A stretch of DNA of 64,000 bases, taken from Magnetococcales bacterium. GTDB lineage: Bacteria > Pseudomonadota > Magnetococcia > Magnetococcales > Magnetaquicoccaceae. Location: contig JAANAU010000014.1 in assembly GCA_011089965.1 (NCBI GenBank), positions 1-64,000 on the forward strand, in the 5' to 3' direction. Every line of letters starts with the position of its first letter. Position 1 is the first letter of the stretch. Below are positions 1 to 64,000 of this stretch, in pieces. The translations under genes were made by a program, and so were the position numbers. The notes under the pieces were generated by a model that made no database searches, was not told where the DNA came from, and saw only the letters and a program-made list of their open reading frames with translations.

Positions 1-124
1 AGGCGCTTGACACATCCACCTCGGTCTGCACCGTCACACCCAGGCGCGTCAACGGCTCCTCCAGCACCTTGCCCAGCAAACAGTGCCAACAAATCTTGTT
101 CGGAACCTCAGAAGTGTTCGTCAT
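1..124 (-). CDS. 5' end of an unidentified protein (partial)
   Basis: A minus-strand frame opens at an ATG at 124 and runs off the window edge after 41 codons with no stop. A purine-rich AGG lies about 10 bases upstream of the ATG. The visible N-terminus begins MTNTSEVPNKICWHC and carries one CxxC-like pair (CWHC), then a hydrophilic segment. There is no signal peptide or membrane segment. The overlapping plus-strand frame (7-234) is rich in Pro, Ser and Cys and looks like a shadow. I do not recognise the family. It is divergently oriented from the AsmA gene. Confidence 0.45.
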   Translation of the reverse strand, partial: MTNTSEVPNKICWHCLLGKVLEEPLTRLGVTVQTEVDVSSA

Positions 125-295
125 TCCATACCTGGTCCCTGACCATATCAAAGACACACCAAATACGTACAGATCAGCATGATTCGATGCCATGCTCCAA
201 GTCAAGATCACCTGACAGCAATTCTCATGAATGATGCATGCTTGACCCGGTTGGAAAGGCCGTGAGAAACCGCCTGATCCATGAGACAGAATGGG

Positions 296-301
296 GATAA
301 T
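296..301 (+). promoter_or_regulatory. Possible -10 element upstream of the AsmA gene
   Basis: GATAAT at 296-301 is a 5/6 match to the sigma-70 -10 box and lies about 110 bases before the AsmA start at 411. The matching -35 (CTGATC, 274-279, 16-base spacer) is poor. The rest of the gap 125-410 shows no gene or repeat that I can see. Confidence 0.25.
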
Positions 302-410
302 GGAGCTGTGAGACCCACCTGCGGGTATGAAAATGGATACGTGCTTGCAACAGTCATGGGTTCATGATTAGATGTCTACACAATCCATTCCACTCCATAC
401 AGGGTACGAC

Positions 411-2906
411 ATGAAAAAACTGTTTTTGTTTCTGCTCTTGCCCGTCATGGCCATTGTGGCCGCCATTGCAGCCATTCCCTTGTTCGTCGATCCGAATCAA
501 CACAAGGAGAAGATTGCTGCCCTGGTCAAGGAGCGAACCGGACGGGATCTGACCGTCAACGGTGCCATTGAGCTGTCACTCTTTCCGTGGGCCGGGTTGA
601 CCCTGGGGGAGGTGACGTTCGGAGATGGACCAGGCTTTGGACCCGAACCGTTTGCCAAGGTGGCACGGCTGGAAGTACGGGCCAAACTGGTGCCATTGAT
701 GTCCAAACAACTCGAAGCAGACAAAATCGTGATCCAGGGATTGGAACTGAAGCTGGCCCGCGATGCCAAAGGCAAAGGGAACTGGGAGGGATTGAACCGT
801 ACTCAGGGTCAGGATCCATCCACAGGCACGACCGCCAACCCCCAAACCACGGTTGACACCAAAAGCACCAGCAGCAAGATGGCTGGTCTGGAATCGATCA
901 CCCTGGGTGGCGTGGAGATTCGCGATGCGCAGATCACCTGGAACAATGCGGTCAATGGAGCCAAATATCTCTTCAAGGGGCTGAAACTGACCTCTGGTGT
1001 GATTGTTCCCGGACAACCGGTCACATTCGAGCTGGAGAGTCAAGTGGAACGGATCCAGTCCGGCATGCAGGGACGGCTGCAACTCGCAGCAACGCTCATC
1101 CCACCCGGTACGGATCCGATCATCAAACTCCAGAAAACCAAACTGGGCATGACGCTCCAGGGAGGCAAGGATGCCCTGGTCAACCAGGCTGAACTGCACC
1201 TCACGAGTGCCATTGAGGCGGCCCTGGATGGCAGCCAGATCAAACTGAGCGGGTTGGATGCCACACTCAAGAGCGAAGGCGGGACCATGGCTCTCGCACG
1301 CGCGGAAAACAGATGGCAAGGTTCCATTGCCCTCACGCCAACCCGCCTCTCGGTCACAGGCCTGACCTGGACCGTGAAGGGCGAGGGCAAACCGGATGGT
1401 GGCTTCCGTCATCTGGAGGCCCGCTATCAGGGAGATCTGGATGGCGAGCGCAAAAATCTCTTGTTGAAACTGCCGGGCATGAATCTGACGGCCAAGGTGG
1501 ACGGGATGGATCTCCATCTGACCGCCACTGGAGAACTGGACGGGGTCAAGCAGTCGCTGCGGTTGAGCCAGGTCAAACTGGAGGGGCTGGAACAACAACT
1601 CAAGGGCGAAGGTCACTTGACCCTTGCCAAAGGCAATACCCAACCCACCATTTCCGGAGAGTGGACGCTGCAACCCGTCAATCCCCGCACCCTGCTGGCC
1701 AAACTGAATCAAAAACTCCCTGTGACTGCGGATGACAAGGCATGGACCGCATTGCATTTCAAGGGAGCCTTTACGGCAGACGCCAAACGGATCGACCTGA
1801 GCCGCATGGAGGCCAAACTGGATGACACCTCCGTACGCGGTGCCCTCTCCTGGCCTTATGATGGTGTGACGACCACACGTTTTGATCTGGAGGGCGACAC
1901 CCTGGATCTGGATCGTTATCTCTCTCCCGACTCCAAGGCAGCCCCTGTCACGACTCAGGCCCCAGCCACCGACAGCCAACCAACCCCGGTCAAAGAGGCG
2001 GATGCGATCCCGGTGGCAGCCCTCAAACGGTTGGATCTGGATGGCCGGTTGAAACTGTCCAGCCTGAAGGTGCAAGGGGGACGCTTTCAGGATCTGCAAC
2101 TCTCTGTCAAAAGCAAGGATGGAGTGGTCCGTCTTGAGCCGGCGACCTGGAAGCTGTATGGGGGCAGCACACGGCTGGAGGCCACTCTGGATGTACGCGG
2201 GGTCACCCCGAAACTCGCCTGGAAGCAACAGCTCCAGGCCGTACAACTGGCTCCTTTGCTCAAGGAGCTGGCCAAAGAGGAGAGTCTGTCCGGAACTGCC
2301 AACCTCTCTTTGGATGTCACGGCCACCGGAAACCACAGTCAGGCGCTCAAGCAGGCCATGAATGGCACCGTCTCATTTGCCATTCAAGACGGGGTTTATC
2401 TCAAGAAGGATCTGACCCATGCCATTCGCCAGGCGTATGGAACGTACGCCGCTGCCAAAGGACGCCCCATGGATGTGGGTCAAGATACCGGTCGCACCCC
2501 GTTCAAAACCCTGGAGGGCAGCGCAGAGATCCGCCAGGGCATTCTGGAGACCAAAAACCTGCAAGCCCTCACGTCGGCCTTCAAGATGACCGGAGCCGGA
2601 ACCATCGATCTGCCCGGAAACCAGATCAATCTGCTCAATCGCGTCAACGTCACGGCACTCGACGATCAAAACACCAGATCCCTGAACGATCTCAAAGGGG
2701 TGACCATTCCGGTACGCATCCAGGGGGATCTTTCCGCCCCACAGACTCAAATCGATCTGGCTGGCCTGATGGAAGAGGCGCTCAAGACCAAAGCCATGGA
2801 AAAGGTACAAGAGAAACTGGGCGGCAAGATCCAGGAAAAGCTGGGCAACAAACTGCAAGAAAAGTTGGGCGGGGATCTGAACCGGCTGCTCGCACCGGGC
2901 CGGTGA
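411..2906 (+). CDS. asmA: AsmA family protein
   Basis: AsmA-type proteins are large, membrane-tethered periplasmic proteins of the bridge-like lipid-transfer class, linked to outer-membrane assembly and phospholipid transport. The start at 411 is preferred over the ATG at 372 because MKKLFLFLLLPVMAIVAAIA then forms an N-terminal membrane anchor and GGGT precedes it. That gives 831 residues, near the family norm. Directly after the anchor comes the AsmA N-terminal signature (LTVNGAIELSLFPWAGLTLG, near residues 44-63). The conserved AsmA C-terminal region is at about 590-790. The last 45 residues hold a repeated K(I/L)QEKLG motif, probably an amphipathic tail. A Pro/Thr-rich linker occurs near residue 525. 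It is a single gene with a short gap to the convergent trmJ. Assignment to the family is strong; equivalence to E. coli AsmA rather than a paralogue is not certain. Confidence 0.9.
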   Translation: MKKLFLFLLLPVMAIVAAIAAIPLFVDPNQHKEKIAALVKERTGRDLTVNGAIELSLFPWAGLTLGEVTFGDGPGFGPEPFAKVARLEVRAKLVPLMSKQLEADKIVIQGLELKLARDAKGKGNWEGLNRTQGQDPSTGTTANPQTTVDTKSTSSKMAGLESITLGGVEIRDAQITWNNAVNGAKYLFKGLKLTSGVIVPGQPVTFELESQVERIQSGMQGRLQLAATLIPPGTDPIIKLQKTKLGMTLQGGKDALVNQAELHLTSAIEAALDGSQIKLSGLDATLKSEGGTMALARAENRWQGSIALTPTRLSVTGLTWTVKGEGKPDGGFRHLEARYQGDLDGERKNLLLKLPGMNLTAKVDGMDLHLTATGELDGVKQSLRLSQVKLEGLEQQLKGEGHLTLAKGNTQPTISGEWTLQPVNPRTLLAKLNQKLPVTADDKAWTALHFKGAFTADAKRIDLSRMEAKLDDTSVRGALSWPYDGVTTTRFDLEGDTLDLDRYLSPDSKAAPVTTQAPATDSQPTPVKEADAIPVAALKRLDLDGRLKLSSLKVQGGRFQDLQLSVKSKDGVVRLEPATWKLYGGSTRLEATLDVRGVTPKLAWKQQLQAVQLAPLLKELAKEESLSGTANLSLDVTATGNHSQALKQAMNGTVSFAIQDGVYLKKDLTHAIRQAYGTYAAAKGRPMDVGQDTGRTPFKTLEGSAEIRQGILETKNLQALTSAFKMTGAGTIDLPGNQINLLNRVNVTALDDQNTRSLNDLKGVTIPVRIQGDLSAPQTQIDLAGLMEEALKTKAMEKVQEKLGGKIQEKLGNKLQEKLGGDLNRLLAPGR

Positions 2907-2910
2907 GTTT

Positions 2911-3669
2911 TCAAGGCCGGTCGCGACAGGAGATCACCTCGTGCAGAATGCCACGCAGGATCGAAACCTCGCGCCGGTCCAGACCAGCCCGATGAAAAAT
3001 GGCCTTGATACTGCCCATCATATGCCGTTTTTGTCCGGGCTTGAGAAAACCGATGGCCGTCAAGGTCTCTTCCATATGGACAAACAGATGTTCCATGGCC
3101 TCGGCTGTGGCCGGGGGATCATCGCGGAACGGGTCATGGGCCATCCCCTCCTCTTTGCCCAATGCCTGCATCAAGGCATACAACACCAACAGCACGGCCT
3201 GGGAGAGGTTGAGCGATCCCTGTTCCCCGCGCGTGGGAATATGACAGATCAACCCGGCCCGTTCCACATCGGCACTGAGCAATCCGGTCCGTTCCGTACC
3301 AAAGAGGATGCCGACCTGCACCTCGGGGCGGGTCAGAAAGGTACGCACCCGCTCCCCCAACTGGTCAGGGGTCAACACCACCTGACGCTGACCACGCGCG
3401 CGGTTGGTGGTGGCAACCACCAGATGACAATCGGCCAGGGCTGCGGTAAGATCCGCATAGATTGCGGTCTGCTCCAGAATGGCCGTACAGCCGACCGCAT
3501 AATTGTCGGCATCGGGATGCGGGAACTGACGGGGCGCAACCAGCCGCAACCGGGAGAAACCGGTATTGCCCATGGCACGCGCCACGGCACCGATATTGCC
3601 CGGATGGGCGGGACGGTCCAGGATCACCACCAGACGTTCCGCAGCCTGGATGGAGTGTGATTCAACCAC
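2911..3669 (-). CDS. trmJ: tRNA (cytidine/uridine-32-2'-O)-methyltransferase TrmJ
   Basis: This SPOUT-class enzyme methylates the ribose 2'-OH of nucleotide 32 in the anticodon loop with S-adenosylmethionine. The SpoU knot motifs are all present: motif 1 PAHPGNIGAVARAMGNTGF, motif 2 GILFGTERTGL and motif 3 GSLNLSQAVLLVLY. The 252-residue length and the C-terminal helical tail (FLKPGQKRHMMGSIKAIFHRAGL) fit TrmJ rather than TrmH. I chose the GTG at 3669 because GGAGAG sits six bases ahead of it; a TTG at 3690 would extend the frame without a good ribosome site. The gene converges on the AsmA gene with four bases between stops. Confidence 0.93.
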   Translation of the reverse strand: MVESHSIQAAERLVVILDRPAHPGNIGAVARAMGNTGFSRLRLVAPRQFPHPDADNYAVGCTAILEQTAIYADLTAALADCHLVVATTNRARGQRQVVLTPDQLGERVRTFLTRPEVQVGILFGTERTGLLSADVERAGLICHIPTRGEQGSLNLSQAVLLVLYALMQALGKEEGMAHDPFRDDPPATAEAMEHLFVHMEETLTAIGFLKPGQKRHMMGSIKAIFHRAGLDRREVSILRGILHEVISCRDRP

Positions 3670-3819
3670 GAGACACTCTCCTGCTTTCAATAACCGGCAT
3701 TAATCTTGCTTGAAATCTGCAAGAATTCCTGAAATGATGGACGGCCACAGTGTCATGAAAATGTCCTGATTTCAAGTCGCGTCGCACACCTTACCGACAC
3801 TTGAAACCTTGGAGCCACC

Positions 3820-4788
3820 TTGAATAGCAAACGTCCTCTTTTTCCGGTGCGCAAACGGCCCAACCGCATCTCGGGCGCGGTGCGCAAACCCACGGCCACA
3901 GCGTCGCCCCCACCGCCGCGCGAGCCGCCACGCCGTCTGCCATCATGGCTTGCGAGGGTTCCGAGGGTTCCTGACCGACGTGGCTTGCTGATTGCCGGAG
4001 CCGGACTGACCCTGGTCGGGGTGTTGCTGTTCTGGTTCGGGCGTCAACCCGATACGCCTGCCCCCCCCGTGATGGCCACCAAGGCCGAAACTCCGGCCTG
4101 GCAAGGGTGTCTGCATGCTGTATCGGATGGCACGTTCTATCCGGATCTGCTGCCGGTTCCGGCGGGCGAGTATCGCCTGCACGCCAACGCCCAGGAACTG
4201 AAACCCTTCCTGGCCCCGCACGGACTGAGCAAAATCCAGATCAAAGAGCCGTTTCTGATCGAAAAACAGGAGGTCACCCTCAAGGCGTTCCGGCGCTATG
4301 TGGCTGCCGTGGAAAAGATGCCTGCCGGGGCAGATCGGGACCGTTTGAAATCCCACATCGGACTGCATTGGAACAAGGATGAATCTGAAACCACACCGGT
4401 CAAAGGGGTCTCCTGGGAAGGGGCCTGGGATTATGCGGACTGGCTGGGTCGTCAAACCGGCTGCGCATATGGTCTGCCCACACGGGAACAGTGGGGGGCA
4501 GCGGCCCTGCTGCTGGACGGTGCGCGCGAATCGAGTTCCAAGACCGGCATTCTGAGCGGCGAATTCCTGAAACGGCTGCTCTGGGGGGTGCGCGAATGGA
4601 GTTCCACCCCGTGTGCTGGCGGATATTATCTGGTCGGAGAGGATGATTTTGTCCCGTTGCCGGAAGTTCGGTCCGCAACATGCATGCCGGCCATGTTGTC
4701 CGTGGCCGGATTCCGGGTGGCCCTTCAAGCCACAACCGCCTCCGAGCCGAAAAGCGGGCGCGCGACCCCTGCTGCACCCAAACCCTGA
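3820..4788 (+). CDS. Membrane-anchored SUMF1/FGE-like protein
   Basis: The start is TTG at 3820, with GGAG eight bases upstream; no ATG gives a better frame. The 322-residue product has a basic, Pro-rich cytoplasmic N-terminus (1-52), one membrane helix (about 55-72) and an extracytoplasmic domain of the formylglycine-generating-enzyme fold. Fold signatures include FLIEKQEVTLKAFRRYV, PVKGVSWEGAWDYADWLGRQ, YGLPTREQWGAAA, WGVREWSS and the final AGFRVAL. The arrangement of paired Cys typical of catalytic FGE is not evident, so this is probably a non-catalytic or binding variant, a common fate of this fold in bacteria. The next gene begins 57 bases downstream on the same strand and encodes a secreted vWA protein, which suggests a shared complex. 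The function is inferred only from fold and neighbours. Confidence 0.8.
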   Translation: MNSKRPLFPVRKRPNRISGAVRKPTATASPPPPREPPRRLPSWLARVPRVPDRRGLLIAGAGLTLVGVLLFWFGRQPDTPAPPVMATKAETPAWQGCLHAVSDGTFYPDLLPVPAGEYRLHANAQELKPFLAPHGLSKIQIKEPFLIEKQEVTLKAFRRYVAAVEKMPAGADRDRLKSHIGLHWNKDESETTPVKGVSWEGAWDYADWLGRQTGCAYGLPTREQWGAAALLLDGARESSSKTGILSGEFLKRLLWGVREWSSTPCAGGYYLVGEDDFVPLPEVRSATCMPAMLSVAGFRVALQATTASEPKSGRATPAAPKP

Positions 4789-4845
4789 GAAGCAGGCGGT
4801 CCCGGTTTTCGACAACTTCTTGACATGTGATGGGGATCTCAATCC

Positions 4846-7503
4846 GTGAACATCCGCTTCAGCTCCCGTCTGCTCCCTTGGACACTCTGTTGGCTGGCCA
4901 TGGCCACTCCCTGGTCGGTCGAGGCCAGAGAGACCCAACCCGGAAGCTGTGCCGCCTTTGACTTCTCCGGCTTTTACCAGAACGACAAGCTGCAATGGGC
5001 AGGTGTGGCGCGTGTGCTGCGCAACGATGCCCCGCTCTATGACGGGGCCACCGGGGACAAAAAAAGCGGCACCCTCCCCTTCAATCAGCAGGCCGAGATT
5101 CAAGAAGAGAAAAAGGATCGGGTGAAAATCCGCGCCTTTCGTTTCAAGGATCGCCCGGAAACCAGCGGCTGGGTGGCCAAAAGCGATCTGTTGTGTCGCA
5201 ATCTGCCGATCAAAAGCGAATCAGGGCTGGAGATGAAGTTCTTCATCAAGACCTCGACCGTGGCCCGCGACGACTCGGGACACGAACCCAAGGTGCAGCC
5301 CTATCAGGATCCGGAGTTGAAAGATTGTGTGGGCGGTCACGGACATTGTCGTGAAGGGGCATCGCGTTTTCACATGTACTTTGTCTTTGACGAAACCGAC
5401 AAGGCCGTGCTGCTGGCGGACCGCTACCGGCTGGAAGAGGATGGGATTCTGTTGGGATGGGTGGAGAAGGCCAACGGATTTTTGTGGAACAACGCCTTCA
5501 GCCTGCGTCCCAAAGAGAACCTGACTGCGCCGGATCAGCAAGGTCCAGGCACGCTCTGCACCTATGAACACCTGGAAGATGCGGTCAATCGCAATCCGCA
5601 GGCGTGTCAACCGGTGGTGGGCGGCAAGGAGTGGTTCCGCTCTTCCTTGCGCATTCCGGTGTTGGACATGGTCAACAGCAAGAACCAGCATGTCGCTCCT
5701 GAAAGCCTGGATGGCGAGGCGGGACAACGGCTCTTCTACAAGGTGGCCCTGGCCCGTCCGGGTCTGGTGGGACGCCGGGTGAACGAGGAAAAGGTGGCGA
5801 TCTCCCCCACTCTGGCCAGCCGCATTCTGCCGGAGTACAAGAATCTCTCGGCGAAAAAACGGGTGGACATCTTTTTCCTGCTGGATGGCACGGCCAGCAT
5901 GGAACCGGTAATCGATGCCGTGCGCGGTACGGAGAGCCAACGCGGTGTGATCCAGGAGATCATCCACACCCTGAAAAACACCCAGGGATTCAAAGAGACC
6001 CAGTTCCGGTTCGGTTTCCGGGTCTACCGCGATCCGTATGCGGACAAGCTTTTTCCCAACACCCCGGGAGATGGTGTGGGTGAAGGGTATCCTCTGACTG
6101 ACCTGTGTGACATGGATGCTGCCACCCAGCAAAAAGAGTTCGAGAAATTCACCCAGGCCATGGCCCAGGTCAAAGTGACCCAGGGGGATCCGGAAGATGA
6201 CTACCAGGAGAATCTGTATGGTGGTCTGGAGCAGGCGTTGAAACAGGACATGACCGCCTGTCCGGACAATCTCAAACTGCTCTTTGTGATCGGTGACAAC
6301 GGCTACACCCAGACGCGCGGGGATATGGACCGGCGCGGCAACATCCGCACGATCTCCAAATACAACCATGCAGTCAGCCGCGAGGTGCTGGCCAAGCTGA
6401 TGCGCGGTGGTGCCGAAGCTGGCGGCAAAAGCAACAACGTGATTCCGTTCTTCATTCAAACCCCGTACAAGGGCGAACACGTCAAGCATACCCAATCCTA
6501 TCGGATCGCCTATGAGCAGTTCGAGCAGCAGACCAAATATCTGCTGGAACACAGTCTGCCCGCCAATGAGGTGAGTGCGGGGGCGATCAAGGACCACTTC
6601 TTCCGCATGGAGGAGGAGAAACTGATCACACGCCTGGTGGCCAAGGTGGAGACCCTGAGCAGCAGCGCCCTGATCGATGAGATCATCCTGGATGTGCGGG
6701 GTGGGGCTGCCCTCAACGCGGTGATCGAACGGTTGAGAAGGGAAAGAATTGACATCCCCGGCGTTTATTGGCACATTCTGCAACGGGGAAGCTGCGGAGA
6801 GTTGGGCAAGCAGTGCGAAGACCGGGTCTACGACACCACCCGCATCGGCTATATCGAAGCCGACGACAAGGTGGCCGAGGAACTCTGGATCAGCAGTGGT
6901 GCGCTTTCTTCCTGGATCCGCATTCTCAAAGGATTTGAAGGGTATTTCGACCTGCCGGAGAACCAACTCAGACGTGCCTTGATCAGCGCCATGATTCTCG
7001 GTTTGCAACAGGAGATTCGCCGTCCGCCCATTGATGTGGCTGGCGAAACCCCGGCAGAATATGCCCAACGACGCGGTGGACTTCCGGTGCGACGCCACAG
7101 CCCGCTGTTGAGCTACCCGGTGCCATCGCTCTCTGCTGAAAACACGGCCCGCAACAAGGATGGACGTCTGGTGGTTTTGGATGCCAACAAAAAACCGATG
7201 AAAGACAAAGCCAGTCAGGAAATTCTGGCAGCTCCGGCCTGCGAGCTGCGGCGTCTGGCCTTGTGGGCGATCAAGTCCAAGGAGATGCTGGAGATCATCG
7301 AACGCGACCATGTGCGTCCGGTCTTCAAGACCGTGCCCTATCAGCCCCGGCAATGCCCGGATGCCACGGCCAACGGTCGCGCCTTGCCGCAAATTTCGGA
7401 AGCGATTCAACAAACGCCCTTGGGACCGGACAAGAACTACCGCTTTGGTCACGAAATCGGCGGCATCCGTGGCTACTGGATTCCACAGGAATTCCTGCCA
7501 TGA
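4846..7503 (+). CDS. Secreted SH3-like plus von Willebrand factor A protein
   Basis: GTG start at 4846 behind GGGGAT. The 885-residue product begins with a signal peptide (about 1-27, ending SVEA). An SH3-like module follows (about 55-117, with GVARVLRNDAPLYDG and SGWVAKSDLLC), then a Cys-containing region to about 260. The vWA domain spans about 338-560, with a metal-site motif DGTAS at 347-351 (Thr where Ser is more usual) and a second conserved segment LLFVIGDNGYTQTRGD. The C-terminal third is unassigned. Several Cys residues suggest disulfides in the periplasm. Its stop overlaps the ATG of the ABC ATPase (ATGA), so translation is probably coupled. In such systems vWA domains act as metal-dependent protein-interaction scaffolds. 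The substrate is unknown. Confidence 0.85.
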   Translation: MNIRFSSRLLPWTLCWLAMATPWSVEARETQPGSCAAFDFSGFYQNDKLQWAGVARVLRNDAPLYDGATGDKKSGTLPFNQQAEIQEEKKDRVKIRAFRFKDRPETSGWVAKSDLLCRNLPIKSESGLEMKFFIKTSTVARDDSGHEPKVQPYQDPELKDCVGGHGHCREGASRFHMYFVFDETDKAVLLADRYRLEEDGILLGWVEKANGFLWNNAFSLRPKENLTAPDQQGPGTLCTYEHLEDAVNRNPQACQPVVGGKEWFRSSLRIPVLDMVNSKNQHVAPESLDGEAGQRLFYKVALARPGLVGRRVNEEKVAISPTLASRILPEYKNLSAKKRVDIFFLLDGTASMEPVIDAVRGTESQRGVIQEIIHTLKNTQGFKETQFRFGFRVYRDPYADKLFPNTPGDGVGEGYPLTDLCDMDAATQQKEFEKFTQAMAQVKVTQGDPEDDYQENLYGGLEQALKQDMTACPDNLKLLFVIGDNGYTQTRGDMDRRGNIRTISKYNHAVSREVLAKLMRGGAEAGGKSNNVIPFFIQTPYKGEHVKHTQSYRIAYEQFEQQTKYLLEHSLPANEVSAGAIKDHFFRMEEEKLITRLVAKVETLSSSALIDEIILDVRGGAALNAVIERLRRERIDIPGVYWHILQRGSCGELGKQCEDRVYDTTRIGYIEADDKVAEELWISSGALSSWIRILKGFEGYFDLPENQLRRALISAMILGLQQEIRRPPIDVAGETPAEYAQRRGGLPVRRHSPLLSYPVPSLSAENTARNKDGRLVVLDANKKPMKDKASQEILAAPACELRRLALWAIKSKEMLEIIERDHVRPVFKTVPYQPRQCPDATANGRALPQISEAIQQTPLGPDKNYRFGHEIGGIRGYWIPQEFLP

Positions 7504-8297
7504 CCTGGGGCGTTCAGGTTCGGGCCGCAACCGTGGGTTGGGGAGAGTTCACCCTCCAGGTGGGTGGTTTGAAGCTGGACGCCGGCAGCATGGCTGGACG
7601 CCTGCCCGTTCTGGGACGCAGCGGCAGCGGCAAAAGCACGTTGCTTTATCTGTTGACCTTTTTGAAACGCCCGCGTGAAGGATGGGTGCGCTGGTCCTTT
7701 CCGGACGGTTCCGAAGCCTCCTGGGGGCCAAAAGGGTTGGACAAAAGCACTTCGACCCTTTCACTCACGGAGATCCGACGGCGCTGCTTCGGTTTTGCCT
7801 ACCAAAGCAGCACCCTGACCCCATATCTGAAGGTGCGGGAAAATCTCCGCTACCCTCTGGAGCAGCGCGGCGGATATTCAGATGCCGAAATGGACCGCAA
7901 AGTCCATGCTGCCATGGATCGGGTGCTGTTGCGCGACAAGAACGGCAGCCGCATCGAAGAGACCACCCCGGAAGAGTTTCTGGAACGCTATCCCAATCAA
8001 CTCTCTGGCGGACAGTTCCAACGGGTGGCTCTGGCCCAGGCCATGATCCATGATCCCTATGTCCTGTTCGCCGACGAACCAACCGGCAATCTCGACTCGG
8101 AAACCCGCCGCGAAGTGATGTCTTTGGTGGACCGCTGGCTCACCACGGGCGAACGCATGGTGATCTGGGTCACCCATCATCAATCCGATGCCCTGGATCC
8201 ACGTGTCAGCCATTGGCTGATGGTGGCCAACAATCGGTGTCATCTGCGCCTCAAGGGAGGCGGCAAGCCGCCAGAACCCCAATTCGACCATGGCTGA
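7500..8297 (+). CDS. ABC transporter ATP-binding protein, LolD/MacB type
   Basis: The start at 7500 overlaps the upstream stop as ATGA; the frame is open further upstream but that part lies inside the vWA gene. The 265-residue product has Walker A (GRSGSGKST, near 36-44), a Q-loop (FAYQSSTLTPY), the signature LSGGQFQRVALAQAM, Walker B YVLFADEPTGNLD and the H-loop VTHHQSD. The EPTGNLD form is typical of the LolD/MacB/FtsE family. These act with FtsX-fold permeases as mechanotransmitters or lipoprotein extractors rather than importers. It overlaps the permease gene by eight bases, so the two are almost certainly partners. Confidence 0.93.
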   Translation: MTWGVQVRAATVGWGEFTLQVGGLKLDAGSMAGRLPVLGRSGSGKSTLLYLLTFLKRPREGWVRWSFPDGSEASWGPKGLDKSTSTLSLTEIRRRCFGFAYQSSTLTPYLKVRENLRYPLEQRGGYSDAEMDRKVHAAMDRVLLRDKNGSRIEETTPEEFLERYPNQLSGGQFQRVALAQAMIHDPYVLFADEPTGNLDSETRREVMSLVDRWLTTGERMVIWVTHHQSDALDPRVSHWLMVANNRCHLRLKGGGKPPEPQFDHG

Positions 8298-10203
8298 CTC
8301 TTCTGCTTCCCATCGCGATACCGGGCCTGCACCGGGTGAAAAGATCAAACGGCGCTGGACTCCGGTCTGGGTCTCCCTCGGGGCGCGCGCCTACTGGCGG
8401 TCGTTTGTGTGTGGCCGTTTTGGCTGCACCAATGGCGGACGCGATTTTGCCTGGCTGACCTTGCTGCTCGCCCTGGTCATCTGCATGGCCCTGTTGCTGG
8501 TGGGAACACGCGCCGGGCTGCTGGAACGGTTCACGGATGCCCTGCTCGGCACCCTGCGTCCGCATGGGGTGCCGGTTTGGGTCACTTCCCACTGGGAGAA
8601 TCACCAGGGAATCGGCTCGGATCTCCTGGGTCGCCTCAAGGAGATGCAGAGCCGCATTCCGGGAGAGAACTTCGGTGTGACCGCCTTTCCCTACCGCCAG
8701 GTGGGCGATGCCTCCCCCAAGATTCGTCTGCCCGGCGGCGGAAGCTGGGATCCGGGCACCCCCTGGATGGGTTGGGCGGTCTATCCCCATGATCCGCTCT
8801 GGAGCCTGGAGTTGCCCAAGGATTGGGTCGAAGATCAGAATCAGATGGCCGACGGCTGGTTGGGACTGCCTTTGACGGTGGTGTTGAGCGAGACCCAGTT
8901 TGCCGAAGGATTCAATTACGAGGCCTATCGCGAGGCGATCCAGCCCATGCTGGTGCAGAAAAAATTGCGCCGTCTGCCGGAAAAGCCGCCCCAGGACTCG
9001 CTGCGCAATGCCCTGGATGCCATCTGGCTGGAGGTGACCATCGGCAACAGTCAGGAGCTGGTGCCATTCCGGATTCGTTGGGTTCACCACATTCCGGCCA
9101 TGGAAAAGGTGGCGTTTCTGTTCCCATTGACCACCTATCACGCCTTGCTGGCAGCCTTCCATTTTCCGGAAATCCGCTTTGATGTCAAATCCAAGGGGGT
9201 GGCCAATCCGGACGAACACCGGCGTCTGACCGCCTCGACCTATCCCAAAGGTGAGATTGCCGCGCATGCCATGTGTCTGCAAGACGAAATCGCCAAAACC
9301 GGCCTGACCGGACTGCCCAAGATCCCGGAAAACCGCTGTGCCCGTCCGCAACTCTCCTCTGCCGGCCCTGCGGCCGTGCGCCACTCCGAAGAGAACTGGG
9401 ATGTGATCAATCACGATGACAACCATCGGCTGTGGATCCCATGCCACCGTTTACCCATGGACAACCCGCTGCGCGACAGTCTCTGCCCCACCGGACGGCC
9501 CAAACCCGGGCAAGCGATCCTGTATGCACCGTGGGATGTGACCGAATCGGGTACGGCCTTTTCTGCGGTCCGGGTCTATGTGCCTGATCCCACCCGTTTG
9601 AGCCGGGGCATTCAGGCATTGATGGCCGTGCGCACCCGTGACGGACGCCCGGCATTCAACATCCATTCCATGTATCAGGATGCGTTGAACCGCTTCAATC
9701 TGTTGAGCGATCTTCTGGCCACCATGACCCCTGCCTATGCCATAACCTTCGGGATCTTTCTGGGGGCGTTGCTGTTGGCCCAGGCTGGCACCTTGATCGG
9801 TCACCGTCGGCATCACTACGGCATTCTGCTCAGTCGCGGTTTCACCTGGAGCGGAATCTATGGCAAGCTGATCTGGCAGATGTTGCTGGCCACCCTGACC
9901 GCAGGGGTGATGGCGGTCTTTGGCATGATTCCAGCCTTGCGCTATCTGTTGGATGATGGATTCAAACGGATCATTGGCCGCTATCAGGATCTGCTGCCCC
10001 CTGGCCATGATTTTGAGGCCCTGCCCCTCCCCTGGCAAGAGATTCTGATCACCCTGGGAGAGGTGTATGCCGTGGTGGCGGTTGTGACCATTTTTCTGTT
10101 GTTCCGTCTCCCTTTGCGCGGCAATACCGCGCCATCCGACCTGTTGCATGGGGGTGGTGTAGCCCCGCGTGCCCGTGACGGCAATCGCAAACAGGACTCT
10201 TGA
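8290..10203 (+). CDS. FtsX-like ABC permease
   Basis: This 637-residue partner of the preceding ATPase has the MacB/FtsX topology: a cytoplasmic N-terminus, a first membrane helix (about 56-74, TLLLALVICMALLLVGTRAG), a very large periplasmic domain of about 400 residues, then three helices near 475-500, 520-550 and 595-620. The periplasmic domain contains scattered Cys and is larger than in LolC/E. The first start (8290) overlaps the ATPase gene. With the SUMF1-like and vWA proteins upstream, it probably transmits ATP-driven movement to periplasmic partners. The substrate cannot be told from sequence. Confidence 0.85.
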   Translation: MADSSASHRDTGPAPGEKIKRRWTPVWVSLGARAYWRSFVCGRFGCTNGGRDFAWLTLLLALVICMALLLVGTRAGLLERFTDALLGTLRPHGVPVWVTSHWENHQGIGSDLLGRLKEMQSRIPGENFGVTAFPYRQVGDASPKIRLPGGGSWDPGTPWMGWAVYPHDPLWSLELPKDWVEDQNQMADGWLGLPLTVVLSETQFAEGFNYEAYREAIQPMLVQKKLRRLPEKPPQDSLRNALDAIWLEVTIGNSQELVPFRIRWVHHIPAMEKVAFLFPLTTYHALLAAFHFPEIRFDVKSKGVANPDEHRRLTASTYPKGEIAAHAMCLQDEIAKTGLTGLPKIPENRCARPQLSSAGPAAVRHSEENWDVINHDDNHRLWIPCHRLPMDNPLRDSLCPTGRPKPGQAILYAPWDVTESGTAFSAVRVYVPDPTRLSRGIQALMAVRTRDGRPAFNIHSMYQDALNRFNLLSDLLATMTPAYAITFGIFLGALLLAQAGTLIGHRRHHYGILLSRGFTWSGIYGKLIWQMLLATLTAGVMAVFGMIPALRYLLDDGFKRIIGRYQDLLPPGHDFEALPLPWQEILITLGEVYAVVAVVTIFLLFRLPLRGNTAPSDLLHGGGVAPRARDGNRKQDS

Positions 10204-10230
10204 TCTCTCGCTTGCAAGGAGCAGTGTGCC

Positions 10231-10635
10231 ATGATCGATACCACCACCCCGTATGCCTTGAAAAAAACGGTCTCTTCGGACTACGACACCACGATTCAGG
10301 CCATCAGGGACGCCCTGGCCGAACAAGGATTTGGCATCCTGACAGAGATCGATGTGCAGGCCACCCTGAAGAAAAAACTGGATGTGGACAGCCCCAGGAC
10401 CATCATTCTGGGGGCCTGCAATCCCAAACTGGCCCATCGTGCCATGGGGGCGGTTCCGGATGTGAGTGTCTTTCTGCCGTGCAATGTGGTGGTGCGTGAG
10501 CGTGCTGACGGCACCATCGAGATTGCCGCCATGAATCCGATGGCCATGGACACCATGATCAACCACCCGGAACTGCTGATCGTGGCCGCCGAAGCAGACC
10601 AGAAGATCCGCACCGCACTGAATGCCGTCAACTGA
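10231..10635 (+). CDS. DUF302 family protein
   Basis: The 134-residue cytoplasmic protein fits the DUF302 fold: an N-terminal helix with YDTTIQAIRDALAEQGFGILTEIDV, then the strand ILGACNPKLAHRAM and the segment VFLPCNVVVRE. A start at 10231 is supported by AAGGAG nine bases upstream. It lies 27 bases after the permease gene and may be cotranscribed with it, although DUF302 proteins are widespread and often associated with redox or sulfur metabolism. A strong hairpin follows. Its biochemical role is unknown. Confidence 0.88.
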   Translation: MIDTTTPYALKKTVSSDYDTTIQAIRDALAEQGFGILTEIDVQATLKKKLDVDSPRTIILGACNPKLAHRAMGAVPDVSVFLPCNVVVRERADGTIEIAAMNPMAMDTMINHPELLIVAAEADQKIRTALNAVN

Positions 10636-10657
10636 TCGGGATATGCCGCCTGGCTTG

Positions 10658-10690
10658 AGCCACGCTTGCACCCATGCTGCAAGCGTGGCT
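10658..10690 (+). terminator. Hairpin after the DUF302 gene
   Basis: A perfect 13-base inverted repeat, AGCCACGCTTGCA and its complement, with a 7-base loop. It lacks a long T tract, so it may be a weak or factor-assisted terminator. It closes the accessory run before bamA. The remainder of the 10636-10955 gap holds no gene I can support; the open frame there continues into bamA but has no signal peptide or ribosome site. Confidence 0.6.
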
Positions 10691-10955
10691 GTTGCATCCC
10701 AGGATGAACGATACAAGCACGAATCAACTGGACAACCATGCCAGGAATGCTCCACTGAAATGTTTTGCCTTCCGCATGGAAGAACGAATGAAGGCATTCG
10801 GGACGTTGGAGACAGACAGTTTCCCTCATGTATCAGAACCTTTCAATGCTGTCGCAACCGGCTTATTCACGGTTGTCTCTTGCCCTCATGATTCATTGTG
10901 GAGTATGTTGCAAAAATTATTTTCCACGATCTGCCATGAGGATGAACGTTCAAGC

Positions 10956-13235
10956 ATGGTTCCCATCCGTCATTTATTGAAGATTCCCCTGTGTGCCGCA
11001 ACACTGGCCATGGCTTCCACAGCCTGGTCGGATGCCATGATCGATTCCATCCGCGTCGAAGGGATCAATCGAATTGAAGCCGATACGGTCAGAAGTCATG
11101 TTGCCGTGACTCCCGGGCAATCCGTGACGCCGGATGCCTTGCGCAAAAGTATCAAAGCATTGCACGACACTGGTCTGTTCAAGGATGTGGCCATCGAACA
11201 ACAAGGAGCGATCCTGGTGGTCCGGGTGGTGGAGAATCCCACCATCAGCAAAATCACCTTTGAAGGCAATTCCACCCTCAGTACCGAAGAGCTGCAAAAA
11301 CTCATCCATATCAAACCCAATGCCCTGTTCAACCGCAGCGCCACCGAACGCGATCTCACCGCCTTGCGCCAGGCATACCGGATCAAAGGATTTTTTCTGG
11401 CCAAGATCGATATGACCACCAAAAATCTGGAGCAGAATCTGGTCGATGTGGTGTTCAATATCGAAGAAGGCGAAAAATCCCGGGTCCAAAAGGTCCGCAT
11501 CATCGGCAACAAAGAGCTTGCGGAAAAGCAACTCACCCGCAAAATGATGATCAAACCCTCGGGCATGTTCTCCTGGCTGACCGAAGACGATGCCTATGAT
11601 CGGGACAAACTGCTCTTCGATCAGTCCCATTTGCGCAATGTCTATCTGGATGAAGGGTATGCCCGGGTCCACGTGGACTCTTCCGTGGCCGAGTTGACGC
11701 CTGACCGGAGAGCCTTTGTCGTCACCCACTCGGTGACCGAAGGGGCACGCTACCGCTTTGGCGCAATCGATATCAAAGGAGATTTCACCGAACTCCCCAA
11801 AGAACAACTCCTGCACGAGTTGCGGATCCGACAGGGGGACTGGTACTCCCGTGACAACCTGCGCAAATCCATCGAACGTCTGACCGATCTGATCGGTGAT
11901 TTTGGCTATGCCATGCTGGATATCCGCCCGCAGGCGGTCTACGACGACGATGCCAAGACCGTGGCCGTTACCTTTGATGTCAACAAGGGGCGTCGGGTCT
12001 ATGTCAATCGTATCGAAGTGGTTGGCAACTCCCGGACCCGCGACAACGTGGTGCGGAGAGAAATGACCCTGAATGAAGGGGATCGTTTTTCCACATCACA
12101 AATGCGACGCTCAAAAAAGAATATTGGCGATCTCAACTTCTTTGAAAACGTCGAGATCACCACACCCGCCACCGGCAATCCGGATCAGGTCGATGTGCGC
12201 ATCAAGGTGGAAGAGAAACCCACCGGAACCTTTACGGTGGGTGCCGGATACTCCAGTACCGATTCGTTCATCGGATCGGCGAGCGTCAGTCAGAACAACT
12301 TCTTAGGGCGCGGACAACGTATGGTATTGTCCACCGCCTTGACCGGCACCAGTTCCCAGTTTGATTTCTCGTTTACCGAACCCTACTTCCTCGACAAGAA
12401 TCTGTCGGCAGGGGTCGATCTCTTTGTGCGCGAATCGGATCGCAGTCGTCTCTCCTCCTACATCGAGCGATCCTATGGCGGTGGTGTACGTTTGGGATTC
12501 CCGATCAACAAAAACCTGCGCAACAATATCAGCTACAGCCTGGCGGAAGTCGATCTCGAAACCACCGGCCTGGTCACGTCACGCGCCCTGTTGGCCCAGG
12601 CTGCCGAAAGCCCCTATTGGCGCTCCATGATCAGCAACTCCTTGCTCTGGAGCGATGTCAACAACAACCTCTTTCCAACCCAAGGTCACAGCCATCGCTT
12701 CACCTCGGATCTGGCTGGTCTGGGGGGGGACATCTCCTTTCTGCGCCTGATGTCGGACAATCACTTTTATTATCCATTCACGGATGATGAAGAGTGGGTG
12801 GGCCATCTGCGCGGTCGTTTTGGAGCGATCAACGGTTTGAGCAAGGATGTACCGATCTTTGAAAGGTTCTATCTGGGGGGAGGCTCCTCCTTGCGCGGGT
12901 TCAAACCGGGCGGGATCGGTCCGCGCACGATCCTGGAAGATGATGCCTTTGGTGGCGTCCACTTTGAACAGGTGAATGCAGAACTCTTTTTTCCGATCAT
13001 GGGCATGAGCGACAAGGGGTTGCGCGGCGTCACCTTCGTGGATGCCGGCTTTCTGGGCGACCGGGATCTGCCCGCAGGAGTCACCGACTCTGGAACCGTG
13101 CGCGTGGCCACCGGAGTCGGCGTGCATTGGAATTCACCGTTTGGTCCGCTCCGTTTCTCTCTGAGCAAACCATTGCTCAAGGAAGAGTTCGACAAGGAAC
13201 GGACCTTTGACTTCAGCATGGGGACATCCTGGTGA
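10956..13235 (+). CDS. bamA: Outer membrane protein assembly factor BamA
   Basis: BamA is the Omp85 barrel that folds beta-barrel proteins into the outer membrane. I chose the ATG at 10956 because it gives a signal peptide (about 1-26, ending STAWSDA) directly before the first POTRA domain (DSIRVEGINRIEADTVRSHV). The open frame extends upstream to 10674, but that part spans a terminator hairpin. The resulting 759 residues match the family. Five POTRA domains span about 27-420. The barrel includes the conserved surface motif GGGSSLRGFKPGGIGPR and ends in the aromatic C-terminal residue expected of a Bam substrate (FDFSMGTSW). The downstream skp start overlaps its stop. Confidence 0.95.
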   Translation: MVPIRHLLKIPLCAATLAMASTAWSDAMIDSIRVEGINRIEADTVRSHVAVTPGQSVTPDALRKSIKALHDTGLFKDVAIEQQGAILVVRVVENPTISKITFEGNSTLSTEELQKLIHIKPNALFNRSATERDLTALRQAYRIKGFFLAKIDMTTKNLEQNLVDVVFNIEEGEKSRVQKVRIIGNKELAEKQLTRKMMIKPSGMFSWLTEDDAYDRDKLLFDQSHLRNVYLDEGYARVHVDSSVAELTPDRRAFVVTHSVTEGARYRFGAIDIKGDFTELPKEQLLHELRIRQGDWYSRDNLRKSIERLTDLIGDFGYAMLDIRPQAVYDDDAKTVAVTFDVNKGRRVYVNRIEVVGNSRTRDNVVRREMTLNEGDRFSTSQMRRSKKNIGDLNFFENVEITTPATGNPDQVDVRIKVEEKPTGTFTVGAGYSSTDSFIGSASVSQNNFLGRGQRMVLSTALTGTSSQFDFSFTEPYFLDKNLSAGVDLFVRESDRSRLSSYIERSYGGGVRLGFPINKNLRNNISYSLAEVDLETTGLVTSRALLAQAAESPYWRSMISNSLLWSDVNNNLFPTQGHSHRFTSDLAGLGGDISFLRLMSDNHFYYPFTDDEEWVGHLRGRFGAINGLSKDVPIFERFYLGGGSSLRGFKPGGIGPRTILEDDAFGGVHFEQVNAELFFPIMGMSDKGLRGVTFVDAGFLGDRDLPAGVTDSGTVRVATGVGVHWNSPFGPLRFSLSKPLLKEEFDKERTFDFSMGTSW

Positions 13236-13825
13236 GCATGCATTCCATCGACAATCCGGTTGTGGTGCGCATCAAGCCACATGGTTGGAAACGGGCGGAA
13301 TGGATCGTGGCGGTCGTGATGGCCCTGCTGATCGGATGGTTGCCTGGTGCCGTACCGGCAGCAGGCAGCAGCACCCCGCAATTCGCCTATGTGGATGTTC
13401 CCCGTGTGATGGCCTCCTCTTCGGCAGCCCAGTATGCCCGCGACATGCTCAAGAAAAAACTGGCAGCCAAGCAGAAAGAGGTGGACGCCATGGAGGCCGA
13501 AATCAAGGCCCTCAAGTCCAAGGTGGAAAGCGGCGGTAACATGCTGAACCGCGAAGCCCGGGCCGATCTGGAAAACAACACCCGGCGCAAATTCCGTGAA
13601 TACCAACGGCTGGTTGAAGACAATCAGGCGGCCATCGACCGGGAGAATGGCGTCTGGACCAAAAAAATTACCGAAGCCCTGCGCGTGGTCATTGAAGAGA
13701 TTGGTCGAGAAAAGGGATATACGGCAGTATTTGGCAAGGGCCAGGTACTCTTTGCCAACTCGGCGATTGACATTTCCGATCAGGTTTTGACCCGACTCAA
13801 CGAACATACCAAAAAATGGTTTTGA
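13232..13825 (+). CDS. skp: OmpH/Skp family periplasmic chaperone
   Basis: Skp holds unfolded outer-membrane proteins in the periplasm before delivery to BamA. The 197-residue protein has a signal anchor (about 22-45), the conserved strand [13 protein letters not shown], and a long coiled coil (about 75-155) rich in Lys and Glu that would form the tentacles. The C-terminal strand segment ([24 protein letters not shown]) completes the head. A GTG at 13232 overlaps the bamA stop (GTGA); the ATG at 13238 is an alternative start six bases later. Confidence 0.9.
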
Positions 13826-13841
13826 TCCAAGGAGCCTCCCA

Positions 13842-14315
13842 GTGGAACCATGGCGTGAGATTCTGAAAACCCTGCCGCATCGCTATCCGTTTCTGTTGGT
13901 GGACCGGGTGGAAGAGGTGATTCCCGGGGAACGTCTGGTGGCCTTGAAGAATGTCACCTTCAACGAACCATTTTTCATGGGGCACTTCCCCGATCATCCG
14001 GTGATGCCGGGCGTGTTGATCCTGGAGGCCATGGCCCAGGCTGGAGCCATGCTTGCCGGACACACCGATCCGGCAGCCGTTCAGGGACGCCTGGTCTATT
14101 TCATGGCCATTGACAAGGCCCGTTTCCGCAAACCGGTCATTCCCGGAGATCAACTGCTTTTGGAGTTGACCCTGCAAAAAAGACGCCGCGAGATCTGGCG
14201 TTTCCAGGGGGTGGCCAGAGTGAAGGGTGCCGTGGTGGCCGAAGCGGAATTGATGGCCATGACGCGCAATGCCGAAGAGAGTGGCCTCGAAGGTGCGGAG
14301 GTTGATCATGGATGA
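13842..14315 (+). CDS. fabZ: 3-hydroxyacyl-[acyl-carrier-protein] dehydratase FabZ
   Basis: FabZ dehydrates 3-hydroxyacyl-ACP in fatty-acid elongation and competes with LpxA/LpxD for hydroxyacyl-ACP, which explains its place beside lpxA. The 157-residue protein has the hot-dog motifs [14 protein letters not shown], the catalytic [12 protein letters not shown] (His) and LEAMAQAGA (Glu). GTG start at 13842 with GGAG seven bases ahead. Sixteen bases separate it from skp and it overlaps lpxA by eight bases. Confidence 0.96.
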
Positions 14316-15096
14316 ACAGCCCACCCGGATCCATCCCAGTGCGGTGGTGGATCCCAAGGCCGAATTGGGTGCAGGGGTTCAGATCGGTCCGTATGCCGTG
14401 ATCGGCCCTCATGTCGTGATGGAGGATGCGGTCACCATCGGTGCGCATGCGGTCATCGATGGCCATACCCGGATCGGCAAAGGGAGCCAGATTTTCAGCT
14501 TTTCATCCATCGGACAGGCCCCGCAAGACACCCATTATGCCGGAGAACCCACCCGGGTGGAGATCGGTATGCGTTGCGCAATCCGCGAGTATGTCAGCAT
14601 TCATCGCGGCACGGAGAGTGGCGGAGGCGTCACCTGCGTGGGCAACGACTGCATGATCATGGCCTATTCGCACGTGGCCCATGACTGCCGGGTTGGGGAT
14701 CATGTAATCATGGCCAATGGTGCCACTCTGGCCGGTCATGTGGAGATCCAGGATTATGCGGTCATCGGAGGGTTGACCGCGATTCATCAATTTGCCCGAA
14801 TTGGTCGCAACGCCTTTGTGGGTGGGGCGTCAGCTGTCTCCATGGATGTTGTACCCTTTGTATCGGCTGCTGGCAACCGGGCCAAGATCACGGGTGTCAA
14901 CGTGGTGGGGCTGAGACGCCACGGCTTTTCCGAAGAGACCATCAAGGCGATCCGTCAGGCGTATCGGATCGTCTTTCGTTCCAATCTGCGGATGGAACAG
15001 GCCATTGAAGAGTTGGAACTCCATCTGTCGCAATGTGTGGAGGTGCAGGCGATCCTGGAGTTTCTCCAGACCGGTCAAAGAGGGATCTGCCGCTGA
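14308..15096 (+). CDS. lpxA: Acyl-[ACP]-UDP-N-acetylglucosamine O-acyltransferase LpxA
   Basis: LpxA catalyses the first step of lipid A synthesis, transferring a 3-hydroxyacyl chain to UDP-GlcNAc or its 3-amino analogue. The start at 14308 follows GGAGG and gives 262 residues, the normal family length. Left-handed beta-helix hexapeptides run from about residue 5 to 190 ([20 protein letters not shown] and following). The catalytic His lies in [15 protein letters not shown] and the substrate loop in [20 protein letters not shown]. The C-terminal helices ([20 protein letters not shown]) are canonical. Confidence 0.96.
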
Positions 15097-15116
15097 TTTC
15101 TCGGGATCCAGCCGTC

Positions 15117-15998
15117 ATGCCTGACAAGACGCGCGTTGGACTGATCGCCGGTTCCGGGCAACTCCCCTTGATCTTTGCACGCGCCATGGGACGACCGGGT
15201 GCTCCTGGATTGGCCGCAGTGGTGGCCCACGAGGGGGAAAGCGATCCGGCTTTGGCGAATCATACCGAGGCTTTGCTCTGGATCAGGCTGGGACAATTCG
15301 CCCGTGGCCTGCGCTTTCTGAAAGAGCAGGGGGTACGCGATCTGGTGCTGGTGGGCGGCATCACCAAGGCACAGATCTGGCGGGCGCGTCCGGATCGTCT
15401 GGCGTTGCAGATGATCTGGAAACTGCGCGGTCTGGATGATGATCAACTGTTGCGCGCCGTGGGTTCTGAGTTGGAGCGTCACGGTTTCCGTCTGTGTTCC
15501 GTGACCGATTATCTGCCCGAATTGCTGGCACCGGAAGGGTGTCTGAGCCGCCGACAGCCCACGGCTGCGGAGTGGGAAGACATCCGCCATGGTTGGCACG
15601 CTGCCAAAGGATTGGGTGCCCTGGATATCGGTCAGGGGGTGGTGGTACGACGGCAGATGGTGGTGGCTGCCGAGGCCATGGAAGGGACGGACGCCATGTT
15701 GATGCGGGCCGGCCAGTTGATCGGCACTCAACGAGGCTGGGCCGGAGAACACAATGCCGTCTTTGTCAAGGTGGTCAAACCGACACAGGATTTGAGGCTC
15801 GATCTGCCGACCATCGGTCCCAAAACCTTGGAAACCATGGCACGCGCCGGCATCCGGGTGGCGGCCATTGAGGCGGGTGGTGCGATACTGCTCGACCCGG
15901 AGGCCACGCGCCAGATGGCAGATCGCCATGATCTGGTATTGTTGGGCCTGACTGCCACAAGCCTGGAAAGATCGGGATGGAAAGGATCCGAGTCATGA
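15117..15998 (+). CDS. lpxI: UDP-2,3-diacylglucosamine diphosphatase LpxI
   Basis: LpxI hydrolyses UDP-diacylglucosamine to lipid X and UMP. It is the alphaproteobacterial substitute for LpxH and unrelated to it. The 293-residue product shows GLIAGSGQLPLIFARAM, the central IRLGQFARGLRFLKEQGVRDLVLVGGITK and the C-terminal GQGVVVRRQMVVAAEAMEGTDAML, characteristic of the DUF1009/LpxI family. The ATG at 15117 is 20 bases after the lpxA stop. Its own stop overlaps the next ATG. Confidence 0.93.
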   Translation: MPDKTRVGLIAGSGQLPLIFARAMGRPGAPGLAAVVAHEGESDPALANHTEALLWIRLGQFARGLRFLKEQGVRDLVLVGGITKAQIWRARPDRLALQMIWKLRGLDDDQLLRAVGSELERHGFRLCSVTDYLPELLAPEGCLSRRQPTAAEWEDIRHGWHAAKGLGALDIGQGVVVRRQMVVAAEAMEGTDAMLMRAGQLIGTQRGWAGEHNAVFVKVVKPTQDLRLDLPTIGPKTLETMARAGIRVAAIEAGGAILLDPEATRQMADRHDLVLLGLTATSLERSGWKGSES

Positions 15999-16984
15999 GC
16001 AAACGCGACAAGCACCCGCTGAAGGCTGCGGTGATCGGAGTCGGCTATCTGGGACGCTTTCACGCCCAAAAGTATGCCCGAATGGATGGGGTGCAACTGG
16101 TGGCTGTGGCGGATTTGCAGGCCGACCGGGCGACCCGTGTGGCAGGCGAGCTGGGTGTGGAGGCAGTGGCCGATTTTCATGCCCTGCTCCCCCGGGTTGA
16201 TCTGGTTTCGGTGGTCTCTCCCACGCCAACCCATGCCAGGGTGGTCGAAGCCTGTCTGCAAGCCGGGGTCCATGTGCTGGTGGAAAAACCGATCACCACC
16301 ACCTTGGAGGAGGCCGATCATCTGATTGCACTGGCAGATCAGCAGGGAGTCGTGTTGCAGGTTGGTCATATCAAAAGGTTTCATCCGGCGGTACGGGCAT
16401 TGTTGGACTCCGGGATGCTCAACAATCCCCGGTTCATCGATGCCCAACGGTTTGCTCCGTTCAAAAATCGCGCCCTGGATGTGGATGTGGTGTTGGACCT
16501 GATGATCCATGATGTGGATCTGATTCTGCATTTCGTCTCTTCAGAAATCACGTCGATTGATGCCGTGGGCAGTGGGGTGATCACCGGCAAATGGGATCTT
16601 GCCAATGCCCGGTTGCGTTTTGCCAATGGCTGCATTGCCAACATCAGCGCCTCCCGGGTGGCACGGGATGCCACACGGCGTTTGCGCCTGTTTCAGTCGG
16701 ATGCCTTGTTTGATCTGGATTTCATGCGACCCGGGCTGGCACTCCGGCGACGGGGCAGCGGCACCCGCCTGGTCGATGGCCTGCCGGTTCCGACCATCGA
16801 CGAGCAGGAGTTTCCCCTGACCCCGACCGATGCCTTGGAAGCGGAAATTCGTGCCTTTTGTCGCTCCGTGCGTACCGGAGAGGCTGTGCAGGTGACCGGT
16901 CGTGACGGGCGACGTGCCCTGGAGGTGGTCATGGCCATTCGCCAGGCCATTGCCGATTGGGCACAACAAGGAGCGGGTGGGTGA
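15995..16984 (+). CDS. Gfo/Idh/MocA family oxidoreductase
   Basis: A 329-residue NAD(P)-dependent dehydrogenase of the Gfo/Idh/MocA type. The Rossmann motif AVIGVGYLGRFHAQKY is at the N-terminus, the family motif VEKPITTTLEEADHLI near 95-110 and the catalytic-domain segment VVLDLMIHDVDLIL near 170-185. The start at 15995 overlaps the lpxI stop (ATGA), with AAGGAT upstream. Its position between lpxI and lpxB strongly suggests a role in lipid A or LPS sugar metabolism. GnnA, the UDP-GlcNAc 3-oxidase used for GlcN3N-type lipid A, belongs to this family and is a reasonable candidate. No GnnB-type aminotransferase sits beside it. Confidence 0.88.
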   Translation: MSKRDKHPLKAAVIGVGYLGRFHAQKYARMDGVQLVAVADLQADRATRVAGELGVEAVADFHALLPRVDLVSVVSPTPTHARVVEACLQAGVHVLVEKPITTTLEEADHLIALADQQGVVLQVGHIKRFHPAVRALLDSGMLNNPRFIDAQRFAPFKNRALDVDVVLDLMIHDVDLILHFVSSEITSIDAVGSGVITGKWDLANARLRFANGCIANISASRVARDATRRLRLFQSDALFDLDFMRPGLALRRRGSGTRLVDGLPVPTIDEQEFPLTPTDALEAEIRAFCRSVRTGEAVQVTGRDGRRALEVVMAIRQAIADWAQQGAGG

Positions 16985-18174
16985 CACGCTGCCAGAGTCG
17001 CCCTCCTTGCATTCTGATGGTGGCTGGCGAAGCTTCCGGGGACAATCTGGGGGCTGGTCTGCTGTCTGAATTGCAAACCCGCTTTCCTGGTCTGGAAAGC
17101 TATGGTGTCGGTGGCACGCGCATGCAGGCACACGGCTTTTCCACCTTGTGCGACATGAACGAACTCTCGGTGATCGGTCTGATCGAGGTGGTGCGGCGTT
17201 TGCCTCGCCTGATCCAGCGTCATCGGCAGTTGGTGGCCCTGTTGGAGCAGCGTCGCCCGGATCTGTTGATCACCATTGATCTGCCGGATTTCAATTTCCT
17301 GTTGGCCCGTCAAGCCCAGAGACTGGCCATTCCCCGGATTCATTACGTCGGACCGCAGGTGTGGGCGTGGCGTTCGGGGCGGATCCGGAAGCTGGCCGCT
17401 CTCCTGGATCATTTATTGGTATTGTTCCCGTTTGAAACCGGGATCTATGCCGGTTCCGGCTTGCCGGTGACCTTTGTCGGTCATCCCCTGGCCACCCAAT
17501 CGGCTCCTGATCCAACCGCACGATTGCGTCTGCGTCAGGAGTTGGGGCTGGCACCGGACGAGAGGCTATTATTGTTGTTGCCTGGCAGCCGTGTCAGCGA
17601 AATCCGACGCCATCTGGAGATCATGGTGGCAGCCAGCCGTCAGGTGGTGGAGTCCCACCCGCAGGTTCGCTGCGTCCTGGCCATGGCCGACACCCTGAAT
17701 GCAACGCTCTTTGATGAGGTGATGGCAACAGCCGATGCCCAGACCCGCACCTTTTTTGCCCGGATCCGGATGCAGCAGGGCATGACCGGCGCATTGCTGG
17801 CAGCTGCGGATGTGGCCATGGTCTGTTCGGGCACGGTGACTTTGGAAGCCGCTCTGATCGGGACGCCCATGACCGTGTTGTATCGCGTACATCCTTTGAC
17901 CTATGCCATTGGCCGACGAGTGATTCAGGTGGCCCATATTGCCCTGCCCAATCTGGTGGCTGGCCACACCCTGGTCCCGGAACGGATTCAACAGGAGGCC
18001 ACACCGGATCGTCTGGCAGCTGATGTTGCGGCCTTGCTGGGAGATGGCGTCAGTGCTGCCCGCCAGCAGGCCGGTTTCAACACCATCCGTGCGCAACTGG
18101 CCCAACCGGTGCATCGTCCTGCCGAGGTGGTCGCCGATTGGCTGAAACGGTTGGGATTTGCGGACAACCCATAA
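16981..18174 (+). CDS. lpxB: Lipid-A-disaccharide synthase LpxB
   Basis: LpxB (family GT19) joins UDP-diacylglucosamine and lipid X to form the lipid A disaccharide. The 397-residue product has the N-terminal VAGEASGDNLGAGLL, DLLITIDLPDFNFLLA, HYVGPQVWAWRSGRIRKL, FVGHPL and LPGSRVSEI motifs. The GTG at 16981 overlaps the previous stop (GTGA) behind AAGGAG, a better start than the upstream TTG at 16957. It is the last gene of the apparent bamA-lpxB transcript. Confidence 0.96.
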   Translation: MTRCQSRPPCILMVAGEASGDNLGAGLLSELQTRFPGLESYGVGGTRMQAHGFSTLCDMNELSVIGLIEVVRRLPRLIQRHRQLVALLEQRRPDLLITIDLPDFNFLLARQAQRLAIPRIHYVGPQVWAWRSGRIRKLAALLDHLLVLFPFETGIYAGSGLPVTFVGHPLATQSAPDPTARLRLRQELGLAPDERLLLLLPGSRVSEIRRHLEIMVAASRQVVESHPQVRCVLAMADTLNATLFDEVMATADAQTRTFFARIRMQQGMTGALLAAADVAMVCSGTVTLEAALIGTPMTVLYRVHPLTYAIGRRVIQVAHIALPNLVAGHTLVPERIQQEATPDRLAADVAALLGDGVSAARQQAGFNTIRAQLAQPVHRPAEVVADWLKRLGFADNP

Positions 18175-18264
18175 TACGGACACCCCCTGCCCCGCCAGGG
18201 AGTGCAGATAACCGGTCAGCGGGTGTGAAACCAACGATGACACATCGTAAGGAAGGAGATGCGG

Positions 18265-18630
18265 ATGGCAACCATTGCCTTGAACAAAGAGAACTTTGAA
18301 ACAACCATCACCGGTCATGAGATCGTGGTGATCGACTTCTGGGCCGATTGGTGCGGCCCCTGCAAAGCCTTTGGCCCGATTTTCGAGCGGGTTTCCGAAA
18401 AGTTTCCAAACGTCGTCTTTGCCAAAGTGGATACCGACCGGGAACAGGAGTTGGCCGGAGCCTTCAAAATCCGCTCCATTCCCACCTTGATGATCTTTCG
18501 CGAAAGCACCATTTTGTTCATGCAACCCGGCATGGTGCCCGAAGCTGCCCTGACCGATCTGGTGGAACGGGTCCAGCAGATCGACATGGACGAGGTCCGC
18601 AAGAACCGGGTGCCTGCGGATCAGGCATGA
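18265..18630 (+). CDS. trxA: Thioredoxin
   Basis: A 121-residue cytoplasmic thioredoxin with the WCGPC active site in VIDFWADWCGPCKAFGP, the cis-Pro motif RSIPTLMIF and the usual helix/strand order. ATG 18265 is preferred over 18259 because GGAG sits at proper spacing. It probably serves as a general disulfide reductant. An 80-base gap separates it from lpxB. Confidence 0.9.
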   Translation: MATIALNKENFETTITGHEIVVIDFWADWCGPCKAFGPIFERVSEKFPNVVFAKVDTDREQELAGAFKIRSIPTLMIFRESTILFMQPGMVPEAALTDLVERVQQIDMDEVRKNRVPADQA

Positions 18631-18661
18631 TCCGCCTCAAAGACTGCAACAGGTGTTGATT

Positions 18662-18770
18662 TTATCGGGCTGGTTGCATAAAATTCAACAGTTCAGGATT
18701 GGCGCGGAATAGCTGTTTCTGAAGCCCTGTATTCCGTTTGGCGTAGTCAACATGATCCCGGTTAAAAGCA
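18662..18770 (-). pseudogene. Possible remnant of a minus-strand gene 3' end
   Basis: The gap between the thioredoxin and tpiA genes, read on the minus strand, encodes a tail ending in NTGLQKQLFRANPELLNFM and a few more residues before a stop at 18662. It reads like a natural protein C-terminus rather than a random frame. Further upstream the frame enters tpiA as a plain shadow, so any parent gene has lost its 5' part. I cannot name it, and chance is a real alternative. Confidence 0.2.
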
Positions 18771-19550
18771 ATGGCGCGCAGAATGGTGGTTGTCGGCAAC
18801 TGGAAGATGAATGGATGGGTCGAAACCGCCCAGGAGTTGACGCATTCAATTATTACCGGTCTTAAGGAGCACCACCACCGTTCTGACCCGTGCGAGGTGG
18901 TACTGTGCCCTCCGGCCACCTGTCTGTATCCTGTCAGCCGTTGCCTGGAAGGCTCCATGGTCCGGTTGGGTGGCCAGAATCTCTCCGAGTTTGACCACGG
19001 TCCCCATACCGGAGAGATTTGCGGAACCATGTTGCGCAATGTCGGCTGCTGGTATGTGATTGTCGGTCATTCCGAACGTCGCAGTGGTTGTGGAGAGGAT
19101 AACGAACGGGTGGCACGCAAAATGGCTGCTGCCTTTCGAGATGGTTTGCAGCCCATTGTCTGTGTGGGTGAAACCTTGGATGAACGTGACCAGGGGCGCG
19201 CTTTGGAGGTGGTCCGGGAGCAGATGGAGGGGTTGTTTCCGCTCGTGCCCCACTCGGATCAACGGCAATCCCTGGTGATTGCCTACGAGCCTGTGTGGGC
19301 CATCGGGACCGGACGCAATGCCTCTTTGGAGCAGATCCAGGAGATGCATGGATTGATTCGTCACGTTTTGTGTACACGTTTGGGCGAGGATGGAGAGAGG
19401 ATCCGCATTTTGTATGGAGGATCGGTCAAACCGGCCAATGCCAAAGCCATATTTGCCCTGGAAGATGTGGATGGTGGTCTGATCGGGGGAGCCTCGCTCA
19501 ACAGCAGCGATTTTCTGGCGATCATCGCGGCTGTTCCCGACAGATCTTGA
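18771..19550 (+). CDS. tpiA: Triosephosphate isomerase
   Basis: Interconverts dihydroxyacetone phosphate and glyceraldehyde 3-phosphate in glycolysis and the Calvin cycle. The 259-residue protein has all barrel motifs: GNWKMNG (Lys), IVGHSERR (His electrophile), AYEPVWAIGTG (Glu base) and the phosphate loops RILYGGSVKPANA and GGLIGGASL. There is no clear ribosome site before ATG 18771; ATG 18783 is an alternative start. The next gene, secG, is a common neighbour of tpiA in Proteobacteria. Confidence 0.95.
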   Translation: MARRMVVVGNWKMNGWVETAQELTHSIITGLKEHHHRSDPCEVVLCPPATCLYPVSRCLEGSMVRLGGQNLSEFDHGPHTGEICGTMLRNVGCWYVIVGHSERRSGCGEDNERVARKMAAAFRDGLQPIVCVGETLDERDQGRALEVVREQMEGLFPLVPHSDQRQSLVIAYEPVWAIGTGRNASLEQIQEMHGLIRHVLCTRLGEDGERIRILYGGSVKPANAKAIFALEDVDGGLIGGASLNSSDFLAIIAAVPDRS

Positions 19551-19635
19551 GGGGTTGGATTTGGATTGCCTAAGAGGCTGTGTGATGATTCCTGAGCCAT
19601 GGACAGGTATCCAATGATTAAAAAAAAAAGGGGGT

Positions 19636-19655
19636 CTGGGGGATTCATCCCCCAG
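19636..19655 (+). terminator. Hairpin after tpiA
   Basis: A nine-base perfect inverted repeat (CTGGGGGAT and its complement) followed by a T-rich stretch to about 19677. It could terminate tpiA transcription. It also forms the left part of a GC-rich intergenic repeat that continues to 19780. Confidence 0.55.
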
Positions 19656-19732
19656 GGTTTTGATGTTTTCGTTTTTTAAAAAATAATTTGTTCATGTTTT
19701 TGTTTGCAAAAATTAAAAGATTAAAGTCCCAA

Positions 19733-19780
19733 GGGCTTCGCCCCTGGACCCCACCAGGGGGGTAACCCCCCTGGACCCCT
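19733..19780 (+). repeat. GC-rich intergenic palindromic repeat, copy 1
   Basis: Contains GGGCTTCGCCCCTGGACCCC, then a nine-base perfect inverted repeat (CCAGGGGGG, 19754-19762, with CCCCCCTGG, 19766-19774) and ACCCCT. A diverged copy in the opposite orientation is at 50969-51016. Both lie next to AT-rich tracts with AAAAAATAATTT. This looks like a dispersed REP-like family. It fills most of the tpiA-secG gap. Confidence 0.65.
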
Positions 19781-19848
19781 GATCATGGTGCATTTCTCGT
19801 GGTTGAATATGAGAATCACCAAACAGACACTAGAAGAAGGGTTGCGAG

Positions 19849-20349
19849 ATGACGCTGATTCTGACGGTTGTACACATCCTGGTCTGCATGGCCTTGGTGT
19901 TTGTGGTGTTGCTGCAAAAAGGAAGTGGCGCAGATATGGGGGCGGCATTTGGCGGCAGCTCCCAAAGCCTGTTCGGTGCACGCGGCTCTGGGGATTTCTT
20001 AAGCAAGCTGACAGCCATTCTGGCCACGATCTTCATGATCACCAGTATGACCTTGGCCTTTTTCTCGACCCGTCCCGGCAACGAACGCTCGGTAATGGAT
20101 GGGGCACCGGTATCTGCCACTCAGCCTGTTTCGGGCAAGGAGAGTCAACCGGTCAAAGCCAAGGAAAAAGAAGAAAAAGAAAAAGAACCGGAGTCCGGTC
20201 CCCCGGTCCCGGCCAAAACTCAAAAACCGGCCACCCAATCCAGTGCGCCAACACCGGCACCAGCCAGTGATGCCGCTTCACCACCGGTTGCCAAACCCGT
20301 GCCACCACCACCCACCCCAGAGCAGCCAACTCCGAATAAACAGCCTTGA
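19849..20349 (+). CDS. secG: Protein translocase subunit SecG with extended tail
   Basis: SecG is the third subunit of the SecYEG channel. The first 75 residues match the family: helix 1 TVVHILVCMALVFVVLLQKG, the conserved loop GSGADMGAAFGGSSQSLFGARGSGDFLSKLT and helix 2 ATIFMITSMTLAFFS. The protein is longer than usual (166 residues) because of a Lys/Glu-rich stretch and a Pro/Ala/Thr-rich tail after residue 85, predicted to be disordered. The ribosome site is AGAAGAAGGG. A strong terminator follows. Confidence 0.93.
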   Translation: MTLILTVVHILVCMALVFVVLLQKGSGADMGAAFGGSSQSLFGARGSGDFLSKLTAILATIFMITSMTLAFFSTRPGNERSVMDGAPVSATQPVSGKESQPVKAKEKEEKEKEPESGPPVPAKTQKPATQSSAPTPAPASDAASPPVAKPVPPPPTPEQPTPNKQP

Positions 20350-20374
20350 CTCTGTCAGGTCGCGCCATGGGGAT

Positions 20375-20410
20375 AAAAAAAGGGACTGCAATTTTTCAGT
20401 CCCTTTTTTT
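20375..20410 (+). terminator. Bidirectional intrinsic terminator after secG
   Basis: A 14-base inverted repeat, AAAAAAAGGGACTG with its complement, and an 8-base loop. T runs occur on both strands, so it can end secG and also the convergent minus-strand SPOR gene whose stop is at 20462. Confidence 0.9.
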
Positions 20411-20461
20411 ATGGCATCCTGATCGATCATCCATCCCAGCCATATCCCCCTTCAGTCACAA

Positions 20462-22519
20462 TCAATCATAATTCAATTCCATGACTTTGGTGGCAAGCCC
20501 CCGTTGCTGTTGAATGGTCTGGGCCATGCGATCCGCCGGATCCTTGGTACGATAATTCATGCGCACGGAATAGATGCGCCGGTTCTGTTTCTGATAGAGA
20601 TGGACATAAAGATCCCGTCCTGGTCCGGAAAGGGTGCGTTTCAACTGATCCGCACTCTCCTGATTGGAAAACGATCCCACCTGAACAACGAACACCCGCC
20701 CAACGGCCCGAAAATTCTTCTCGGTGGCCACTCCGGTAATACGCGGTAATGGCGCGGTCTCATGGCTGTCCTGGTTGGATTGGGGAGAGGGTTTGGCTGA
20801 CGGTGGTTTACCGGACCGCTCCCCGGACTCCCGCGCCGGAGCAGCTGCCCGCAGGTTCTGAAGAGGGGGGGCGGGTGGTCGCGGCGGAGGCGGAACACGC
20901 ACCCCTCCTTCCTTGTTGGCAGCACTTTGTGCGTCACTCTCCCCTTCCGGGTTGCCAGGAGGCATGGCGTGTGGCTCTGATGCAGGCCGAGGTGCTGCCG
21001 CTTCCGGTACAGGCGCGGTACGACTGCCCTTGACCACGGGCGGGATCAAAGGCGGCGTATTTTTTTTCCCCTCTGCCGGTTGCGCTGGTTCGCCCCCTTC
21101 CGGTGGTGCAGCTCCGGACCCCTCTTCAGGAACAGCGCCACTCAAAGCCTTGGCCGATTGATACCGTTTCCGGAAAGCCTCAGGATCTGAAGCCGGGGCG
21201 CGCGCCAATGTGATCGGTTCAGAGGCTGGCTTGGACAAGGCTGCCAAACCCGGTTCCGGACGCTCCGGGGCAGGATGTGGCATGGGTCCATCCGGACGGA
21301 TGGGCATGTTCGGTTCCCAATACTTCTTTTTGCTGCTGCCTTTTTCGTCATTTTTGTCGTCTGCCGGCTTGGCAACATCCTTGGCAGGGGCAGAAGTTTT
21401 CTCCGGTCTCTCGCCTTTGTCGCTTTTGGATGCGGGATTGGCAGAACTGCCTACATCCGGCAACTTTACATAGGTCGTATTTTCCCCCGACTCCCCTTTC
21501 CTGGCCGCAACCGGCTGTGATGAATCGGAGGAGGAGTCAAACAGTCCGGCCCCATACCCAACCAACGCCAACAGGGTCACCCCACCGGCAAGGATGGCAG
21601 CACGCACCTTGGGCGGGGCATTCCGGAAAAGAGAGCCGGAGTGCATGGCCCGCCCCATGGTCATGGCCAGTCGCACCATGGAACGATTGACCACCTTGGC
21701 ACTCTTCTGACGGGCAATCGGCAACAGGCGCCGCAACAACTGATCGATCTTGAGGGGATTGCCTTGGGAGTAGCCATAAATCTCAACCCAGGCAAACCAG
21801 GAGACCTTGACCGGCCAACCAAGAGACCGTTCGAGCTGAACCGCCAAATAGTCCCAAACCTCCCCACGGGTGAGCGGTGTCACTTCACAACTGCCCACGA
21901 TCAGCTCCGCCAGACCAGGTCCACTCTCAGACTCCAGGAGCGTGCGCATTTCAGAGCGTCCGCTCAGGATCAGTTGTATGGGTTTGACCCCTTCGGAGAC
22001 AAAACGGGCCATCATATCCAGCCAGGCCAACGGCTCAGGGTTCAGGAGATGGGCATCATCCACCACCAGAACCAGTTTGCGTCCCATGGCCACCCGTTCT
22101 TCCATGGCATCGACCAGATCCTGCAAGGTCCATGCAGGATGAAACGTCCGGGGTTCGGCAATGTGTGATGTTGGGATCTCCGGATCAACCGGAATCAACG
22201 CACCGGCATCTCCTTTCGGGAGGGCGGTGGCAGCAATCAGGTGATGAAGGAAATGGGCATCAGGCTGATCGGCAGCAGCAATCTGGGCCAGATCCCGATT
22301 GTCCGGGATCATGCCGGAAAGCCGTTTGAGCAACGAGGTTTTACCGCTCCCCTCACTGCCGGTGACGAGAATCACCCCTTCGGCGCGCAACAACCCGGCA
22401 CGCAAGACACGCCAAACAGCGGCATGACTTTTTGCCGAAAAGAACTGCTGGCGTCGACCCGATGGCCGTTGATCAACGGATCGGGCAGAAGCAGAGGTTG
22501 CTGGTCTAACCGCTTCCAT
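20462..22519 (-). CDS. ExeA-type AAA ATPase fused to a SPOR domain (DamX-like)
   Basis: The 685-residue protein joins a cytoplasmic ATPase to a periplasmic peptidoglycan-binding domain. The ATPase (about 25-275) has Walker A GSEGSGKTS and Walker B LVLVVDDAH, with a sensor-like LILSGRSEM, and resembles ExeA/GspA. One membrane helix lies near 308-328. A long Pro/Ala/Lys/Glu-rich, disordered linker spans about 335-600. The C-terminal SPOR domain (about 605-685; FVVQVGSFSNQESADQLKRT) binds denuded glycan strands at division septa. E. coli DamX has the SPOR part without a functional ATPase; here the P-loop is intact. It may couple ATP use to cell-wall work or secretin assembly. Confidence 0.82.
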   Translation of the reverse strand: MEAVRPATSASARSVDQRPSGRRQQFFSAKSHAAVWRVLRAGLLRAEGVILVTGSEGSGKTSLLKRLSGMIPDNRDLAQIAAADQPDAHFLHHLIAATALPKGDAGALIPVDPEIPTSHIAEPRTFHPAWTLQDLVDAMEERVAMGRKLVLVVDDAHLLNPEPLAWLDMMARFVSEGVKPIQLILSGRSEMRTLLESESGPGLAELIVGSCEVTPLTRGEVWDYLAVQLERSLGWPVKVSWFAWVEIYGYSQGNPLKIDQLLRRLLPIARQKSAKVVNRSMVRLAMTMGRAMHSGSLFRNAPPKVRAAILAGGVTLLALVGYGAGLFDSSSDSSQPVAARKGESGENTTYVKLPDVGSSANPASKSDKGERPEKTSAPAKDVAKPADDKNDEKGSSKKKYWEPNMPIRPDGPMPHPAPERPEPGLAALSKPASEPITLARAPASDPEAFRKRYQSAKALSGAVPEEGSGAAPPEGGEPAQPAEGKKNTPPLIPPVVKGSRTAPVPEAAAPRPASEPHAMPPGNPEGESDAQSAANKEGGVRVPPPPRPPAPPLQNLRAAAPARESGERSGKPPSAKPSPQSNQDSHETAPLPRITGVATEKNFRAVGRVFVVQVGSFSNQESADQLKRTLSGPGRDLYVHLYQKQNRRIYSVRMNYRTKDPADRMAQTIQQQRGLATKVMELNYD

Positions 22520-22626
22520 GAGTTTTTTTGTCGCTGCCGGTCATCAATCCAGTGGAGTTGAATGAAACAACGACAGCATAACAGAATCCGCTCACGCAAA
22601 ACAGTCAGAAAAATGGATCTTTCGGT

Positions 22627-23004
22627 TTATGCTGCTGCACGATCATCCGCAGAGGTGGCCAGGCCATCCAGCAGGCCAGCCAATTCATCCACCGCCATGC
22701 CAACCGGAGATCCGGCAATGTCGGCGCGCTCCTGCAACTCCCGGAAGAATCCCCGAACATAGCGCATGCGACGCGCATGGATGTGACGCAGATCCTCTTC
22801 CCAACGGGTCAGCAACGAGAGCCACCCCTGCACCGACAAGGTGCCAGGAGGTGTATGGAGCACCTGGGCATCCCGTACCAAGGCGTGGCGCAAAGACTCA
22901 ATCAAGGGCTTGGCACAGTCGAGACGCTCGCTCTCAAGATCCCGCTCCAATTGCATGAGGGTGATCATGATTTCGGCTTGTGTGGCGGTGGAACGGTGTA
23001 TCAT
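22627..23004 (-). CDS. Unidentified helical protein
   Basis: I chose ATG 23004 (MIHRSTATQAE) because GGAAGGAAT lies just upstream; the frame is open further but the added residues are low in complexity. The 125-residue product is predicted to be mostly helical and charged (LMQLERDLESERLDCAKPLI), without signal peptide or membrane helix. The stop is 107 bases before the start of the SPOR-ATPase gene, so it could be upstream in the same transcript. I do not recognise the family. Confidence 0.55.
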   Translation of the reverse strand: MIHRSTATQAEIMITLMQLERDLESERLDCAKPLIESLRHALVRDAQVLHTPPGTLSVQGWLSLLTRWEEDLRHIHARRMRYVRGFFRELQERADIAGSPVGMAVDELAGLLDGLATSADDRAAA

Positions 23005-23047
23005 GGGGATTCCTTCCATACAACGGTTCTGATTCAATCCAATCCAT

Positions 23048-23500
23048 CTACTCATCCCGGGCTGCGGAGGATGCAGGAGTCGGACCAGGAGCTGCCCTTG
23101 GCTCCACGGCCCGGGCGTAAATCTTGAATGCCGCTGCCCCGTTGGAACGGGCTGAAGCGCGCGCCGGAGTGACACTGGGTGCCAGCAGGGTCCAGGGTTC
23201 GGCCTCGGATTCCATGGTCTGGCTGGCACTCTCCTCCTGGCCCTCCCATGGGCGCGAGGCCGGGTTCTGTTGCCCTTGCAAGGCGGCCAGATCAGCGGCG
23301 GATCCGGTCATCATGGCAGGTGATGGCTCTTCCTGCTCTTCTTGTTCATGCCGAGGGTTGACCCCGTGCAAAAAATCACGAAAATGGAACTTCGCTTCGC
23401 CCGAATGTCCTGAGCTGCTGTCCCCGGTCGTGGAGACCCGCACACTATCCCGCCCCACCCAGGTGCGTGGTTGAATGGATGACAGCATGGATTCACTCAT
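23048..23500 (-). CDS. Unidentified, largely disordered protein
   Basis: A 150-residue frame starting at ATG 23500, with AAAGAGAGA six bases upstream, a good ribosome site. The product is rich in Ser, Ala, Glu and Pro and is probably disordered, with one more ordered segment (EAKFHFRDFLHGVN). It lies 43 bases upstream of the previous unknown gene on the same strand. No family is recognised. The codon pattern and ribosome site make a real gene more likely than not. Confidence 0.5.
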   Translation of the reverse strand: MSESMLSSIQPRTWVGRDSVRVSTTGDSSSGHSGEAKFHFRDFLHGVNPRHEQEEQEEPSPAMMTGSAADLAALQGQQNPASRPWEGQEESASQTMESEAEPWTLLAPSVTPARASARSNGAAAFKIYARAVEPRAAPGPTPASSAARDE

Positions 23501-23644
23501 CGATTCTCTCTTTCGGGTTGGCGGTCAAGTTACTGATAAGTTAGGAAGCAAAATCGGTGCCAATCGAAACAGAGGGAACCCCCCATCCTATCCATTGGTC
23601 CGCATACCCACACCATGCAACCTTTGAGAACGACGAGCTTACTC

Positions 23645-24562
23645 ATGCACGATAGAGATGGAAAAATCTGGCTGGATGGACAGCTCACCGAATGGCGCGA
23701 GGCCAAGGTCCATGTCCTGACCCACACCCTGCATTACGGTCTTGGCGTTTTCGAGGGAATACGCTGCTATCGAACCGATTCCGGCCCGGCGGTGTTCCGT
23801 CTGGGTGAACACATGGATCGTTTGTTCGGTTCCGCCCATGTTCTGGGCATGACCATCCCATACACCCGCGCAGAACTGGCGGCCGCCTGCCTGACGGTTC
23901 TGAAGGCCAACCAATTGCAATCGGGTTACATTCGACCTCTGGTCTTTTACGGTGCAGAGAGCATGGGACTCAACCCGGCCAAATGTCAGGTGCATGCCAC
24001 AGTGGCAGCCTGGGAGTGGGGTGCCTATCTGGGGGAGGATGGAATGGCCAACGGCATTCGCGTCAAAACCTCCTCTTACACCCGTCACCATCCCAACATC
24101 ACCATGACCCGCGCCAAGGGCGTCGGCAACTATCCCAACTCCATTCTGGCCAAATCCGAAGCCATTGCCTGCGGATTCGATGAGGCGCTGCTGTTGGATC
24201 CGGAAGGGTTTGTCTCTGAAGGCTCGGGCGAAAACATCTTCATCCTCAAGCAGGGCCGTTTGATCACCCCGCCTCTGGACTCGGCTCTGGACGGCATCAC
24301 CCGTAACACGGTGATCACCCTGGCAGCCGAAATGAATATTCCGGTCATCGAGCAACGTTTTCCCAGGGATGCGGTACTCCTGGCAGACGAGGCATTTTTT
24401 ACCGGCACGGCTGCCGAGATCACCCCGATCCGCGAACTGGACAACCGCAAGATCGGCGTCGGCCATGCCGGACCGGTCACCAAGGAGATCCAGAAACGAT
24501 TTTTCGATGTGGTGCAAGGACGCCATCCCGGTCATCTCGGTTGGCTGACACCGGTGGAGTGA
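23645..24562 (+). CDS. ilvE: Branched-chain-amino-acid aminotransferase
   Basis: Class IV PLP aminotransferase catalysing the last step of Leu, Ile and Val synthesis. ATG 23645 (MHDRDGKIWLDGQL) matches the typical family start; ATG 23615 lacks a ribosome site. The product has 305 residues. Motifs include HVLTHTLHYGLGVFEGIR, the PLP lysine segment TRAKGVGNYPNSILAKSEA, EGSGENIFI and FFTGTAAEITPI. ettA follows eight bases downstream and is probably cotranscribed. Confidence 0.95.
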   Translation: MHDRDGKIWLDGQLTEWREAKVHVLTHTLHYGLGVFEGIRCYRTDSGPAVFRLGEHMDRLFGSAHVLGMTIPYTRAELAAACLTVLKANQLQSGYIRPLVFYGAESMGLNPAKCQVHATVAAWEWGAYLGEDGMANGIRVKTSSYTRHHPNITMTRAKGVGNYPNSILAKSEAIACGFDEALLLDPEGFVSEGSGENIFILKQGRLITPPLDSALDGITRNTVITLAAEMNIPVIEQRFPRDAVLLADEAFFTGTAAEITPIRELDNRKIGVGHAGPVTKEIQKRFFDVVQGRHPGHLGWLTPVE

Positions 24563-24569
24563 AACGCAA

Positions 24570-26243
24570 ATGGCTGATCAGCAATACATCTTCACCATGC
24601 ATCGGATGTGCAAGGCGGTTCCGCCCAACCGGGTCATCTTGCAGGATATCTCCCTGTCGTTTCTGCCGGGTGCCAAAATCGGGGTGTTGGGTCTGAATGG
24701 TGCGGGCAAATCCTCGCTGCTGCGCATCATGGCCGGGATCGATACCGAATTCACCGGCGAAGCCAAGGCTGCCCCCGGCATTCGGGCCGGTTTTCTGCCC
24801 CAGGAGCCGCAACTCAACCCGGCCAAGGATGTGCGCGGCAACGTGGAAGAGGGGGTGATCGCAATCAAGGAGCTGTTGCAACGGTTCAATGAGGTCTCCG
24901 AAAAGTTCGCCGATCCGGATGCCGACATGGATGCGTTGATTCAGGAGCAGGCCACCTTGCAAGAGGCCATCGATCATCTGGATGGTTGGGAGCTGGACCG
25001 CAAACTGGACATCGCTGCCGACGCCTTGCGCCTGCCGCCCTGGGATGCGGATGTCTCCACCCTGTCCGGGGGCGAAAAGCGCCGTGTCGCCTTGTGCCGA
25101 CTGCTGTTGTCCGCCCCTGACATGCTGCTTCTGGATGAACCGACCAACCATCTGGATGCCGAATCGGTTGCCTGGCTGGAGCGTTATCTGCAAAACTACC
25201 CGGGAACGGTTGTGGCCGTGACCCATGACCGCTATTTCCTGGACAATGCCGCGGGTTGGATTCTGGAACTGGATCGGGGTCGCGGGATTCCCTGGAAAGG
25301 GAACTACACCTCGTGGATGGAGCAGAAGGATGCCCGTCTGATCCAGGAGAAACGGGAAGACGAGGCCCTGCACAAGCGGTTGCAGGCCGAGCTGGCCTGG
25401 GTGCGCTCCTCCCCTCGTGCCCGGCAGAGCAAAAGCAAAGCCCGGGTGCAGGCCTACGAGGAGTTGGCATCACGGTCACGGGAAATGCGCCGTGAGACCA
25501 ATACCCTGTTCATCCCGTCCGGTCCGCGCCTTGGGGGCAATGTCATCGAGGTGCAAGGGGTCAGCAAAGGTTTTGGCGGCAAACTGTTGATGGAGGATCT
25601 GTCGTTCATTCTGCCCCGGGGCGGCATTCTCGGGGTGATCGGTGGCAACGGTTCGGGCAAGACCACCTTCTTGCGCATGCTGACCGGAACCGAACAGCCC
25701 GACCAGGGGACCATCACCCTGGGCGAGACGGTCCGTCTGGCCTATGTGGATCAGAGCCGCAGCACTTTGAATCCGGACAAAACCTTGTGGGAGGCGGTGA
25801 GCGGCGGACTGGACATGCTCGATCTGGGCGGACGGGAGATCAACTCCCGGAGCTATGTCTCCTGGTTCAACTTCAAAGGACAGGATCAACAGAAAAAGGT
25901 CAAGGTGTTGTCCGGCGGAGAGCGCAATCGTGCCCATCTGGCTTTGGTGCTCAAGCAGAACGGCAATCTGCTGCTGCTGGATGAGCCGACCAACGATCTG
26001 GATGTGGAAACCCTGCAAGCCCTGGAAGAGGCCCTGGGCGATTTTGCCGGCAGTGCCGTGGTGGTCTCCCACGACCGGTGGTTTCTGGATCGCATCGCCA
26101 CCCACATCCTGGCCTTTGAAGGCGATTCCCGCGTGGTCTTTCTGGAGGGGAATTATCAGGAGTACGAGGCCGACCGCAAACGCCGTCTGGGTCCGGAAGC
26201 CGACCGGCCCCATCGCGTCCACTACAAAAAACTGGTCCATTGA
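24570..26243 (+). CDS. ettA: Energy-dependent translational throttle protein EttA
   Basis: ABC-F protein that binds the ribosomal E site and gates the first elongation step according to ATP/ADP ratio. The 557 residues have two ABC domains: Walker A1 GLNGAGKSS, signature LSGGEKRRVAL and Walker B LLLDEPTNHLD; then Walker A2 GGNGSGKTT, signature LSGGERNRAHL and LLLDEPTNDLD. The linker has the EttA-type EQKDARLIQEKREDEALHKR and ARQSKSKARVQAYEEL. It starts with MADQQYIFTMHRMCKAVPPN, which separates EttA from Uup and YbiT. Confidence 0.96.
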   Translation: MADQQYIFTMHRMCKAVPPNRVILQDISLSFLPGAKIGVLGLNGAGKSSLLRIMAGIDTEFTGEAKAAPGIRAGFLPQEPQLNPAKDVRGNVEEGVIAIKELLQRFNEVSEKFADPDADMDALIQEQATLQEAIDHLDGWELDRKLDIAADALRLPPWDADVSTLSGGEKRRVALCRLLLSAPDMLLLDEPTNHLDAESVAWLERYLQNYPGTVVAVTHDRYFLDNAAGWILELDRGRGIPWKGNYTSWMEQKDARLIQEKREDEALHKRLQAELAWVRSSPRARQSKSKARVQAYEELASRSREMRRETNTLFIPSGPRLGGNVIEVQGVSKGFGGKLLMEDLSFILPRGGILGVIGGNGSGKTTFLRMLTGTEQPDQGTITLGETVRLAYVDQSRSTLNPDKTLWEAVSGGLDMLDLGGREINSRSYVSWFNFKGQDQQKKVKVLSGGERNRAHLALVLKQNGNLLLLDEPTNDLDVETLQALEEALGDFAGSAVVVSHDRWFLDRIATHILAFEGDSRVVFLEGNYQEYEADRKRRLGPEADRPHRVHYKKLVH

Positions 26244-26268
26244 CCGGAATTCGAACCGACCCAGACAT

Positions 26269-26308
26269 GCGGCAGGCAGAAAAAAGAAGATCAGATTCCG
26301 CCTGCCGC
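26269..26308 (+). terminator. Inverted repeat between convergent genes
   Basis: GCGGCAGGC (26269-26277) and its complement (26300-26308) flank a 22-base purine-rich loop, between the ettA stop and the stop of the next minus-strand gene. The long loop makes it a modest terminator candidate for either side. Confidence 0.4.
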
Positions 26309-26316
26309 ACCCACGA

Positions 26317-26802
26317 TCACAAGAACTTGCGAAACCAGGAGCCTCCCGACCTGGCTGACTCCGGAATCTGACACTGTTCCCCATCCCAGGCAGGGACAGG
26401 TTCTGGTTTATACCGGGTGAAAACACGCCAGGGCAACACCCCGCCGCTGCCTCCACAGCCACATCCGGCCCGTCTGGGATGAAACACCTTGATGATCTCC
26501 GGATCCTCCATGCTCTGCACATAGACCATGGTGGTCCAGACCCCCCGCTCTTCGCGCAGGATCTCATCCACCATGCTGCCCAGTTGGCTCTGGACCGTCA
26601 CACCATCCACAGGCTGCTCGGGAAACGGTTGACGCGGCTCCAGCACATACCACCCATCGCGCCTGGCCACCTCAGCGCCCAAAGCCGTCACATCCGCAAG
26701 CCGGATCATCCCGTCAAAACGACCTTCCAGGCGATGATGGAAAGGAAGCGACGCGGCACCATTCATCTGTTCATTCATCTGTTCATTCATCTGTTCATTC
26801 AT
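26317..26802 (-). CDS. Unidentified protein with MNEQ repeats at its start
   Basis: The frame begins within a 12-base tandem repeat so that four in-frame ATG codons occur at 26802, 26790, 26778 and 26766, each encoding MNEQ (the last is followed by Gly in place of Glu). A TTG at 26829 would add nine residues. The body (about 160 residues) includes RRDGWYVLEPRQPFPEQPV, EERGVWTTMVYVQSMEDPEI and a Cys-rich GCGCGGSGG cluster. No signal peptide is visible and I do not know the family. It converges on ettA. Confidence 0.6.
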   Translation of the reverse strand: MNEQMNEQMNEQMNGAASLPFHHRLEGRFDGMIRLADVTALGAEVARRDGWYVLEPRQPFPEQPVDGVTVQSQLGSMVDEILREERGVWTTMVYVQSMEDPEIIKVFHPRRAGCGCGGSGGVLPWRVFTRYKPEPVPAWDGEQCQIPESARSGGSWFRKFL

Positions 26803-26806
26803 CTGT
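26761..26806. repeat. 12-bp tandem repeat, 3.8 copies
   Basis: Unit ATTCATCTGTTC on the plus strand, three perfect copies (26761-26796) and ten bases of a fourth. It spans the start of the minus-strand gene. Being a multiple of three, copy changes add or remove MNEQ units and start codons without frameshift. Confidence 0.95.
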
Positions 26807-26940
26807 CTTGTTTCCCAGCGCCCAAGCAAAGAACAACCCCATCCAGAATCCCGACAATGCGATCTTTACCGAATCAATGGATTCATTCTAGCATAGCGCA
26901 TACGTCGATTCAACGATGTCAACAAATGCAATTTTATCTT

Positions 26941-26969
26941 TTGATTTCATAAGATATCGATGATATGTT
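26941..26969 (+). promoter_or_regulatory. Candidate promoter for the MNT/HEPN pair
   Basis: TTGATT (26941-26946) and TATGTT (26964-26969) are 17 bases apart, each matching the sigma-70 consensus at four of six positions. The start of the nucleotidyltransferase gene is 130 bases downstream. The rest of the 26830-27098 gap holds nothing else I recognise. Confidence 0.35.
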
Positions 26970-27098
26970 ATGCGGATCGGGATTGGTTCTGAGATCTGTT
27001 TGGCCATTTCTCAGACGGAATGAATGTATACAGAGATCTCCATGTCCCGCTGAACCAACACACCAAGCAGATCCAGGCAGAGTCGGAGGAAGAGACCT

Positions 27099-27434
27099 GT
27101 GCCCATGTCGTATGAACTCCTGGTGAACGAAGCAGTGGCCCGGCTTGTCCGTGAGGTCGATCTGGAGAAGGTCATTCTGTTTGGTTCCCGTGCCCGTGGA
27201 GACGAACGGGCCGACTCGGATGTGGATCTGCTGGTGGTGGCATCCGAAGAGGTGATCCGTCAACATGGCAGAAGACGACTGCTGGCACGTTTCTGGTCTG
27301 CCATGGGACATTTGCCAGTCTCTTTTGATTTCTTACTGTTTTCACCCGATGAGATCACGCAATGGCAAGACAGCATCAACCATGTCATCAGCCGTGCCAT
27401 GCGCGAGGGACGGGTGGTTTATGAACGGGCTTGA
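27099..27434 (+). CDS. mntA: MNT-type minimal nucleotidyltransferase (antitoxin)
   Basis: A 111-residue protein of the minimal nucleotidyltransferase family. In HEPN/MNT pairs this protein neutralises the toxin, in studied cases by adding AMP to it. The signature GSRARGDERADSDVDLLVV gives the two metal-binding Asp, and a third Asp is in FDFLLFS, so catalysis is plausible. ATG 27105 (six bases into the frame) is an alternative start. The downstream HEPN gene overlaps its 3' end by 14 bases. Confidence 0.88.
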   Translation: MPMSYELLVNEAVARLVREVDLEKVILFGSRARGDERADSDVDLLVVASEEVIRQHGRRRLLARFWSAMGHLPVSFDFLLFSPDEITQWQDSINHVISRAMREGRVVYERA

Positions 27435-27822
27435 TCACGCATATGCCTTGTTGGACCTGGCCAGAGACGACCTCAAGGCGTGCCGTCAAATGGTACAGGA
27501 CCGTGAAAACTTTACCGATGCCATTTTCGGCTTTCATATCCAACAGGCCATTGAGAAAAGCCTCAAGGCTTGGCTTGCAGCCCTGGGTATCGAGTATCCG
27601 AAAACTCATTCATTGCATCGCTTGCTGATACTTTTGGAAGAAGCGCAGGCACCAATGGAAAGCTGTCATTGGGTAGAAGAGTTCAGCCCCTTCGCCGTGC
27701 AGTTCCGGTACGAATTTGACCCATGGGATGAACCGTTGGAGAGAAGCCATACCGTGAGGATGACGGAATCCCTGCTTGATCATGTGGCAACACAAATCCA
27801 ATTATTTTCAATACATAAATAA
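27421..27822 (+). CDS. hepT: HEPN domain protein (toxin)
   Basis: A 133-residue HEPN protein of the type typified by [35 protein letters not shown] 27421 lies within the MNT gene, and the overlap implies coupled translation. A clear RX4-6H ribonuclease motif of the kind seen in classic HepT is not obvious; the later [10 protein letters not shown] segment is typical of the pfam05168-like branch. It may therefore be a toxin with diverged chemistry or a non-nuclease partner. Confidence 0.85.
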
Positions 27823-27998
27823 AGGTTTACGATTGCCGCAAGCAAAAGGTCATCGTTTCAAATTCCATAACAACCCACCCTGTAAACAAATCAGTTGCGG
27901 CCACTCTTCGAGCAGCCATTCCTGTTCCAGCAATCCGCCAGTACCCCGTTGAAAAAACAAGTCGGCCATCAACAAACAAGGAATGCTCCCAACCCGGG

Positions 27999-28027
27999 TT
28001 GCTGCACCTGCTGGCCCATGCTATATT
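27999..28027 (+). promoter_or_regulatory. Candidate sigma-70 promoter of secA
   Basis: TTGCTG (27999-28004) and TATATT (28022-28027) are separated by exactly 17 bases, 53 bases before the secA start. Each box matches consensus at four or five positions. This also shows that the upstream extension of the secA frame (from 27999) is not translated. Confidence 0.55.
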
Positions 28028-28079
28028 GATAAAATTTTTCCATGTGGTTGCAGTCCCCTCTTCAAAGGATGCCCGTTCC

Positions 28080-30779
28080 ATGTTTGGTGCCATTGCCCGC
28101 AAACTCTTCGGATCCAGCAACGACCGTTATCTGAAAACGTTGCAACCCATTGTCAAGAAGATCAACGCTCTGGAACCGGAATTCGAGCGATTGAACGCCG
28201 GGGAACTGCTGGGCAAAACCGCAGAATTCAAGCAACGTCTGGCAGACGGGGCCACCCTGGACGATCTGTTGCCCGAAGCGTTTGCTGCGGTGCGTGAAGC
28301 CAGCAAACGTACCACCGGCATGCGTCACTTTGATGTCCAACTGGTGGGCGGCATGGTGTTGCACCAGGGCAAAATCGCAGAAATGAAAACCGGTGAAGGC
28401 AAAACCCTGGTCGCCACCCTGCCCCTCTATCTCAATGCCTTGACCGGTCTGGGTGCCCATCTGGTCACGGTCAATGACTACCTGGCCCAACGGGATGCAG
28501 CCTGGATGGGACAGATCTATACCGCCCTGGGCATGCGTACCGGCGTGATCATCCATGGTCTCGACGATCAGCAGCGCCGTGAAGCCTATCAGGCCGATAT
28601 CACCTATGGCACCAACAACGAATTCGGCTTTGATTTTCTGCGCGACAACATGAAATTCGCACTGGACGACATGTGTCAACGCCCCCTGAACTTTGCCATC
28701 GTGGACGAGGTGGACTCGATCCTGATCGACGAAGCCAGAACGCCGTTGATCATCTCCGGCCCCACGGACGACAACACGGATAAATATTACAAGGTGGATC
28801 GCATCATCCCGCTCTTGACCCGGGACACCCACTACACCCTGGATGAAAAGGCCCGCACCGTGATCTTCACCGAAGAAGGCACGGAACAGGTTGAAAACCT
28901 CCTGAAAGAGCGCGGCATCATCCGTGATGGCGGCCTGTACGATGTCCATAACGTCGAGATTGTCCATCATGTCAATCAGGCGTTGCGCGCCCACGCCATG
29001 TTTGAAAAGGATCGGGATTATATTATCAAGGATGGGGAGGTGGTGATCATCGACGAATTCACCGGGCGCATGATGCCAGGTCGCCGCTACTCCGACGGTC
29101 TGCATCAGGCCCTGGAGGCCAAAGAGGGGGTGGTGATCCAGAACGAATCCCAAACCTTGGCCTCGATCACCTTTCAAAACCTCTTCCGCATGTATGTCAA
29201 ATTGGCGGGCATGACCGGAACAGCAGATACCGAAGCCTCGGAGTTCCAGTCGATCTACAACTTGCAGGTGGTGGTCATCCCCACCAATCGGGACATGATC
29301 CGCAACGATGCCGATGATGTAGTCTTCCGCACCCAGACAGAGAAGATCAATGCCATCATCGAAGAGATCCAGGAGTGTCGGCAACGGGAACAGCCGGTAC
29401 TGGTTGGCACCATCTCCATCGAAAAGTCCGAAGAGTTGTCCAAACGTCTGAAACAGCTCAAAGTCCCTCACAATGTCCTCAATGCCAAACACCACGAACG
29501 CGAAGCCCAGATCGTGGCCCAGGCAGGCCGCAAAGGGGCGATCACCATTGCCACCAACATGGCGGGCCGTGGGACCGACATCCAGTTGGGCGGCAATCCG
29601 GGGATGCGCATCCAATCCGAAATCCCTACCTCGGCCACGCCCGAAGAGCGGGAACAGTGGATCGCCAAAATCCGCACCGAGTGCGCAGAAGAGAAAAAAG
29701 AGGTCATCGCTGCCGGCGGTCTGCACATCCTGGGCACCGAACGACACGAAGCCCGACGCATCGACAACCAGTTGCGCGGACGCTCCGGACGCCAGGGTGA
29801 TCCAGGCTCCAGCCGTTTTTATCTGTCGTTGCAAGATGATCTGATGCGCATCTTCGGCTCGGAGCGAATGGATGGCATGCTGCAAAAACTCGGCCTCCAG
29901 GAAGGGGAAGCCATCGTCCACCCCTGGATCAACAAGGCCATCGAGTCGGCACAGAAAAAGGTCGAAGGGCGCAACTTCGATATTCGCAAAAATCTGCTCA
30001 AATTCGACGATGTCATGAACGAACAGCGCAAGGTGATCTACGATCAACGGCGCGAGTTGATGGAGTCCGACGAAATCGTCGAGTTCACCCAGGAGATGCG
30101 TGAGGATCTGTTGGATCTGCTTCTGGAGGAGTCGATTCCCGAAGATGCGTATCCCGAGAACTGGAAGGCCAAAGAGTTTGCCGATGCCCTGTTGCGTCAA
30201 TTCGGCGTGACCGTGCCCATCACCGAATGGCAGGCCGAATCCGGTGTGACCCCGGCTGTTGTACGCGAGCGGACCTGGGAGAGAATCTGTGCCTACAATC
30301 AGACGCGCGAGGAGCAGATGGGCGCACCATTGATGCGCTATCTGGAAAAAGCCATTCTGTTGCAGGTGCTGGATACCCTCTGGAAGGAGCATCTGCTCAA
30401 CATGGACCATCTCAAAGAGGGGATCCATCTGCGCGGCTATGCCCAGAAAGACCCTCTGAACGAATACAAACGCGAGGCGTTCAACCTCTTTGACACCTTG
30501 CTGACCCGCATCAAGTCCGAGGCCATTGAGGTGTTGTGCCGGGTGGAGGTGCGTCAGACCAGTGAAGTGGAACGGATGGAGGCCGAACGGGCAGCGGCCC
30601 GCGACCGTCAACTCTCCATGAACCACCCCTCAATCGGTGGCTGGAATGGCGAAGAGGGAGAAGAGAGCCACGATGCCCACACCCCGTTCCGGCGTGAGGG
30701 CGACAAGATCGGACGCAATACCCCCTGCCCCTGCGGCAGCCAGAAAAAATACAAATACTGCTGCGGCAAGCTCAACTGA
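28080..30779 (+). CDS. secA: Preprotein translocase ATPase SecA
   Basis: SecA drives post-translational export through SecYEG. The start at 28080 ([16 protein letters not shown]) fits the family and follows AAGGA. The 899 residues include Walker [15 protein letters not shown], the DEAD-type [20 protein letters not shown], the preprotein crosslinking region, the helicase motif [34 protein letters not shown] and the helical scaffold. The C-terminus ends with the zinc-binding SEC-C motif [15 protein letters not shown], used for SecB and ribosome contact. A hairpin follows. Confidence 0.98.
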
Positions 30780-30785
30780 TCCAGC

Positions 30786-30820
30786 CCGGATCCGGCAGTT
30801 TCACACCCTGCCGGATCCGG
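30786..30820. terminator. Hairpin between secA and cysC
   Basis: A perfect 13-base inverted repeat (CCGGATCCGGCAG and its complement, 9-base loop) between the convergent stops. It lacks a T tract on either side but is the only strong structure in the 47-base gap. Confidence 0.6.
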
Positions 30821-30826
30821 ATGTGA

Positions 30827-31429
30827 TCATGATCGGATGCTCTCCAACACCCCCATCACCTGGGCAACACAACTTTCCACAGAGTCACTGCCGGTATTCA
30901 GACGCAATTCACAGCTCTCCGGCGGCTCATATGGAGAGGAGATGCCGGTGAACTCCGGAATCAACCCCTGACGCGCCTTGCGATACAGCCCCTTGACATC
31001 GCGCTGTTCACAAATCTCCAAAGGACACTGACAATAAATCTCCAAAAAATCGCCGGGAGCCACCAGATCCCGCACTTTCTGACGATCTGCCTGGAACGGC
31101 GAGATAAAGCCGCACAACACCACCAATCCGGCATCGAGCATCAGTTTGGCCATCTCGCCGATGCGCCGGATATTCTCCACCCGGTCCTGATTGGAAAACC
31201 CGAGATCCTTGCACAACCCGTGACGGACATTATCGCCATCCAGTGCATAGGTCCGCATCTGCGCCTCATGCAACCGTTTTTCCACCGCATGGATCAAGGT
31301 GGACTTGCCGGATCCGGACAATCCGGTAAACCACAGAATGCGACCGCGATGACCATTCAAACGCTCCCGATCCGCACGACTCACCTGAACGACCTGCCAG
31401 ACTGTATTGGGACTCTTGATCTGTGACAT
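30827..31429 (-). CDS. cysC: Adenylyl-sulfate kinase
   Basis: CysC phosphorylates APS to PAPS, the sulfate donor for assimilation or sulfotransfer. The 200-residue protein has the P-loop GLSGSGKST (36-44), the DGDNVRHGL substrate motif, the FSNQDRVENIRRIGEMAKL segment and FISPFQADRQKVRD. The start at 31429 follows GGAAGAG. It is free-standing, not fused to CysN, and no other cys gene is near, so sulfation of a surface glycan is a possible use. Confidence 0.93.
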   Translation of the reverse strand: MSQIKSPNTVWQVVQVSRADRERLNGHRGRILWFTGLSGSGKSTLIHAVEKRLHEAQMRTYALDGDNVRHGLCKDLGFSNQDRVENIRRIGEMAKLMLDAGLVVLCGFISPFQADRQKVRDLVAPGDFLEIYCQCPLEICEQRDVKGLYRKARQGLIPEFTGISSPYEPPESCELRLNTGSDSVESCVAQVMGVLESIRS

Positions 31430-31570
31430 GGACTCTTCCCACTGAAATTGATCACAAAAGCCTTTCATGACGCGTACAACACCAACCCTTGGCGATTGCC
31501 ATCATTTCCTGTACCATCGCCAACCAGATTACCATAACACGCAACAGTTCCGATGGTGCAAGAGATACCA

Positions 31571-31825
31571 ATGGATCATGACTGGATTGCCCTGCCGGAA
31601 CAACGCCGCGCCATCCATCGACCCACGGGTTTGATATTGGAATTTCGTGCGGCAACCGATGGTTCCGGGGCCATGTCTGTGGACACCCCCAATCCGGAAG
31701 CTTTGCCGGAAGCCTGGCACGACCAGGCCGAAACCGTGATCCAAACCGCCTGGGCCATCTATGCTGCGGCCTCCGAAGAGGCGCTCAAACAGGAGTGGGA
31801 GTCGGATCACTCCGGAACCACGTAA
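31571..31825 (+). CDS. Small unidentified acidic protein
   Basis: An 84-residue frame starting at ATG 31571 with AAGAGA upstream. It contains DWIALPEQRRAIHRPTGLIL and EAWHDQAETVIQTAWAIYAA and is acidic, with no signal peptide. It overlaps the 3' end of the convergent apaH gene by 19 bases. No family is recognised; a natural-looking composition supports a real gene. Confidence 0.5.
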   Translation: MDHDWIALPEQRRAIHRPTGLILEFRAATDGSGAMSVDTPNPEALPEAWHDQAETVIQTAWAIYAAASEEALKQEWESDHSGTT

Positions 31826-32652
31826 CGGGAACATGGAACCTGCGTAACCGGCATGTCCGGATGATCCACACGGATGGCTGTCAGTTTGCCTCCGTACACA
31901 CAACCGGAATCCAAACCAATAAATGGATCATTGCGGGTCAAACCCGCCACAGCCCAATGACCATAAATGATCCGCCCTGGCCAGGCCAGCAGACGATGCC
32001 ATGGACGATACGGTGAGTCCGGGGTCAAACGAAAGGCCGTACCACTCGTTTCTCCCGGAATCGACCACACGATCCGACCATCCGAATGACAGATACGCAA
32101 CCGGGTCATGACAGCCAGGGCAAACTGGAGACGTTCCACCTCGGAGGCCGACTCTTGCGGTTCCCAATCCGGAAAATCAGAGCCAAACCCGGTCAGCAAC
32201 GTTCCGATGGTGGCATCATCACGCAACATTTTCTCCAGACGCCGCGCCCGTTCGATTGCCTGGGCCTGATCCCAACCGGGAAACAACCCGGCATGCACCA
32301 TGGAGACCCCCAACTCCGGATCATGGTGCATCAAAGGCAAGGCGCGCAACCAGGCATACAGCTCCGCACGATCTTCTGCCTGCTGCACGAATCCCATCTG
32401 TTTGGAAAAAGCCCGATCCGGGCAACCACTCAGACCGCTGACAGCCCTCAGTTCATGGTTGCCCATCAAGGTAACGGCCCGGTCTCCCAGATCCCGTACC
32501 AGACGCAAGGTTCCCAATGAATCGGGTCCACGATTGATGATATCGCCCACAAACCACAAACGGTCACGCCCGGGTTGGAATGCAATCTCCTTCAGGAGCA
32601 TTCGCAACTCAGACAGACAGCCATGCACATCCCCAATCGCATAAACAGCCAC
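31807..32652 (-). CDS. apaH: Symmetrical bis(5'-nucleosyl)-tetraphosphatase ApaH
   Basis: ApaH cleaves Ap4A into two ADP and removes Np4A caps from RNA. The metallophosphatase motifs are GDVHG (7-11), FVGDIINRGPDSL and LMGNHELRAV, followed by HAGLFPGWD and YGHWAVAGL. The 281-residue length is typical. The GTG start at 32652 has GAGAGG upstream. A CYTH protein gene lies 29 bases upstream, so the two are likely cotranscribed. Confidence 0.95.
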   Translation of the reverse strand: MAVYAIGDVHGCLSELRMLLKEIAFQPGRDRLWFVGDIINRGPDSLGTLRLVRDLGDRAVTLMGNHELRAVSGLSGCPDRAFSKQMGFVQQAEDRAELYAWLRALPLMHHDPELGVSMVHAGLFPGWDQAQAIERARRLEKMLRDDATIGTLLTGFGSDFPDWEPQESASEVERLQFALAVMTRLRICHSDGRIVWSIPGETSGTAFRLTPDSPYRPWHRLLAWPGRIIYGHWAVAGLTRNDPFIGLDSGCVYGGKLTAIRVDHPDMPVTQVPCSRYVVPE

Positions 32653-32681
32653 GTCCAGCCTCTCCCAGACAACTCACTGCA

Positions 32682-33167
32682 TCACTCGAACGATTCCCCC
32701 TGCCCCCACACGGAAAACGGGGCATGCACCAGATTGGCATTGAAGAATCTGGGATCCGTAGAGACCTCACGCCCAATCCAGGAAGGCAGTTCGATCTGTT
32801 GCCGTTCATCCGTCAACTCCACCTCGGCCATGATCAATCCCTGATTGGCTCCCCGGAACTCATCCACCTCCCAAACCAACTGCCCCACCGGGATGCGATG
32901 CCGGGTCTTTTCAATCCAGGGCCGTTCACACACTTGATTCAGGATGATCAAGGCTTCCTCTTTGGGGATTGCATACTCGAATTCCAGACGCGAAAACCCT
33001 TCAGAGACCCCTTTGATGGTCAAGGTCGCCTTGTCACCGGCAATCCGTACCCGCACCACCCGCTCCTTGACCGTGGAGAGAAATCCCTGTTGAAAGTCCA
33101 CCCCTTCCGCCAGGCCACGCCAACCATCATTTTTCACCAAGAAACGGCGTTCAATCTCTGTACCCAT
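32682..33167 (-). CDS. CYTH domain protein (inorganic triphosphatase-like)
   Basis: The start MGTEIERRFLV at 33167 places the conserved EIERRFLV strand at the N-terminus, the hallmark of CYTH enzymes. The 161-residue product forms the eight-stranded tunnel with alternating charged residues (RVVRVRIAGDKATLTIKG, RLEFEYAIP, WEVDEFRGANQGLIMAEVEL). Bacterial single-domain members hydrolyse tripolyphosphate or other triphosphates with Mg or Mn. ATG 33182 is an alternative start. Confidence 0.92.
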   Translation of the reverse strand: MGTEIERRFLVKNDGWRGLAEGVDFQQGFLSTVKERVVRVRIAGDKATLTIKGVSEGFSRLEFEYAIPKEEALIILNQVCERPWIEKTRHRIPVGQLVWEVDEFRGANQGLIMAEVELTDERQQIELPSWIGREVSTDPRFFNANLVHAPFSVWGQGESFE

Positions 33168-33190
33168 CTCCATCCACTCCATGATCGATT

Positions 33191-33940
33191 TTAGGGAATC
33201 AAATCCTCGGTCCAGGGATCATCCATGCCCACCAAAGGATCATCCCCCCGCAACACCGACGCAAACGCCAATATGGCCTGACGGGCACTGCCAATCGGAT
33301 AATAGTGCGCATCCCAGTTGTCGTTGCCTTCCCCATCATGCAAAGCAATCACATGGTCGAATTGCCAGGCTTCACGCATCTGATTCAAGGCATTGGCACA
33401 CCGCTTCTCGATCTCCTCCAGATCCCGCAAGGAGAGATAGGTTTTTTGTCTTGAGGCGCGATGCAACAACTTTCGCCGCTGAACTTCAGAAACAAACTTG
33501 TTGAGATCCGCTCCCAAAGGAACGGATTTGATATAAAGAATCTCTTCACGCGACAAGGGTGAAAGAAAAATCGAGACTGACGGAAACATCGAAAACAGAC
33601 CCGCCTCACGCAGCCGTCCAGGGACAAACGGATTGCCCTCAAAAAAAGGAATCAACCCGGAATCCAGAATCCGCTGGATCTGAGCCACTTCCAACGCCTG
33701 AAGCTCCCCATGCACATCCACGACAATAAAACCATCCTTGCCGCGTAATGCCTCGATCTCACCCCGGGGCCGAAAGAAACAATCCACCCCCTCCTCTTCT
33801 CCAGGTCTGGGTGGTCGATCATTGAACAGTACCAGTTGTTTGAAACGGGCCATCAATTCGGGATAAAACATCCGCATGGCCCGCACCAACGGTCCCTTGC
33901 CCACACACGACGGACCGGCCAGCAATACAAAACGCTGCAT
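33191..33940 (-). CDS. Guanylate-kinase-like P-loop NTPase
   Basis: A 249-residue protein starting MQRFVLLAGPSCVGKGPL at 33940, with GGAG at nine-base spacing. The P-loop GPSCVGKGPL and the following LVLFNDRPPRPGE segment recall the guanylate kinase fold and its GMP loop. The length and the C-terminal half (DHVIALHDGEGNDNWDAHYYPIGSARQAIL) differ from Gmk, so it is unlikely to be the housekeeping guanylate kinase. It lies 23 bases upstream of the CYTH gene. The real substrate is unknown. Confidence 0.65.
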   Translation of the reverse strand: MQRFVLLAGPSCVGKGPLVRAMRMFYPELMARFKQLVLFNDRPPRPGEEEGVDCFFRPRGEIEALRGKDGFIVVDVHGELQALEVAQIQRILDSGLIPFFEGNPFVPGRLREAGLFSMFPSVSIFLSPLSREEILYIKSVPLGADLNKFVSEVQRRKLLHRASRQKTYLSLRDLEEIEKRCANALNQMREAWQFDHVIALHDGEGNDNWDAHYYPIGSARQAILAFASVLRGDDPLVGMDDPWTEDLIP

Positions 33941-33967
33941 CCCAGTGAACTCCTTTTCAACATGGAC

Positions 33968-33997
33968 TCTTCCGGCCAGCATCACCCGACCGGAAGA
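33968..33997 (-). terminator. Small inverted repeat after the CBS gene
   Basis: TCTTCCGG (33968-33975) pairs with its complement (33990-33997). It sits between the CBS gene stop at 34007 and the next minus-strand start at 33940. There is no T tract, so attenuation is only possible. Confidence 0.3.
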
Positions 33998-34006
33998 AGA
34001 TACTCC

Positions 34007-34459
34007 TTACAGCTCCAACTCCCGTTTGAAGATCGCCTTGTGGATATCCCCCAAACTGACAATGCCCACCAGTTGATCACCATTCTCCACCACTGGAATG
34101 CGGCGGAAGCGATGCAGATCCATCTGCGATGCGGCCAGCAGGATCGGATCGTTGGGCGATACGGAGAAGACACGCGGGGTCATCAGATTTTCAACCTTTT
34201 TGGTCAAGATCTCCTGATAGCTCTCTTCCATGGACTCAAAATCACGCTGTTTGAGCGGATCATGCAGAAAGGTACGATAATTGGGCAACAAACCATTGAG
34301 AATATCCTTCTCGGAGATGATCCCAACCAGCCTGTTCCCCTCCTCCACAACAGGCAGACCACTGATCTTGTTGGTACACAGAATCGCCGCGACAGAACGG
34401 ACGGAATCTTCCCTTTTCACGGTGCGCACGTTACGGGTCATGACATCTTGAACGAGCAT
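34007..34459 (-). CDS. Two-CBS-domain protein
   Basis: A 150-residue protein made of two CBS motifs: VQDVMTRNVRTVKREDSVRS to GLPVVEEGNRLVGIISEKDIL (about 3-55) and VENLMTPRVFSVSPNDPILL to RIPVVENGDQLVGIVSLGDI (about 88-140). A CBS pair binds adenosyl nucleotides or similar ligands and serves as a sensor. No catalytic domain is attached. It lies upstream of the P-loop, CYTH and ApaH genes on the same strand. Confidence 0.92.
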   Translation of the reverse strand: MLVQDVMTRNVRTVKREDSVRSVAAILCTNKISGLPVVEEGNRLVGIISEKDILNGLLPNYRTFLHDPLKQRDFESMEESYQEILTKKVENLMTPRVFSVSPNDPILLAASQMDLHRFRRIPVVENGDQLVGIVSLGDIHKAIFKRELEL

Positions 34460-34540
34460 GGGTGTTATCCTTGGTTGGTGTCAACGACTGGGAAACCTCT
34501 CCCGGTAGGAGGTCAAGCGTTGTCTATAATTTAAAACTTG

Positions 34541-35032
34541 TCAAGCAAGAAAAAATTTGTCCATGCCTTCACTACACCCTGTGCGCCCTGGCACAGCGGT
34601 CATGACCAAAGCATCTTCCGGGCCATCCGGACCAAACCGATAATACCCGCGCCGCCGCCCAACCGTGACAAATCCCAATCCCTGATACAACAAACGGGCC
34701 GGCTCATTGGAAATGCGCACCTCCAGAACCACGCACCGTCCCTGTTGACGCACCACCTCGGCCAGCAACGCCTCCACCAGACGGCGTCCCAACCCCTGCC
34801 GACGCGACTCCGGAGCCACACCCAAGGTCAACAGATGCCATTCGTCGAACAAAGGCCGCGCCACGGCATAACCAACCAGACTCCGCTCCCCCACCACCAA
34901 CCCCTGCAACCACGCCCCCAGACGCAACTCCTCCAACAACATCTCCACACTCCAGGGGGAAAGTGAGATCTGCTCTTCCAAAAGCGCCACACTGCGCACC
35001 CAGGAAGCGTCCATGACGACAGAACGGATCAT
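34541..35032 (-). CDS. rimI: Ribosomal-protein-alanine N-acetyltransferase RimI
   Basis: GNAT-fold enzyme. The 163-residue product starts at ATG 35032, whose A overlaps the tsaB stop (ATGA). The acetyl-CoA loop is LGVAPESRRQGLGRRLVEALL, followed by LEVRISNEPARLLYQGLGFVTVGRRRGYY. The tsaB-rimI order is conserved widely, which supports RimI over a generic acetyltransferase. Confidence 0.9.
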   Translation of the reverse strand: MIRSVVMDASWVRSVALLEEQISLSPWSVEMLLEELRLGAWLQGLVVGERSLVGYAVARPLFDEWHLLTLGVAPESRRQGLGRRLVEALLAEVVRQQGRCVVLEVRISNEPARLLYQGLGFVTVGRRRGYYRFGPDGPEDALVMTAVPGRTGCSEGMDKFFLA

Positions 35033-35745
35033 GCCCCACCCACAACCACGCCACCCGGTTCCTTGGCATCGGCATGCCGGACATACAAAGGCTCCAACAA
35101 GGTGGCGCACGGCTCGCGATCATGCCCCCATCGGGCCGCCATTCTTCCCAACAACCGGACATCCAACGGCCATGCAGCTGGATCTGCCGCCTGACACTGC
35201 CTGTCCACCAGGCGCTGCAAGAGTTCCGGATACACGGACAAGCCGTCCCCGACCAGTGTCAGAGAGACGCCAGAGCGCGCCTTCCACGCCTGCAATGCAG
35301 CCGCCAACCGCCCCGGATCCCACACCCCGGGCACCATCTGCACACCCGGAGGGTGTCCAGTTGCCAACGTATACACAGCAGCATACACCTCTCCACGACG
35401 TGCGTCGAGAACTGCTGCAACATCACCCTCGACCCCGGCACCGGCAGCCACCACCTCCAGAGTGGAAAAACCCACCACCGGCATCCCATGCACCACTGCC
35501 AACCCTTTGGCCACACCCAAAGCCATACGCACGCCGGAAAAACTGCCCGGACCCAAAGTCACAGCCAGCCGATTGAGATCACCCGTGCGCCAGCCGACCT
35601 CCTTGAGCAACCGCTCCAGAGTGAGCGGCAACCCCACCACATGACCGGCCTGACCCGTGAATCCGGAAGCCATCACCACCCGCTCCCCTTCCAGCAGTGC
35701 CACGGCACCGTGCGCACCCGAGGTATCCATGGCCAGAATCTTCAT
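35029..35745 (-). CDS. tsaB: tRNA t6A37 threonylcarbamoyl transferase subunit TsaB
   Basis: TsaB is the non-catalytic ASKHA-fold partner that activates TsaD for t6A synthesis. The 238-residue protein shows MKILAMDTSG, VTLGPGSFSGVRMALGVAKGLA and a C-terminal half missing the residues needed for catalysis. Its start at 35745 overlaps the dinG stop (ATGA), and the next gene overlaps its stop, so the three genes form one coupled run. Confidence 0.94.
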   Translation of the reverse strand: MKILAMDTSGAHGAVALLEGERVVMASGFTGQAGHVVGLPLTLERLLKEVGWRTGDLNRLAVTLGPGSFSGVRMALGVAKGLAVVHGMPVVGFSTLEVVAAGAGVEGDVAAVLDARRGEVYAAVYTLATGHPPGVQMVPGVWDPGRLAAALQAWKARSGVSLTLVGDGLSVYPELLQRLVDRQCQAADPAAWPLDVRLLGRMAARWGHDREPCATLLEPLYVRHADAKEPGGVVVGGA

Positions 35746-37670
35746 GCAAAAAAACGGCGTACCGCCTCCCTGTCATGGGTCACCGGCGCATTCGGCAACC
35801 CCTCCAAAAAAAATCTCCCATACCATTTCTGCGTCAACCGGGAGTCCAGCACCACCATCACCCCCCGATCCGCATGCTTGCGCAACAATCGACCCAACCC
35901 TTGTTTCAAGGTCAAAATCGCCTGAGGCAATGACAGCTCCCGAAACGCGTTGCGGCCATTCCGCTCCAGCCACCGCTGCCGCGCAGCCACCAGAGGTTCC
36001 CCCGGCGAGGCAAAAGGCAAGCGGTCCACCACAACCATCGACAAAGTCTCACCCGGGGCGTCCACCCCTTCCCAGAAACTCGACACCCCCAACAACACCG
36101 AGGAGGTCTCCCGTTTGAACGCCTCCAGAAGCGCCCCTTTCGACGCCTCCCCCTGCACCAGCACCCGATAGGGTATGCGTCCGACCAGACCGTCGCGGGT
36201 CAACTCCAGCATGCGGAAACTGGTGAACAGACACAAGGCACGTCCGGAACTGAGCGTCAACAAGGCCACCAGCTCTGCCACCACAGCCGGGGCAAATCCC
36301 GGATCCAACGGCTCGGGCAGATGACGCGGCAGATACAACAGACTGCGGGTGGCATAATCAAACACAGGGGGCAATCGACACACCTGCACATCCTGGGCAG
36401 CATAACCCATCTGCTCTTGAAAATAGGCAAAACCGTGCGGTCCGGAATGGGCCGTCAACGTGGCGGATGCAAAAATGGCGGTCTTGACACGCGGGTGCAA
36501 CGACTCCTTCAGGATCGGACCGGTCTCCAACGGTGCAGCGGACAAAAAAATGCCACGGTTGCGCGTCTCATACCAATAAACCCGCGCCGGATCATTCAAG
36601 GCACGAATCCGCGCACTCTCATCCTGCATCTCATCCGCGCGCCGTCCACAGGCCGCCAGACCCGGAGAACGGATCCGATGCGGCTCCAACTCTTCACGCA
36701 AGGCATGCAAAGCCCACTCCACGGCATGCATGGCATGTCCGGCCTCCCCTTGCAGATCCTCGGGGGTCAATGCCACCCGCTGGTCCTCCAAGGGAAAGGC
36801 ATTGCGCAAACGAAAAGCCGCCTCCTCCACTCCGGCCAAAGCACCCAGCAAGGCCTCATCCCCACCCCCGGCATCCTCAAACTCACGCCGGGTATCCCGC
36901 GCCAGATCTCGCAATTTGTAATTGCTGATCTCCATGGCAAAGAAACGTGTGACTACATCCGGAATGCGATGCGCCTCATCAAATACCAGAGCATCATACT
37001 CAGGCAGGATCTCGCCAAAACCTCCTTCCTTGACCGCCAGATCGGCAAAAAAAAGGTGGTGATTGACCACCACCAGATCCACAGAACGCGCCCGCTCCCG
37101 TGCCCGATTCAAAAAACAGTGACTGAAATCACTGCATTTGCGCCCCAGACAGTGATCGCCACCCGCATGGATGCCAGACCACAACACCAACCCTTCGGGC
37201 ATATCCCGAAACTCGTCACGCTCTCCGGTTTCGGTCCGCTCCACCCACGCCTCCAATCGGAACGCCCACTCCCGCTCCCGCTCCAATACCGGCAACCCTT
37301 CATGACGAAAGGCACGATAGCGATAAAGACACAAATAGTTGGCCCGTCCCTTCAAGGCAGCCGCCGTAAACGGCCTCCCCAGCGCCTGCCGCACCAGACC
37401 CAGATCCTTCTCCATGATCTGATCCTGCAACGCCTTGGTGGCGGTCGAGACGATGACCTTGTGTTCCAGACTCAACAGGGGCACCAGATAGGCCAGAGTC
37501 TTGCCCGTTCCGGTCGGGGCCTCGATCAGCACGGTTCCTCCGGCCAATGCCGTCTCCACCACTTGCCTGGCCATGAGAGTCTGTACCGTACGCGCTTCAT
37601 AACCAGGCAAAGTGGCCGCCATGCGACTGCCTGCACCAAACAGACCTTCCACCAAGGCATCCACATCCAT
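35742..37670 (-). CDS. ATP-dependent DNA helicase, DinG/YoaA type
   Basis: A 642-residue superfamily 2 iron-sulfur helicase. The start at 37670 follows GGAG. Motif I is IEAPTGTGKTLAYLVP, the iron-sulfur Cys residues are in GRANYLCLY and CLGRKCSDFSHC, motif II is VFDEAHRIPD, and the C-terminal motifs include GRALCLFTSF and GVSSFWEGVDAPGE. These unwind 5'-to-3' DNA forks, R-loops or G4 structures during repair. YoaA is the nearest relation by the short N-terminus and tsaB linkage. Confidence 0.93.
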   Translation of the reverse strand: MDVDALVEGLFGAGSRMAATLPGYEARTVQTLMARQVVETALAGGTVLIEAPTGTGKTLAYLVPLLSLEHKVIVSTATKALQDQIMEKDLGLVRQALGRPFTAAALKGRANYLCLYRYRAFRHEGLPVLEREREWAFRLEAWVERTETGERDEFRDMPEGLVLWSGIHAGGDHCLGRKCSDFSHCFLNRARERARSVDLVVVNHHLFFADLAVKEGGFGEILPEYDALVFDEAHRIPDVVTRFFAMEISNYKLRDLARDTRREFEDAGGGDEALLGALAGVEEAAFRLRNAFPLEDQRVALTPEDLQGEAGHAMHAVEWALHALREELEPHRIRSPGLAACGRRADEMQDESARIRALNDPARVYWYETRNRGIFLSAAPLETGPILKESLHPRVKTAIFASATLTAHSGPHGFAYFQEQMGYAAQDVQVCRLPPVFDYATRSLLYLPRHLPEPLDPGFAPAVVAELVALLTLSSGRALCLFTSFRMLELTRDGLVGRIPYRVLVQGEASKGALLEAFKRETSSVLLGVSSFWEGVDAPGETLSMVVVDRLPFASPGEPLVAARQRWLERNGRNAFRELSLPQAILTLKQGLGRLLRKHADRGVMVVLDSRLTQKWYGRFFLEGLPNAPVTHDREAVRRFFA

Positions 37671-37866
37671 GGTTATGTCACTCCATCGCACCAGCCATCA
37701 CGCTTCCCCCGGTTGGCACGCACCATCCCTGACAGACGCCACCATGCCGTTCCATGGACGAAAGCATAACCCATGGCGGATTCGGGTGCAATCGCAGCGG
37801 AAACACAGTATGATGGATCATGGCCTGATTCATGGAATCCGCGCACTGCTTTCTGGACAAAACCGC

Positions 37867-38298
37867 ATGCAGATCGCTCGCACCTTTACCTTTGATGCTG
37901 CCCACCGACTGCCCCATCACGATGGCAAGTGCCACCGTATGCATGGCCACGGCTATCGTCTGGAACTGGTTTTTTCCGGCACCCCGCGTCTGCCCCGCCC
38001 GGAAGAGGCCCAATCCGGATTTCTGGTCGATTTCGGTCTGCTGGATCGCATCATCCGGACCGAACTGATCACACCCAAACTCGACCATTTCCTGCTGAAC
38101 GAAAGCCTGCCAGAGCTGCCGTACCACTCGGCAGAGTATCTGGCGGCCTGGATTGTCGGCTGGTGCATGACCCATCTGGATGGCCGCAAGGAGTTGGGCA
38201 CGACCCGCATCGACCGCGCCCGCCTGTGGGAAAGCGAACGGGCCTGGGCCGAAGCCTCGCGCGCCGACGCCATGGCATTGGGGTTTGCCAACGCATGA
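37867..38298 (+). CDS. queD: 6-carboxytetrahydropterin synthase QueD
   Basis: Second step of queuosine precursor synthesis, from 7,8-dihydroneopterin triphosphate to carboxytetrahydropterin. The 143-residue product carries zinc ligands His13, His26 and His28 in FTFDAAHRL and MHGHGYRLEL, with the catalytic Cys22 in GKCHRMHGH. ATG 37867 is the best fit; an in-frame ATG at 37810 has no better ribosome site. The stop overlaps the queE start. Confidence 0.93.
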   Translation: MQIARTFTFDAAHRLPHHDGKCHRMHGHGYRLELVFSGTPRLPRPEEAQSGFLVDFGLLDRIIRTELITPKLDHFLLNESLPELPYHSAEYLAAWIVGWCMTHLDGRKELGTTRIDRARLWESERAWAEASRADAMALGFANA

Positions 38299-38921
38299 GT
38301 GCGGATGACCAACTCTACCCCATCTGCGACATGTTCGCCTCGCTCCAGGGAGAGGCCACCTGGAGCGGACGCCCCATGCTGTTCATCCGCGCCTGGGGCT
38401 GCCCTCTGGCCTGTGCATGGTGTGACGAACCGCTCCACCGCGACCCCAAGGCGCGTCAACTGCTCTCACGCCATGCCATCCGAACCGCTTTGCAACACCT
38501 GGCGCCAGAGCTGCGCGCCGTGGTGTTGACCGGTGGCGAACCCTTGGCCCTGCCCGATCTCTCCGGACTGGTCGCCGATCTGCACCATCACGGCTATTGG
38601 GTGGCCATGGAGAGCAGCGGTGTTGGCGGCACCCTGCCCGATCCGCCGGTCGATTGGCTCACCCTCTCCCCAAAAACCCCGCTTCCGGATACACTCTATC
38701 ACGCTGCCAATGAAATCAAATGGGTACTCGGTGCCGAAGGCGGCTCCACGGAGTTCATTCTGGCCCTGGCCAACCGTCATCCCAATGTGTGGGTCCAACC
38801 CCGTGCCCACGGCAACACCCCGGATCCCGCTGCCCTTGCCCGCTGCCTCCAGTTGACCATGCAGGCCAACGGTCGCCTGCGCCTCTCCGTGCAGATGCAT
38901 AAATATATCGGCATTCGATAA
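38295..38921 (+). CDS. queE: 7-carboxy-7-deazaguanine synthase QueE
   Basis: A radical-SAM enzyme that ring-contracts carboxytetrahydropterin to 7-carboxy-7-deazaguanine. The cluster motif CxxxCxxC is at C36, C40 and C43 (WGCPLACAWCDE), followed by VLTGGEPLALPDL and IKWVLGAEG. The start overlaps queD as ATGA. Two conserved pathway genes, queC and folE, are not in this window. Confidence 0.95.
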   Translation: MSADDQLYPICDMFASLQGEATWSGRPMLFIRAWGCPLACAWCDEPLHRDPKARQLLSRHAIRTALQHLAPELRAVVLTGGEPLALPDLSGLVADLHHHGYWVAMESSGVGGTLPDPPVDWLTLSPKTPLPDTLYHAANEIKWVLGAEGGSTEFILALANRHPNVWVQPRAHGNTPDPAALARCLQLTMQANGRLRLSVQMHKYIGIR

Positions 38922-38954
38922 GTGTCATCGGCTATTTTTTTTACAATTTTTTTG

Positions 38955-38982
38955 TTGACAATATCCATGTTTTGATTAAAGT
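38955..38982 (+). promoter_or_regulatory. Promoter candidate of the envelope redox run
   Basis: A consensus -35 TTGACA at 38955-38960 and -10 TAAAGT (4/6) at 38977-38982, with a 16-base spacer, lie 54 bases before the next gene. The surroundings are AT-rich against the GC-rich background. It would drive the genes at 39036-44578. Confidence 0.6.
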
Positions 38983-39035
38983 CAAATCAAAGCTGAATCA
39001 TCGCTGACCATCCGTCTCGATCAGAGGTCAGAAGA

Positions 39036-40769
39036 ATGAAAACGATTATTATTTTTGCCGCATTGTTGACCCCATGGCTCACCCTGGCAACCAACCCGCT
39101 GCTGGCTGCCACACCCACGGTCAGCCATCCCATTCCGGATCAGACCTGGAGCGCAAGCGGGATCAAACGGTTCCAGTTCCCGGTTGATACCTTCACAGAT
39201 GCGGCCGGCCATGCCCTGACCTATACCGCCACTTTGGGGAATGGCACCGCACTTCCGGCATGGCTGAGCTTCAACAGTGCCACCCGCACCTTTTCCGGCA
39301 ATCCGCCCAGTGGTCAAACCCGGCTCACACTGCGCGTGACTGCCAGTGACAGCCAGGGTGGACGGGTGACCGATACCTTTTATCTGAATTTCAGCGGCAC
39401 GCTCAACGATGCCCCGGTCGTAACCACCCCTCTGTCGCCACTGACCTGGAACGGCAGTGGCAACAAAAGCTTCCGCGTGCCTCTGAGCACCTTTTCCGAT
39501 GGGGACGGAGACACCTTGACCTATACGGCCAAACTGGGTTCAGGAGCCGCATTGCCCACCTGGTTGCGTTTCACGGCTTCGACCCGGACCTTTTCCGGCA
39601 ATCCCCCGGCAGGACTGGCACCGCTGACACTGCGGGTGACGGTCAATGATGGCCATGGCGGCAGCCGTTCCAACCAGTTTACCCTCTCTTTCGGCTCAGC
39701 CACCAATGATACCCCCGTGGCTGTGCCCGAAACCTTGACCGTGGCCAACCATCAAACCCTCTCCGATACCCTGACGGCTACCGATGGAGATGGCGACCGA
39801 TTGACCTACCGCATTGTCACCAACGGCACCAAAGGACGGGCCACCCTGACCAATACCACCACCGGTGCTTTCACCTACCGCCCCAACTCCGGGGCCAGCG
39901 GCACCGACACCTTCCGCTTCAAGGTCAATGATGGCCGCATCGATTCCAATACCGCCACCATTACCGTCAACATCACCAATCCCAACGATGCCCCGACCGC
40001 TGCCAACAGCACCCTGACCACCAGCCAGAACCGCGATGCCACCGGACAACTCTCAGCCAGCGATGCCGATCAGGATCCTTTGACCTATACCATCGTCACC
40101 CAGGGAACCAAAGGCGTGGCCACACTCACCAACACCACGGGCAGCTATCGCTACACCCCCAATACCGGTGCCAGCGGAACAGACAGCTTCACCTTCAAGG
40201 CCCATGACGGACGGTTGGACTCCAACATCGCCACAGTGACCGTGACCATCCAACCGACCCAATCCACCCCGGCACCCGTGGCCCGCACTGGACAGACCAC
40301 CTCTTATGCATCCGGAGATGATGGCGCACTCCAGAAAGGGGCACCATGGCCCACACCGCGCTTCACGGACAATGACAATGGCACAATCACCGATCATCTG
40401 ACCAATCTGGTCTGGATGAAAAATGCCAACTGTTGGGATCAACTCTCCTGGGGATCAGCCCTGAACCGCATAGCCGCCCTGAATGCCGGTTCCCAAGGGT
40501 GTTCGGGATATGTCTCCGGAACCCACACCAATTGGCGCTTACCCAATATCAAGGAGATGCGTTCCTTGATCGACCGTGGTCGCGTGACACCGGGACTGCC
40601 AGCCAATCACCCCTTCTCCGGTGTGCAATCAGACTATTACTGGTCCTCCACCACCACAGCCGGGACTTCGGGGGGCAATGCCTGGGTGGTCTATCTGGGC
40701 AGCGGTTTCATCAGCAGTGCCAGCAAGTCCCCCACCTGTTATGTCTGGCCAGTACGGGATGCTCCCTGA
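39036..40769 (+). CDS. Secreted cadherin-like repeat and DUF1566 (Lcl) protein
   Basis: A 577-residue secreted protein with a signal peptide (about 1-25, ending LLAA). Two dystroglycan-type cadherin repeats follow (about 28-120 and 125-220, each with LPAWLSFNSATRTFSGNPP or its like), then two Ig/cadherin repeats (about 225-315 and 317-405) with the recurring GASGTDTFRFKVNDGRIDSN motif. After a Pro/Thr linker comes DUF1566 (about 425-575), with NGTITDHLTNLVWMKNANCW, WRLPNIKEMRSLID and YYWSST. The DUF1566 domain is known from collagen-like and lectin-type adhesins. It is probably an extracellular binding protein. Confidence 0.85.
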   Translation: MKTIIIFAALLTPWLTLATNPLLAATPTVSHPIPDQTWSASGIKRFQFPVDTFTDAAGHALTYTATLGNGTALPAWLSFNSATRTFSGNPPSGQTRLTLRVTASDSQGGRVTDTFYLNFSGTLNDAPVVTTPLSPLTWNGSGNKSFRVPLSTFSDGDGDTLTYTAKLGSGAALPTWLRFTASTRTFSGNPPAGLAPLTLRVTVNDGHGGSRSNQFTLSFGSATNDTPVAVPETLTVANHQTLSDTLTATDGDGDRLTYRIVTNGTKGRATLTNTTTGAFTYRPNSGASGTDTFRFKVNDGRIDSNTATITVNITNPNDAPTAANSTLTTSQNRDATGQLSASDADQDPLTYTIVTQGTKGVATLTNTTGSYRYTPNTGASGTDSFTFKAHDGRLDSNIATVTVTIQPTQSTPAPVARTGQTTSYASGDDGALQKGAPWPTPRFTDNDNGTITDHLTNLVWMKNANCWDQLSWGSALNRIAALNAGSQGCSGYVSGTHTNWRLPNIKEMRSLIDRGRVTPGLPANHPFSGVQSDYYWSSTTTAGTSGGNAWVVYLGSGFISSASKSPTCYVWPVRDAP

Positions 40770-40788
40770 ACAAGAGAGGGGTGAACAC

Positions 40789-41358
40789 ATGAATACCCGC
40801 GCGATTCTTCTGACATGCACCCTGCTCTTTCTGGCCGCACCATCGACCGGCTGGAGCGATCCACCCCCGGCCCCGCTGGCCCAAAGCGGACAAACCACCC
40901 AATACCAGAGCGGTGATGATGGCCATCTGGAGAAAGGGGTGGCCTGGCCCACCCCCCGCTTCACGGAATCCGGCAATGGCACGGTGATCGATCAACTCAC
41001 AGGACTGGTCTGGATGAAAAATGCCAATTGCTGGGGCCGTCAGAGCTGGTCCGGGAGCCTTGAAAGCATGGTCGCACTCAACAACGGCACCCAAAATTGC
41101 AGCGGCTACAGCGGGACACATACCGACTGGCGCCTGCCGAACATCGATGAACTGCAATCCTTGATCGACTACTCCCGCAGCTCCTCCCTGCCTGCCGGAC
41201 ATCCCTTCACCGGTGTGCAATACAGCAACTACTGGTCATCTACCAGTTATGCCGGCAATCCCAACAATGCCTGGAACCTTTCGTTCAGTAACGGATATGT
41301 CGGAACTGGCACCAAAACCAACACCTTTTACCCATGGCCCGTCAGAGGCGGACAATGA
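40789..41358 (+). CDS. Secreted DUF1566 protein
   Basis: A 189-residue paralogue of the DUF1566 part of the preceding gene. The start at 40789 (MNTRAILLTCTLLFLAAP) gives a signal peptide and follows GAGAGGGG. It keeps GTVIDQLTGLVWMKNANCWG, THTDWRLPNIDELQSLID and SNYWSST, but has no cadherin repeats. The two genes are 19 bases apart and look like a local duplication. Confidence 0.9.
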   Translation: MNTRAILLTCTLLFLAAPSTGWSDPPPAPLAQSGQTTQYQSGDDGHLEKGVAWPTPRFTESGNGTVIDQLTGLVWMKNANCWGRQSWSGSLESMVALNNGTQNCSGYSGTHTDWRLPNIDELQSLIDYSRSSSLPAGHPFTGVQYSNYWSSTSYAGNPNNAWNLSFSNGYVGTGTKTNTFYPWPVRGGQ

Positions 41359-41359
41359 C

Positions 41360-41824
41360 ATGAAAAAGATAATCATTCTGTTCAGTCTCTGGCTGCTCCT
41401 GCTGCCGGGTCATGCTGAGGCGGTCTACCAGGTTGGGGATCGGATCGACGAGACCCTGGCTGAACAGTTGCAGATCACCCGGGGGGTGGCCGTGGTCAAT
41501 TTCTTTGCCTCCTGGTGCCTCTCCTGCAAAAAAGAACAACCCCTGATTCAAGGCATCAGCACGGCTCTGGCCCAACGCGGCATCCGTCTGCTCGGAATCG
41601 ATACCGATGAACAACTCAAGGAGGGAGTGGCCTTCCAGAAGGCGCTCGGGTTGACCTATCCGATCCTCAACGACAACAACCAGCAGATCGTTGCCCGCTT
41701 TGGCCCCCTGGGCATGCCTGCATTTTATTATCTGAAGGAACGCACCATCGTCAAAATGCGCCTGGGTGCCGTGGACCAGATCGATCAGGTGATCCTGTCT
41801 GATCTGAAAGAGCTGGCACCATGA
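41360..41824 (+). CDS. TlpA-like periplasmic thioredoxin
   Basis: A 154-residue exported protein: signal peptide MKKIIILFSLWLLLLPGHAEA, then a thioredoxin fold with WCLSC active site in VVNFFASWCLSCKKEQP and cis-Pro in PLGMPAFYYL. It starts two bases after the DUF1566 stop, so the gene is cotranscribed with it. It overlaps the lipoprotein gene by four bases. Reduction of a disulfide in a partner outside the cytoplasm is likely. Confidence 0.92.
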   Translation: MKKIIILFSLWLLLLPGHAEAVYQVGDRIDETLAEQLQITRGVAVVNFFASWCLSCKKEQPLIQGISTALAQRGIRLLGIDTDEQLKEGVAFQKALGLTYPILNDNNQQIVARFGPLGMPAFYYLKERTIVKMRLGAVDQIDQVILSDLKELAP

Positions 41825-42033
41825 GCCGTTTGTTGTTGCTCACCATCAGCGGCGTGCTGCTTGCCGGCTGCGCCTCAGATGTCAAAGCCTGGGAAAAGGG
41901 TATCCTGGCCCAACCCCACATGCAGCCCGGCGGCGGAAATTCCATCCAGGCCGTGCATGAACATGTCTACACCTCCAAGGAGGGCAGCTTCGGAGGTACG
42001 GGGATCGGTGGCGGAGGATGCGGATGCAACTGA
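41821..42033 (+). CDS. DUF4266 small lipoprotein
   Basis: A 70-residue lipoprotein with lipobox LLAGC near residue 16, the conserved VKAWEKGILAQPHM segment and a Gly/Cys-rich end (GGTGIGGGGCGCN) typical of DUF4266. The start overlaps the TlpA-like gene by four bases and the end overlaps the DUF3570 gene by 16. DUF4266 and DUF3570 genes recur as neighbours; the role is unknown. Confidence 0.9.
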   Translation: MSRLLLLTISGVLLAGCASDVKAWEKGILAQPHMQPGGGNSIQAVHEHVYTSKEGSFGGTGIGGGGCGCN

Positions 42034-43241
42034 AACCCAACCCCCTGGGAGTCATGGTCTGCGGGGCAGCCTCCACACTCCCGTTGATTCTGCATGCTGC
42101 CGAAGGGGACAAGATCGGCTTCAAACAGATGCGCTACCACGAGTCCGATGACCGGATCTCCGTGAACTACTCGCTGCTGGAGATCCAAAAAGAGATCGGC
42201 ACCGACCATTCGGTGCGGGCCACCCTTTCATTCGATACCATCAGTGGCGGCACCCCGATCTGGGTCGATGCCGTATCCGGTGCCAGCGGTTCAGCCACGG
42301 CCCAGGCCGATGGACGCATCACGGTCCTGCAAAACTGGGTGGATGAGGAGACCAACGAAACCCGCACGGTCGAAGCTGGCGGCAACATCTCCAAAAACGG
42401 CTTTGTCTATCGCAATACCCAACTGGAAGATGAACGCCGCGCCATCAACCTCCGGCTCACCCGACGCACCCCGGACCGTGATGAGATCACCATCGGCGGC
42501 AACTACTCCGAAGAGTCGGACTTCACCAGCAAAGAAGGGTCGCTCAGCTATCTCTACAATCTTGATGCCTCCCGCAACCGCTCCATCACCCTGGCCAGCT
42601 CCTATCAACTGAACACCGCTTTCCATCCGCTCTACGCCACCTGGAAGGATTTCCACGTCATCCAGACACAGCTCGGCTACACCCATACCTTCAGCAAATA
42701 CAGCTTGGGACAGCTCAACCTCTTTCACTCCCGTCAATCCGGCACTTTGAGCAACCCCTATCAAACCATTCTGCGCTTCTATACCACGGATGGCCTCTTC
42801 TGGCGCGCCGTGGAGATGCGACCCGACACCCGTACCAGCTCGGGCATCTCCGGAACACTGGTCACCAAAATCTTCGACGATACCGCGCTGCACAGCTCCT
42901 ATCGCTTCTATTCCGATGACTGGAAAATGGATTCCCATACCCTGGAGTGGATCGCCCACACCCGACTGGACGAAGATTGGGTCATCAGTCCGATGCTCCG
43001 TTACTATACCCAAAACCAGGCGTTCTTCCATAAATCCGGTGCCAGTGGCGACCATTTCAACGACATCGAATTCGGCTCCGTGGATCAACGGCTGGGCGAT
43101 TATCATTCAACAACATTAGGAATAGGAATCGAGAAAAAACTGACCGAAGGATGGCAACTGAATCTCCATGCCGCTTCCCAAAAACAGTCCAACGGCCTGA
43201 ACATGACCTGGTTTTCTTTAGGAATCGATTACGGCTTCTGA
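42018..43241 (+). CDS. DUF3570 outer-membrane protein
   Basis: A 407-residue predicted beta-barrel. A leader (about 1-28) is followed by alternating-pattern strands throughout, with GDKIGFKQMRYHESDDRISVNYSLLEIQKEIG near the mature N-terminus and FSLGIDYGF at the C-terminus ending in Phe, as for Bam-dependent barrels. The DUF3570 family occurs with DUF4266, TlpA-like and ApbE genes, exactly as here. Confidence 0.9.
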   Translation: MRMQLKPNPLGVMVCGAASTLPLILHAAEGDKIGFKQMRYHESDDRISVNYSLLEIQKEIGTDHSVRATLSFDTISGGTPIWVDAVSGASGSATAQADGRITVLQNWVDEETNETRTVEAGGNISKNGFVYRNTQLEDERRAINLRLTRRTPDRDEITIGGNYSEESDFTSKEGSLSYLYNLDASRNRSITLASSYQLNTAFHPLYATWKDFHVIQTQLGYTHTFSKYSLGQLNLFHSRQSGTLSNPYQTILRFYTTDGLFWRAVEMRPDTRTSSGISGTLVTKIFDDTALHSSYRFYSDDWKMDSHTLEWIAHTRLDEDWVISPMLRYYTQNQAFFHKSGASGDHFNDIEFGSVDQRLGDYHSTTLGIGIEKKLTEGWQLNLHAASQKQSNGLNMTWFSLGIDYGF

Positions 43242-43244
43242 TTC

Positions 43245-44120
43245 ATGAAAAAAATCAACATCGAGTTCCGGGCCATGACCACGACCTGTACCGTGGATCT
43301 GTTCACCACCCACGAATCCCAGGCCACGGCCCTGCTGCACCAGGTCCAACAAAACACAAGACAGCTTGAAAAAAAATATAATTTTCACGATCCCGACTCC
43401 TGGCTGAATCAAGTCATCAATCGCCGTTCGACCCATCATGTCACCCTCGACCCGGAAACGGCCTCCATTCTCCAAACGGTCCGGGAACTCAGCACCGCCA
43501 CCCGGGGCCACTTTGACATCACAACCGGAACCATTCAGGAGTGTTACCGTCAGCCCACCCTCGCTGCCATGCAGGAGTGTCTGGAGGAACGTCGACAGTG
43601 GTTCGGATTGCATGCCTGGGAGATCGATGGCCAGACCCTGACCCTCCCCCATCCCCAGACGCGCATGGATCTGGGTGGCGTCATCAAGGAGCATGCCGTG
43701 GATGAAACGGCACATCTCCTCAACACCCACGGGATCCACTCCGCATTGATCAACTTTGGCGGCGATGTGCGGGCCATCGGACACAAACCGGATGGCCGCC
43801 CTTTCTCGGTGGCGATCAAAAACCCGAAAAACCGCCAGGCCATTCTCACGGTCGTCACCATCGCCAATCAGGCCCTGACCACCTCCGGCTCCTATGAGCG
43901 GATCCATCAGGTGGGCAATGGCCGGTTTTCCCATATTCTCAGCCCAAGGGTGACCTCCGGGGAGATCCTGTCGGCCACCATGATCGGAGAGTCAACCCTG
44001 CGTTGCGGCGTCTACAGCACTGCCTTCATGCTTGACACCAACATCCCCATTCCGGATGATCTGAAGGTGATCCTGATTGACCGCAACCTCCACATCCTTC
44101 AAAACATCCAGACACCATGA
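43245..44120 (+). CDS. ApbE-family FAD:protein FMN transferase-like protein
   Basis: ApbE proteins attach FMN to Thr in exported redox proteins. The 291-residue product has the flavin-binding DLGGVIKEHAVDETAHLL, NFGGDVRAIG and TTSGSYER segments. Canonical ApbE also has an Asp and a Thr as metal ligands in a DALST-like motif; here the site reads CGVYSTA, so the Asp appears replaced by Gly. There is no signal peptide (MKKINIEFRAMTTTCT), unlike most ApbE. This branch may therefore use a different export route or act in the cytoplasm. It starts three bases after the DUF3570 stop. Confidence 0.88.
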   Translation: MKKINIEFRAMTTTCTVDLFTTHESQATALLHQVQQNTRQLEKKYNFHDPDSWLNQVINRRSTHHVTLDPETASILQTVRELSTATRGHFDITTGTIQECYRQPTLAAMQECLEERRQWFGLHAWEIDGQTLTLPHPQTRMDLGGVIKEHAVDETAHLLNTHGIHSALINFGGDVRAIGHKPDGRPFSVAIKNPKNRQAILTVVTIANQALTTSGSYERIHQVGNGRFSHILSPRVTSGEILSATMIGESTLRCGVYSTAFMLDTNIPIPDDLKVILIDRNLHILQNIQTP

Positions 44121-44578
44121 CAGCGCGCCGTTACTCTCTTGTGCTCATTGTTTCCTTGCTCATCGGTTGGAGCAGGCCAGGGACGACCGAGGTCTTTCTC
44201 GATCCGACCATCGCCTTCCGCACCCAGATGCAGGAACTCAATGCCCAGACCATCCAACTGACCTTTGAGATCGCTCCCGGCTATTATCTCTACCGGGACA
44301 AAATCCGGATCACACTCCACGAACCACCCGCCGGAATCACACCCGGCACCCTGGAATGGCCGGAACCAGCCAAAAAAACCGACAAGTTTTTTGGGGAGAT
44401 GATGGTCTATTACGACCAGGCCGCCATTCGGATACCCGTTCAGGGAGTCACACCCGCCAACCCGATCATCGGATCCTTGCATTGGGAGGTCCGTTTTCAG
44501 GGGTGTGCAGAAGCGGGTTTGTGCTATCCCCCGCAAACCCGCCTGCTCTCCATCGGCAATGCCCATGCCGTTGAGTAA
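44117..44578 (+). CDS. Free-standing DsbD N-terminal (DsbD-alpha) domain
   Basis: A 153-residue exported protein that corresponds only to the periplasmic DsbD-alpha domain, which normally passes electrons from the DsbD membrane core to DsbC or CcmG. The leader covers about 1-25. The redox pair is in FQGCAEAGLCYPPQTR, matching the DsbD-alpha Cys pair, and GYYLYRDKIRI is also characteristic. The membrane and thioredoxin parts of DsbD are missing. Overlap with the ApbE gene (ATGA) ties it to this module. It is a likely redox partner of the TlpA-like protein. Confidence 0.9.
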   Translation: MTARRYSLVLIVSLLIGWSRPGTTEVFLDPTIAFRTQMQELNAQTIQLTFEIAPGYYLYRDKIRITLHEPPAGITPGTLEWPEPAKKTDKFFGEMMVYYDQAAIRIPVQGVTPANPIIGSLHWEVRFQGCAEAGLCYPPQTRLLSIGNAHAVE

Positions 44579-44592
44579 TCACATCATGAAAA

Positions 44593-45834
44593 TCACAACA
44601 TCTGCACCAACAGGCCATCACGCAACTTTGGCTCAAACCAAGTGGATTTGGGTGGCATCACCTGACCGGAATCGGCCACGGCCATCAACTCCTCCAAGGC
44701 GGTCGGATACATCGAAAAGGCTACAGCCATCTCCCCGGAATCGACCCGTTGCACCAAAGCCTCCAGGCCACGCATGCCTCCGACAAAATCAATACGCTGA
44801 TCCTGACGCGGATCCGCAATGCCCAACACCGGATGGAGCAGACGCTCCTGCAAGATGGTCACATCCAGCCTCTGCACCGGATCGCTTTCCAGGTGGGGTT
44901 CCAGGGCCACCTTGAGACGAAACCAGCGCCCCTTCAGATACATGCCGAACTCGTGTCGTGCTGCCGGTCGCACCGGTTGCACAGCCGGTGCCAGGGTCAA
45001 CCTGGGAAGCGCGGCAATCCGATCCAGAAATGCCTGCTCATCCAGGCCATTCAGATCGCGCACCACGCGATTATAGTCCATGATGCGCACCTGGGTATCC
45101 GAAAAGGCCACGGCCAGAAAACGGGCATGGGGAGCATTGGGGTTTGGATCGTGCTGACGACGCGCCAAATGGACCCGGGAAGCCGCAGCCGCACGGTGAT
45201 GACCATCCGCAATATACAAGGCTGGCAACCGCTTGAAGGCCTCCTGCAATGCCGAGATCGCCGCACTCTGATCAACAACCCACAAGGTATGGCGCACCTG
45301 ATCCCCGGCCACGAAATCATACACAGGAGGATGATGGGGGATCCATGATTCAATCACCCCTTTGATGGCCACATCATGACGATGGGTCAGAAAAACCGGT
45401 CCGGCATGGGCATTCAGGGTGTCGGCCAATCGGGTCCGGTCGTTCTCCTTGTCCGGACGGGTGAACTCGTGTTTCTTGATCCGCCCCTCCAGATAGGCCG
45501 CCACCGAGGCCACTCCGGCAATCCCGGTCTGTTCACGGCCTTGCATGGTCAACCGATAGATATAATACCAAGGGTGGGCATCCTGATGAAGAATTCCATC
45601 CCGGCAAAAAGCGGTGAAACACTCTCTGGCCAAGGCATACACCCGCTCGTCATGGACCGGAATGCCCGGCTCCAATCCGATCTCGGCCTTGGAGACCCGC
45701 AAAAAGGATTCCGGCAGACCAGAAGCCATGGCACGGGCCTCCTCACTGTTGAGCACATCATAAGGAGGTGCTGCCACCCGTTGAACCAAATCGGAACGGG
45801 GACGCCAGGCGCAAAAAGGGTGCAACAGAGTCAC
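44593..45834 (-). CDS. DUF1015 family protein
   Basis: GTG 45834 has AGGAGGAG at ideal spacing; the frame continues upstream but lies inside the neighbouring gene. The 413-residue cytoplasmic product has the DUF1015 segments RVAAPPYDVLNSEEAR, KKHEFTRPDKENDR and LYIADGHHRAAAA. Its GTGA overlap with the REC-Hpt gene indicates cotranscription. DUF1015 proteins are often near serine or pyridoxal metabolism genes in other genomes, but no function is established. Confidence 0.92.
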   Translation of the reverse strand: MTLLHPFCAWRPRSDLVQRVAAPPYDVLNSEEARAMASGLPESFLRVSKAEIGLEPGIPVHDERVYALARECFTAFCRDGILHQDAHPWYYIYRLTMQGREQTGIAGVASVAAYLEGRIKKHEFTRPDKENDRTRLADTLNAHAGPVFLTHRHDVAIKGVIESWIPHHPPVYDFVAGDQVRHTLWVVDQSAAISALQEAFKRLPALYIADGHHRAAAASRVHLARRQHDPNPNAPHARFLAVAFSDTQVRIMDYNRVVRDLNGLDEQAFLDRIAALPRLTLAPAVQPVRPAARHEFGMYLKGRWFRLKVALEPHLESDPVQRLDVTILQERLLHPVLGIADPRQDQRIDFVGGMRGLEALVQRVDSGEMAVAFSMYPTALEELMAVADSGQVMPPKSTWFEPKLRDGLLVQML

Positions 45835-46838
45835 GATGCTCCTCCTGACAGCATAGCTATCTCTTTTTGGATGGTCTCTTGCATGATCTGCAAGGCAGAT
45901 TTCAACTGCTGCCACAGTTCGGCAGCCCCATGGAGTTCATTGCGGTGGCCCGCCTGCTCCAGGGCCAACGCCAGATCATACACCTGAACCCGGCCAAAAG
46001 CGCCGGTGGCTCCCTTCAGGCTATGGGCAGCCTCACGCACCTCATTGCCATCACCCGCAGCAATCGCCCGCTCAATACGCGCCATCTGACGCGGGGCGTC
46101 GGAAAAATAAAGCTCCGTCACCTCCCGCAACAGCTCCAGATCGCCATCCACCGTCTTGAGCAACCGATCCAGATCCACAATCAGCTTCTCTTCCACCCCT
46201 TCATCGACCACGGTTGCTGCGGATACCGGATGGGCATGCAGCAGCCGTTCCATCTCGGCAAACAGAATCGCGGCCCGCACCGGTTTGATGTGATACCCAT
46301 CCATACCCACATCCAGCGCCCGTTTCTGCTCCTCATCAGCAGCCAGGGCCGTCACCGCGATGATCGGAACCCGTCTGGCCCCGCTATGCAACTCACGCTC
46401 GCGAATCTCCTGGGTGGCCTGGAATCCATCCATGACCGGCATGCGCAGATCCATCAACACCAGATCCAGAGGTTTCTGGTTCAACAACTCCAACGCCTCT
46501 TGACCATGATGGGCCACCATTACCTGATACCCCTGCTGGGTCAACAGACGCATCATGAGTTTCTGCGTGAATGGATTATCCTCAACCAGCAAAATCTGAT
46601 GTTCCGTGGGTTTACCTGGTGCAGAGGGTTCAGCCACCACCACACTGTCCGGTTCCAAAGCAGCCTCGGTTGTACCCAGAATGGCCAACAAGCCATTGCC
46701 TGCCTGTCGAATCTGCAACAAATGTTCCCGGGCGCTGTCGGCAAGCGGCGCGCAGACGAGTTGTTGGGCATGACTCAAGATCTCCTCAGCCAACTGCCGC
46801 GCAGCATCCGTCGTTTCCAAGGGTGTCAAAATCGTCAA
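45831..46838 (-). CDS. Response regulator with REC and Hpt domains
   Basis: A 335-residue two-domain signalling protein. The REC domain (about 81-200) has acidic residues VEDN, the phosphoacceptor Asp130 in LVLMDLRMP, Thr163 and Lys185. The Hpt domain (about 215-330) has an intact His272 in AAHSLKGATGAFG. There is no DNA-binding output. The N-terminal 75 residues are helical and unassigned. The upstream hybrid kinase gene ends 12 bases before its start, so it probably relays phosphate from that kinase. Confidence 0.92.
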   Translation of the reverse strand: MTILTPLETTDAARQLAEEILSHAQQLVCAPLADSAREHLLQIRQAGNGLLAILGTTEAALEPDSVVVAEPSAPGKPTEHQILLVEDNPFTQKLMMRLLTQQGYQVMVAHHGQEALELLNQKPLDLVLMDLRMPVMDGFQATQEIRERELHSGARRVPIIAVTALAADEEQKRALDVGMDGYHIKPVRAAILFAEMERLLHAHPVSAATVVDEGVEEKLIVDLDRLLKTVDGDLELLREVTELYFSDAPRQMARIERAIAAGDGNEVREAAHSLKGATGAFGRVQVYDLALALEQAGHRNELHGAAELWQQLKSALQIMQETIQKEIAMLSGGAS

Positions 46839-46850
46839 TCCTCTTCACCA

Positions 46851-49800
46851 TCAGAAGGTTTCTATGAATTTCTCTACGTTGCGGAACGCCTCGATCAACC
46901 GTTCCTGGGTACGGTCCGCCTCGCTCCAATCCTGACGCACCGCTGCCTGCTCCATGGTGCGGGCCAGTTGCGCCATGGCGGAAACCCCCATATTGGAACA
47001 GGCCTCCTTGAGTTCCAACGCAGCCTCCAATACCCGCTCCCCGTCCTCTTTTTGGATCATCTCGTTCAGCTTGTCCAGGAGTTCCATGGCCGACGGCTGA
47101 AAATGATCCAAAAGTTCACGGATCATCACGTCATCATCCCCAAAAAGTTGTCGCAACTGTGAGATTTCAACGGGTGGCGGATTACCAATGCTTTTTGGAA
47201 TCCAATATTGCAATTTCTGCAAAAGAATTTCCGGAGAGACCGGCTTGCTCAGATAATCGTCCATGCCGGCAGCCAGACAACGTTCCCGATCCCCCTTCAT
47301 GGCATGGGCCGTCATGGCAATGATGGGGATGTGACGCGCAGCTCCTTGTTCCAGTTTGCGAATGGCATGGGTCGCCTCGAAACCATCCATGACCGGCATT
47401 TGACAATCCATCAGAATCAAGGCATACGGGAGATGGGAGACCGCCTCCACCGCCTCTTGACCATTGGACACGGCATGAGCGGCATACCCCATTTTCCGCA
47501 ACTGAAGCAAGGCCACCTTCTGATTGACCAGATTATCCTCCACCAGAAGCAACAGATTGCCCGACTCCAAGGCATCATAGGCATCCGGTTCCACGGTACG
47601 CGGTTCGCGGGTTGCAGAGGGGGCAATGGAATCCGGCATGGGCAATGCCACATCGGGTCGAATCTGTTCCACAAGACAGCGAATCCATTCGGCCCGCCGC
47701 ACCGGCTTCACCAACACCCCGGAAAAACCGGATTTCAGCAGACGGGTGCGCTCTTCCTTGTCATCCCAATCCATCAAAGCGATCAGCGCCAAGGGGTGAC
47801 GCCCGGCCTCGCGGCGCAACAGGTCTGCCATGATCTGGCAATCCATGTCCGACAAGGCTGCCGAGATCACCGCCATCTGAAACGGAGTGCCCCGGTTGAC
47901 AGAGTCCCGGAACACCAACAGCCCTTGCTCGCCATTGATGGTCCCATGATGGATCATGCCGCAGGCACTGAAGCAATCCCCCAGGATCTCCTGGTCTGTG
48001 GGACGCTCCATGACGGTCAGAATCCGGATGCCCGGCAACAGCCCCACCAGAGAGGATTCACCATCATCTGCCACCGGCTGGTTGGAGGATTGGAACGGAA
48101 TGCGGAACCAGAACACCGTCCCCCCCTCCGGACGGCTTTGGGCACCGATCTGCCCGCCCATCAGCTCAGCCAGACGTTTGGAGATGGCCAGCCCCAGACC
48201 GGTCCCCCCGAATTTGCGGGCCGTGCCCCGCTCGGCCTGGGTGAATGGCTCAAAGAGGCGTTTGGCCTCCTCCTCGCCCAACTCCAAACCAATCCCGGTA
48301 TCGGCCACGGCAAAATGGACCATCAAGGAGTCCCGCGACTCCCCTTCCAGCCGCACCCACAAAGTCACCTCGCCATCTTCGGTGAATTTGATGGCATTTC
48401 CAAGCAAATTCAACAACATCTGACGGAGACGCCCCGGATCGCCCACCAGTGCGCGTGGAATACGCGCCGAGACATGGGTCATCAGGGAGATCCCTTTCTC
48501 GTGGGCCTGGGGTGCCAACAACTCGGCAGCCCCTTCCACAACGGTCAACAGGGAAAAATCGATGCGCTCGATATCGATCTTGCCGGCTTCTATCTTGGAA
48601 AAATCCAGAATATCATTGATCAATGCCAATAATGAGCGTGCAGAATCCCGGATGATCTCGGCAAATTCCAACTGCTCTTCATTCAAGGGTGTATCCATCA
48701 GCAGATCGTTCATACCCACGATGGCATTCATCGGGGTACGGATCTCATGGCTCATATTGGCCAGAAAAGCCGATTTCAGGCGCGAGGAGTCCAAGGCGGC
48801 ATCACGACTGCGTTTGAGTTGGGCGATCTCTTCCAGGGTGGTGGCCGCATTGCGGAAGATGGCCATGGAACCGACGATCTCCGTCTCCAGCATCAAAGGC
48901 GTGGTGACATAAGAGACCGGCAGAAAGCTGCCATCCTTGCAGATGAAAAGATCCTCCTCGACCCGATACGAACGTCCCAACAGGCTCTGATGGGCCGGAC
49001 ACTCCCGGACCGGGAACGGAGTATGATCTCCCCGCTTGAAGTGAATGATTTCATGCAGATTGCGATGCAGAACCTCAGACTCCTGCCACCCGAGCAGACG
49101 TTCCCCTTCCCGGTTGAGCAGCAGCACATGGCCGCGATTGTCCAATACATAGGCACCATCTCCCATGGCATCCATGACACGCCGCAGGAAATCGATACTC
49201 AGATCCAGCCTGGCCTCGGTCTGGACCCGATCCGTGATGTCCGAAGCCACGGTGATATACTGGAACGGACGCCCTGCCGGGGTCAAAAAGGGGACAATGG
49301 CACAATCGATCCAGAACAACTCACCATTTTTCTTGCGATTCCGAATCTCGCCACGCCAGATGCGACCGCTCTGAATGGTCCGCCACATCTCTTTGAAAAA
49401 GGATTTCGGATGGTAGCTGGAGTCAAAAATCTTGTGATTTTTCCCCAAGATCTCCTCTTTGGAAAAGCGACTCACCTGAACCAGTTTGTGATTGGCATGA
49501 ATGATCGTCCCTTCCGGATCGGTGACGCTCATCAGGATCTGTTCGTCCAGTGCCGCCTGGAGATACTCCAGGCGACTCATCTCTTCCTGGAAGCGCCGGG
49601 TACGGTCCGCCAATACCGCATCCAAACGGGTACGCTCCACCACATCCCGGAAAATCCCCTGAATGGCAATCGGGGTTCCCTGTTCATCCTGAATCACATG
49701 GGCACTGATCGAAACCGGAGCCTGTCGCCCACGACGACACAACAGAACCAGATCGAACTCCTCCACCCGGTTCCGCGTCTTGAGGATCTGGAACATTTCA

Positions 49801-50363
49801 TGGAGATGTTCCGGATTGGCGCACAAATCCAACAAGGGACGACCCTGGATTTCAGAAGGGCGACGTTTCAATAATTTCTGGACAGACGGAGTGACAAATT
49901 GCAATATTCCATGCATATCCATCCGGTAATAAACATCTTCCATATGATCACAGATCGAATGGAACTGCTTGATCCGTTCCTGGATATTCTGCTCCTGGAT
50001 CCGTTCCTCGGTGACATCACGCACCAGGATGAGATCGCCCAGCAAGGCCGGGGCAATGTGATGAGAATGGCCGACAAATTCTATGGCAAAGATCATCTCT
50101 CCGGCATGGGGGGTATCGATGGTCTGCTCACGCCATCCAAGACGTTGTCCGAGTCCACACTGGGGACAACGGGTCACAGCCGGAAAAACAAATCCGGTCA
50201 CAATCCGACTCCACCACGCCTCAGGAGATCCCCACACTCTGGTCAAACCATGCAGGACCGTATCCGCAGAATACAAAGCTCCACTTTCGCGGATAATCCC
50301 CATGCCGGTGAGTCGCCGCTCTGCTTCCCGCCCGCCATTGGCACTGTCGGTCGCCTGTTTCAT
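46851..50363 (-). CDS. Hybrid sensor histidine kinase with PAS repeats
   Basis: A 1170-residue soluble hybrid kinase. An N-terminal region (about 20-120, with a CPQC pair at 66-69) precedes three PAS modules (about 130-245, 265-385 and 390-515). HisKA has His539 in FLANMSHEIRTPMNA; the ATPase domain has Asn656 (GNAIKF), DTGIGL and GGTGLGLAIS. Then comes a degenerate receiver (about 778-900) that lacks the Asp site (AVISAAL), an intact receiver with Asp986 (ILMDCQMP), and a C-terminal Hpt-like bundle (about 1070-1165) in which Leu1116 replaces the phosphoaccepting His (AALELKEACSNMG). No membrane helix is visible, so it senses inside the cell. Confidence 0.93.
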   Translation of the reverse strand: MKQATDSANGGREAERRLTGMGIIRESGALYSADTVLHGLTRVWGSPEAWWSRIVTGFVFPAVTRCPQCGLGQRLGWREQTIDTPHAGEMIFAIEFVGHSHHIAPALLGDLILVRDVTEERIQEQNIQERIKQFHSICDHMEDVYYRMDMHGILQFVTPSVQKLLKRRPSEIQGRPLLDLCANPEHLHEMFQILKTRNRVEEFDLVLLCRRGRQAPVSISAHVIQDEQGTPIAIQGIFRDVVERTRLDAVLADRTRRFQEEMSRLEYLQAALDEQILMSVTDPEGTIIHANHKLVQVSRFSKEEILGKNHKIFDSSYHPKSFFKEMWRTIQSGRIWRGEIRNRKKNGELFWIDCAIVPFLTPAGRPFQYITVASDITDRVQTEARLDLSIDFLRRVMDAMGDGAYVLDNRGHVLLLNREGERLLGWQESEVLHRNLHEIIHFKRGDHTPFPVRECPAHQSLLGRSYRVEEDLFICKDGSFLPVSYVTTPLMLETEIVGSMAIFRNAATTLEEIAQLKRSRDAALDSSRLKSAFLANMSHEIRTPMNAIVGMNDLLMDTPLNEEQLEFAEIIRDSARSLLALINDILDFSKIEAGKIDIERIDFSLLTVVEGAAELLAPQAHEKGISLMTHVSARIPRALVGDPGRLRQMLLNLLGNAIKFTEDGEVTLWVRLEGESRDSLMVHFAVADTGIGLELGEEEAKRLFEPFTQAERGTARKFGGTGLGLAISKRLAELMGGQIGAQSRPEGGTVFWFRIPFQSSNQPVADDGESSLVGLLPGIRILTVMERPTDQEILGDCFSACGMIHHGTINGEQGLLVFRDSVNRGTPFQMAVISAALSDMDCQIMADLLRREAGRHPLALIALMDWDDKEERTRLLKSGFSGVLVKPVRRAEWIRCLVEQIRPDVALPMPDSIAPSATREPRTVEPDAYDALESGNLLLLVEDNLVNQKVALLQLRKMGYAAHAVSNGQEAVEAVSHLPYALILMDCQMPVMDGFEATHAIRKLEQGAARHIPIIAMTAHAMKGDRERCLAAGMDDYLSKPVSPEILLQKLQYWIPKSIGNPPPVEISQLRQLFGDDDVMIRELLDHFQPSAMELLDKLNEMIQKEDGERVLEAALELKEACSNMGVSAMAQLARTMEQAAVRQDWSEADRTQERLIEAFRNVEKFIETF

Positions 50364-50445
50364 GATGGCACAGCTCCCCTATCTTGAATTCAGGATTCAG
50401 CCAATATCTTGCAACTTTTGTAACCGAAACACGCAGGATAGCCTG

Positions 50446-50503
50446 CCCACCCGGTGCCTGGCAACGGTCGCCAGACCGATCATCCTTCTACCCACCCGGT
50501 GCC
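50446..50503. repeat. 13-bp direct repeats flanking an imperfect palindrome
   Basis: CCCACCCGGTGCC occurs at 50446-50458 and 50491-50503, 45 bases apart. Between them 50458-50474 forms an imperfect palindrome (CTGGCAACGGTCGCCAG). The block lies between the ribbon-helix-helix gene and the histidine kinase and overlaps the 3' end of the former. It could be an operator or a small repeat element. Confidence 0.6.
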
Positions 50504-50871
50504 AGACTCCGTAATGAAGCCAAAAAGACCGCCTTGCCACGCTCTGCCCGTTTGCGCTCCCGGGGGACAACCGGCTCGGAAGTGCGTATCTGATCGGTGC
50601 GCGTGGATACGGACAAGGACACGGTTTCCGTAGAAGATGACGGGGGAGGTGCGGAGAGATCCCCACCTCCTCCCGGAACAACCTTGCGTTCGTGCAACAG
50701 TTGCGCAACAACCCTGGCCCGACTGCTGCCGGTTGCTTCCACCACCTGATCCAGTTGCGCCAGTTCGTCATCGGTCAACCAGATCTCCACACGCTTCATC
50801 CCCTCCTGACGCCGTTTGCGGTAGGCCATCACGCGCGAAGAGGCAGAATCGTGAATTTTTCGTTGGGCCAT
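50488..50871 (-). CDS. Ribbon-helix-helix (CopG/MetJ-type) protein
   Basis: Start at ATG 50871 (MAQRKIHDSASS), with GGAG six bases ahead; a longer frame extends to 51027 into a repeat. The 127-residue protein has a basic leader, then the beta strand KRVEIWLTDDELAQLDQV and helices ATGSSRARVVAQLLHERK that fit an RHH fold of about 45 residues. The C-terminal part is Pro/Ser/Thr-rich and disordered. It may be a DNA-binding regulator of itself or of the kinase gene. Confidence 0.65.
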   Translation of the reverse strand: MAQRKIHDSASSRVMAYRKRRQEGMKRVEIWLTDDELAQLDQVVEATGSSRARVVAQLLHERKVVPGGGGDLSAPPPSSSTETVSLSVSTRTDQIRTSEPVVPRERKRAERGKAVFLASLRSLAPGG

Positions 50872-50968
50872 TTCCCACTCCATTCTGGCAGGGTGCCATG
50901 CTCTCCAACCTATGGGATCCATACTTGATTCTAAACCGCACCCATTACGGGATGCGTCGTTTATTTCA

Positions 50969-51016
50969 AAGGGGTTCAGGGGCCTGTGGCCCTTGGTGGG
51001 GTTTGGGGCAACGCCC
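50969..51016 (-). repeat. GC-rich intergenic repeat, copy 2
   Basis: In the minus orientation this reads GGGCGTTGCCCCAAACCCC, then CACCAAGGG, then CCCCTGAACCCC, a diverged version of the copy at 19733-19780. It is followed by AAAAAATAATTT-containing DNA in both cases. It sits just before the 3' end of the next membrane protein gene. Confidence 0.6.
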
Positions 51017-51054
51017 AAAAAAAACAAATAACAAATTAAAAAAATAATTTTGGT

Positions 51055-53193
51055 TTAGGATGGTTGCACCCAAAAAGAGTGCCCCTGCTCTTCATTTTTT
51101 TTCCAATGCAGAGTGCGCAAGATATTTTCAATCTCCTCACGCCAGGGATTTCCCGGGGTCACCACGATAATACCGATCTGATAAAGCCGAATGGAATCCG
51201 ACATGAATTTCTGAACATCCACTCCCGGACGCTCCCTTCCGGATATGTATTGATACAGCATGGTACGACGCTGCACACCTTCAGGCTCAAGATAACGTTC
51301 AATCTGCTGCAAATAATCAATACTATTTGTTGTCAATCTTGGATGATTCCTGAACACTGGCACCCATGGAGCCATTTCCGCAGGCAAGAGTGCTGACCGG
51401 TTGTCCGGAGCCAGGTCAACAACGCGCCTGGCCAGTGGCAACACATCGGCAGGAACCTTGAGAGCAGCCCATTCCCAATGGGTACGCGGAGCAGAGATGG
51501 CCGCCATTCTGCGCATCTCCCCCATGAACAAATGAGCTGCCGACGCCAAAAATGAAATCATCGCAACAACATATATTGCTTTTTGTTTGATTCTTCCCAG
51601 CCATGGATCCATCATCAGAAGTAAAAAGATAACCAAGGCCAATGCAAAGGGTGTACTCCAAAAAGTACGCCACGATCTGACAAACATCAACGGAAGCAGA
51701 ACAGACACAAGAAGAAAAGAATGGAGTGGTGGGATGGCATGAACATTCCGGGCAATCAGACCAGAGAAATAAACAATCACCAACGCACCAAGAATTGGCA
51801 ACGGGATGATCAAATTAATTCTCCAGGTTGTTGTTGGTCCAGTCAAATATGAAACAAAAATTGGCTGCACCCATGGATTCAACAGGATTGCAACGATCAC
51901 AATAGAGAGTCCAAGCAAAGTACGACGAACTCTTCTATCGGTAACGAGCGTCCAGGAACCGATGGAACCAAACAGATAAAGCCACATGTGCGGTCCATTG
52001 CCAAACACTCTTCTGAAATTATCCTCCAGAGAGTAAGCCGACCAGGCAATCGATGTCATGAATTGTATCATTGAATATTGAAGTGAAACACCCAGAAACA
52101 GCGGATAAGAACTGGCCAAGAGTCCCAGCAACACTCTTTTGGTGAAGGGCAGAGTTGGTTGCCAGTTGGCCAACAGACCCACACCAATCGTCAATGGTGC
52201 CAAAAACAACCCAGATGAAGAAGCCCCGGTTGCGGCAATTCCACCGAGCAGCATCAACACCCAGTTGCAACGGTCACCTGTCATGGAAAAACGCAAACCC
52301 AGCAGCAACAATAAAGGAAGCACTGCCGAAACCAATACAGCCTTGCCAAAATGGATCTGAACAAACGACAAGACAGAGTGACTGCCACGGATCTCACCTC
52401 CCAAAGCAAACAGCAAAAAAATCACCACAGGCAAGACACTCAACCAATCCCTTGGCACCAGATGACGCAGCAATGCCCCTTGAACCAATACCACCCAGGC
52501 CGCACACATCGGCCCCAATACAAGATGTGATACGGTGATGGGTTCCAGGTTCAACAGAGATGCCACCCAGGCCACCAGCAACTCCCAGGTTGGTACGCGA
52601 TCCACCGGTGTCCAACGGGACGGTTCGGCTGTCCAGACCAGATTATTCCATGACAAAAGAGGACGATGCGGATTGTCAACAGTCATTACTGAAAGATTTG
52701 AATAGTACTGATCGTCAGAATCTGGACGAACAATATTTAATATTATTCCTGTAACAAGAAGTGTTAAAATAAAAAGAAAAAACGCATCACGCTTGGTTAT
52801 GGACTGCGGAGCCAAAACAGGAACACCATCATCACGACAAGAAGCCAACCACTCCCGCCCCAGAAAAAATATGGCTCCACCCCAGAACAGATACAACCGA
52901 TTGTTGGGAAAATAGGAAAAACTATACTCAAACAATGCGATCAATGATACCGCAACCCCAAGATGATACCAATCCACAGACCCTGTCAGAGGGGGAGAGG
53001 GTTGGGGTAGTGCATGCCTGCTGCCCGGGTACTGCGTCCAACGATAAAGCGGATAGGCTGCCAGCAGAATCCACGGCGCCCATTGACTCAAATTATAGAA
53101 ATTCCCCTCGAAAACAAACCCGATCACATGCGCCAATACCGTCCAGAGGGCAAAACCAATCATGGGAAGAAAAACAAACAGATCAAGATTCAT
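51055..53193 (-). CDS. Polytopic membrane protein, GT-C-like, copy A
   Basis: A 712-residue protein with about 14 predicted hydrophobic helices across residues 5-540 and a soluble C-terminal region of about 170 residues. After the fourth or fifth helix comes RPDSDDQYYSNLSVMTVDNPHRPLLSWN, an acidic extracytoplasmic loop of the kind that forms the active site in GT-C glycosyltransferases. The start at 53193 follows AAGG. It is clearly homologous to the gene at 60625-62817 (shared LLRHL(V/I)P, S(F/V)(I/V)QIHFGKA and FGxGPHLWLYL segments). I infer transfer of a lipid-linked sugar to a surface glycan; no catalysis is established. Confidence 0.75.
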   Translation of the reverse strand: MNLDLFVFLPMIGFALWTVLAHVIGFVFEGNFYNLSQWAPWILLAAYPLYRWTQYPGSRHALPQPSPPLTGSVDWYHLGVAVSLIALFEYSFSYFPNNRLYLFWGGAIFFLGREWLASCRDDGVPVLAPQSITKRDAFFLFILTLLVTGIILNIVRPDSDDQYYSNLSVMTVDNPHRPLLSWNNLVWTAEPSRWTPVDRVPTWELLVAWVASLLNLEPITVSHLVLGPMCAAWVVLVQGALLRHLVPRDWLSVLPVVIFLLFALGGEIRGSHSVLSFVQIHFGKAVLVSAVLPLLLLLGLRFSMTGDRCNWVLMLLGGIAATGASSSGLFLAPLTIGVGLLANWQPTLPFTKRVLLGLLASSYPLFLGVSLQYSMIQFMTSIAWSAYSLEDNFRRVFGNGPHMWLYLFGSIGSWTLVTDRRVRRTLLGLSIVIVAILLNPWVQPIFVSYLTGPTTTWRINLIIPLPILGALVIVYFSGLIARNVHAIPPLHSFLLVSVLLPLMFVRSWRTFWSTPFALALVIFLLLMMDPWLGRIKQKAIYVVAMISFLASAAHLFMGEMRRMAAISAPRTHWEWAALKVPADVLPLARRVVDLAPDNRSALLPAEMAPWVPVFRNHPRLTTNSIDYLQQIERYLEPEGVQRRTMLYQYISGRERPGVDVQKFMSDSIRLYQIGIIVVTPGNPWREEIENILRTLHWKKNEEQGHSFWVQPS

Positions 53194-53273
53194 CGCTTTC
53201 GCACCTTGCCGCATGAACTGCAAGCGAACAACAGGATATCATCACCACAACCACCCCCTATTTGAATCAATTT

Positions 53274-54323
53274 TTAAGCATTTTCAACCGCATTGAAAGG
53301 ATATAAATAAAAAAACATGTACTCATTCATCAATTCTGCACGCGATCTTTTCAGCAAACTGCGATCCAACAAATGAACATAATAATAATACGGACAATCC
53401 ACTCCACCCAGACGTTTCTTGAAACGATACAATGTCTCCTGTGCAGAACTGGTTCCACCCCAATTCCACCAACGAAAACCATCATCCATGGCCTCCAACA
53501 TGGCATGCCAGATCAAAAAACTTAGAGGTTGTTCAGATCGATAAGCATCCTGTATCACCGGGATCGCATATTCGACTCCACTCTGATTCAATAACAGCAA
53601 CAATCCAGCAACAGGTTTCTCTTGGTGATAAGCAATATAAAGCCGCGTCGAAACCACAGGCGGCGTCTGGTTGCGCAACAATTCAAAAAATGCAACAGGA
53701 TGAGCAGGCCCTTGAATCCGCGCCATATTTTCTGCATGCGTCCGCGCCAGAAAGTCCCACTGTTCTGGTGATGCCGTACGATCCAGGACAAATCCACCAC
53801 GTAGCGCCTTGCGGATCATATTCCGGGATTTGGAATGAAAAAGGCTCATCAGACGATCTGCTCCCGCTCCGGACAGATGTGTCATCAACCCCAAGCGCGT
53901 ATCGATGAAATCCGGTTGCAGCCAGTCACGCAACCGATCCGCATCAGGCATCAAGGGCGATGTGATCAGAGTCGAGGCCACACACTTTTCTTCCTGGATC
54001 AATTGAAGATATTCTTGTATCAATGCATGCTGGGTCCATGGGTCATGGTCCGGCACAACCGGACCACCGGGTGACCCGAAAAAAGGTAACGAGTTGACAA
54101 CAGCTCCCCAAGGACCATTCCGAATGAACAGATGCAAAAGACCTCGGATCTTGCCACAATCCTCCCTGGCAACAAGATGGATCGATCTGGCCGCAGGCAA
54201 CAATCTGCGTAACAGATGCACAAAACCAGGAGTCACATAAACAAGTGTATTGGCATCAGACAACCCATCCGACTCCAGGGCCAACAGCTCCTCAAAAGAA
54301 ATTCTGTGTACGGATATTGACAT
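53274..54323 (-). CDS. FemAB-like GNAT acyltransferase
   Basis: A 349-residue protein of the FemAB/BioF2-like branch of the GNAT superfamily. Signatures include the KSRNMIRKALRGG segment, TRLYIAYHQEKPVAGLLLLLN, and the C-terminal WNWGGTSSAQETLYRFKKRLGG. Such proteins add amino acids to peptidoglycan or acyl groups to surface sugars. ATG 54323 is preferred over GTG 54329. It is divergent from the glycosyltransferase gene at 54424. Confidence 0.82.
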   Translation of the reverse strand: MSISVHRISFEELLALESDGLSDANTLVYVTPGFVHLLRRLLPAARSIHLVAREDCGKIRGLLHLFIRNGPWGAVVNSLPFFGSPGGPVVPDHDPWTQHALIQEYLQLIQEEKCVASTLITSPLMPDADRLRDWLQPDFIDTRLGLMTHLSGAGADRLMSLFHSKSRNMIRKALRGGFVLDRTASPEQWDFLARTHAENMARIQGPAHPVAFFELLRNQTPPVVSTRLYIAYHQEKPVAGLLLLLNQSGVEYAIPVIQDAYRSEQPLSFLIWHAMLEAMDDGFRWWNWGGTSSAQETLYRFKKRLGGVDCPYYYYVHLLDRSLLKRSRAELMNEYMFFYLYPFNAVENA

Positions 54324-54423
54324 AATCACACATTACGGTCTGGTCTGTTTTTTTTTTGCAAAAACCCATGATTTCTCACACAATCCATAATACATCCCTT
54401 TCATACCCACACGGACCCCAATC

Positions 54424-55374
54424 ATGGATTTATCAATCATTATACCCGTTTATCAAAGCGAACCGTGTCTGACAATCCTGGTTGAACGCATCCACCAGGC
54501 ATTACAGCCAGAAATGATCTCATTTGAAATCATTCTCGTCAATGACGGCTCCAGCGATGGCTCCTGGAATATCATCTCCCAATTGTGCGCCCTTCATCCC
54601 GATGTGGTTGGGATCAATCATCGACGCAATTTCGGACAAGATAACGCCATCATGTCTGGTCTCAGGCTGGCACGTGGCACATTGATCGTCACCATGGACG
54701 ATGACCTGCAACATGACCCGAATGATCTGCCACGCCTGCTGGCTGCCATACGTACCAGCGATGCAGATGTCATCTTCGGGGCATCCCCTTTTGATCACGA
54801 TCCTCTATGGAAACGTCTTGGACGTCAACTCCACTCCAGAACCCTGGAGTGGTTGTTGAACAAACCCCGCCATTTGCAGTTCACCTCCTATCGGATCATG
54901 CGCGCCCCGGTTGCCAAGGATATCATCTTCTATGAAGGGGCGTTCCCTTTTATCGATGCGCTGCTGGTCCAGGTCACCACCCGTTTTGAACAGATACCCG
55001 TCAACATGCATGCCCGTCTCCACGGTCGCAGCAACTACACACTGTTCAAATCCCTGCAACTGTGGATGAAACTACTGGTCTCCTTTTCCATTCGCCCTTT
55101 GCGTATCGTTACCTTCACAGGCATTCTCGCTTTTGTCGTCGGCATGATCGCAGCCAGCATCGTCATTGTACAAAAACTGTTCTGGCCCGAAACTTTTGCA
55201 CCGTTTGAAGCAGGTTGGGCCTCCTTGATCGTGGTCATGCTGATCATGAATGGCATGCAGATGTGCTTCATCGGCATTCTGGGCGAATACGTCGGACGGA
55301 CTTACGTATTGGTATCGCAACGACCTCAGGCCGTGATTGCCAAAATTCTCAACAGGCCGATGCCTCCGCAATGA
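54424..55374 (+). CDS. Family 2 glycosyltransferase with two membrane helices
   Basis: A 316-residue enzyme of the GtrB/DPM-like class. It has the N-terminal SIIIPVYQSE, IILVNDGSSDGSW, metal-binding TMDDDLQHDP and RIMRAP segments, and two C-terminal helices near 228-290. These usually move a sugar from a nucleotide donor to polyprenyl phosphate. It ends 26 bases within the overlapping 3' end of the aminotransferase gene on the other strand. Confidence 0.92.
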   Translation: MDLSIIIPVYQSEPCLTILVERIHQALQPEMISFEIILVNDGSSDGSWNIISQLCALHPDVVGINHRRNFGQDNAIMSGLRLARGTLIVTMDDDLQHDPNDLPRLLAAIRTSDADVIFGASPFDHDPLWKRLGRQLHSRTLEWLLNKPRHLQFTSYRIMRAPVAKDIIFYEGAFPFIDALLVQVTTRFEQIPVNMHARLHGRSNYTLFKSLQLWMKLLVSFSIRPLRIVTFTGILAFVVGMIAASIVIVQKLFWPETFAPFEAGWASLIVVMLIMNGMQMCFIGILGEYVGRTYVLVSQRPQAVIAKILNRPMPPQ

Positions 55375-56524
55375 TCTGTCGTACTGCACCAATCACATCC
55401 CAGACATCCTGATCACTCAAACCCGCCGACATCGGCAAAGAAACGGTTGTACCACTCATGCGCGCTGCCACCGGATACTCCTCAGGAGACCAACCAAACC
55501 TGTCCTGATAATAGGGATGGCATGGTATGCTTTGATAATGCACGCTTGTCCCTATGTTACGCATGCGCATGGCATGCAAAAACTCAACACGACTCATGCC
55601 AATGCGCTGCTCATCCCATTGCAGTGCATACAAATGATATCCATGCCGGATGCCTGACGGCGGATCTGCGGGCCGCCCAACCGGACAGCTCGCAAACCCT
55701 TCCTGATAGATACTCCAGATCTGGCGCCTTCTTTGCCAGTTACGCTCGATACGTCTGAGTTGATGAATACCCAATGCCGCCTGGATATCCGTCATATTAT
55801 ACTTGTAACCCAGATCAATCACTTGATAAGGCTTGAATCCTTCATTACCGAACCGTTTCCAGGCATCCTGACTCAAACCATGCAATGCCAATGTACGCAC
55901 CCGTTCCGCATCCTCTGGACGTCGAGTCAGCACCATCCCGCCCTCTCCGGTCGTCAGATTCTTGGTCACATAAAAACTGAAACAACCAAAAGCCCCGATT
56001 GTCCCTGCCTTGCGACCATAATATTCGGTCTCAATGGCGTGCGCACAATCTTCAATCAGGATCAGACCATATTGGTGGGCAATCTGTTCAAGTCTCTCCA
56101 TGTCACATGGATACCCACCGAAATGGACCGGGACAATCGCCCGGGTCCGCTCTGTCATACGCGCCACAACCTGTTCAGGGTCCAGATTGCAGGTGACAGA
56201 ATCAATATCAACCAAAACCGGTGTTGCTCCAACATAAATAATTGCATTAATCGTGGCACAAAAAGTCATGGCCGTAGTAATCACTTCATCTCCCGGCCCA
56301 ATACCAGCCACCAACAGACTGAGATGCAGTGCTGCGGTACATGAATTGACCGCTACGGCGTGAGAGGCATTTTTATACTCTTTGAACGCATTCTCAAAGC
56401 GGGTGGTTTTTGGACCTGTGCCCAACCATCCGCTCCGCAAGGTATCCACCACCTCCTCGATCTCTGCCTCTTCGAGAACAGGTTTGCCAAAAACCAGAAA
56501 ATTCTCCCGCCTGGAACCATTCAT
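55349..56524 (-). CDS. DegT/DnrJ/EryC1/StrS sugar aminotransferase
   Basis: PLP aminotransferase acting on nucleotide 4- or 3-keto sugars. The 391-residue protein starts at 56524, overlapping the rmlB stop (ATGA). Signatures are EEVVDTLRSGWLGTGPKT, VNSCTAALHLSLLVAG, EDCAHAIET and the lysine segment FSFYVTKNLTTGEGG. Together with RmlA and RmlB it implies a dTDP-amino-dideoxyhexose. Confidence 0.93.
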   Translation of the reverse strand: MNGSRRENFLVFGKPVLEEAEIEEVVDTLRSGWLGTGPKTTRFENAFKEYKNASHAVAVNSCTAALHLSLLVAGIGPGDEVITTAMTFCATINAIIYVGATPVLVDIDSVTCNLDPEQVVARMTERTRAIVPVHFGGYPCDMERLEQIAHQYGLILIEDCAHAIETEYYGRKAGTIGAFGCFSFYVTKNLTTGEGGMVLTRRPEDAERVRTLALHGLSQDAWKRFGNEGFKPYQVIDLGYKYNMTDIQAALGIHQLRRIERNWQRRRQIWSIYQEGFASCPVGRPADPPSGIRHGYHLYALQWDEQRIGMSRVEFLHAMRMRNIGTSVHYQSIPCHPYYQDRFGWSPEEYPVAARMSGTTVSLPMSAGLSDQDVWDVIGAVRQIIAEASAC

Positions 56525-57540
56525 CTTTCCTGATTCTCCAAATACCAGGCCACCGTTCTTTCCAATCCCTCCGGAAAATCCATACGCGGCTGCCAGGCCA
56601 ACTCTGCCCGCGCCTTGCCAGAGTGGATGGCATACCGCCAATCGTGACCCGGACGGTCGGCAACAAACCCTATCAGCTCCTCATGTGGCTTGGCAAACGG
56701 ACGCAGTCGGTCCATGATTGCACAAATCTGCCGGGCAATCTCCAGGTTGCTCGCATCCATCCCACCACCAAAATTATAACGCTCTCCAGAAAGCCCCAAT
56801 CGGATCACCCCATCAACACCCAAACAATGATCTTCCACATACAACCAGTCACGCTGATTCCCGCCATTACCGTAAATTGGAATCATCTGCCGATTCAGAC
56901 AGGAGCGAATCACGGTGGGTATGAAAGCCTCCTGCTGCTGACCAGGACCATAATTATTAGAACAGTGCGAAAAAGTGACAGGAAGTCCATGAGTATAATA
57001 ATAAGACCACGCCAAATGGTCCGCAGAAGCCTTGGATGCCGAATACGGGGAGTTGGGATGATAGGATGTGGTTTCGGTGAATGGTGAATCGGTTGGACCC
57101 AAAGAACCATACACCTCATCCGTGGAAATCTGATGAAAACGGCACTCTGCCACGCCCCAACGCTCTTCTTCCAACCAGTATCGCCGCGCCGCTTCCAACA
57201 AAGAAAATGTTCCGACAATATTGGTGTGAATGAAAGGAGCTGCCCCGGAGATCGAACGGTCCACATGCGTTTCTGCGGCAAAATGGATGATCGTATCCAC
57301 CTGATGACTACGCAGCAGATGTGACACCAATTCCTGGTTACAAACATCCCCCTGAACAAAAACCATCTGCCCAAAAGCAGGCAACTCCTGCAACCGTTTC
57401 AAGGAACCCGAATAGGTCAGCTTGTCCAGAATGATGAGCCTGATCTCCGGTCGCATGGTCTGCCATAAACGAATGAAGTGGCTGCCTATGAAACCGGCTC
57501 CTCCAGTGATCAAGGCATGACGGGGCGTAAACATGGACAT
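56521..57540 (-). CDS. rfbB: dTDP-glucose 4,6-dehydratase RmlB/RfbB
   Basis: The 339-residue enzyme turns dTDP-glucose into dTDP-4-keto-6-deoxyglucose. Start at 57540 with GGAGAT at nine-base spacing. Motifs: NAD loop GGAGFIGSHFIRLW, AAETHVDRSI, TDEVYGSLG and catalytic YSASKAS. It lies seven bases after rfbA on the same strand. Confidence 0.95.
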   Translation of the reverse strand: MSMFTPRHALITGGAGFIGSHFIRLWQTMRPEIRLIILDKLTYSGSLKRLQELPAFGQMVFVQGDVCNQELVSHLLRSHQVDTIIHFAAETHVDRSISGAAPFIHTNIVGTFSLLEAARRYWLEEERWGVAECRFHQISTDEVYGSLGPTDSPFTETTSYHPNSPYSASKASADHLAWSYYYTHGLPVTFSHCSNNYGPGQQQEAFIPTVIRSCLNRQMIPIYGNGGNQRDWLYVEDHCLGVDGVIRLGLSGERYNFGGGMDASNLEIARQICAIMDRLRPFAKPHEELIGFVADRPGHDWRYAIHSGKARAELAWQPRMDFPEGLERTVAWYLENQER

Positions 57541-57547
57541 GCCGCAG

Positions 57548-58423
57548 CTATCTCCTGCCTGATGCATGCAAACGATGCAGATAATCGCCATAGGCATTTT
57601 TACGATAGGAAACGATCAACTTTTCCAGTTGCGCTGCATCGATGTATCCCATGACATAGGCAATTTCTTCTGGACAAGCGATCATCAAACCTTGGCGTCG
57701 CTCCACGGTTGCCACATAATTGGCCGCCTCCAACATCGATTCATGGGTTCCCGTATCAAACCAGGCATTGCCTCGACCAAGCAGACGCAACTTCAAGGCC
57801 CTCTGCTGCATATAGTATTTATTGACATCCGTGATCTCCAACTCGCCACGCGGCGAGGGCCGCACCTCCTTGGCGATTTCCACGACATCACTGGCATAAA
57901 AGAACAGACCGGTCATGGCCCAGTTGGAACGGGGACGCTCTGGTTTTTCTTCGATATCCAGCACCTGTTCGTTGGAGTCAAAGGTGACCACACCATACTG
58001 CCTGGGATCCTTGACATAATACGCCAGAATCAACCCACCGGTGATCAAACGGGAAGACTCTTTGAGAATACCAGGCATCCCCTCCCCATAAAAAATATTG
58101 TCCCCAAGAATCAATGCCACCGGTTGATCGCCAATAAACGATGCCCCGATCAAAATGGCTTCCACAGTTCCACCGGGATGACTCTGCGTGGCATAGGAGA
58201 GTTGAATCCCCCATTGGGAACCATCCTTGAGCAATCTTTGAAACAAGGGTTGATCCTGTGGTGTGGTAATGATCAGAATATCATGCACCCCTGCAAGCAT
58301 TAAAGTTGTTAACGGATAATAAATTAAAGGTTTGTTGTACACAGGAAGCAACTGCTTACTGACGACCATATTCAATGGATACAAACGACTTCCCAAACCT
58401 CCCGCCAAAATAATTCCTTTCAC
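57548..58423 (-). CDS. rfbA: Glucose-1-phosphate thymidylyltransferase RmlA/RfbA
   Basis: Makes dTDP-glucose from glucose 1-phosphate and dTTP. The 291-residue product begins at a GTG at 58423 behind GGGAGGG; motifs are KGIILAGGLGSRLYPLNMVVSKQLLPVYNKP, LALILGDNIFYG-like ALILGDNIFYGEG, and GRGNAWFDTGTHESMLEA. It heads the RmlA-RmlB-aminotransferase run. Confidence 0.95.
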   Translation of the reverse strand: MKGIILAGGLGSRLYPLNMVVSKQLLPVYNKPLIYYPLTTLMLAGVHDILIITTPQDQPLFQRLLKDGSQWGIQLSYATQSHPGGTVEAILIGASFIGDQPVALILGDNIFYGEGMPGILKESSRLITGGLILAYYVKDPRQYGVVTFDSNEQVLDIEEKPERPRSNWAMTGLFFYASDVVEIAKEVRPSPRGELEITDVNKYYMQQRALKLRLLGRGNAWFDTGTHESMLEAANYVATVERRQGLMIACPEEIAYVMGYIDAAQLEKLIVSYRKNAYGDYLHRLHASGRR

Positions 58424-58602
58424 GGACCCTCCCCATGTCAGAAAAATTGACACCCCTTTTGCCTCCATCTTGCACGGAATCACCATCCAAAGCAATACGC
58501 AAACAGGTTCTCACAGAAAATCGCACCAGACATTAAATCTAAACCGCACCTTCAGAAGTTTAATGCTCGATTATTGCAATGCAAATACAGGCATCGCGCT
58601 GC

Positions 58603-58618
58603 ATTTATACGTATAAAT
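58603..58618. promoter_or_regulatory. Perfect 16-bp palindrome in divergent gap
   Basis: ATTTATACGTATAAAT is a perfect palindrome in the 58424-58814 gap between divergent rfbA and methyltransferase genes. TTGCAATGCAA at 58574-58584 is another symmetrical stretch. The gap is AT-rich and holds no gene I can support; an operator or overlapping promoters are plausible. Confidence 0.4.
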
Positions 58619-58814
58619 ATTCACAAACAATAATGAGACTCTAAAGTCCAGGTCTGTTGACCAACGAGGTCAACAAGATGACTCTTCACCAGCTGCATCC
58701 ACCCCACCATGCCTTGGAAAGATAATCTTTGCCAAATCCAATCCGATGGTTGATACTGATAAACGGCTGAAGAACACTCAATAGCCTCCAAGAGTTCCAT
58801 CGAGTCGACAGATC

Positions 58815-59561
58815 ATGACGAATGCCAACATCACCGCTTTATTGGCGGCATTCCCCAAAAAGCGTCCACAACTACCTGCCGCCTATCTACCCGTCTACGA
58901 TGCGGAACTCGCAGCTGGACGGACTGGCCATAACTGGATCCATCGCATGGTCTTGTGGGCGGAAGGTTGGATGCATCGCACCCTCGAACGTTCCGGACAT
59001 ACTGGCCCGGTGCTGGAAATCGGTGCAGGTACGCTCAACCATCTGCGCCATGTCTGTCAGACAGAGGCTTATGACATCGTAGAACCCTCTGCAACCTTGT
59101 TGGCACGCGCAGACCCAAAAGACCAACACAGAATCCGCCATGTTTATCAAGATCTCTCCGCAGTCGATCCTTCCCTGCGCTATGATCGGATCCTGTCTGT
59201 GGCCGTACTGGAACATCTGGAAGAGCTGCCATTCGTCATCGCACGCAGCGCATTGCTCCTCACAGAACATGGCGTTTTTCAAGCTGGTCTGCCCAACGAG
59301 GGTGCCTTGCTCTGGCACATGGGATCCACTCTCACCACCGGCATCGCCTTCCGACTGCGCACCGGCCTGAGTTACACACCTCTGATACGTTACGAACACA
59401 TCAACACGGTCGTAGAAATTGAACGCATAATCGGCTATTTTTTTGCATCCGTGCATCGACAACGCTTTCCAGTACCCTGGCTGCATGCAAGCTTCTACAC
59501 CTGTATAGAGGCACAACACCCCAGATTGGATCTGTGCAGACAAATGGTTCTTTCTCGTTGA
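58815..59561 (+). CDS. SAM-dependent methyltransferase
   Basis: A 248-residue class I methyltransferase. The SAM motif VLEIGAGTLNHLRHV is near 65-80, followed by YDIVEPSATLL and the post-motif YDRILSVAVLEHLEELP. The C-terminal half is predicted to interact with membrane or substrate (HMGSTLTTGIAFRL). It lies 25 bases before a glycosyltransferase gene, so methylation of a glycan or lipid-linked sugar is likely. Confidence 0.88.
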   Translation: MTNANITALLAAFPKKRPQLPAAYLPVYDAELAAGRTGHNWIHRMVLWAEGWMHRTLERSGHTGPVLEIGAGTLNHLRHVCQTEAYDIVEPSATLLARADPKDQHRIRHVYQDLSAVDPSLRYDRILSVAVLEHLEELPFVIARSALLLTEHGVFQAGLPNEGALLWHMGSTLTTGIAFRLRTGLSYTPLIRYEHINTVVEIERIIGYFFASVHRQRFPVPWLHASFYTCIEAQHPRLDLCRQMVLSR

Positions 59562-59586
59562 TGCCATCCAAGGATCGTGCAACAAA

Positions 59587-60600
59587 ATGTCCAGCTCATT
59601 CAAATTGACTATTGTAGTCCCGGTTTACTGCGAACAACACAATATCATTAAATTTGCCATGACTGTGGAACAGGTGTTGCTCCCTTTGAATATCACCTAC
59701 CAAATCCTCTTTGTCGATGACGGCTCCACGGATCAAACCTGGCAGGAGTTGCTCTGGCTGACCAAACGGGATCCCAAAATTCTCGGAATGCGTTTGACAC
59801 GGAATTTTGGTAAAGAGGCCGCCATTGCCGCAGGTTTGGAAACAGCGGATGGGGATGCGGTTGTGATCATGGATGTTGATCTGCAACATCCTCCAGAATT
59901 ACTCCCGGAAATGATTGCCCTCTGGCGCAATGAAGATATCCGGGTTGTGCAGGCCGTCAAACAGCAACGCCAAAATGAATCTTTTTTCTACACCTGCATT
60001 ATTAAATGTTATTTCTTTCTGTTCAAATCCTTTACCAATCTTTCCATTGATGGAGCGACGGATTTCAAACTATTGGACCGTCAAGTGGTGGATGCCTGGA
60101 AAACCCTGCAAGAGAGAACCCTGTTCTTCCGGGGCATGACCGCCTGGCTGGGCTTTGAATCCCGCGCCATTCCCTTCATTCCTCCCAATCGAGAGCTTGG
60201 CCAATCCAAATGGTCCTGGATCTCTCTGGCAGCTTTGGCCGCATCATCATTGACCTCCTTTTCCAGCAAACCACTGCTGCTGATTTGGATCTGGGCCAAA
60301 TTGTTCTTCATTTTTGCCATTATTGTCGGAGTGGATGCTTTGAGGGCAAAATTCGCTGGCACTGCCTTTACCGGGTTTACCACAGTCTATTTATTGGAAT
60401 TGATCATTGGCGGATCGATTCTGTTCTGCCTGGGACTGATTGCCACCTACCTGAAACACATCTACGATGAAGTCAAACTGCGTCCCCGATATCTGGTTGC
60501 CTGCCAAACCACGCCTCCCGAACCGGATCAGGGCCTCAAGCCAACCGTTGCTCCCCGATCCGCAGATGGGCAACAAACTCCCCTGACCGTGGGAGAGTGA
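59587..60600 (+). CDS. Family 2 glycosyltransferase with two membrane helices
   Basis: A 337-residue GtrB/ArnC-like protein: TIVVPVYCEQHNI, ILFVDDGSTDQTW, VIMDVDLQHPPELL, RLTRNFGKEAAIAAGLE and two C-terminal helices (about 235-310). It likely forms a polyprenyl-phosphate sugar donor. It is related to, but not a recent copy of, the transferase at 54424. AAGGAT precedes the ATG. Confidence 0.92.
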   Translation: MSSSFKLTIVVPVYCEQHNIIKFAMTVEQVLLPLNITYQILFVDDGSTDQTWQELLWLTKRDPKILGMRLTRNFGKEAAIAAGLETADGDAVVIMDVDLQHPPELLPEMIALWRNEDIRVVQAVKQQRQNESFFYTCIIKCYFFLFKSFTNLSIDGATDFKLLDRQVVDAWKTLQERTLFFRGMTAWLGFESRAIPFIPPNRELGQSKWSWISLAALAASSLTSFSSKPLLLIWIWAKLFFIFAIIVGVDALRAKFAGTAFTGFTTVYLLELIIGGSILFCLGLIATYLKHIYDEVKLRPRYLVACQTTPPEPDQGLKPTVAPRSADGQQTPLTVGE

Positions 60601-60601
60601 C

Positions 60602-60626
60602 GATCCTTTGATCAACCCGAAGGATC
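60602..60626. terminator. Short inverted repeat between convergent genes
   Basis: GATCCTT (60602-60608) and AAGGATC (60620-60626) pair across an 11-base loop, right where the glycosyltransferase and the convergent membrane-protein gene end. Only seven pairs and no T tract, so it is a weak candidate. Confidence 0.3.
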
Positions 60627-62817
60627 AACGAAGCACCCCATCCCCTTTGACCCACAACCGGAATCCCAGATAATCCTGTCTGCGGAATCCTGCCGTATCC
60701 AAAACAGAAGCGATCTCTTCCAACCAGGGATTGGTCAGAGAGACCGCCACAAGCCCGATCCGATAAAACGACAGGGCCTCCTGAAGACGGAGAGTCGGAC
60801 GTTCCGGACGCCGTATCCCGCTGATATACTCCAATAAGGAATGGCGTTCCTGCGGTCCTTGCGGTTCCAGGTACACCTGCAAAACATTCAGCAGAACGGC
60901 TTCAAGGGCCACCAGCCCGGGCGCATGGCGCAACGTGGGAACCCAGGGCACAAGATCCAAGGCAGCCAAAACAGAATCTCCTGCGGGAGCGATCCTGACG
61001 ATATGCTGTGCGACCTTGTACTCCTGTTCTGGCATTTTGTATCCGGGCGTCCATTGATAGCGCGTGCGTCCCATTTCGTGGAGAGTGGTGCGACGTCCGG
61101 TATTGGAGGGATCAAAATGCAGCAAAAAAGCCAGCAGGGTGGGCAGGGCCACCAGGAGCATGGCTGGTCGCACACCTCCTCCCAGCCGATACCACACCAA
61201 CAATAAAAGCGACACAAAGAAAACCGGCAGGAGCGAACTCCACGCCCCACGCCATTGACCAGACATCGACAATGCAAGCACAACGCCACACAACACGAAC
61301 AGCACCCATGCCAGATTCAATCCCAAACGCTCCTTCCAGGGGGTCAGCAGGCTGACCACGGCAATGGCCGCAATCACCGGCAAGGGAAGCGCCAGATACA
61401 AGCGCCACAGACTGATTCCCCCGGTCAAATTGTGCATCAAGAAATCGTGCAATAATGGATTCAGAATCACCAAAAAGAAAAACAAAGCCAGACCAAGCAG
61501 ATAACGACGCAGTTGCGGCTGCGTCACCAGGGTCCAGCCGCCCAGCAGGGCGGTCAGATACAACCACAAATGGGGACCACTGCCAAAAACCTTCATGAAG
61601 TTGAGCGCCCTCGGATAATCCCCTACTCCTTCCATATGCAAATTGATGTTCAACTTGATCAACAACCCACACGCCACCAGATACCAACAAGCTCCCAGCC
61701 CCATCAGCAAACGACCTGTTGACACCCTGTTGAATTGCCAATGGGCGGCCAATGAGACGCCAGTGGCCGAAGTTGCCACAAAAAGTGCAGAAGAGGAGAA
61801 ACCAAGGGCCGCAATTTGCGCCAAAGACAACAACAACCAATCCCGATGATGGCCGGTCAGCATAAAGCGCGACGCCAACAAGAACAGCAGAGGCACCATC
61901 ACAGAAAAGAGAATGGCTTTGCCAAAATGAATCTGGATGAATGAATAGACAGCCCAGGCATAGAATGACTCACCACCTACGGACACCAAAAAAAACACGG
62001 TCAGGATCAGCCCTGCCAACCACTCTTTCGGGATCAAATGACGCAACAGCATCCCCTGGGCCATCACAATCAACGCACCAAACAGCGGCGGAAACAATTG
62101 ATGGGCAATCACAATCGGCTCCACATCGAACAGGGAAGCAACCAGTGCCACCAACAACTCATAAGCGTGCAAGCGGAACACAAATGGCCACAGAGGAAAA
62201 TCACCCGGCCAAGGTTGACCATTCCAACTCAGAAGCGCTCTTTCCGGATTGTCCAAAGTCATGGATGCCAGTTTCAGATAGACCTGATCATCCGGATCAT
62301 AGTATCGGACCGCATAGACCATACCGGCAGCCAGCACAATCAGCACTCCGTACAGAATGCGTTCCATGGTGCTGGATACCACCTCCGGCACAGGCCACTC
62401 TTTGGCCATGGGTATGGATCGATGCTGCCACCAGCCAACCCCCAACACGAACACTGCTGCCAACCATAACAGCACCAGTCTGAAATTGGGTATATACAAT
62501 TTTAATTGATCAACAATAACAACAATAAATATCGATACCAACAACACCCAATAATCGGTCTTCAGGAAAACCGGATTGGTTTGTACATACGCCATTGGTG
62601 CAGGACAAGCAGCCGGGCGCGCATAAAGATAACGCAACACCCCCCATGCCATGATTGGAATCACGCAGGCCCCATTCCGCAACAGATAAAAATCCCCTGC
62701 CAGAACCAACCCAACCATGTGGACCCATCCCGTCCAAATGGCAACCGAAACCACTATGGTGACCACAATCTTTTCGGAAAGAGATCCATCCGTACTCAAT
62801 AAAACAATTTTATTCAT
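60625..62817 (-). CDS. Polytopic membrane protein, GT-C-like, copy B
   Basis: A 730-residue paralogue of the protein at 51055-53193, with the same order: many helices, the acidic loop YDPDDQVYLKLASMTLDNPE after the early helices, LLRHLIPKEWL, SFIQIHFGKAILFS, FGSGPHLWLYL and a soluble C-terminal third that includes LEPQGPQERHSLLEYISG and ends in FRLWVKG. The shared features suggest the same chemistry with different substrates or a two-protein relay. The frame starts at 62817. Confidence 0.75.
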   Translation of the reverse strand: MNKIVLLSTDGSLSEKIVVTIVVSVAIWTGWVHMVGLVLAGDFYLLRNGACVIPIMAWGVLRYLYARPAACPAPMAYVQTNPVFLKTDYWVLLVSIFIVVIVDQLKLYIPNFRLVLLWLAAVFVLGVGWWQHRSIPMAKEWPVPEVVSSTMERILYGVLIVLAAGMVYAVRYYDPDDQVYLKLASMTLDNPERALLSWNGQPWPGDFPLWPFVFRLHAYELLVALVASLFDVEPIVIAHQLFPPLFGALIVMAQGMLLRHLIPKEWLAGLILTVFFLVSVGGESFYAWAVYSFIQIHFGKAILFSVMVPLLFLLASRFMLTGHHRDWLLLSLAQIAALGFSSSALFVATSATGVSLAAHWQFNRVSTGRLLMGLGACWYLVACGLLIKLNINLHMEGVGDYPRALNFMKVFGSGPHLWLYLTALLGGWTLVTQPQLRRYLLGLALFFFLVILNPLLHDFLMHNLTGGISLWRLYLALPLPVIAAIAVVSLLTPWKERLGLNLAWVLFVLCGVVLALSMSGQWRGAWSSLLPVFFVSLLLLVWYRLGGGVRPAMLLVALPTLLAFLLHFDPSNTGRRTTLHEMGRTRYQWTPGYKMPEQEYKVAQHIVRIAPAGDSVLAALDLVPWVPTLRHAPGLVALEAVLLNVLQVYLEPQGPQERHSLLEYISGIRRPERPTLRLQEALSFYRIGLVAVSLTNPWLEEIASVLDTAGFRRQDYLGFRLWVKGDGVLR

Positions 62818-62902
62818 ATCAAACTCTCATGATTATAGACACCGCTCACACTCATGCCTGATCTCAACAGACAGATCAACAGGAAACACCAAGATGCACA
62901 AT

Positions 62903-62937
62903 AAAAAAAAAAAGGACCGGAGGCAAGCCTCCGGTCC
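62903..62937 (-). terminator. Intrinsic terminator of the DsrL-like gene
   Basis: A perfect 11-base inverted repeat (GGACCGGAGGC with its complement, 2-base loop) at 62914-62937 is followed on the minus strand by 11 or so T residues. It lies 25 bases past the stop at 62962. Confidence 0.93.
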
Positions 62938-62961
62938 CAAATACAGACACAACAGCAGAAC

Positions 62962-64000
62962 TTACAGACCCATACCCATCTGAATATATCCGCACGGACA
63001 GGCCAGGTGACAGACATGGCAGCCATTGCAACGGGTATAGTCGGTGTGCATGACCTTGCCCTTGGGACGCGAGTAATCCCTGGAGATCGCCTCCCGTGGA
63101 CAAAAGATCCGACACTGATCACAGGCAAAACAGAGACCACAACTCATGCAACGTTTGGCTTCAGCCAGAGCCTGTTCGGTGGTGATGGTCTGTGTGGTCT
63201 CGACAAACCCTTTGATTGCCTCTTCCACCGGCAATGCCACCTCTTCGTTGCGCGGAGCAGCCTTGTAGTAGGTAAGACGCATCTGATCGGTTTTGATCGA
63301 TTTGCCCTTGGACGGTACCTGATATGGAACCCCTTTCAGATAACCATCAATGGCCCGGGCCGCCACCCGCCCATGCCCCACGGAACGGGTGGAGATCCCC
63401 AGTCCCAGTACGTCACCGCCGGCAAACACCTGCGGATCTTTGGTCTGATGGGTGTTGTTGGCCGCAATCCAACCCCATTTGTTGGCCAGACTCTCCATGC
63501 CCTCTTCCAACTCCGGCACCTGGCCAATACCCATGATCAGGGTGTCGCACGGAATGGTGAACTCGGAACCAGGCACTGGCTGTGGGCTGCGGCGACCCGA
63601 AGCATCCGGGGCACCCAACTCCATGCGGATGCATTGGATCGCCACCACGCGACCGCCCTGGGTTTCCAGTCCGACCGGGGTGGAGAGCAGCTTGAACTCG
63701 ATCCCTTCGTGTTCGGCCTCAACCACATCTTTGGCAATGGCCGGCATCTCATCCTTGGTCCGACGATACAGCAGCGTGACCTTGGAATATTTGGAAACCC
63801 GCCGCACGATGCGTGCAGAATCCATGGCCGTCTTTTCGGTGGAAAGGGTATTCTCCTCCTCACGTGCCACATCATCCAAAGCCTGTCTGGCCTTCTCGTA
63901 CGCATCATCATCCCCGCTCGCTTCGGCTGCTGCCAAATCCGCCTGCAAGCGCAACGATACACGGGCTGCGTCCATGGCGCTGTCGCCACCACCGACCACC
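62962..64000 (-). CDS. DsrL-like iron-sulfur flavoprotein oxidoreductase (partial)
   Basis: The C-terminal 346 residues of a glutamate-synthase-small-subunit-like NAD(P)-dependent flavoprotein; the start is beyond the window. It shows the second dinucleotide motif GGGDSAMDAARV, the FAD segment DTLIMGIGQVPE and FAGGDVLG. The C-terminus adds two iron-sulfur cluster sites: CMSCGLCFACDQC and CNGCHVCHLACPCGYIQMG. That tail fits DsrL of the dissimilatory sulfite reductase system, which passes electrons between DsrAB and NAD(P). If so, neighbouring dsr genes should be upstream, to the right. Ordinary GltD lacks this tail. Confidence 0.72.
   Translation of the reverse strand, partial: VVGGGDSAMDAARVSLRLQADLAAAEASGDDDAYEKARQALDDVAREEENTLSTEKTAMDSARIVRRVSKYSKVTLLYRRTKDEMPAIAKDVVEAEHEGIEFKLLSTPVGLETQGGRVVAIQCIRMELGAPDASGRRSPQPVPGSEFTIPCDTLIMGIGQVPELEEGMESLANKWGWIAANNTHQTKDPQVFAGGDVLGLGISTRSVGHGRVAARAIDGYLKGVPYQVPSKGKSIKTDQMRLTYYKAAPRNEEVALPVEEAIKGFVETTQTITTEQALAEAKRCMSCGLCFACDQCRIFCPREAISRDYSRPKGKVMHTDYTRCNGCHVCHLACPCGYIQMGMGL

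Follow-up and report, generated by a model that had tools for sequence, protein, structure and literature searches.

A genus-specific variant of the DsbD-type flavinylation system, with a truncated DsbD, in a Magnetococcales bacterium

Flavinylation of a DUF3570 protein has been demonstrated experimentally in Chlorobium luteolum, where two [S/T]GA[S/T] motifs of the homologous protein receive FMN from the cognate ApbE (Meheust et al. 2021, eLife, PMC8238504). The passages of that study that deal with these genes describe clusters joining DUF3570 and ApbE with DsbD, thioredoxin-like and DUF4266 proteins as the "DsbD" flavinylation system, and they report 316 clusters of this type in which the DsbD membrane protein is absent, so that a PF02683 DsbD is not strictly required. 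The locus described here contains the same set (ApbE, DUF3570 with [S/T]GA[S/T], a thioredoxin-like protein, and DUF4266 with a C-terminal CXC) and, judged by its sequence, is a genus-specific variant of this known ApbE/DUF3570/TlpA/DUF4266 system. It differs from the clusters in those passages in that one of the two flavin motifs is degenerate (SGGT), in the addition of a co-inherited Ig/Lcl_C pair, and in encoding only the N-terminal domain of DsbD, whereas DsbD lies in cis in the same-genus genome G009 and probably in G007. The truncation, the genus-level co-inheritance of the Lcl_C pair, and the more frequent loss of the flavin motif without ApbE are new here; the signal-free ApbE clade and the modelled extracellular position of the flavin sites are not stated in the PMC8238504 passages concerned.

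The window analyzed here is a stretch of 64,000 nucleotides of contig JAANAU010000014.1. Open reading frame and Pfam analysis confirmed a seven-gene module at 39036-44578, entirely on the plus strand and with all seven families far over the Pfam cut-off, as an earlier reading of the DNA without database searches (the sequence-only reading) had proposed. Genes g1 (39036-40769) and g2 (40789-41358) encode secreted proteins of 577 and 189 aa, respectively, with an Lcl_C domain, the present Pfam name of DUF1566 (E-values of 1e-27 and 4e-30), and each forms an ortholog group with the module copies of G007 and G009 (support 0.989 and 0.984). They are followed by an exported TlpA/ResA-like thioredoxin with a signal-like N-terminus (g3, 41360-41824; AhpC-TSA/thioredoxin by Pfam, 2e-11, and also assigned by NCBIfam), a DUF4266 lipoprotein with an LAGC lipobox (g4, 41821-42033; 4e-18), a DUF3570 outer-membrane beta-barrel that is the predicted FMN carrier (g5, 42018-43241; 1e-54), an ApbE-family FAD:protein FMN transferase (g6, 43245-44120; 3e-51), and a truncated DsbD with the N-terminal (alpha) domain only (g7, 44117-44578; DsbD_N, 2e-30). 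A 19-base gap separates g1 from g2. The last six genes had been called tightly spaced, and the measured gaps of 1 base (g2-g3) and 3 bases (g5-g6) and overlaps of 4 (g3-g4), 16 (g4-g5) and 4 bases (g6-g7) bear this out. The same seven-gene order occurs in G009, as a copy ~60-65% identical in a different genomic context, and the first six genes follow one another likewise in G007, where dsbD sits at a different contig end; the order is therefore more than chance. A TTGACA promoter suggested ahead of the module was discarded as weak evidence, because promoter-like matches are frequent (8 in 9 kb vs. 3.5 +/- 2.2 expected) and the box is missing 5' of the orthologous g1 in both G009 and G007.

Relatives' loci were collected by a genome contig search with DUF4266 as the query, and the comparison set held ~110 related module loci. 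Of 87 loci, most had the order TlpA-DUF4266-DUF3570-ApbE and about a dozen also encoded DsbD, and this core order was found again in 28 of 397 genomes of an even, phylum-wide sample. The suggestion that these four genes recur together thus stands, as an association already described in 2021 as the "DsbD system".

The AF2 model of g5 is a 16-strand barrel (pLDDT 89.7, pTM 0.83), and the protein combines a signal sequence, an even strand number, a C-terminal aromatic residue and a barrel fold, as expected of an outer-membrane barrel. Comparing the model with the PDB using Foldseek returned generic outer-membrane barrels only. Motif analysis located a canonical flavinylation site, SGAS (site 2, residues 87-90; 42276-42287, plus strand), in a 59-residue extracellular loop, while the position of site 1 (residues 76-79; 42243-42254, plus strand) holds a degenerate SGGT, as it does in the DUF3570 proteins of G007 and G009. 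Many other DUF3570 relatives also have a single canonical motif, and since site 1 reads SGGT, g5 perhaps carries only one FMN. Both sites are on the extracellular side of the barrel model, the outer half of which contains all 15 of the 15 residues conserved in at least 95% of sequences; conserved positions number 50 of 238 in this half vs. 9 of 132 in the inner half (p=3e-4). The model therefore suggests a flavin-bearing loop at or in the extracellular mouth and, because the loop itself is of low confidence (block pLDDT 64-72), is compatible with both a lumenal and a surface position. The sequence of the mature barrel contains no cysteine, and the earlier idea of its maturation by disulfide chemistry consequently falls.

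Across loci, loss of the flavinylation motif tends to go with a missing ApbE. It was present in 57 of 61 loci with a cis ApbE and in 15 of 23 without (Fisher p=0.0025, where the relatedness of the sequences means that Fisher values overstate independence), and in 74 of 79 and 17 of 30, respectively, when pooled with a second sample. Four loci that do carry a cis ApbE lack the canonical motif.

By sequence, g6 is a predicted FMN transferase (ApbE domain, 174.9 bits vs. a cut-off of 25.6). It has neither a signal peptide, a lack that the sequence-only reading did not mention, nor a lipobox; its earliest possible start is at 43245, and two codons ahead of this the frame is closed by a TGA. A signal-like N-terminus was found in none of 79 module ApbEs vs. 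24 of 26 non-module ApbEs from the same genomes (the control set comprised 30 loci, six without a signal, and four of those six were module copies). The module ApbEs also form one monophyletic clade (84 against 26 others, support 0.944). The g6 enzyme is predicted to be cytosolic, and because its clade is signal-free while the substrate is exported, flavinylation of DUF3570 likely precedes export. The flavin maturation foreseen by the sequence-only reading is in keeping with the flavinylated homologue, with its site now predicted to be the cytosol and its timing probably before export. The cytosolic ApbE of Klebsiella pneumoniae is also without a signal peptide, but it acts on a fumarate reductase that is soluble and cytoplasmic (PMC12052999), whereas the substrate of g6 would be an exported outer-membrane protein.

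Thiol chemistry is represented by the CXXC active site of g3 (CLSC; 41516-41527, plus strand) and by the C-terminal Cys-Gly-Cys-Asn of g4 (42019-42030, plus strand), the latter being the CXC end that is a feature of DsbD-type flavinylation systems. In 69 DUF4266 sequences, C17, G64-G66, C67, G68, C69 and N70 are invariant, and the AF2 model of g4 consists of two short helices followed by a disordered tail. The CXC of DUF4266 and the TlpA-like protein look like an electron relay rather than a means of disulfide maturation of the barrel.

In the scheme that we favor, the cytosolic ApbE would place FMN on a Ser/Thr of the SGAS motif while the DUF3570 chain is still unfolded. Sec and BAM would then bring DUF3570 to the outer membrane and insert it there as a 16-strand barrel, such that the flavin-bearing loop would end up at or in its extracellular mouth. 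Thiol electrons from inner-membrane DsbD would pass to the TlpA-like thioredoxin and from there to the lipoprotein DUF4266, whose flexible CGCN tail would take them up and reach the flavin, perhaps through the barrel lumen, and the flavin could deliver them to a surface partner or an extracellular acceptor. The scheme as a whole (cytosolic flavinylation, barrel export, thiol relay to a surface-side FMN, surface acceptor) is tentative, and we would give it slightly less than an even chance. As an analogy only, the MtrCAB porin-cytochrome conduit also includes an outer-membrane barrel and a proposed carriage of electrons outward, but it relies on a multihaem protein; this module has none and would use covalent FMN on the barrel together with a thiol relay. 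If true, the scheme would give electrons a way across the outer membrane that needs no haem, and it would be unusual in that a large cofactor is joined covalently to an outer-membrane protein ahead of export. Three of its elements can be tested directly (pre-export flavinylation by a signal-less ApbE clade, flavin sites at the extracellular mouth, and the CGC tail as the likely electron carrier), and they bear on the role of a DUF3570 system in which the flavin is proven.

The gene g7 is a truncated DsbD, apparently what remains of the front of an electron-transfer protein. It is homologous to the N-terminal domain of full-length DsbD (nDsbD) and keeps both cysteines of the redox pair (CAEAGLC; 44504-44524, plus strand), but the membrane domain and the C-terminal thioredoxin domain are absent; G009 has a full-length DsbD at this position. 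The break lies 14-15 bases from an intact, convergent DUF1015 gene (44593-45915, minus strand), with a probable rearrangement junction at 44579-44592, and DUF1015 is found elsewhere in G007, G009 and other members of the genus. A frameshift or sequencing error was rejected as the cause, given that the truncation comes just 14 bases before the intact DUF1015 gene. DsbD-alpha had been taken for a regular component of the module; a standalone copy occurred in none of the ~110 other loci, where it is full DsbD that recurs, and we discard that view. No PF02683 membrane protein (DsbD/CcdA) was found in the window module or anywhere in the assembly of this genome, and three PF13386 proteins occur in apparent copper/oxidase contexts. 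With only these PF13386 relatives, the relay step from DsbD is without its usual donor here, and because the membrane and C-terminal parts are gone, nDsbD would have to draw electrons from a different donor, or the relay would idle. Absence of any DsbD-like donor from the genome is not proven, since its assembly is in 80 contigs, ccdA lies at contig ends in relatives, and the PF13386 proteins are present.

Loss of DsbD may have cut the electron supply and left the remaining genes on their way out. Such decay would be in line with a truncation exactly at a rearrangement junction, with this being the sole genome without a PF02683 protein among 30 module-bearing ones, and with nDsbD having diverged faster than other module proteins (49-55% identity to relatives that are 68% identical to each other). 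We consider it unlikely, as the divergence of TlpA, DUF3570 and ApbE is about equal to that between relatives (module proteins other than nDsbD, 59-65% vs. 61-69%), all seven reading frames are open, tightly spaced and with motifs intact, the cysteine pair is kept, and a donor may sit in an assembly gap or be found with the PF13386 proteins.

The CGC tail of DUF4266 is reminiscent of yeast Erv2 and its shuttle tail, which brings in the opposite, oxidative direction. The module would then be an outer-membrane thiol oxidase making disulfides in secreted proteins, with electrons passing from surface or periplasmic client dithiols to the CGC tail, the flavin, and O2 or another acceptor. An invariant CGC on a disordered tail and the combination of flavin and dithiol would suit this, as would the cysteines of both Lcl_C proteins (conserved in the pair) and the loss here of most of the reductant DsbD with the remaining module kept. 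It appears unlikely, however, considering that the cis membrane partner, where encoded, is DsbD, a reductase, that an Lcl_C protein is missing from most loci, and that Pfam detects no Erv/ALR-like domain (FAD-binding helical bundle with CXXC) in the seven proteins. Very unlikely is a barrel acting as a gate at which a metal or metal complex (e.g., ferric iron) is taken up or reduced with the help of the flavin, the latter being the reductant of the cargo at the outer membrane. The generic transport-like fold and the VIT1 iron transporters given for 25 DUF3570 clusters in the PMC8238504 passages would speak for such a gate, but no metal transporter adjoins this locus and the recurrent neighbors at other module loci are large surface proteins of the Ig, RTX or di-haem kind.

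In the favored outward relay, the two Ig/Lcl_C proteins would plausibly be the surface partners in this genus. A more far-reaching reading, that a whole bacterial clade adds covalent FMN to an outer-membrane protein before it leaves the cytoplasm and so carries it to the surface, that barrel and CGC lipoprotein form a haem-free conduit, and that the conduit here serves the Ig/Lcl_C pair with its donor switched from DsbD, seems rather doubtful. The sequence-only reading is partly supported overall: an outer-membrane barrel and lipoprotein with flavin and thiol-disulfide partners agree with the flavinylation shown for the DUF3570 homologue in the PMC8238504 passages, and its inclusion of the DUF1566 pair holds within the genus. 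There, three species have inherited the pair together with the module, and it recurs in the two other loci of G007 and G009; it is absent from module loci elsewhere, and a general association between module and DUF1566 was rejected. The pair and the truncated DsbD will be of interest chiefly to specialists. By Pfam, g1 has two He_PIG and two Big_9/cadherin-like Ig repeats ahead of its C-terminal Lcl_C domain. Both g1 and g2 share this domain with the Lcl adhesin of Legionella, which has collagen-like repeats, whereas g1 has only the Ig/cadherin-like repeats and g2 none. The Lcl_C genes form a small paralogous family in the genus, and each of its three genomes that carry the module has 9-11 of them.

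The seven genes proposed by the sequence-only reading are directly established. They occupy 39036-44578 on the + strand, and each scores well over the curated cut-off for its family. The last six are as tightly spaced as had been claimed: two intervals are gaps (1 and 3 bases) and three are overlaps (4, 16 and 4 bases). The seven encode two secreted Lcl_C (DUF1566) proteins (g1, g2), a TlpA-like thioredoxin (g3), a DUF4266 lipoprotein (g4), a DUF3570 barrel (g5), ApbE (g6) and a DsbD N-domain (g7). The TTGACA promoter also proposed was backed neither by its count against shuffles nor by conservation. Our core matches the 'DsbD systems' of Meheust et al. 2021 (PMC8238504), in which ApbE and DUF3570 are encoded with a thioredoxin-like protein and a DUF4266 protein whose C-terminus carries CXC, and so belongs to a kind already described. 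The authors leave the function of these systems undecided. Full-text searching returned no further paper mentioning DUF3570 or DUF4266, and a 2024 follow-up paper about flavinylated domains does not cover DUF3570 in the section consulted. Novelty is judged at the variant level, the core being already known and the lineage variant new; the interest is moderate, and is owed to family-wide observations more than to this single locus.

Loci were collected via a DUF4266 alignment (80 named loci from one-per-species genomes, plus seven from relatives), and a second sample added 25 loci under even sampling of the phylum, where DUF4266 occurred in 28/397 genomes. TlpA-DUF4266-DUF3570 was almost constant across the surveyed loci, with ApbE in about three quarters and DsbD in a minority. 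The canonical flavinylation motif was found in 57/61 DUF3570 proteins with ApbE in the locus vs. 15/23 without (p=0.0025), and in 74/79 vs. 17/30 when pooled with the second sample, although p-values for this association overstate its strength because related sequences are not independent. Loci without ApbE often had SSAS at the motif, together with di-haem lipoproteins. This second locus type (L020, L021, L068, L069, L075, L077, L078, L080, L091, L098, L099, L101) consists of TlpA-DUF4266-DUF3570 with no adjacent ApbE, mostly SSAS for SGAS, and, close by, a ~900-aa lipoprotein (HZS_alpha/PD40) in which CxxCH occurs once or twice, along with PSD2-type proteins. Elsewhere, a single ORF upstream of DUF4266 contains a CxxCH cytochrome domain and Ig domains resembling ASH/HYDIN, together with a sorting-like tail and a TlpA thioredoxin (L100:5287-7959, with domains verified in this locus alone; L108:5218-7989; L168:7581-10355), and in genome G123 a 912-aa ORF (L169:7766-10504, +) combines DUF3570 with a second barrel-like C-terminal region and is followed by ApbE.

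AlphaFold2 on a 65-sequence DUF3570 alignment gave a 16-strand barrel (mean pLDDT 89.7) ending in a C-terminal Phe, for which Foldseek returned generic outer-membrane barrels only. Known outer-membrane barrels of comparable type have both termini in the periplasm. With the termini so placed, the model puts the first flavinylation site (SGGT in the genus) where strand 3 ends on the outer side, and the second (SGAS) in a 59-residue outer loop modelled at low confidence. Conservation is directly seen to favour the outer half, both with a cut-off of at least 70% of sequences (50/238 positions vs. 9/132 in the inner half, p=3e-4) and with one of at least 95% (15/15 positions). Another outer loop position in g5 holds a third SGAS (43035-43046, residues 340-343), which is unconserved in the same-genus relatives G007 and G009, lacks a preceding Asp, and is probably due to chance.

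When the N-termini of all seven proteins were compared, hydrophobic stretches of signal-peptide strength were present in g1, g2, g3, g4, g5 and g7 and absent from ApbE (g6). The start of ApbE cannot be extended upstream, since g5 and g6 share one frame and are separated by TGA-TTC. By a simple hydrophobicity measure, a signal-like N-terminus occurred in 0/79 module ApbEs and in 24/30 ApbE loci retrieved from these same genomes; four of the six signal-less retrieved copies were module copies, and non-module ApbEs are thus signal-bearing in 24/26 cases. The call rests on hydrophobicity and on the closeness of the start codon to the domain. In a FastTree phylogeny, one split (support 0.944) directly separates every module ApbE from the rest. 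Because DUF3570 has a signal sequence and module ApbE is predicted from sequence to be cytosolic, we infer, as the simplest reading, that DUF3570 would be flavinylated ahead of Sec export. In PMC8238504, Chlorobium luteolum DUF3570 is flavinylated at two [S/T]GA[S/T] motifs, and the expressed protein was mostly in the pellet and flavinylated there; modification of a non-native chain therefore appears possible.

A thiol relay to outer-side FMN is the most parsimonious account, and for it we infer electron direction, tail path and acceptor. Electrons would pass from DsbD through TlpA to the DUF4266 tail, and from its CGCN, which is flexible and invariant, to FMN on the outer side of the barrel. 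Alternatively, the module may run in an oxidative, Erv2-like direction.

The proposal of 'DsbD-alpha' as a component did not hold. We observed directly that g7 is a truncation: G009 has the identical gene order, but its final gene encodes a 626-aa DsbD whose membrane and C-terminal domains are present, and a membrane domain was present in every surveyed DsbD that had the N-domain and was uncut by a contig end. In G007 a full DsbD and apbE each lie at the end of their own contigs, which is consistent with their adjacency. The g7 protein ends at the linker behind the N-domain, and an intact convergent DUF1015 gene has its 3' end 15 bases beyond. As this gene is located elsewhere in G007 and G009, the module end in the window falls at a probable rearrangement junction. 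The module may simply be decaying in this genome; the g7 N-domain has diverged faster than the other module proteins, and its cysteine pair is kept. No PF02683 protein was found in the window genome's assembly, compared with 29/29 other module-bearing genomes tested, possibly reflecting an assembly gap because ccdA sits at contig ends in most relatives. In nearly all genus relatives (L114-L118), ccdA, following ubiD-tlpA-cutA, is within ~300 bases of a contig end, so that its absence from assemblies is not trustworthy. The window genome has three PF13386 (DsbD_2) proteins, whose gene surroundings look copper- or oxidase-related. A ~50-base repeat at 19723-19783 has copies in G009, in the interval separating apbE from dsbD (L018:8747-8827), and in G007, beside apbE at the contig end (L019:5-48).

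The DUF1566 proteins had been counted as module parts, which stands within the genus, as a co-inherited pair, and fails beyond it, where none adjoins the module in surveyed loci. The family is small here (9-11 copies per genome in three module-bearing genomes), and in a tree the module-linked copies of the window genome, G007 and G009 fall into two groups of orthologs, one for g1 (support 0.989) and one for g2 (support 0.984). Co-inheritance with the module follows because its genomic surroundings differ among the three. Unrelated lineages too have large surface proteins (Ig-like, RTX or di-haem) next to the module, a hint that such partners may be a recurring feature. A NapC/NirT tetraheme gene (L019:5135-5707, -) is located in G007 upstream of g1, ~100 bases from its reading frame, and is not at the corresponding position in the window. 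On contig C56 of the window genome (L172:6436-13002), another Ig/Lcl_C protein precedes a candidate two-partner-secretion-transporter-like gene, recognized by eye, which would fit a surface location for the Lcl_C family.
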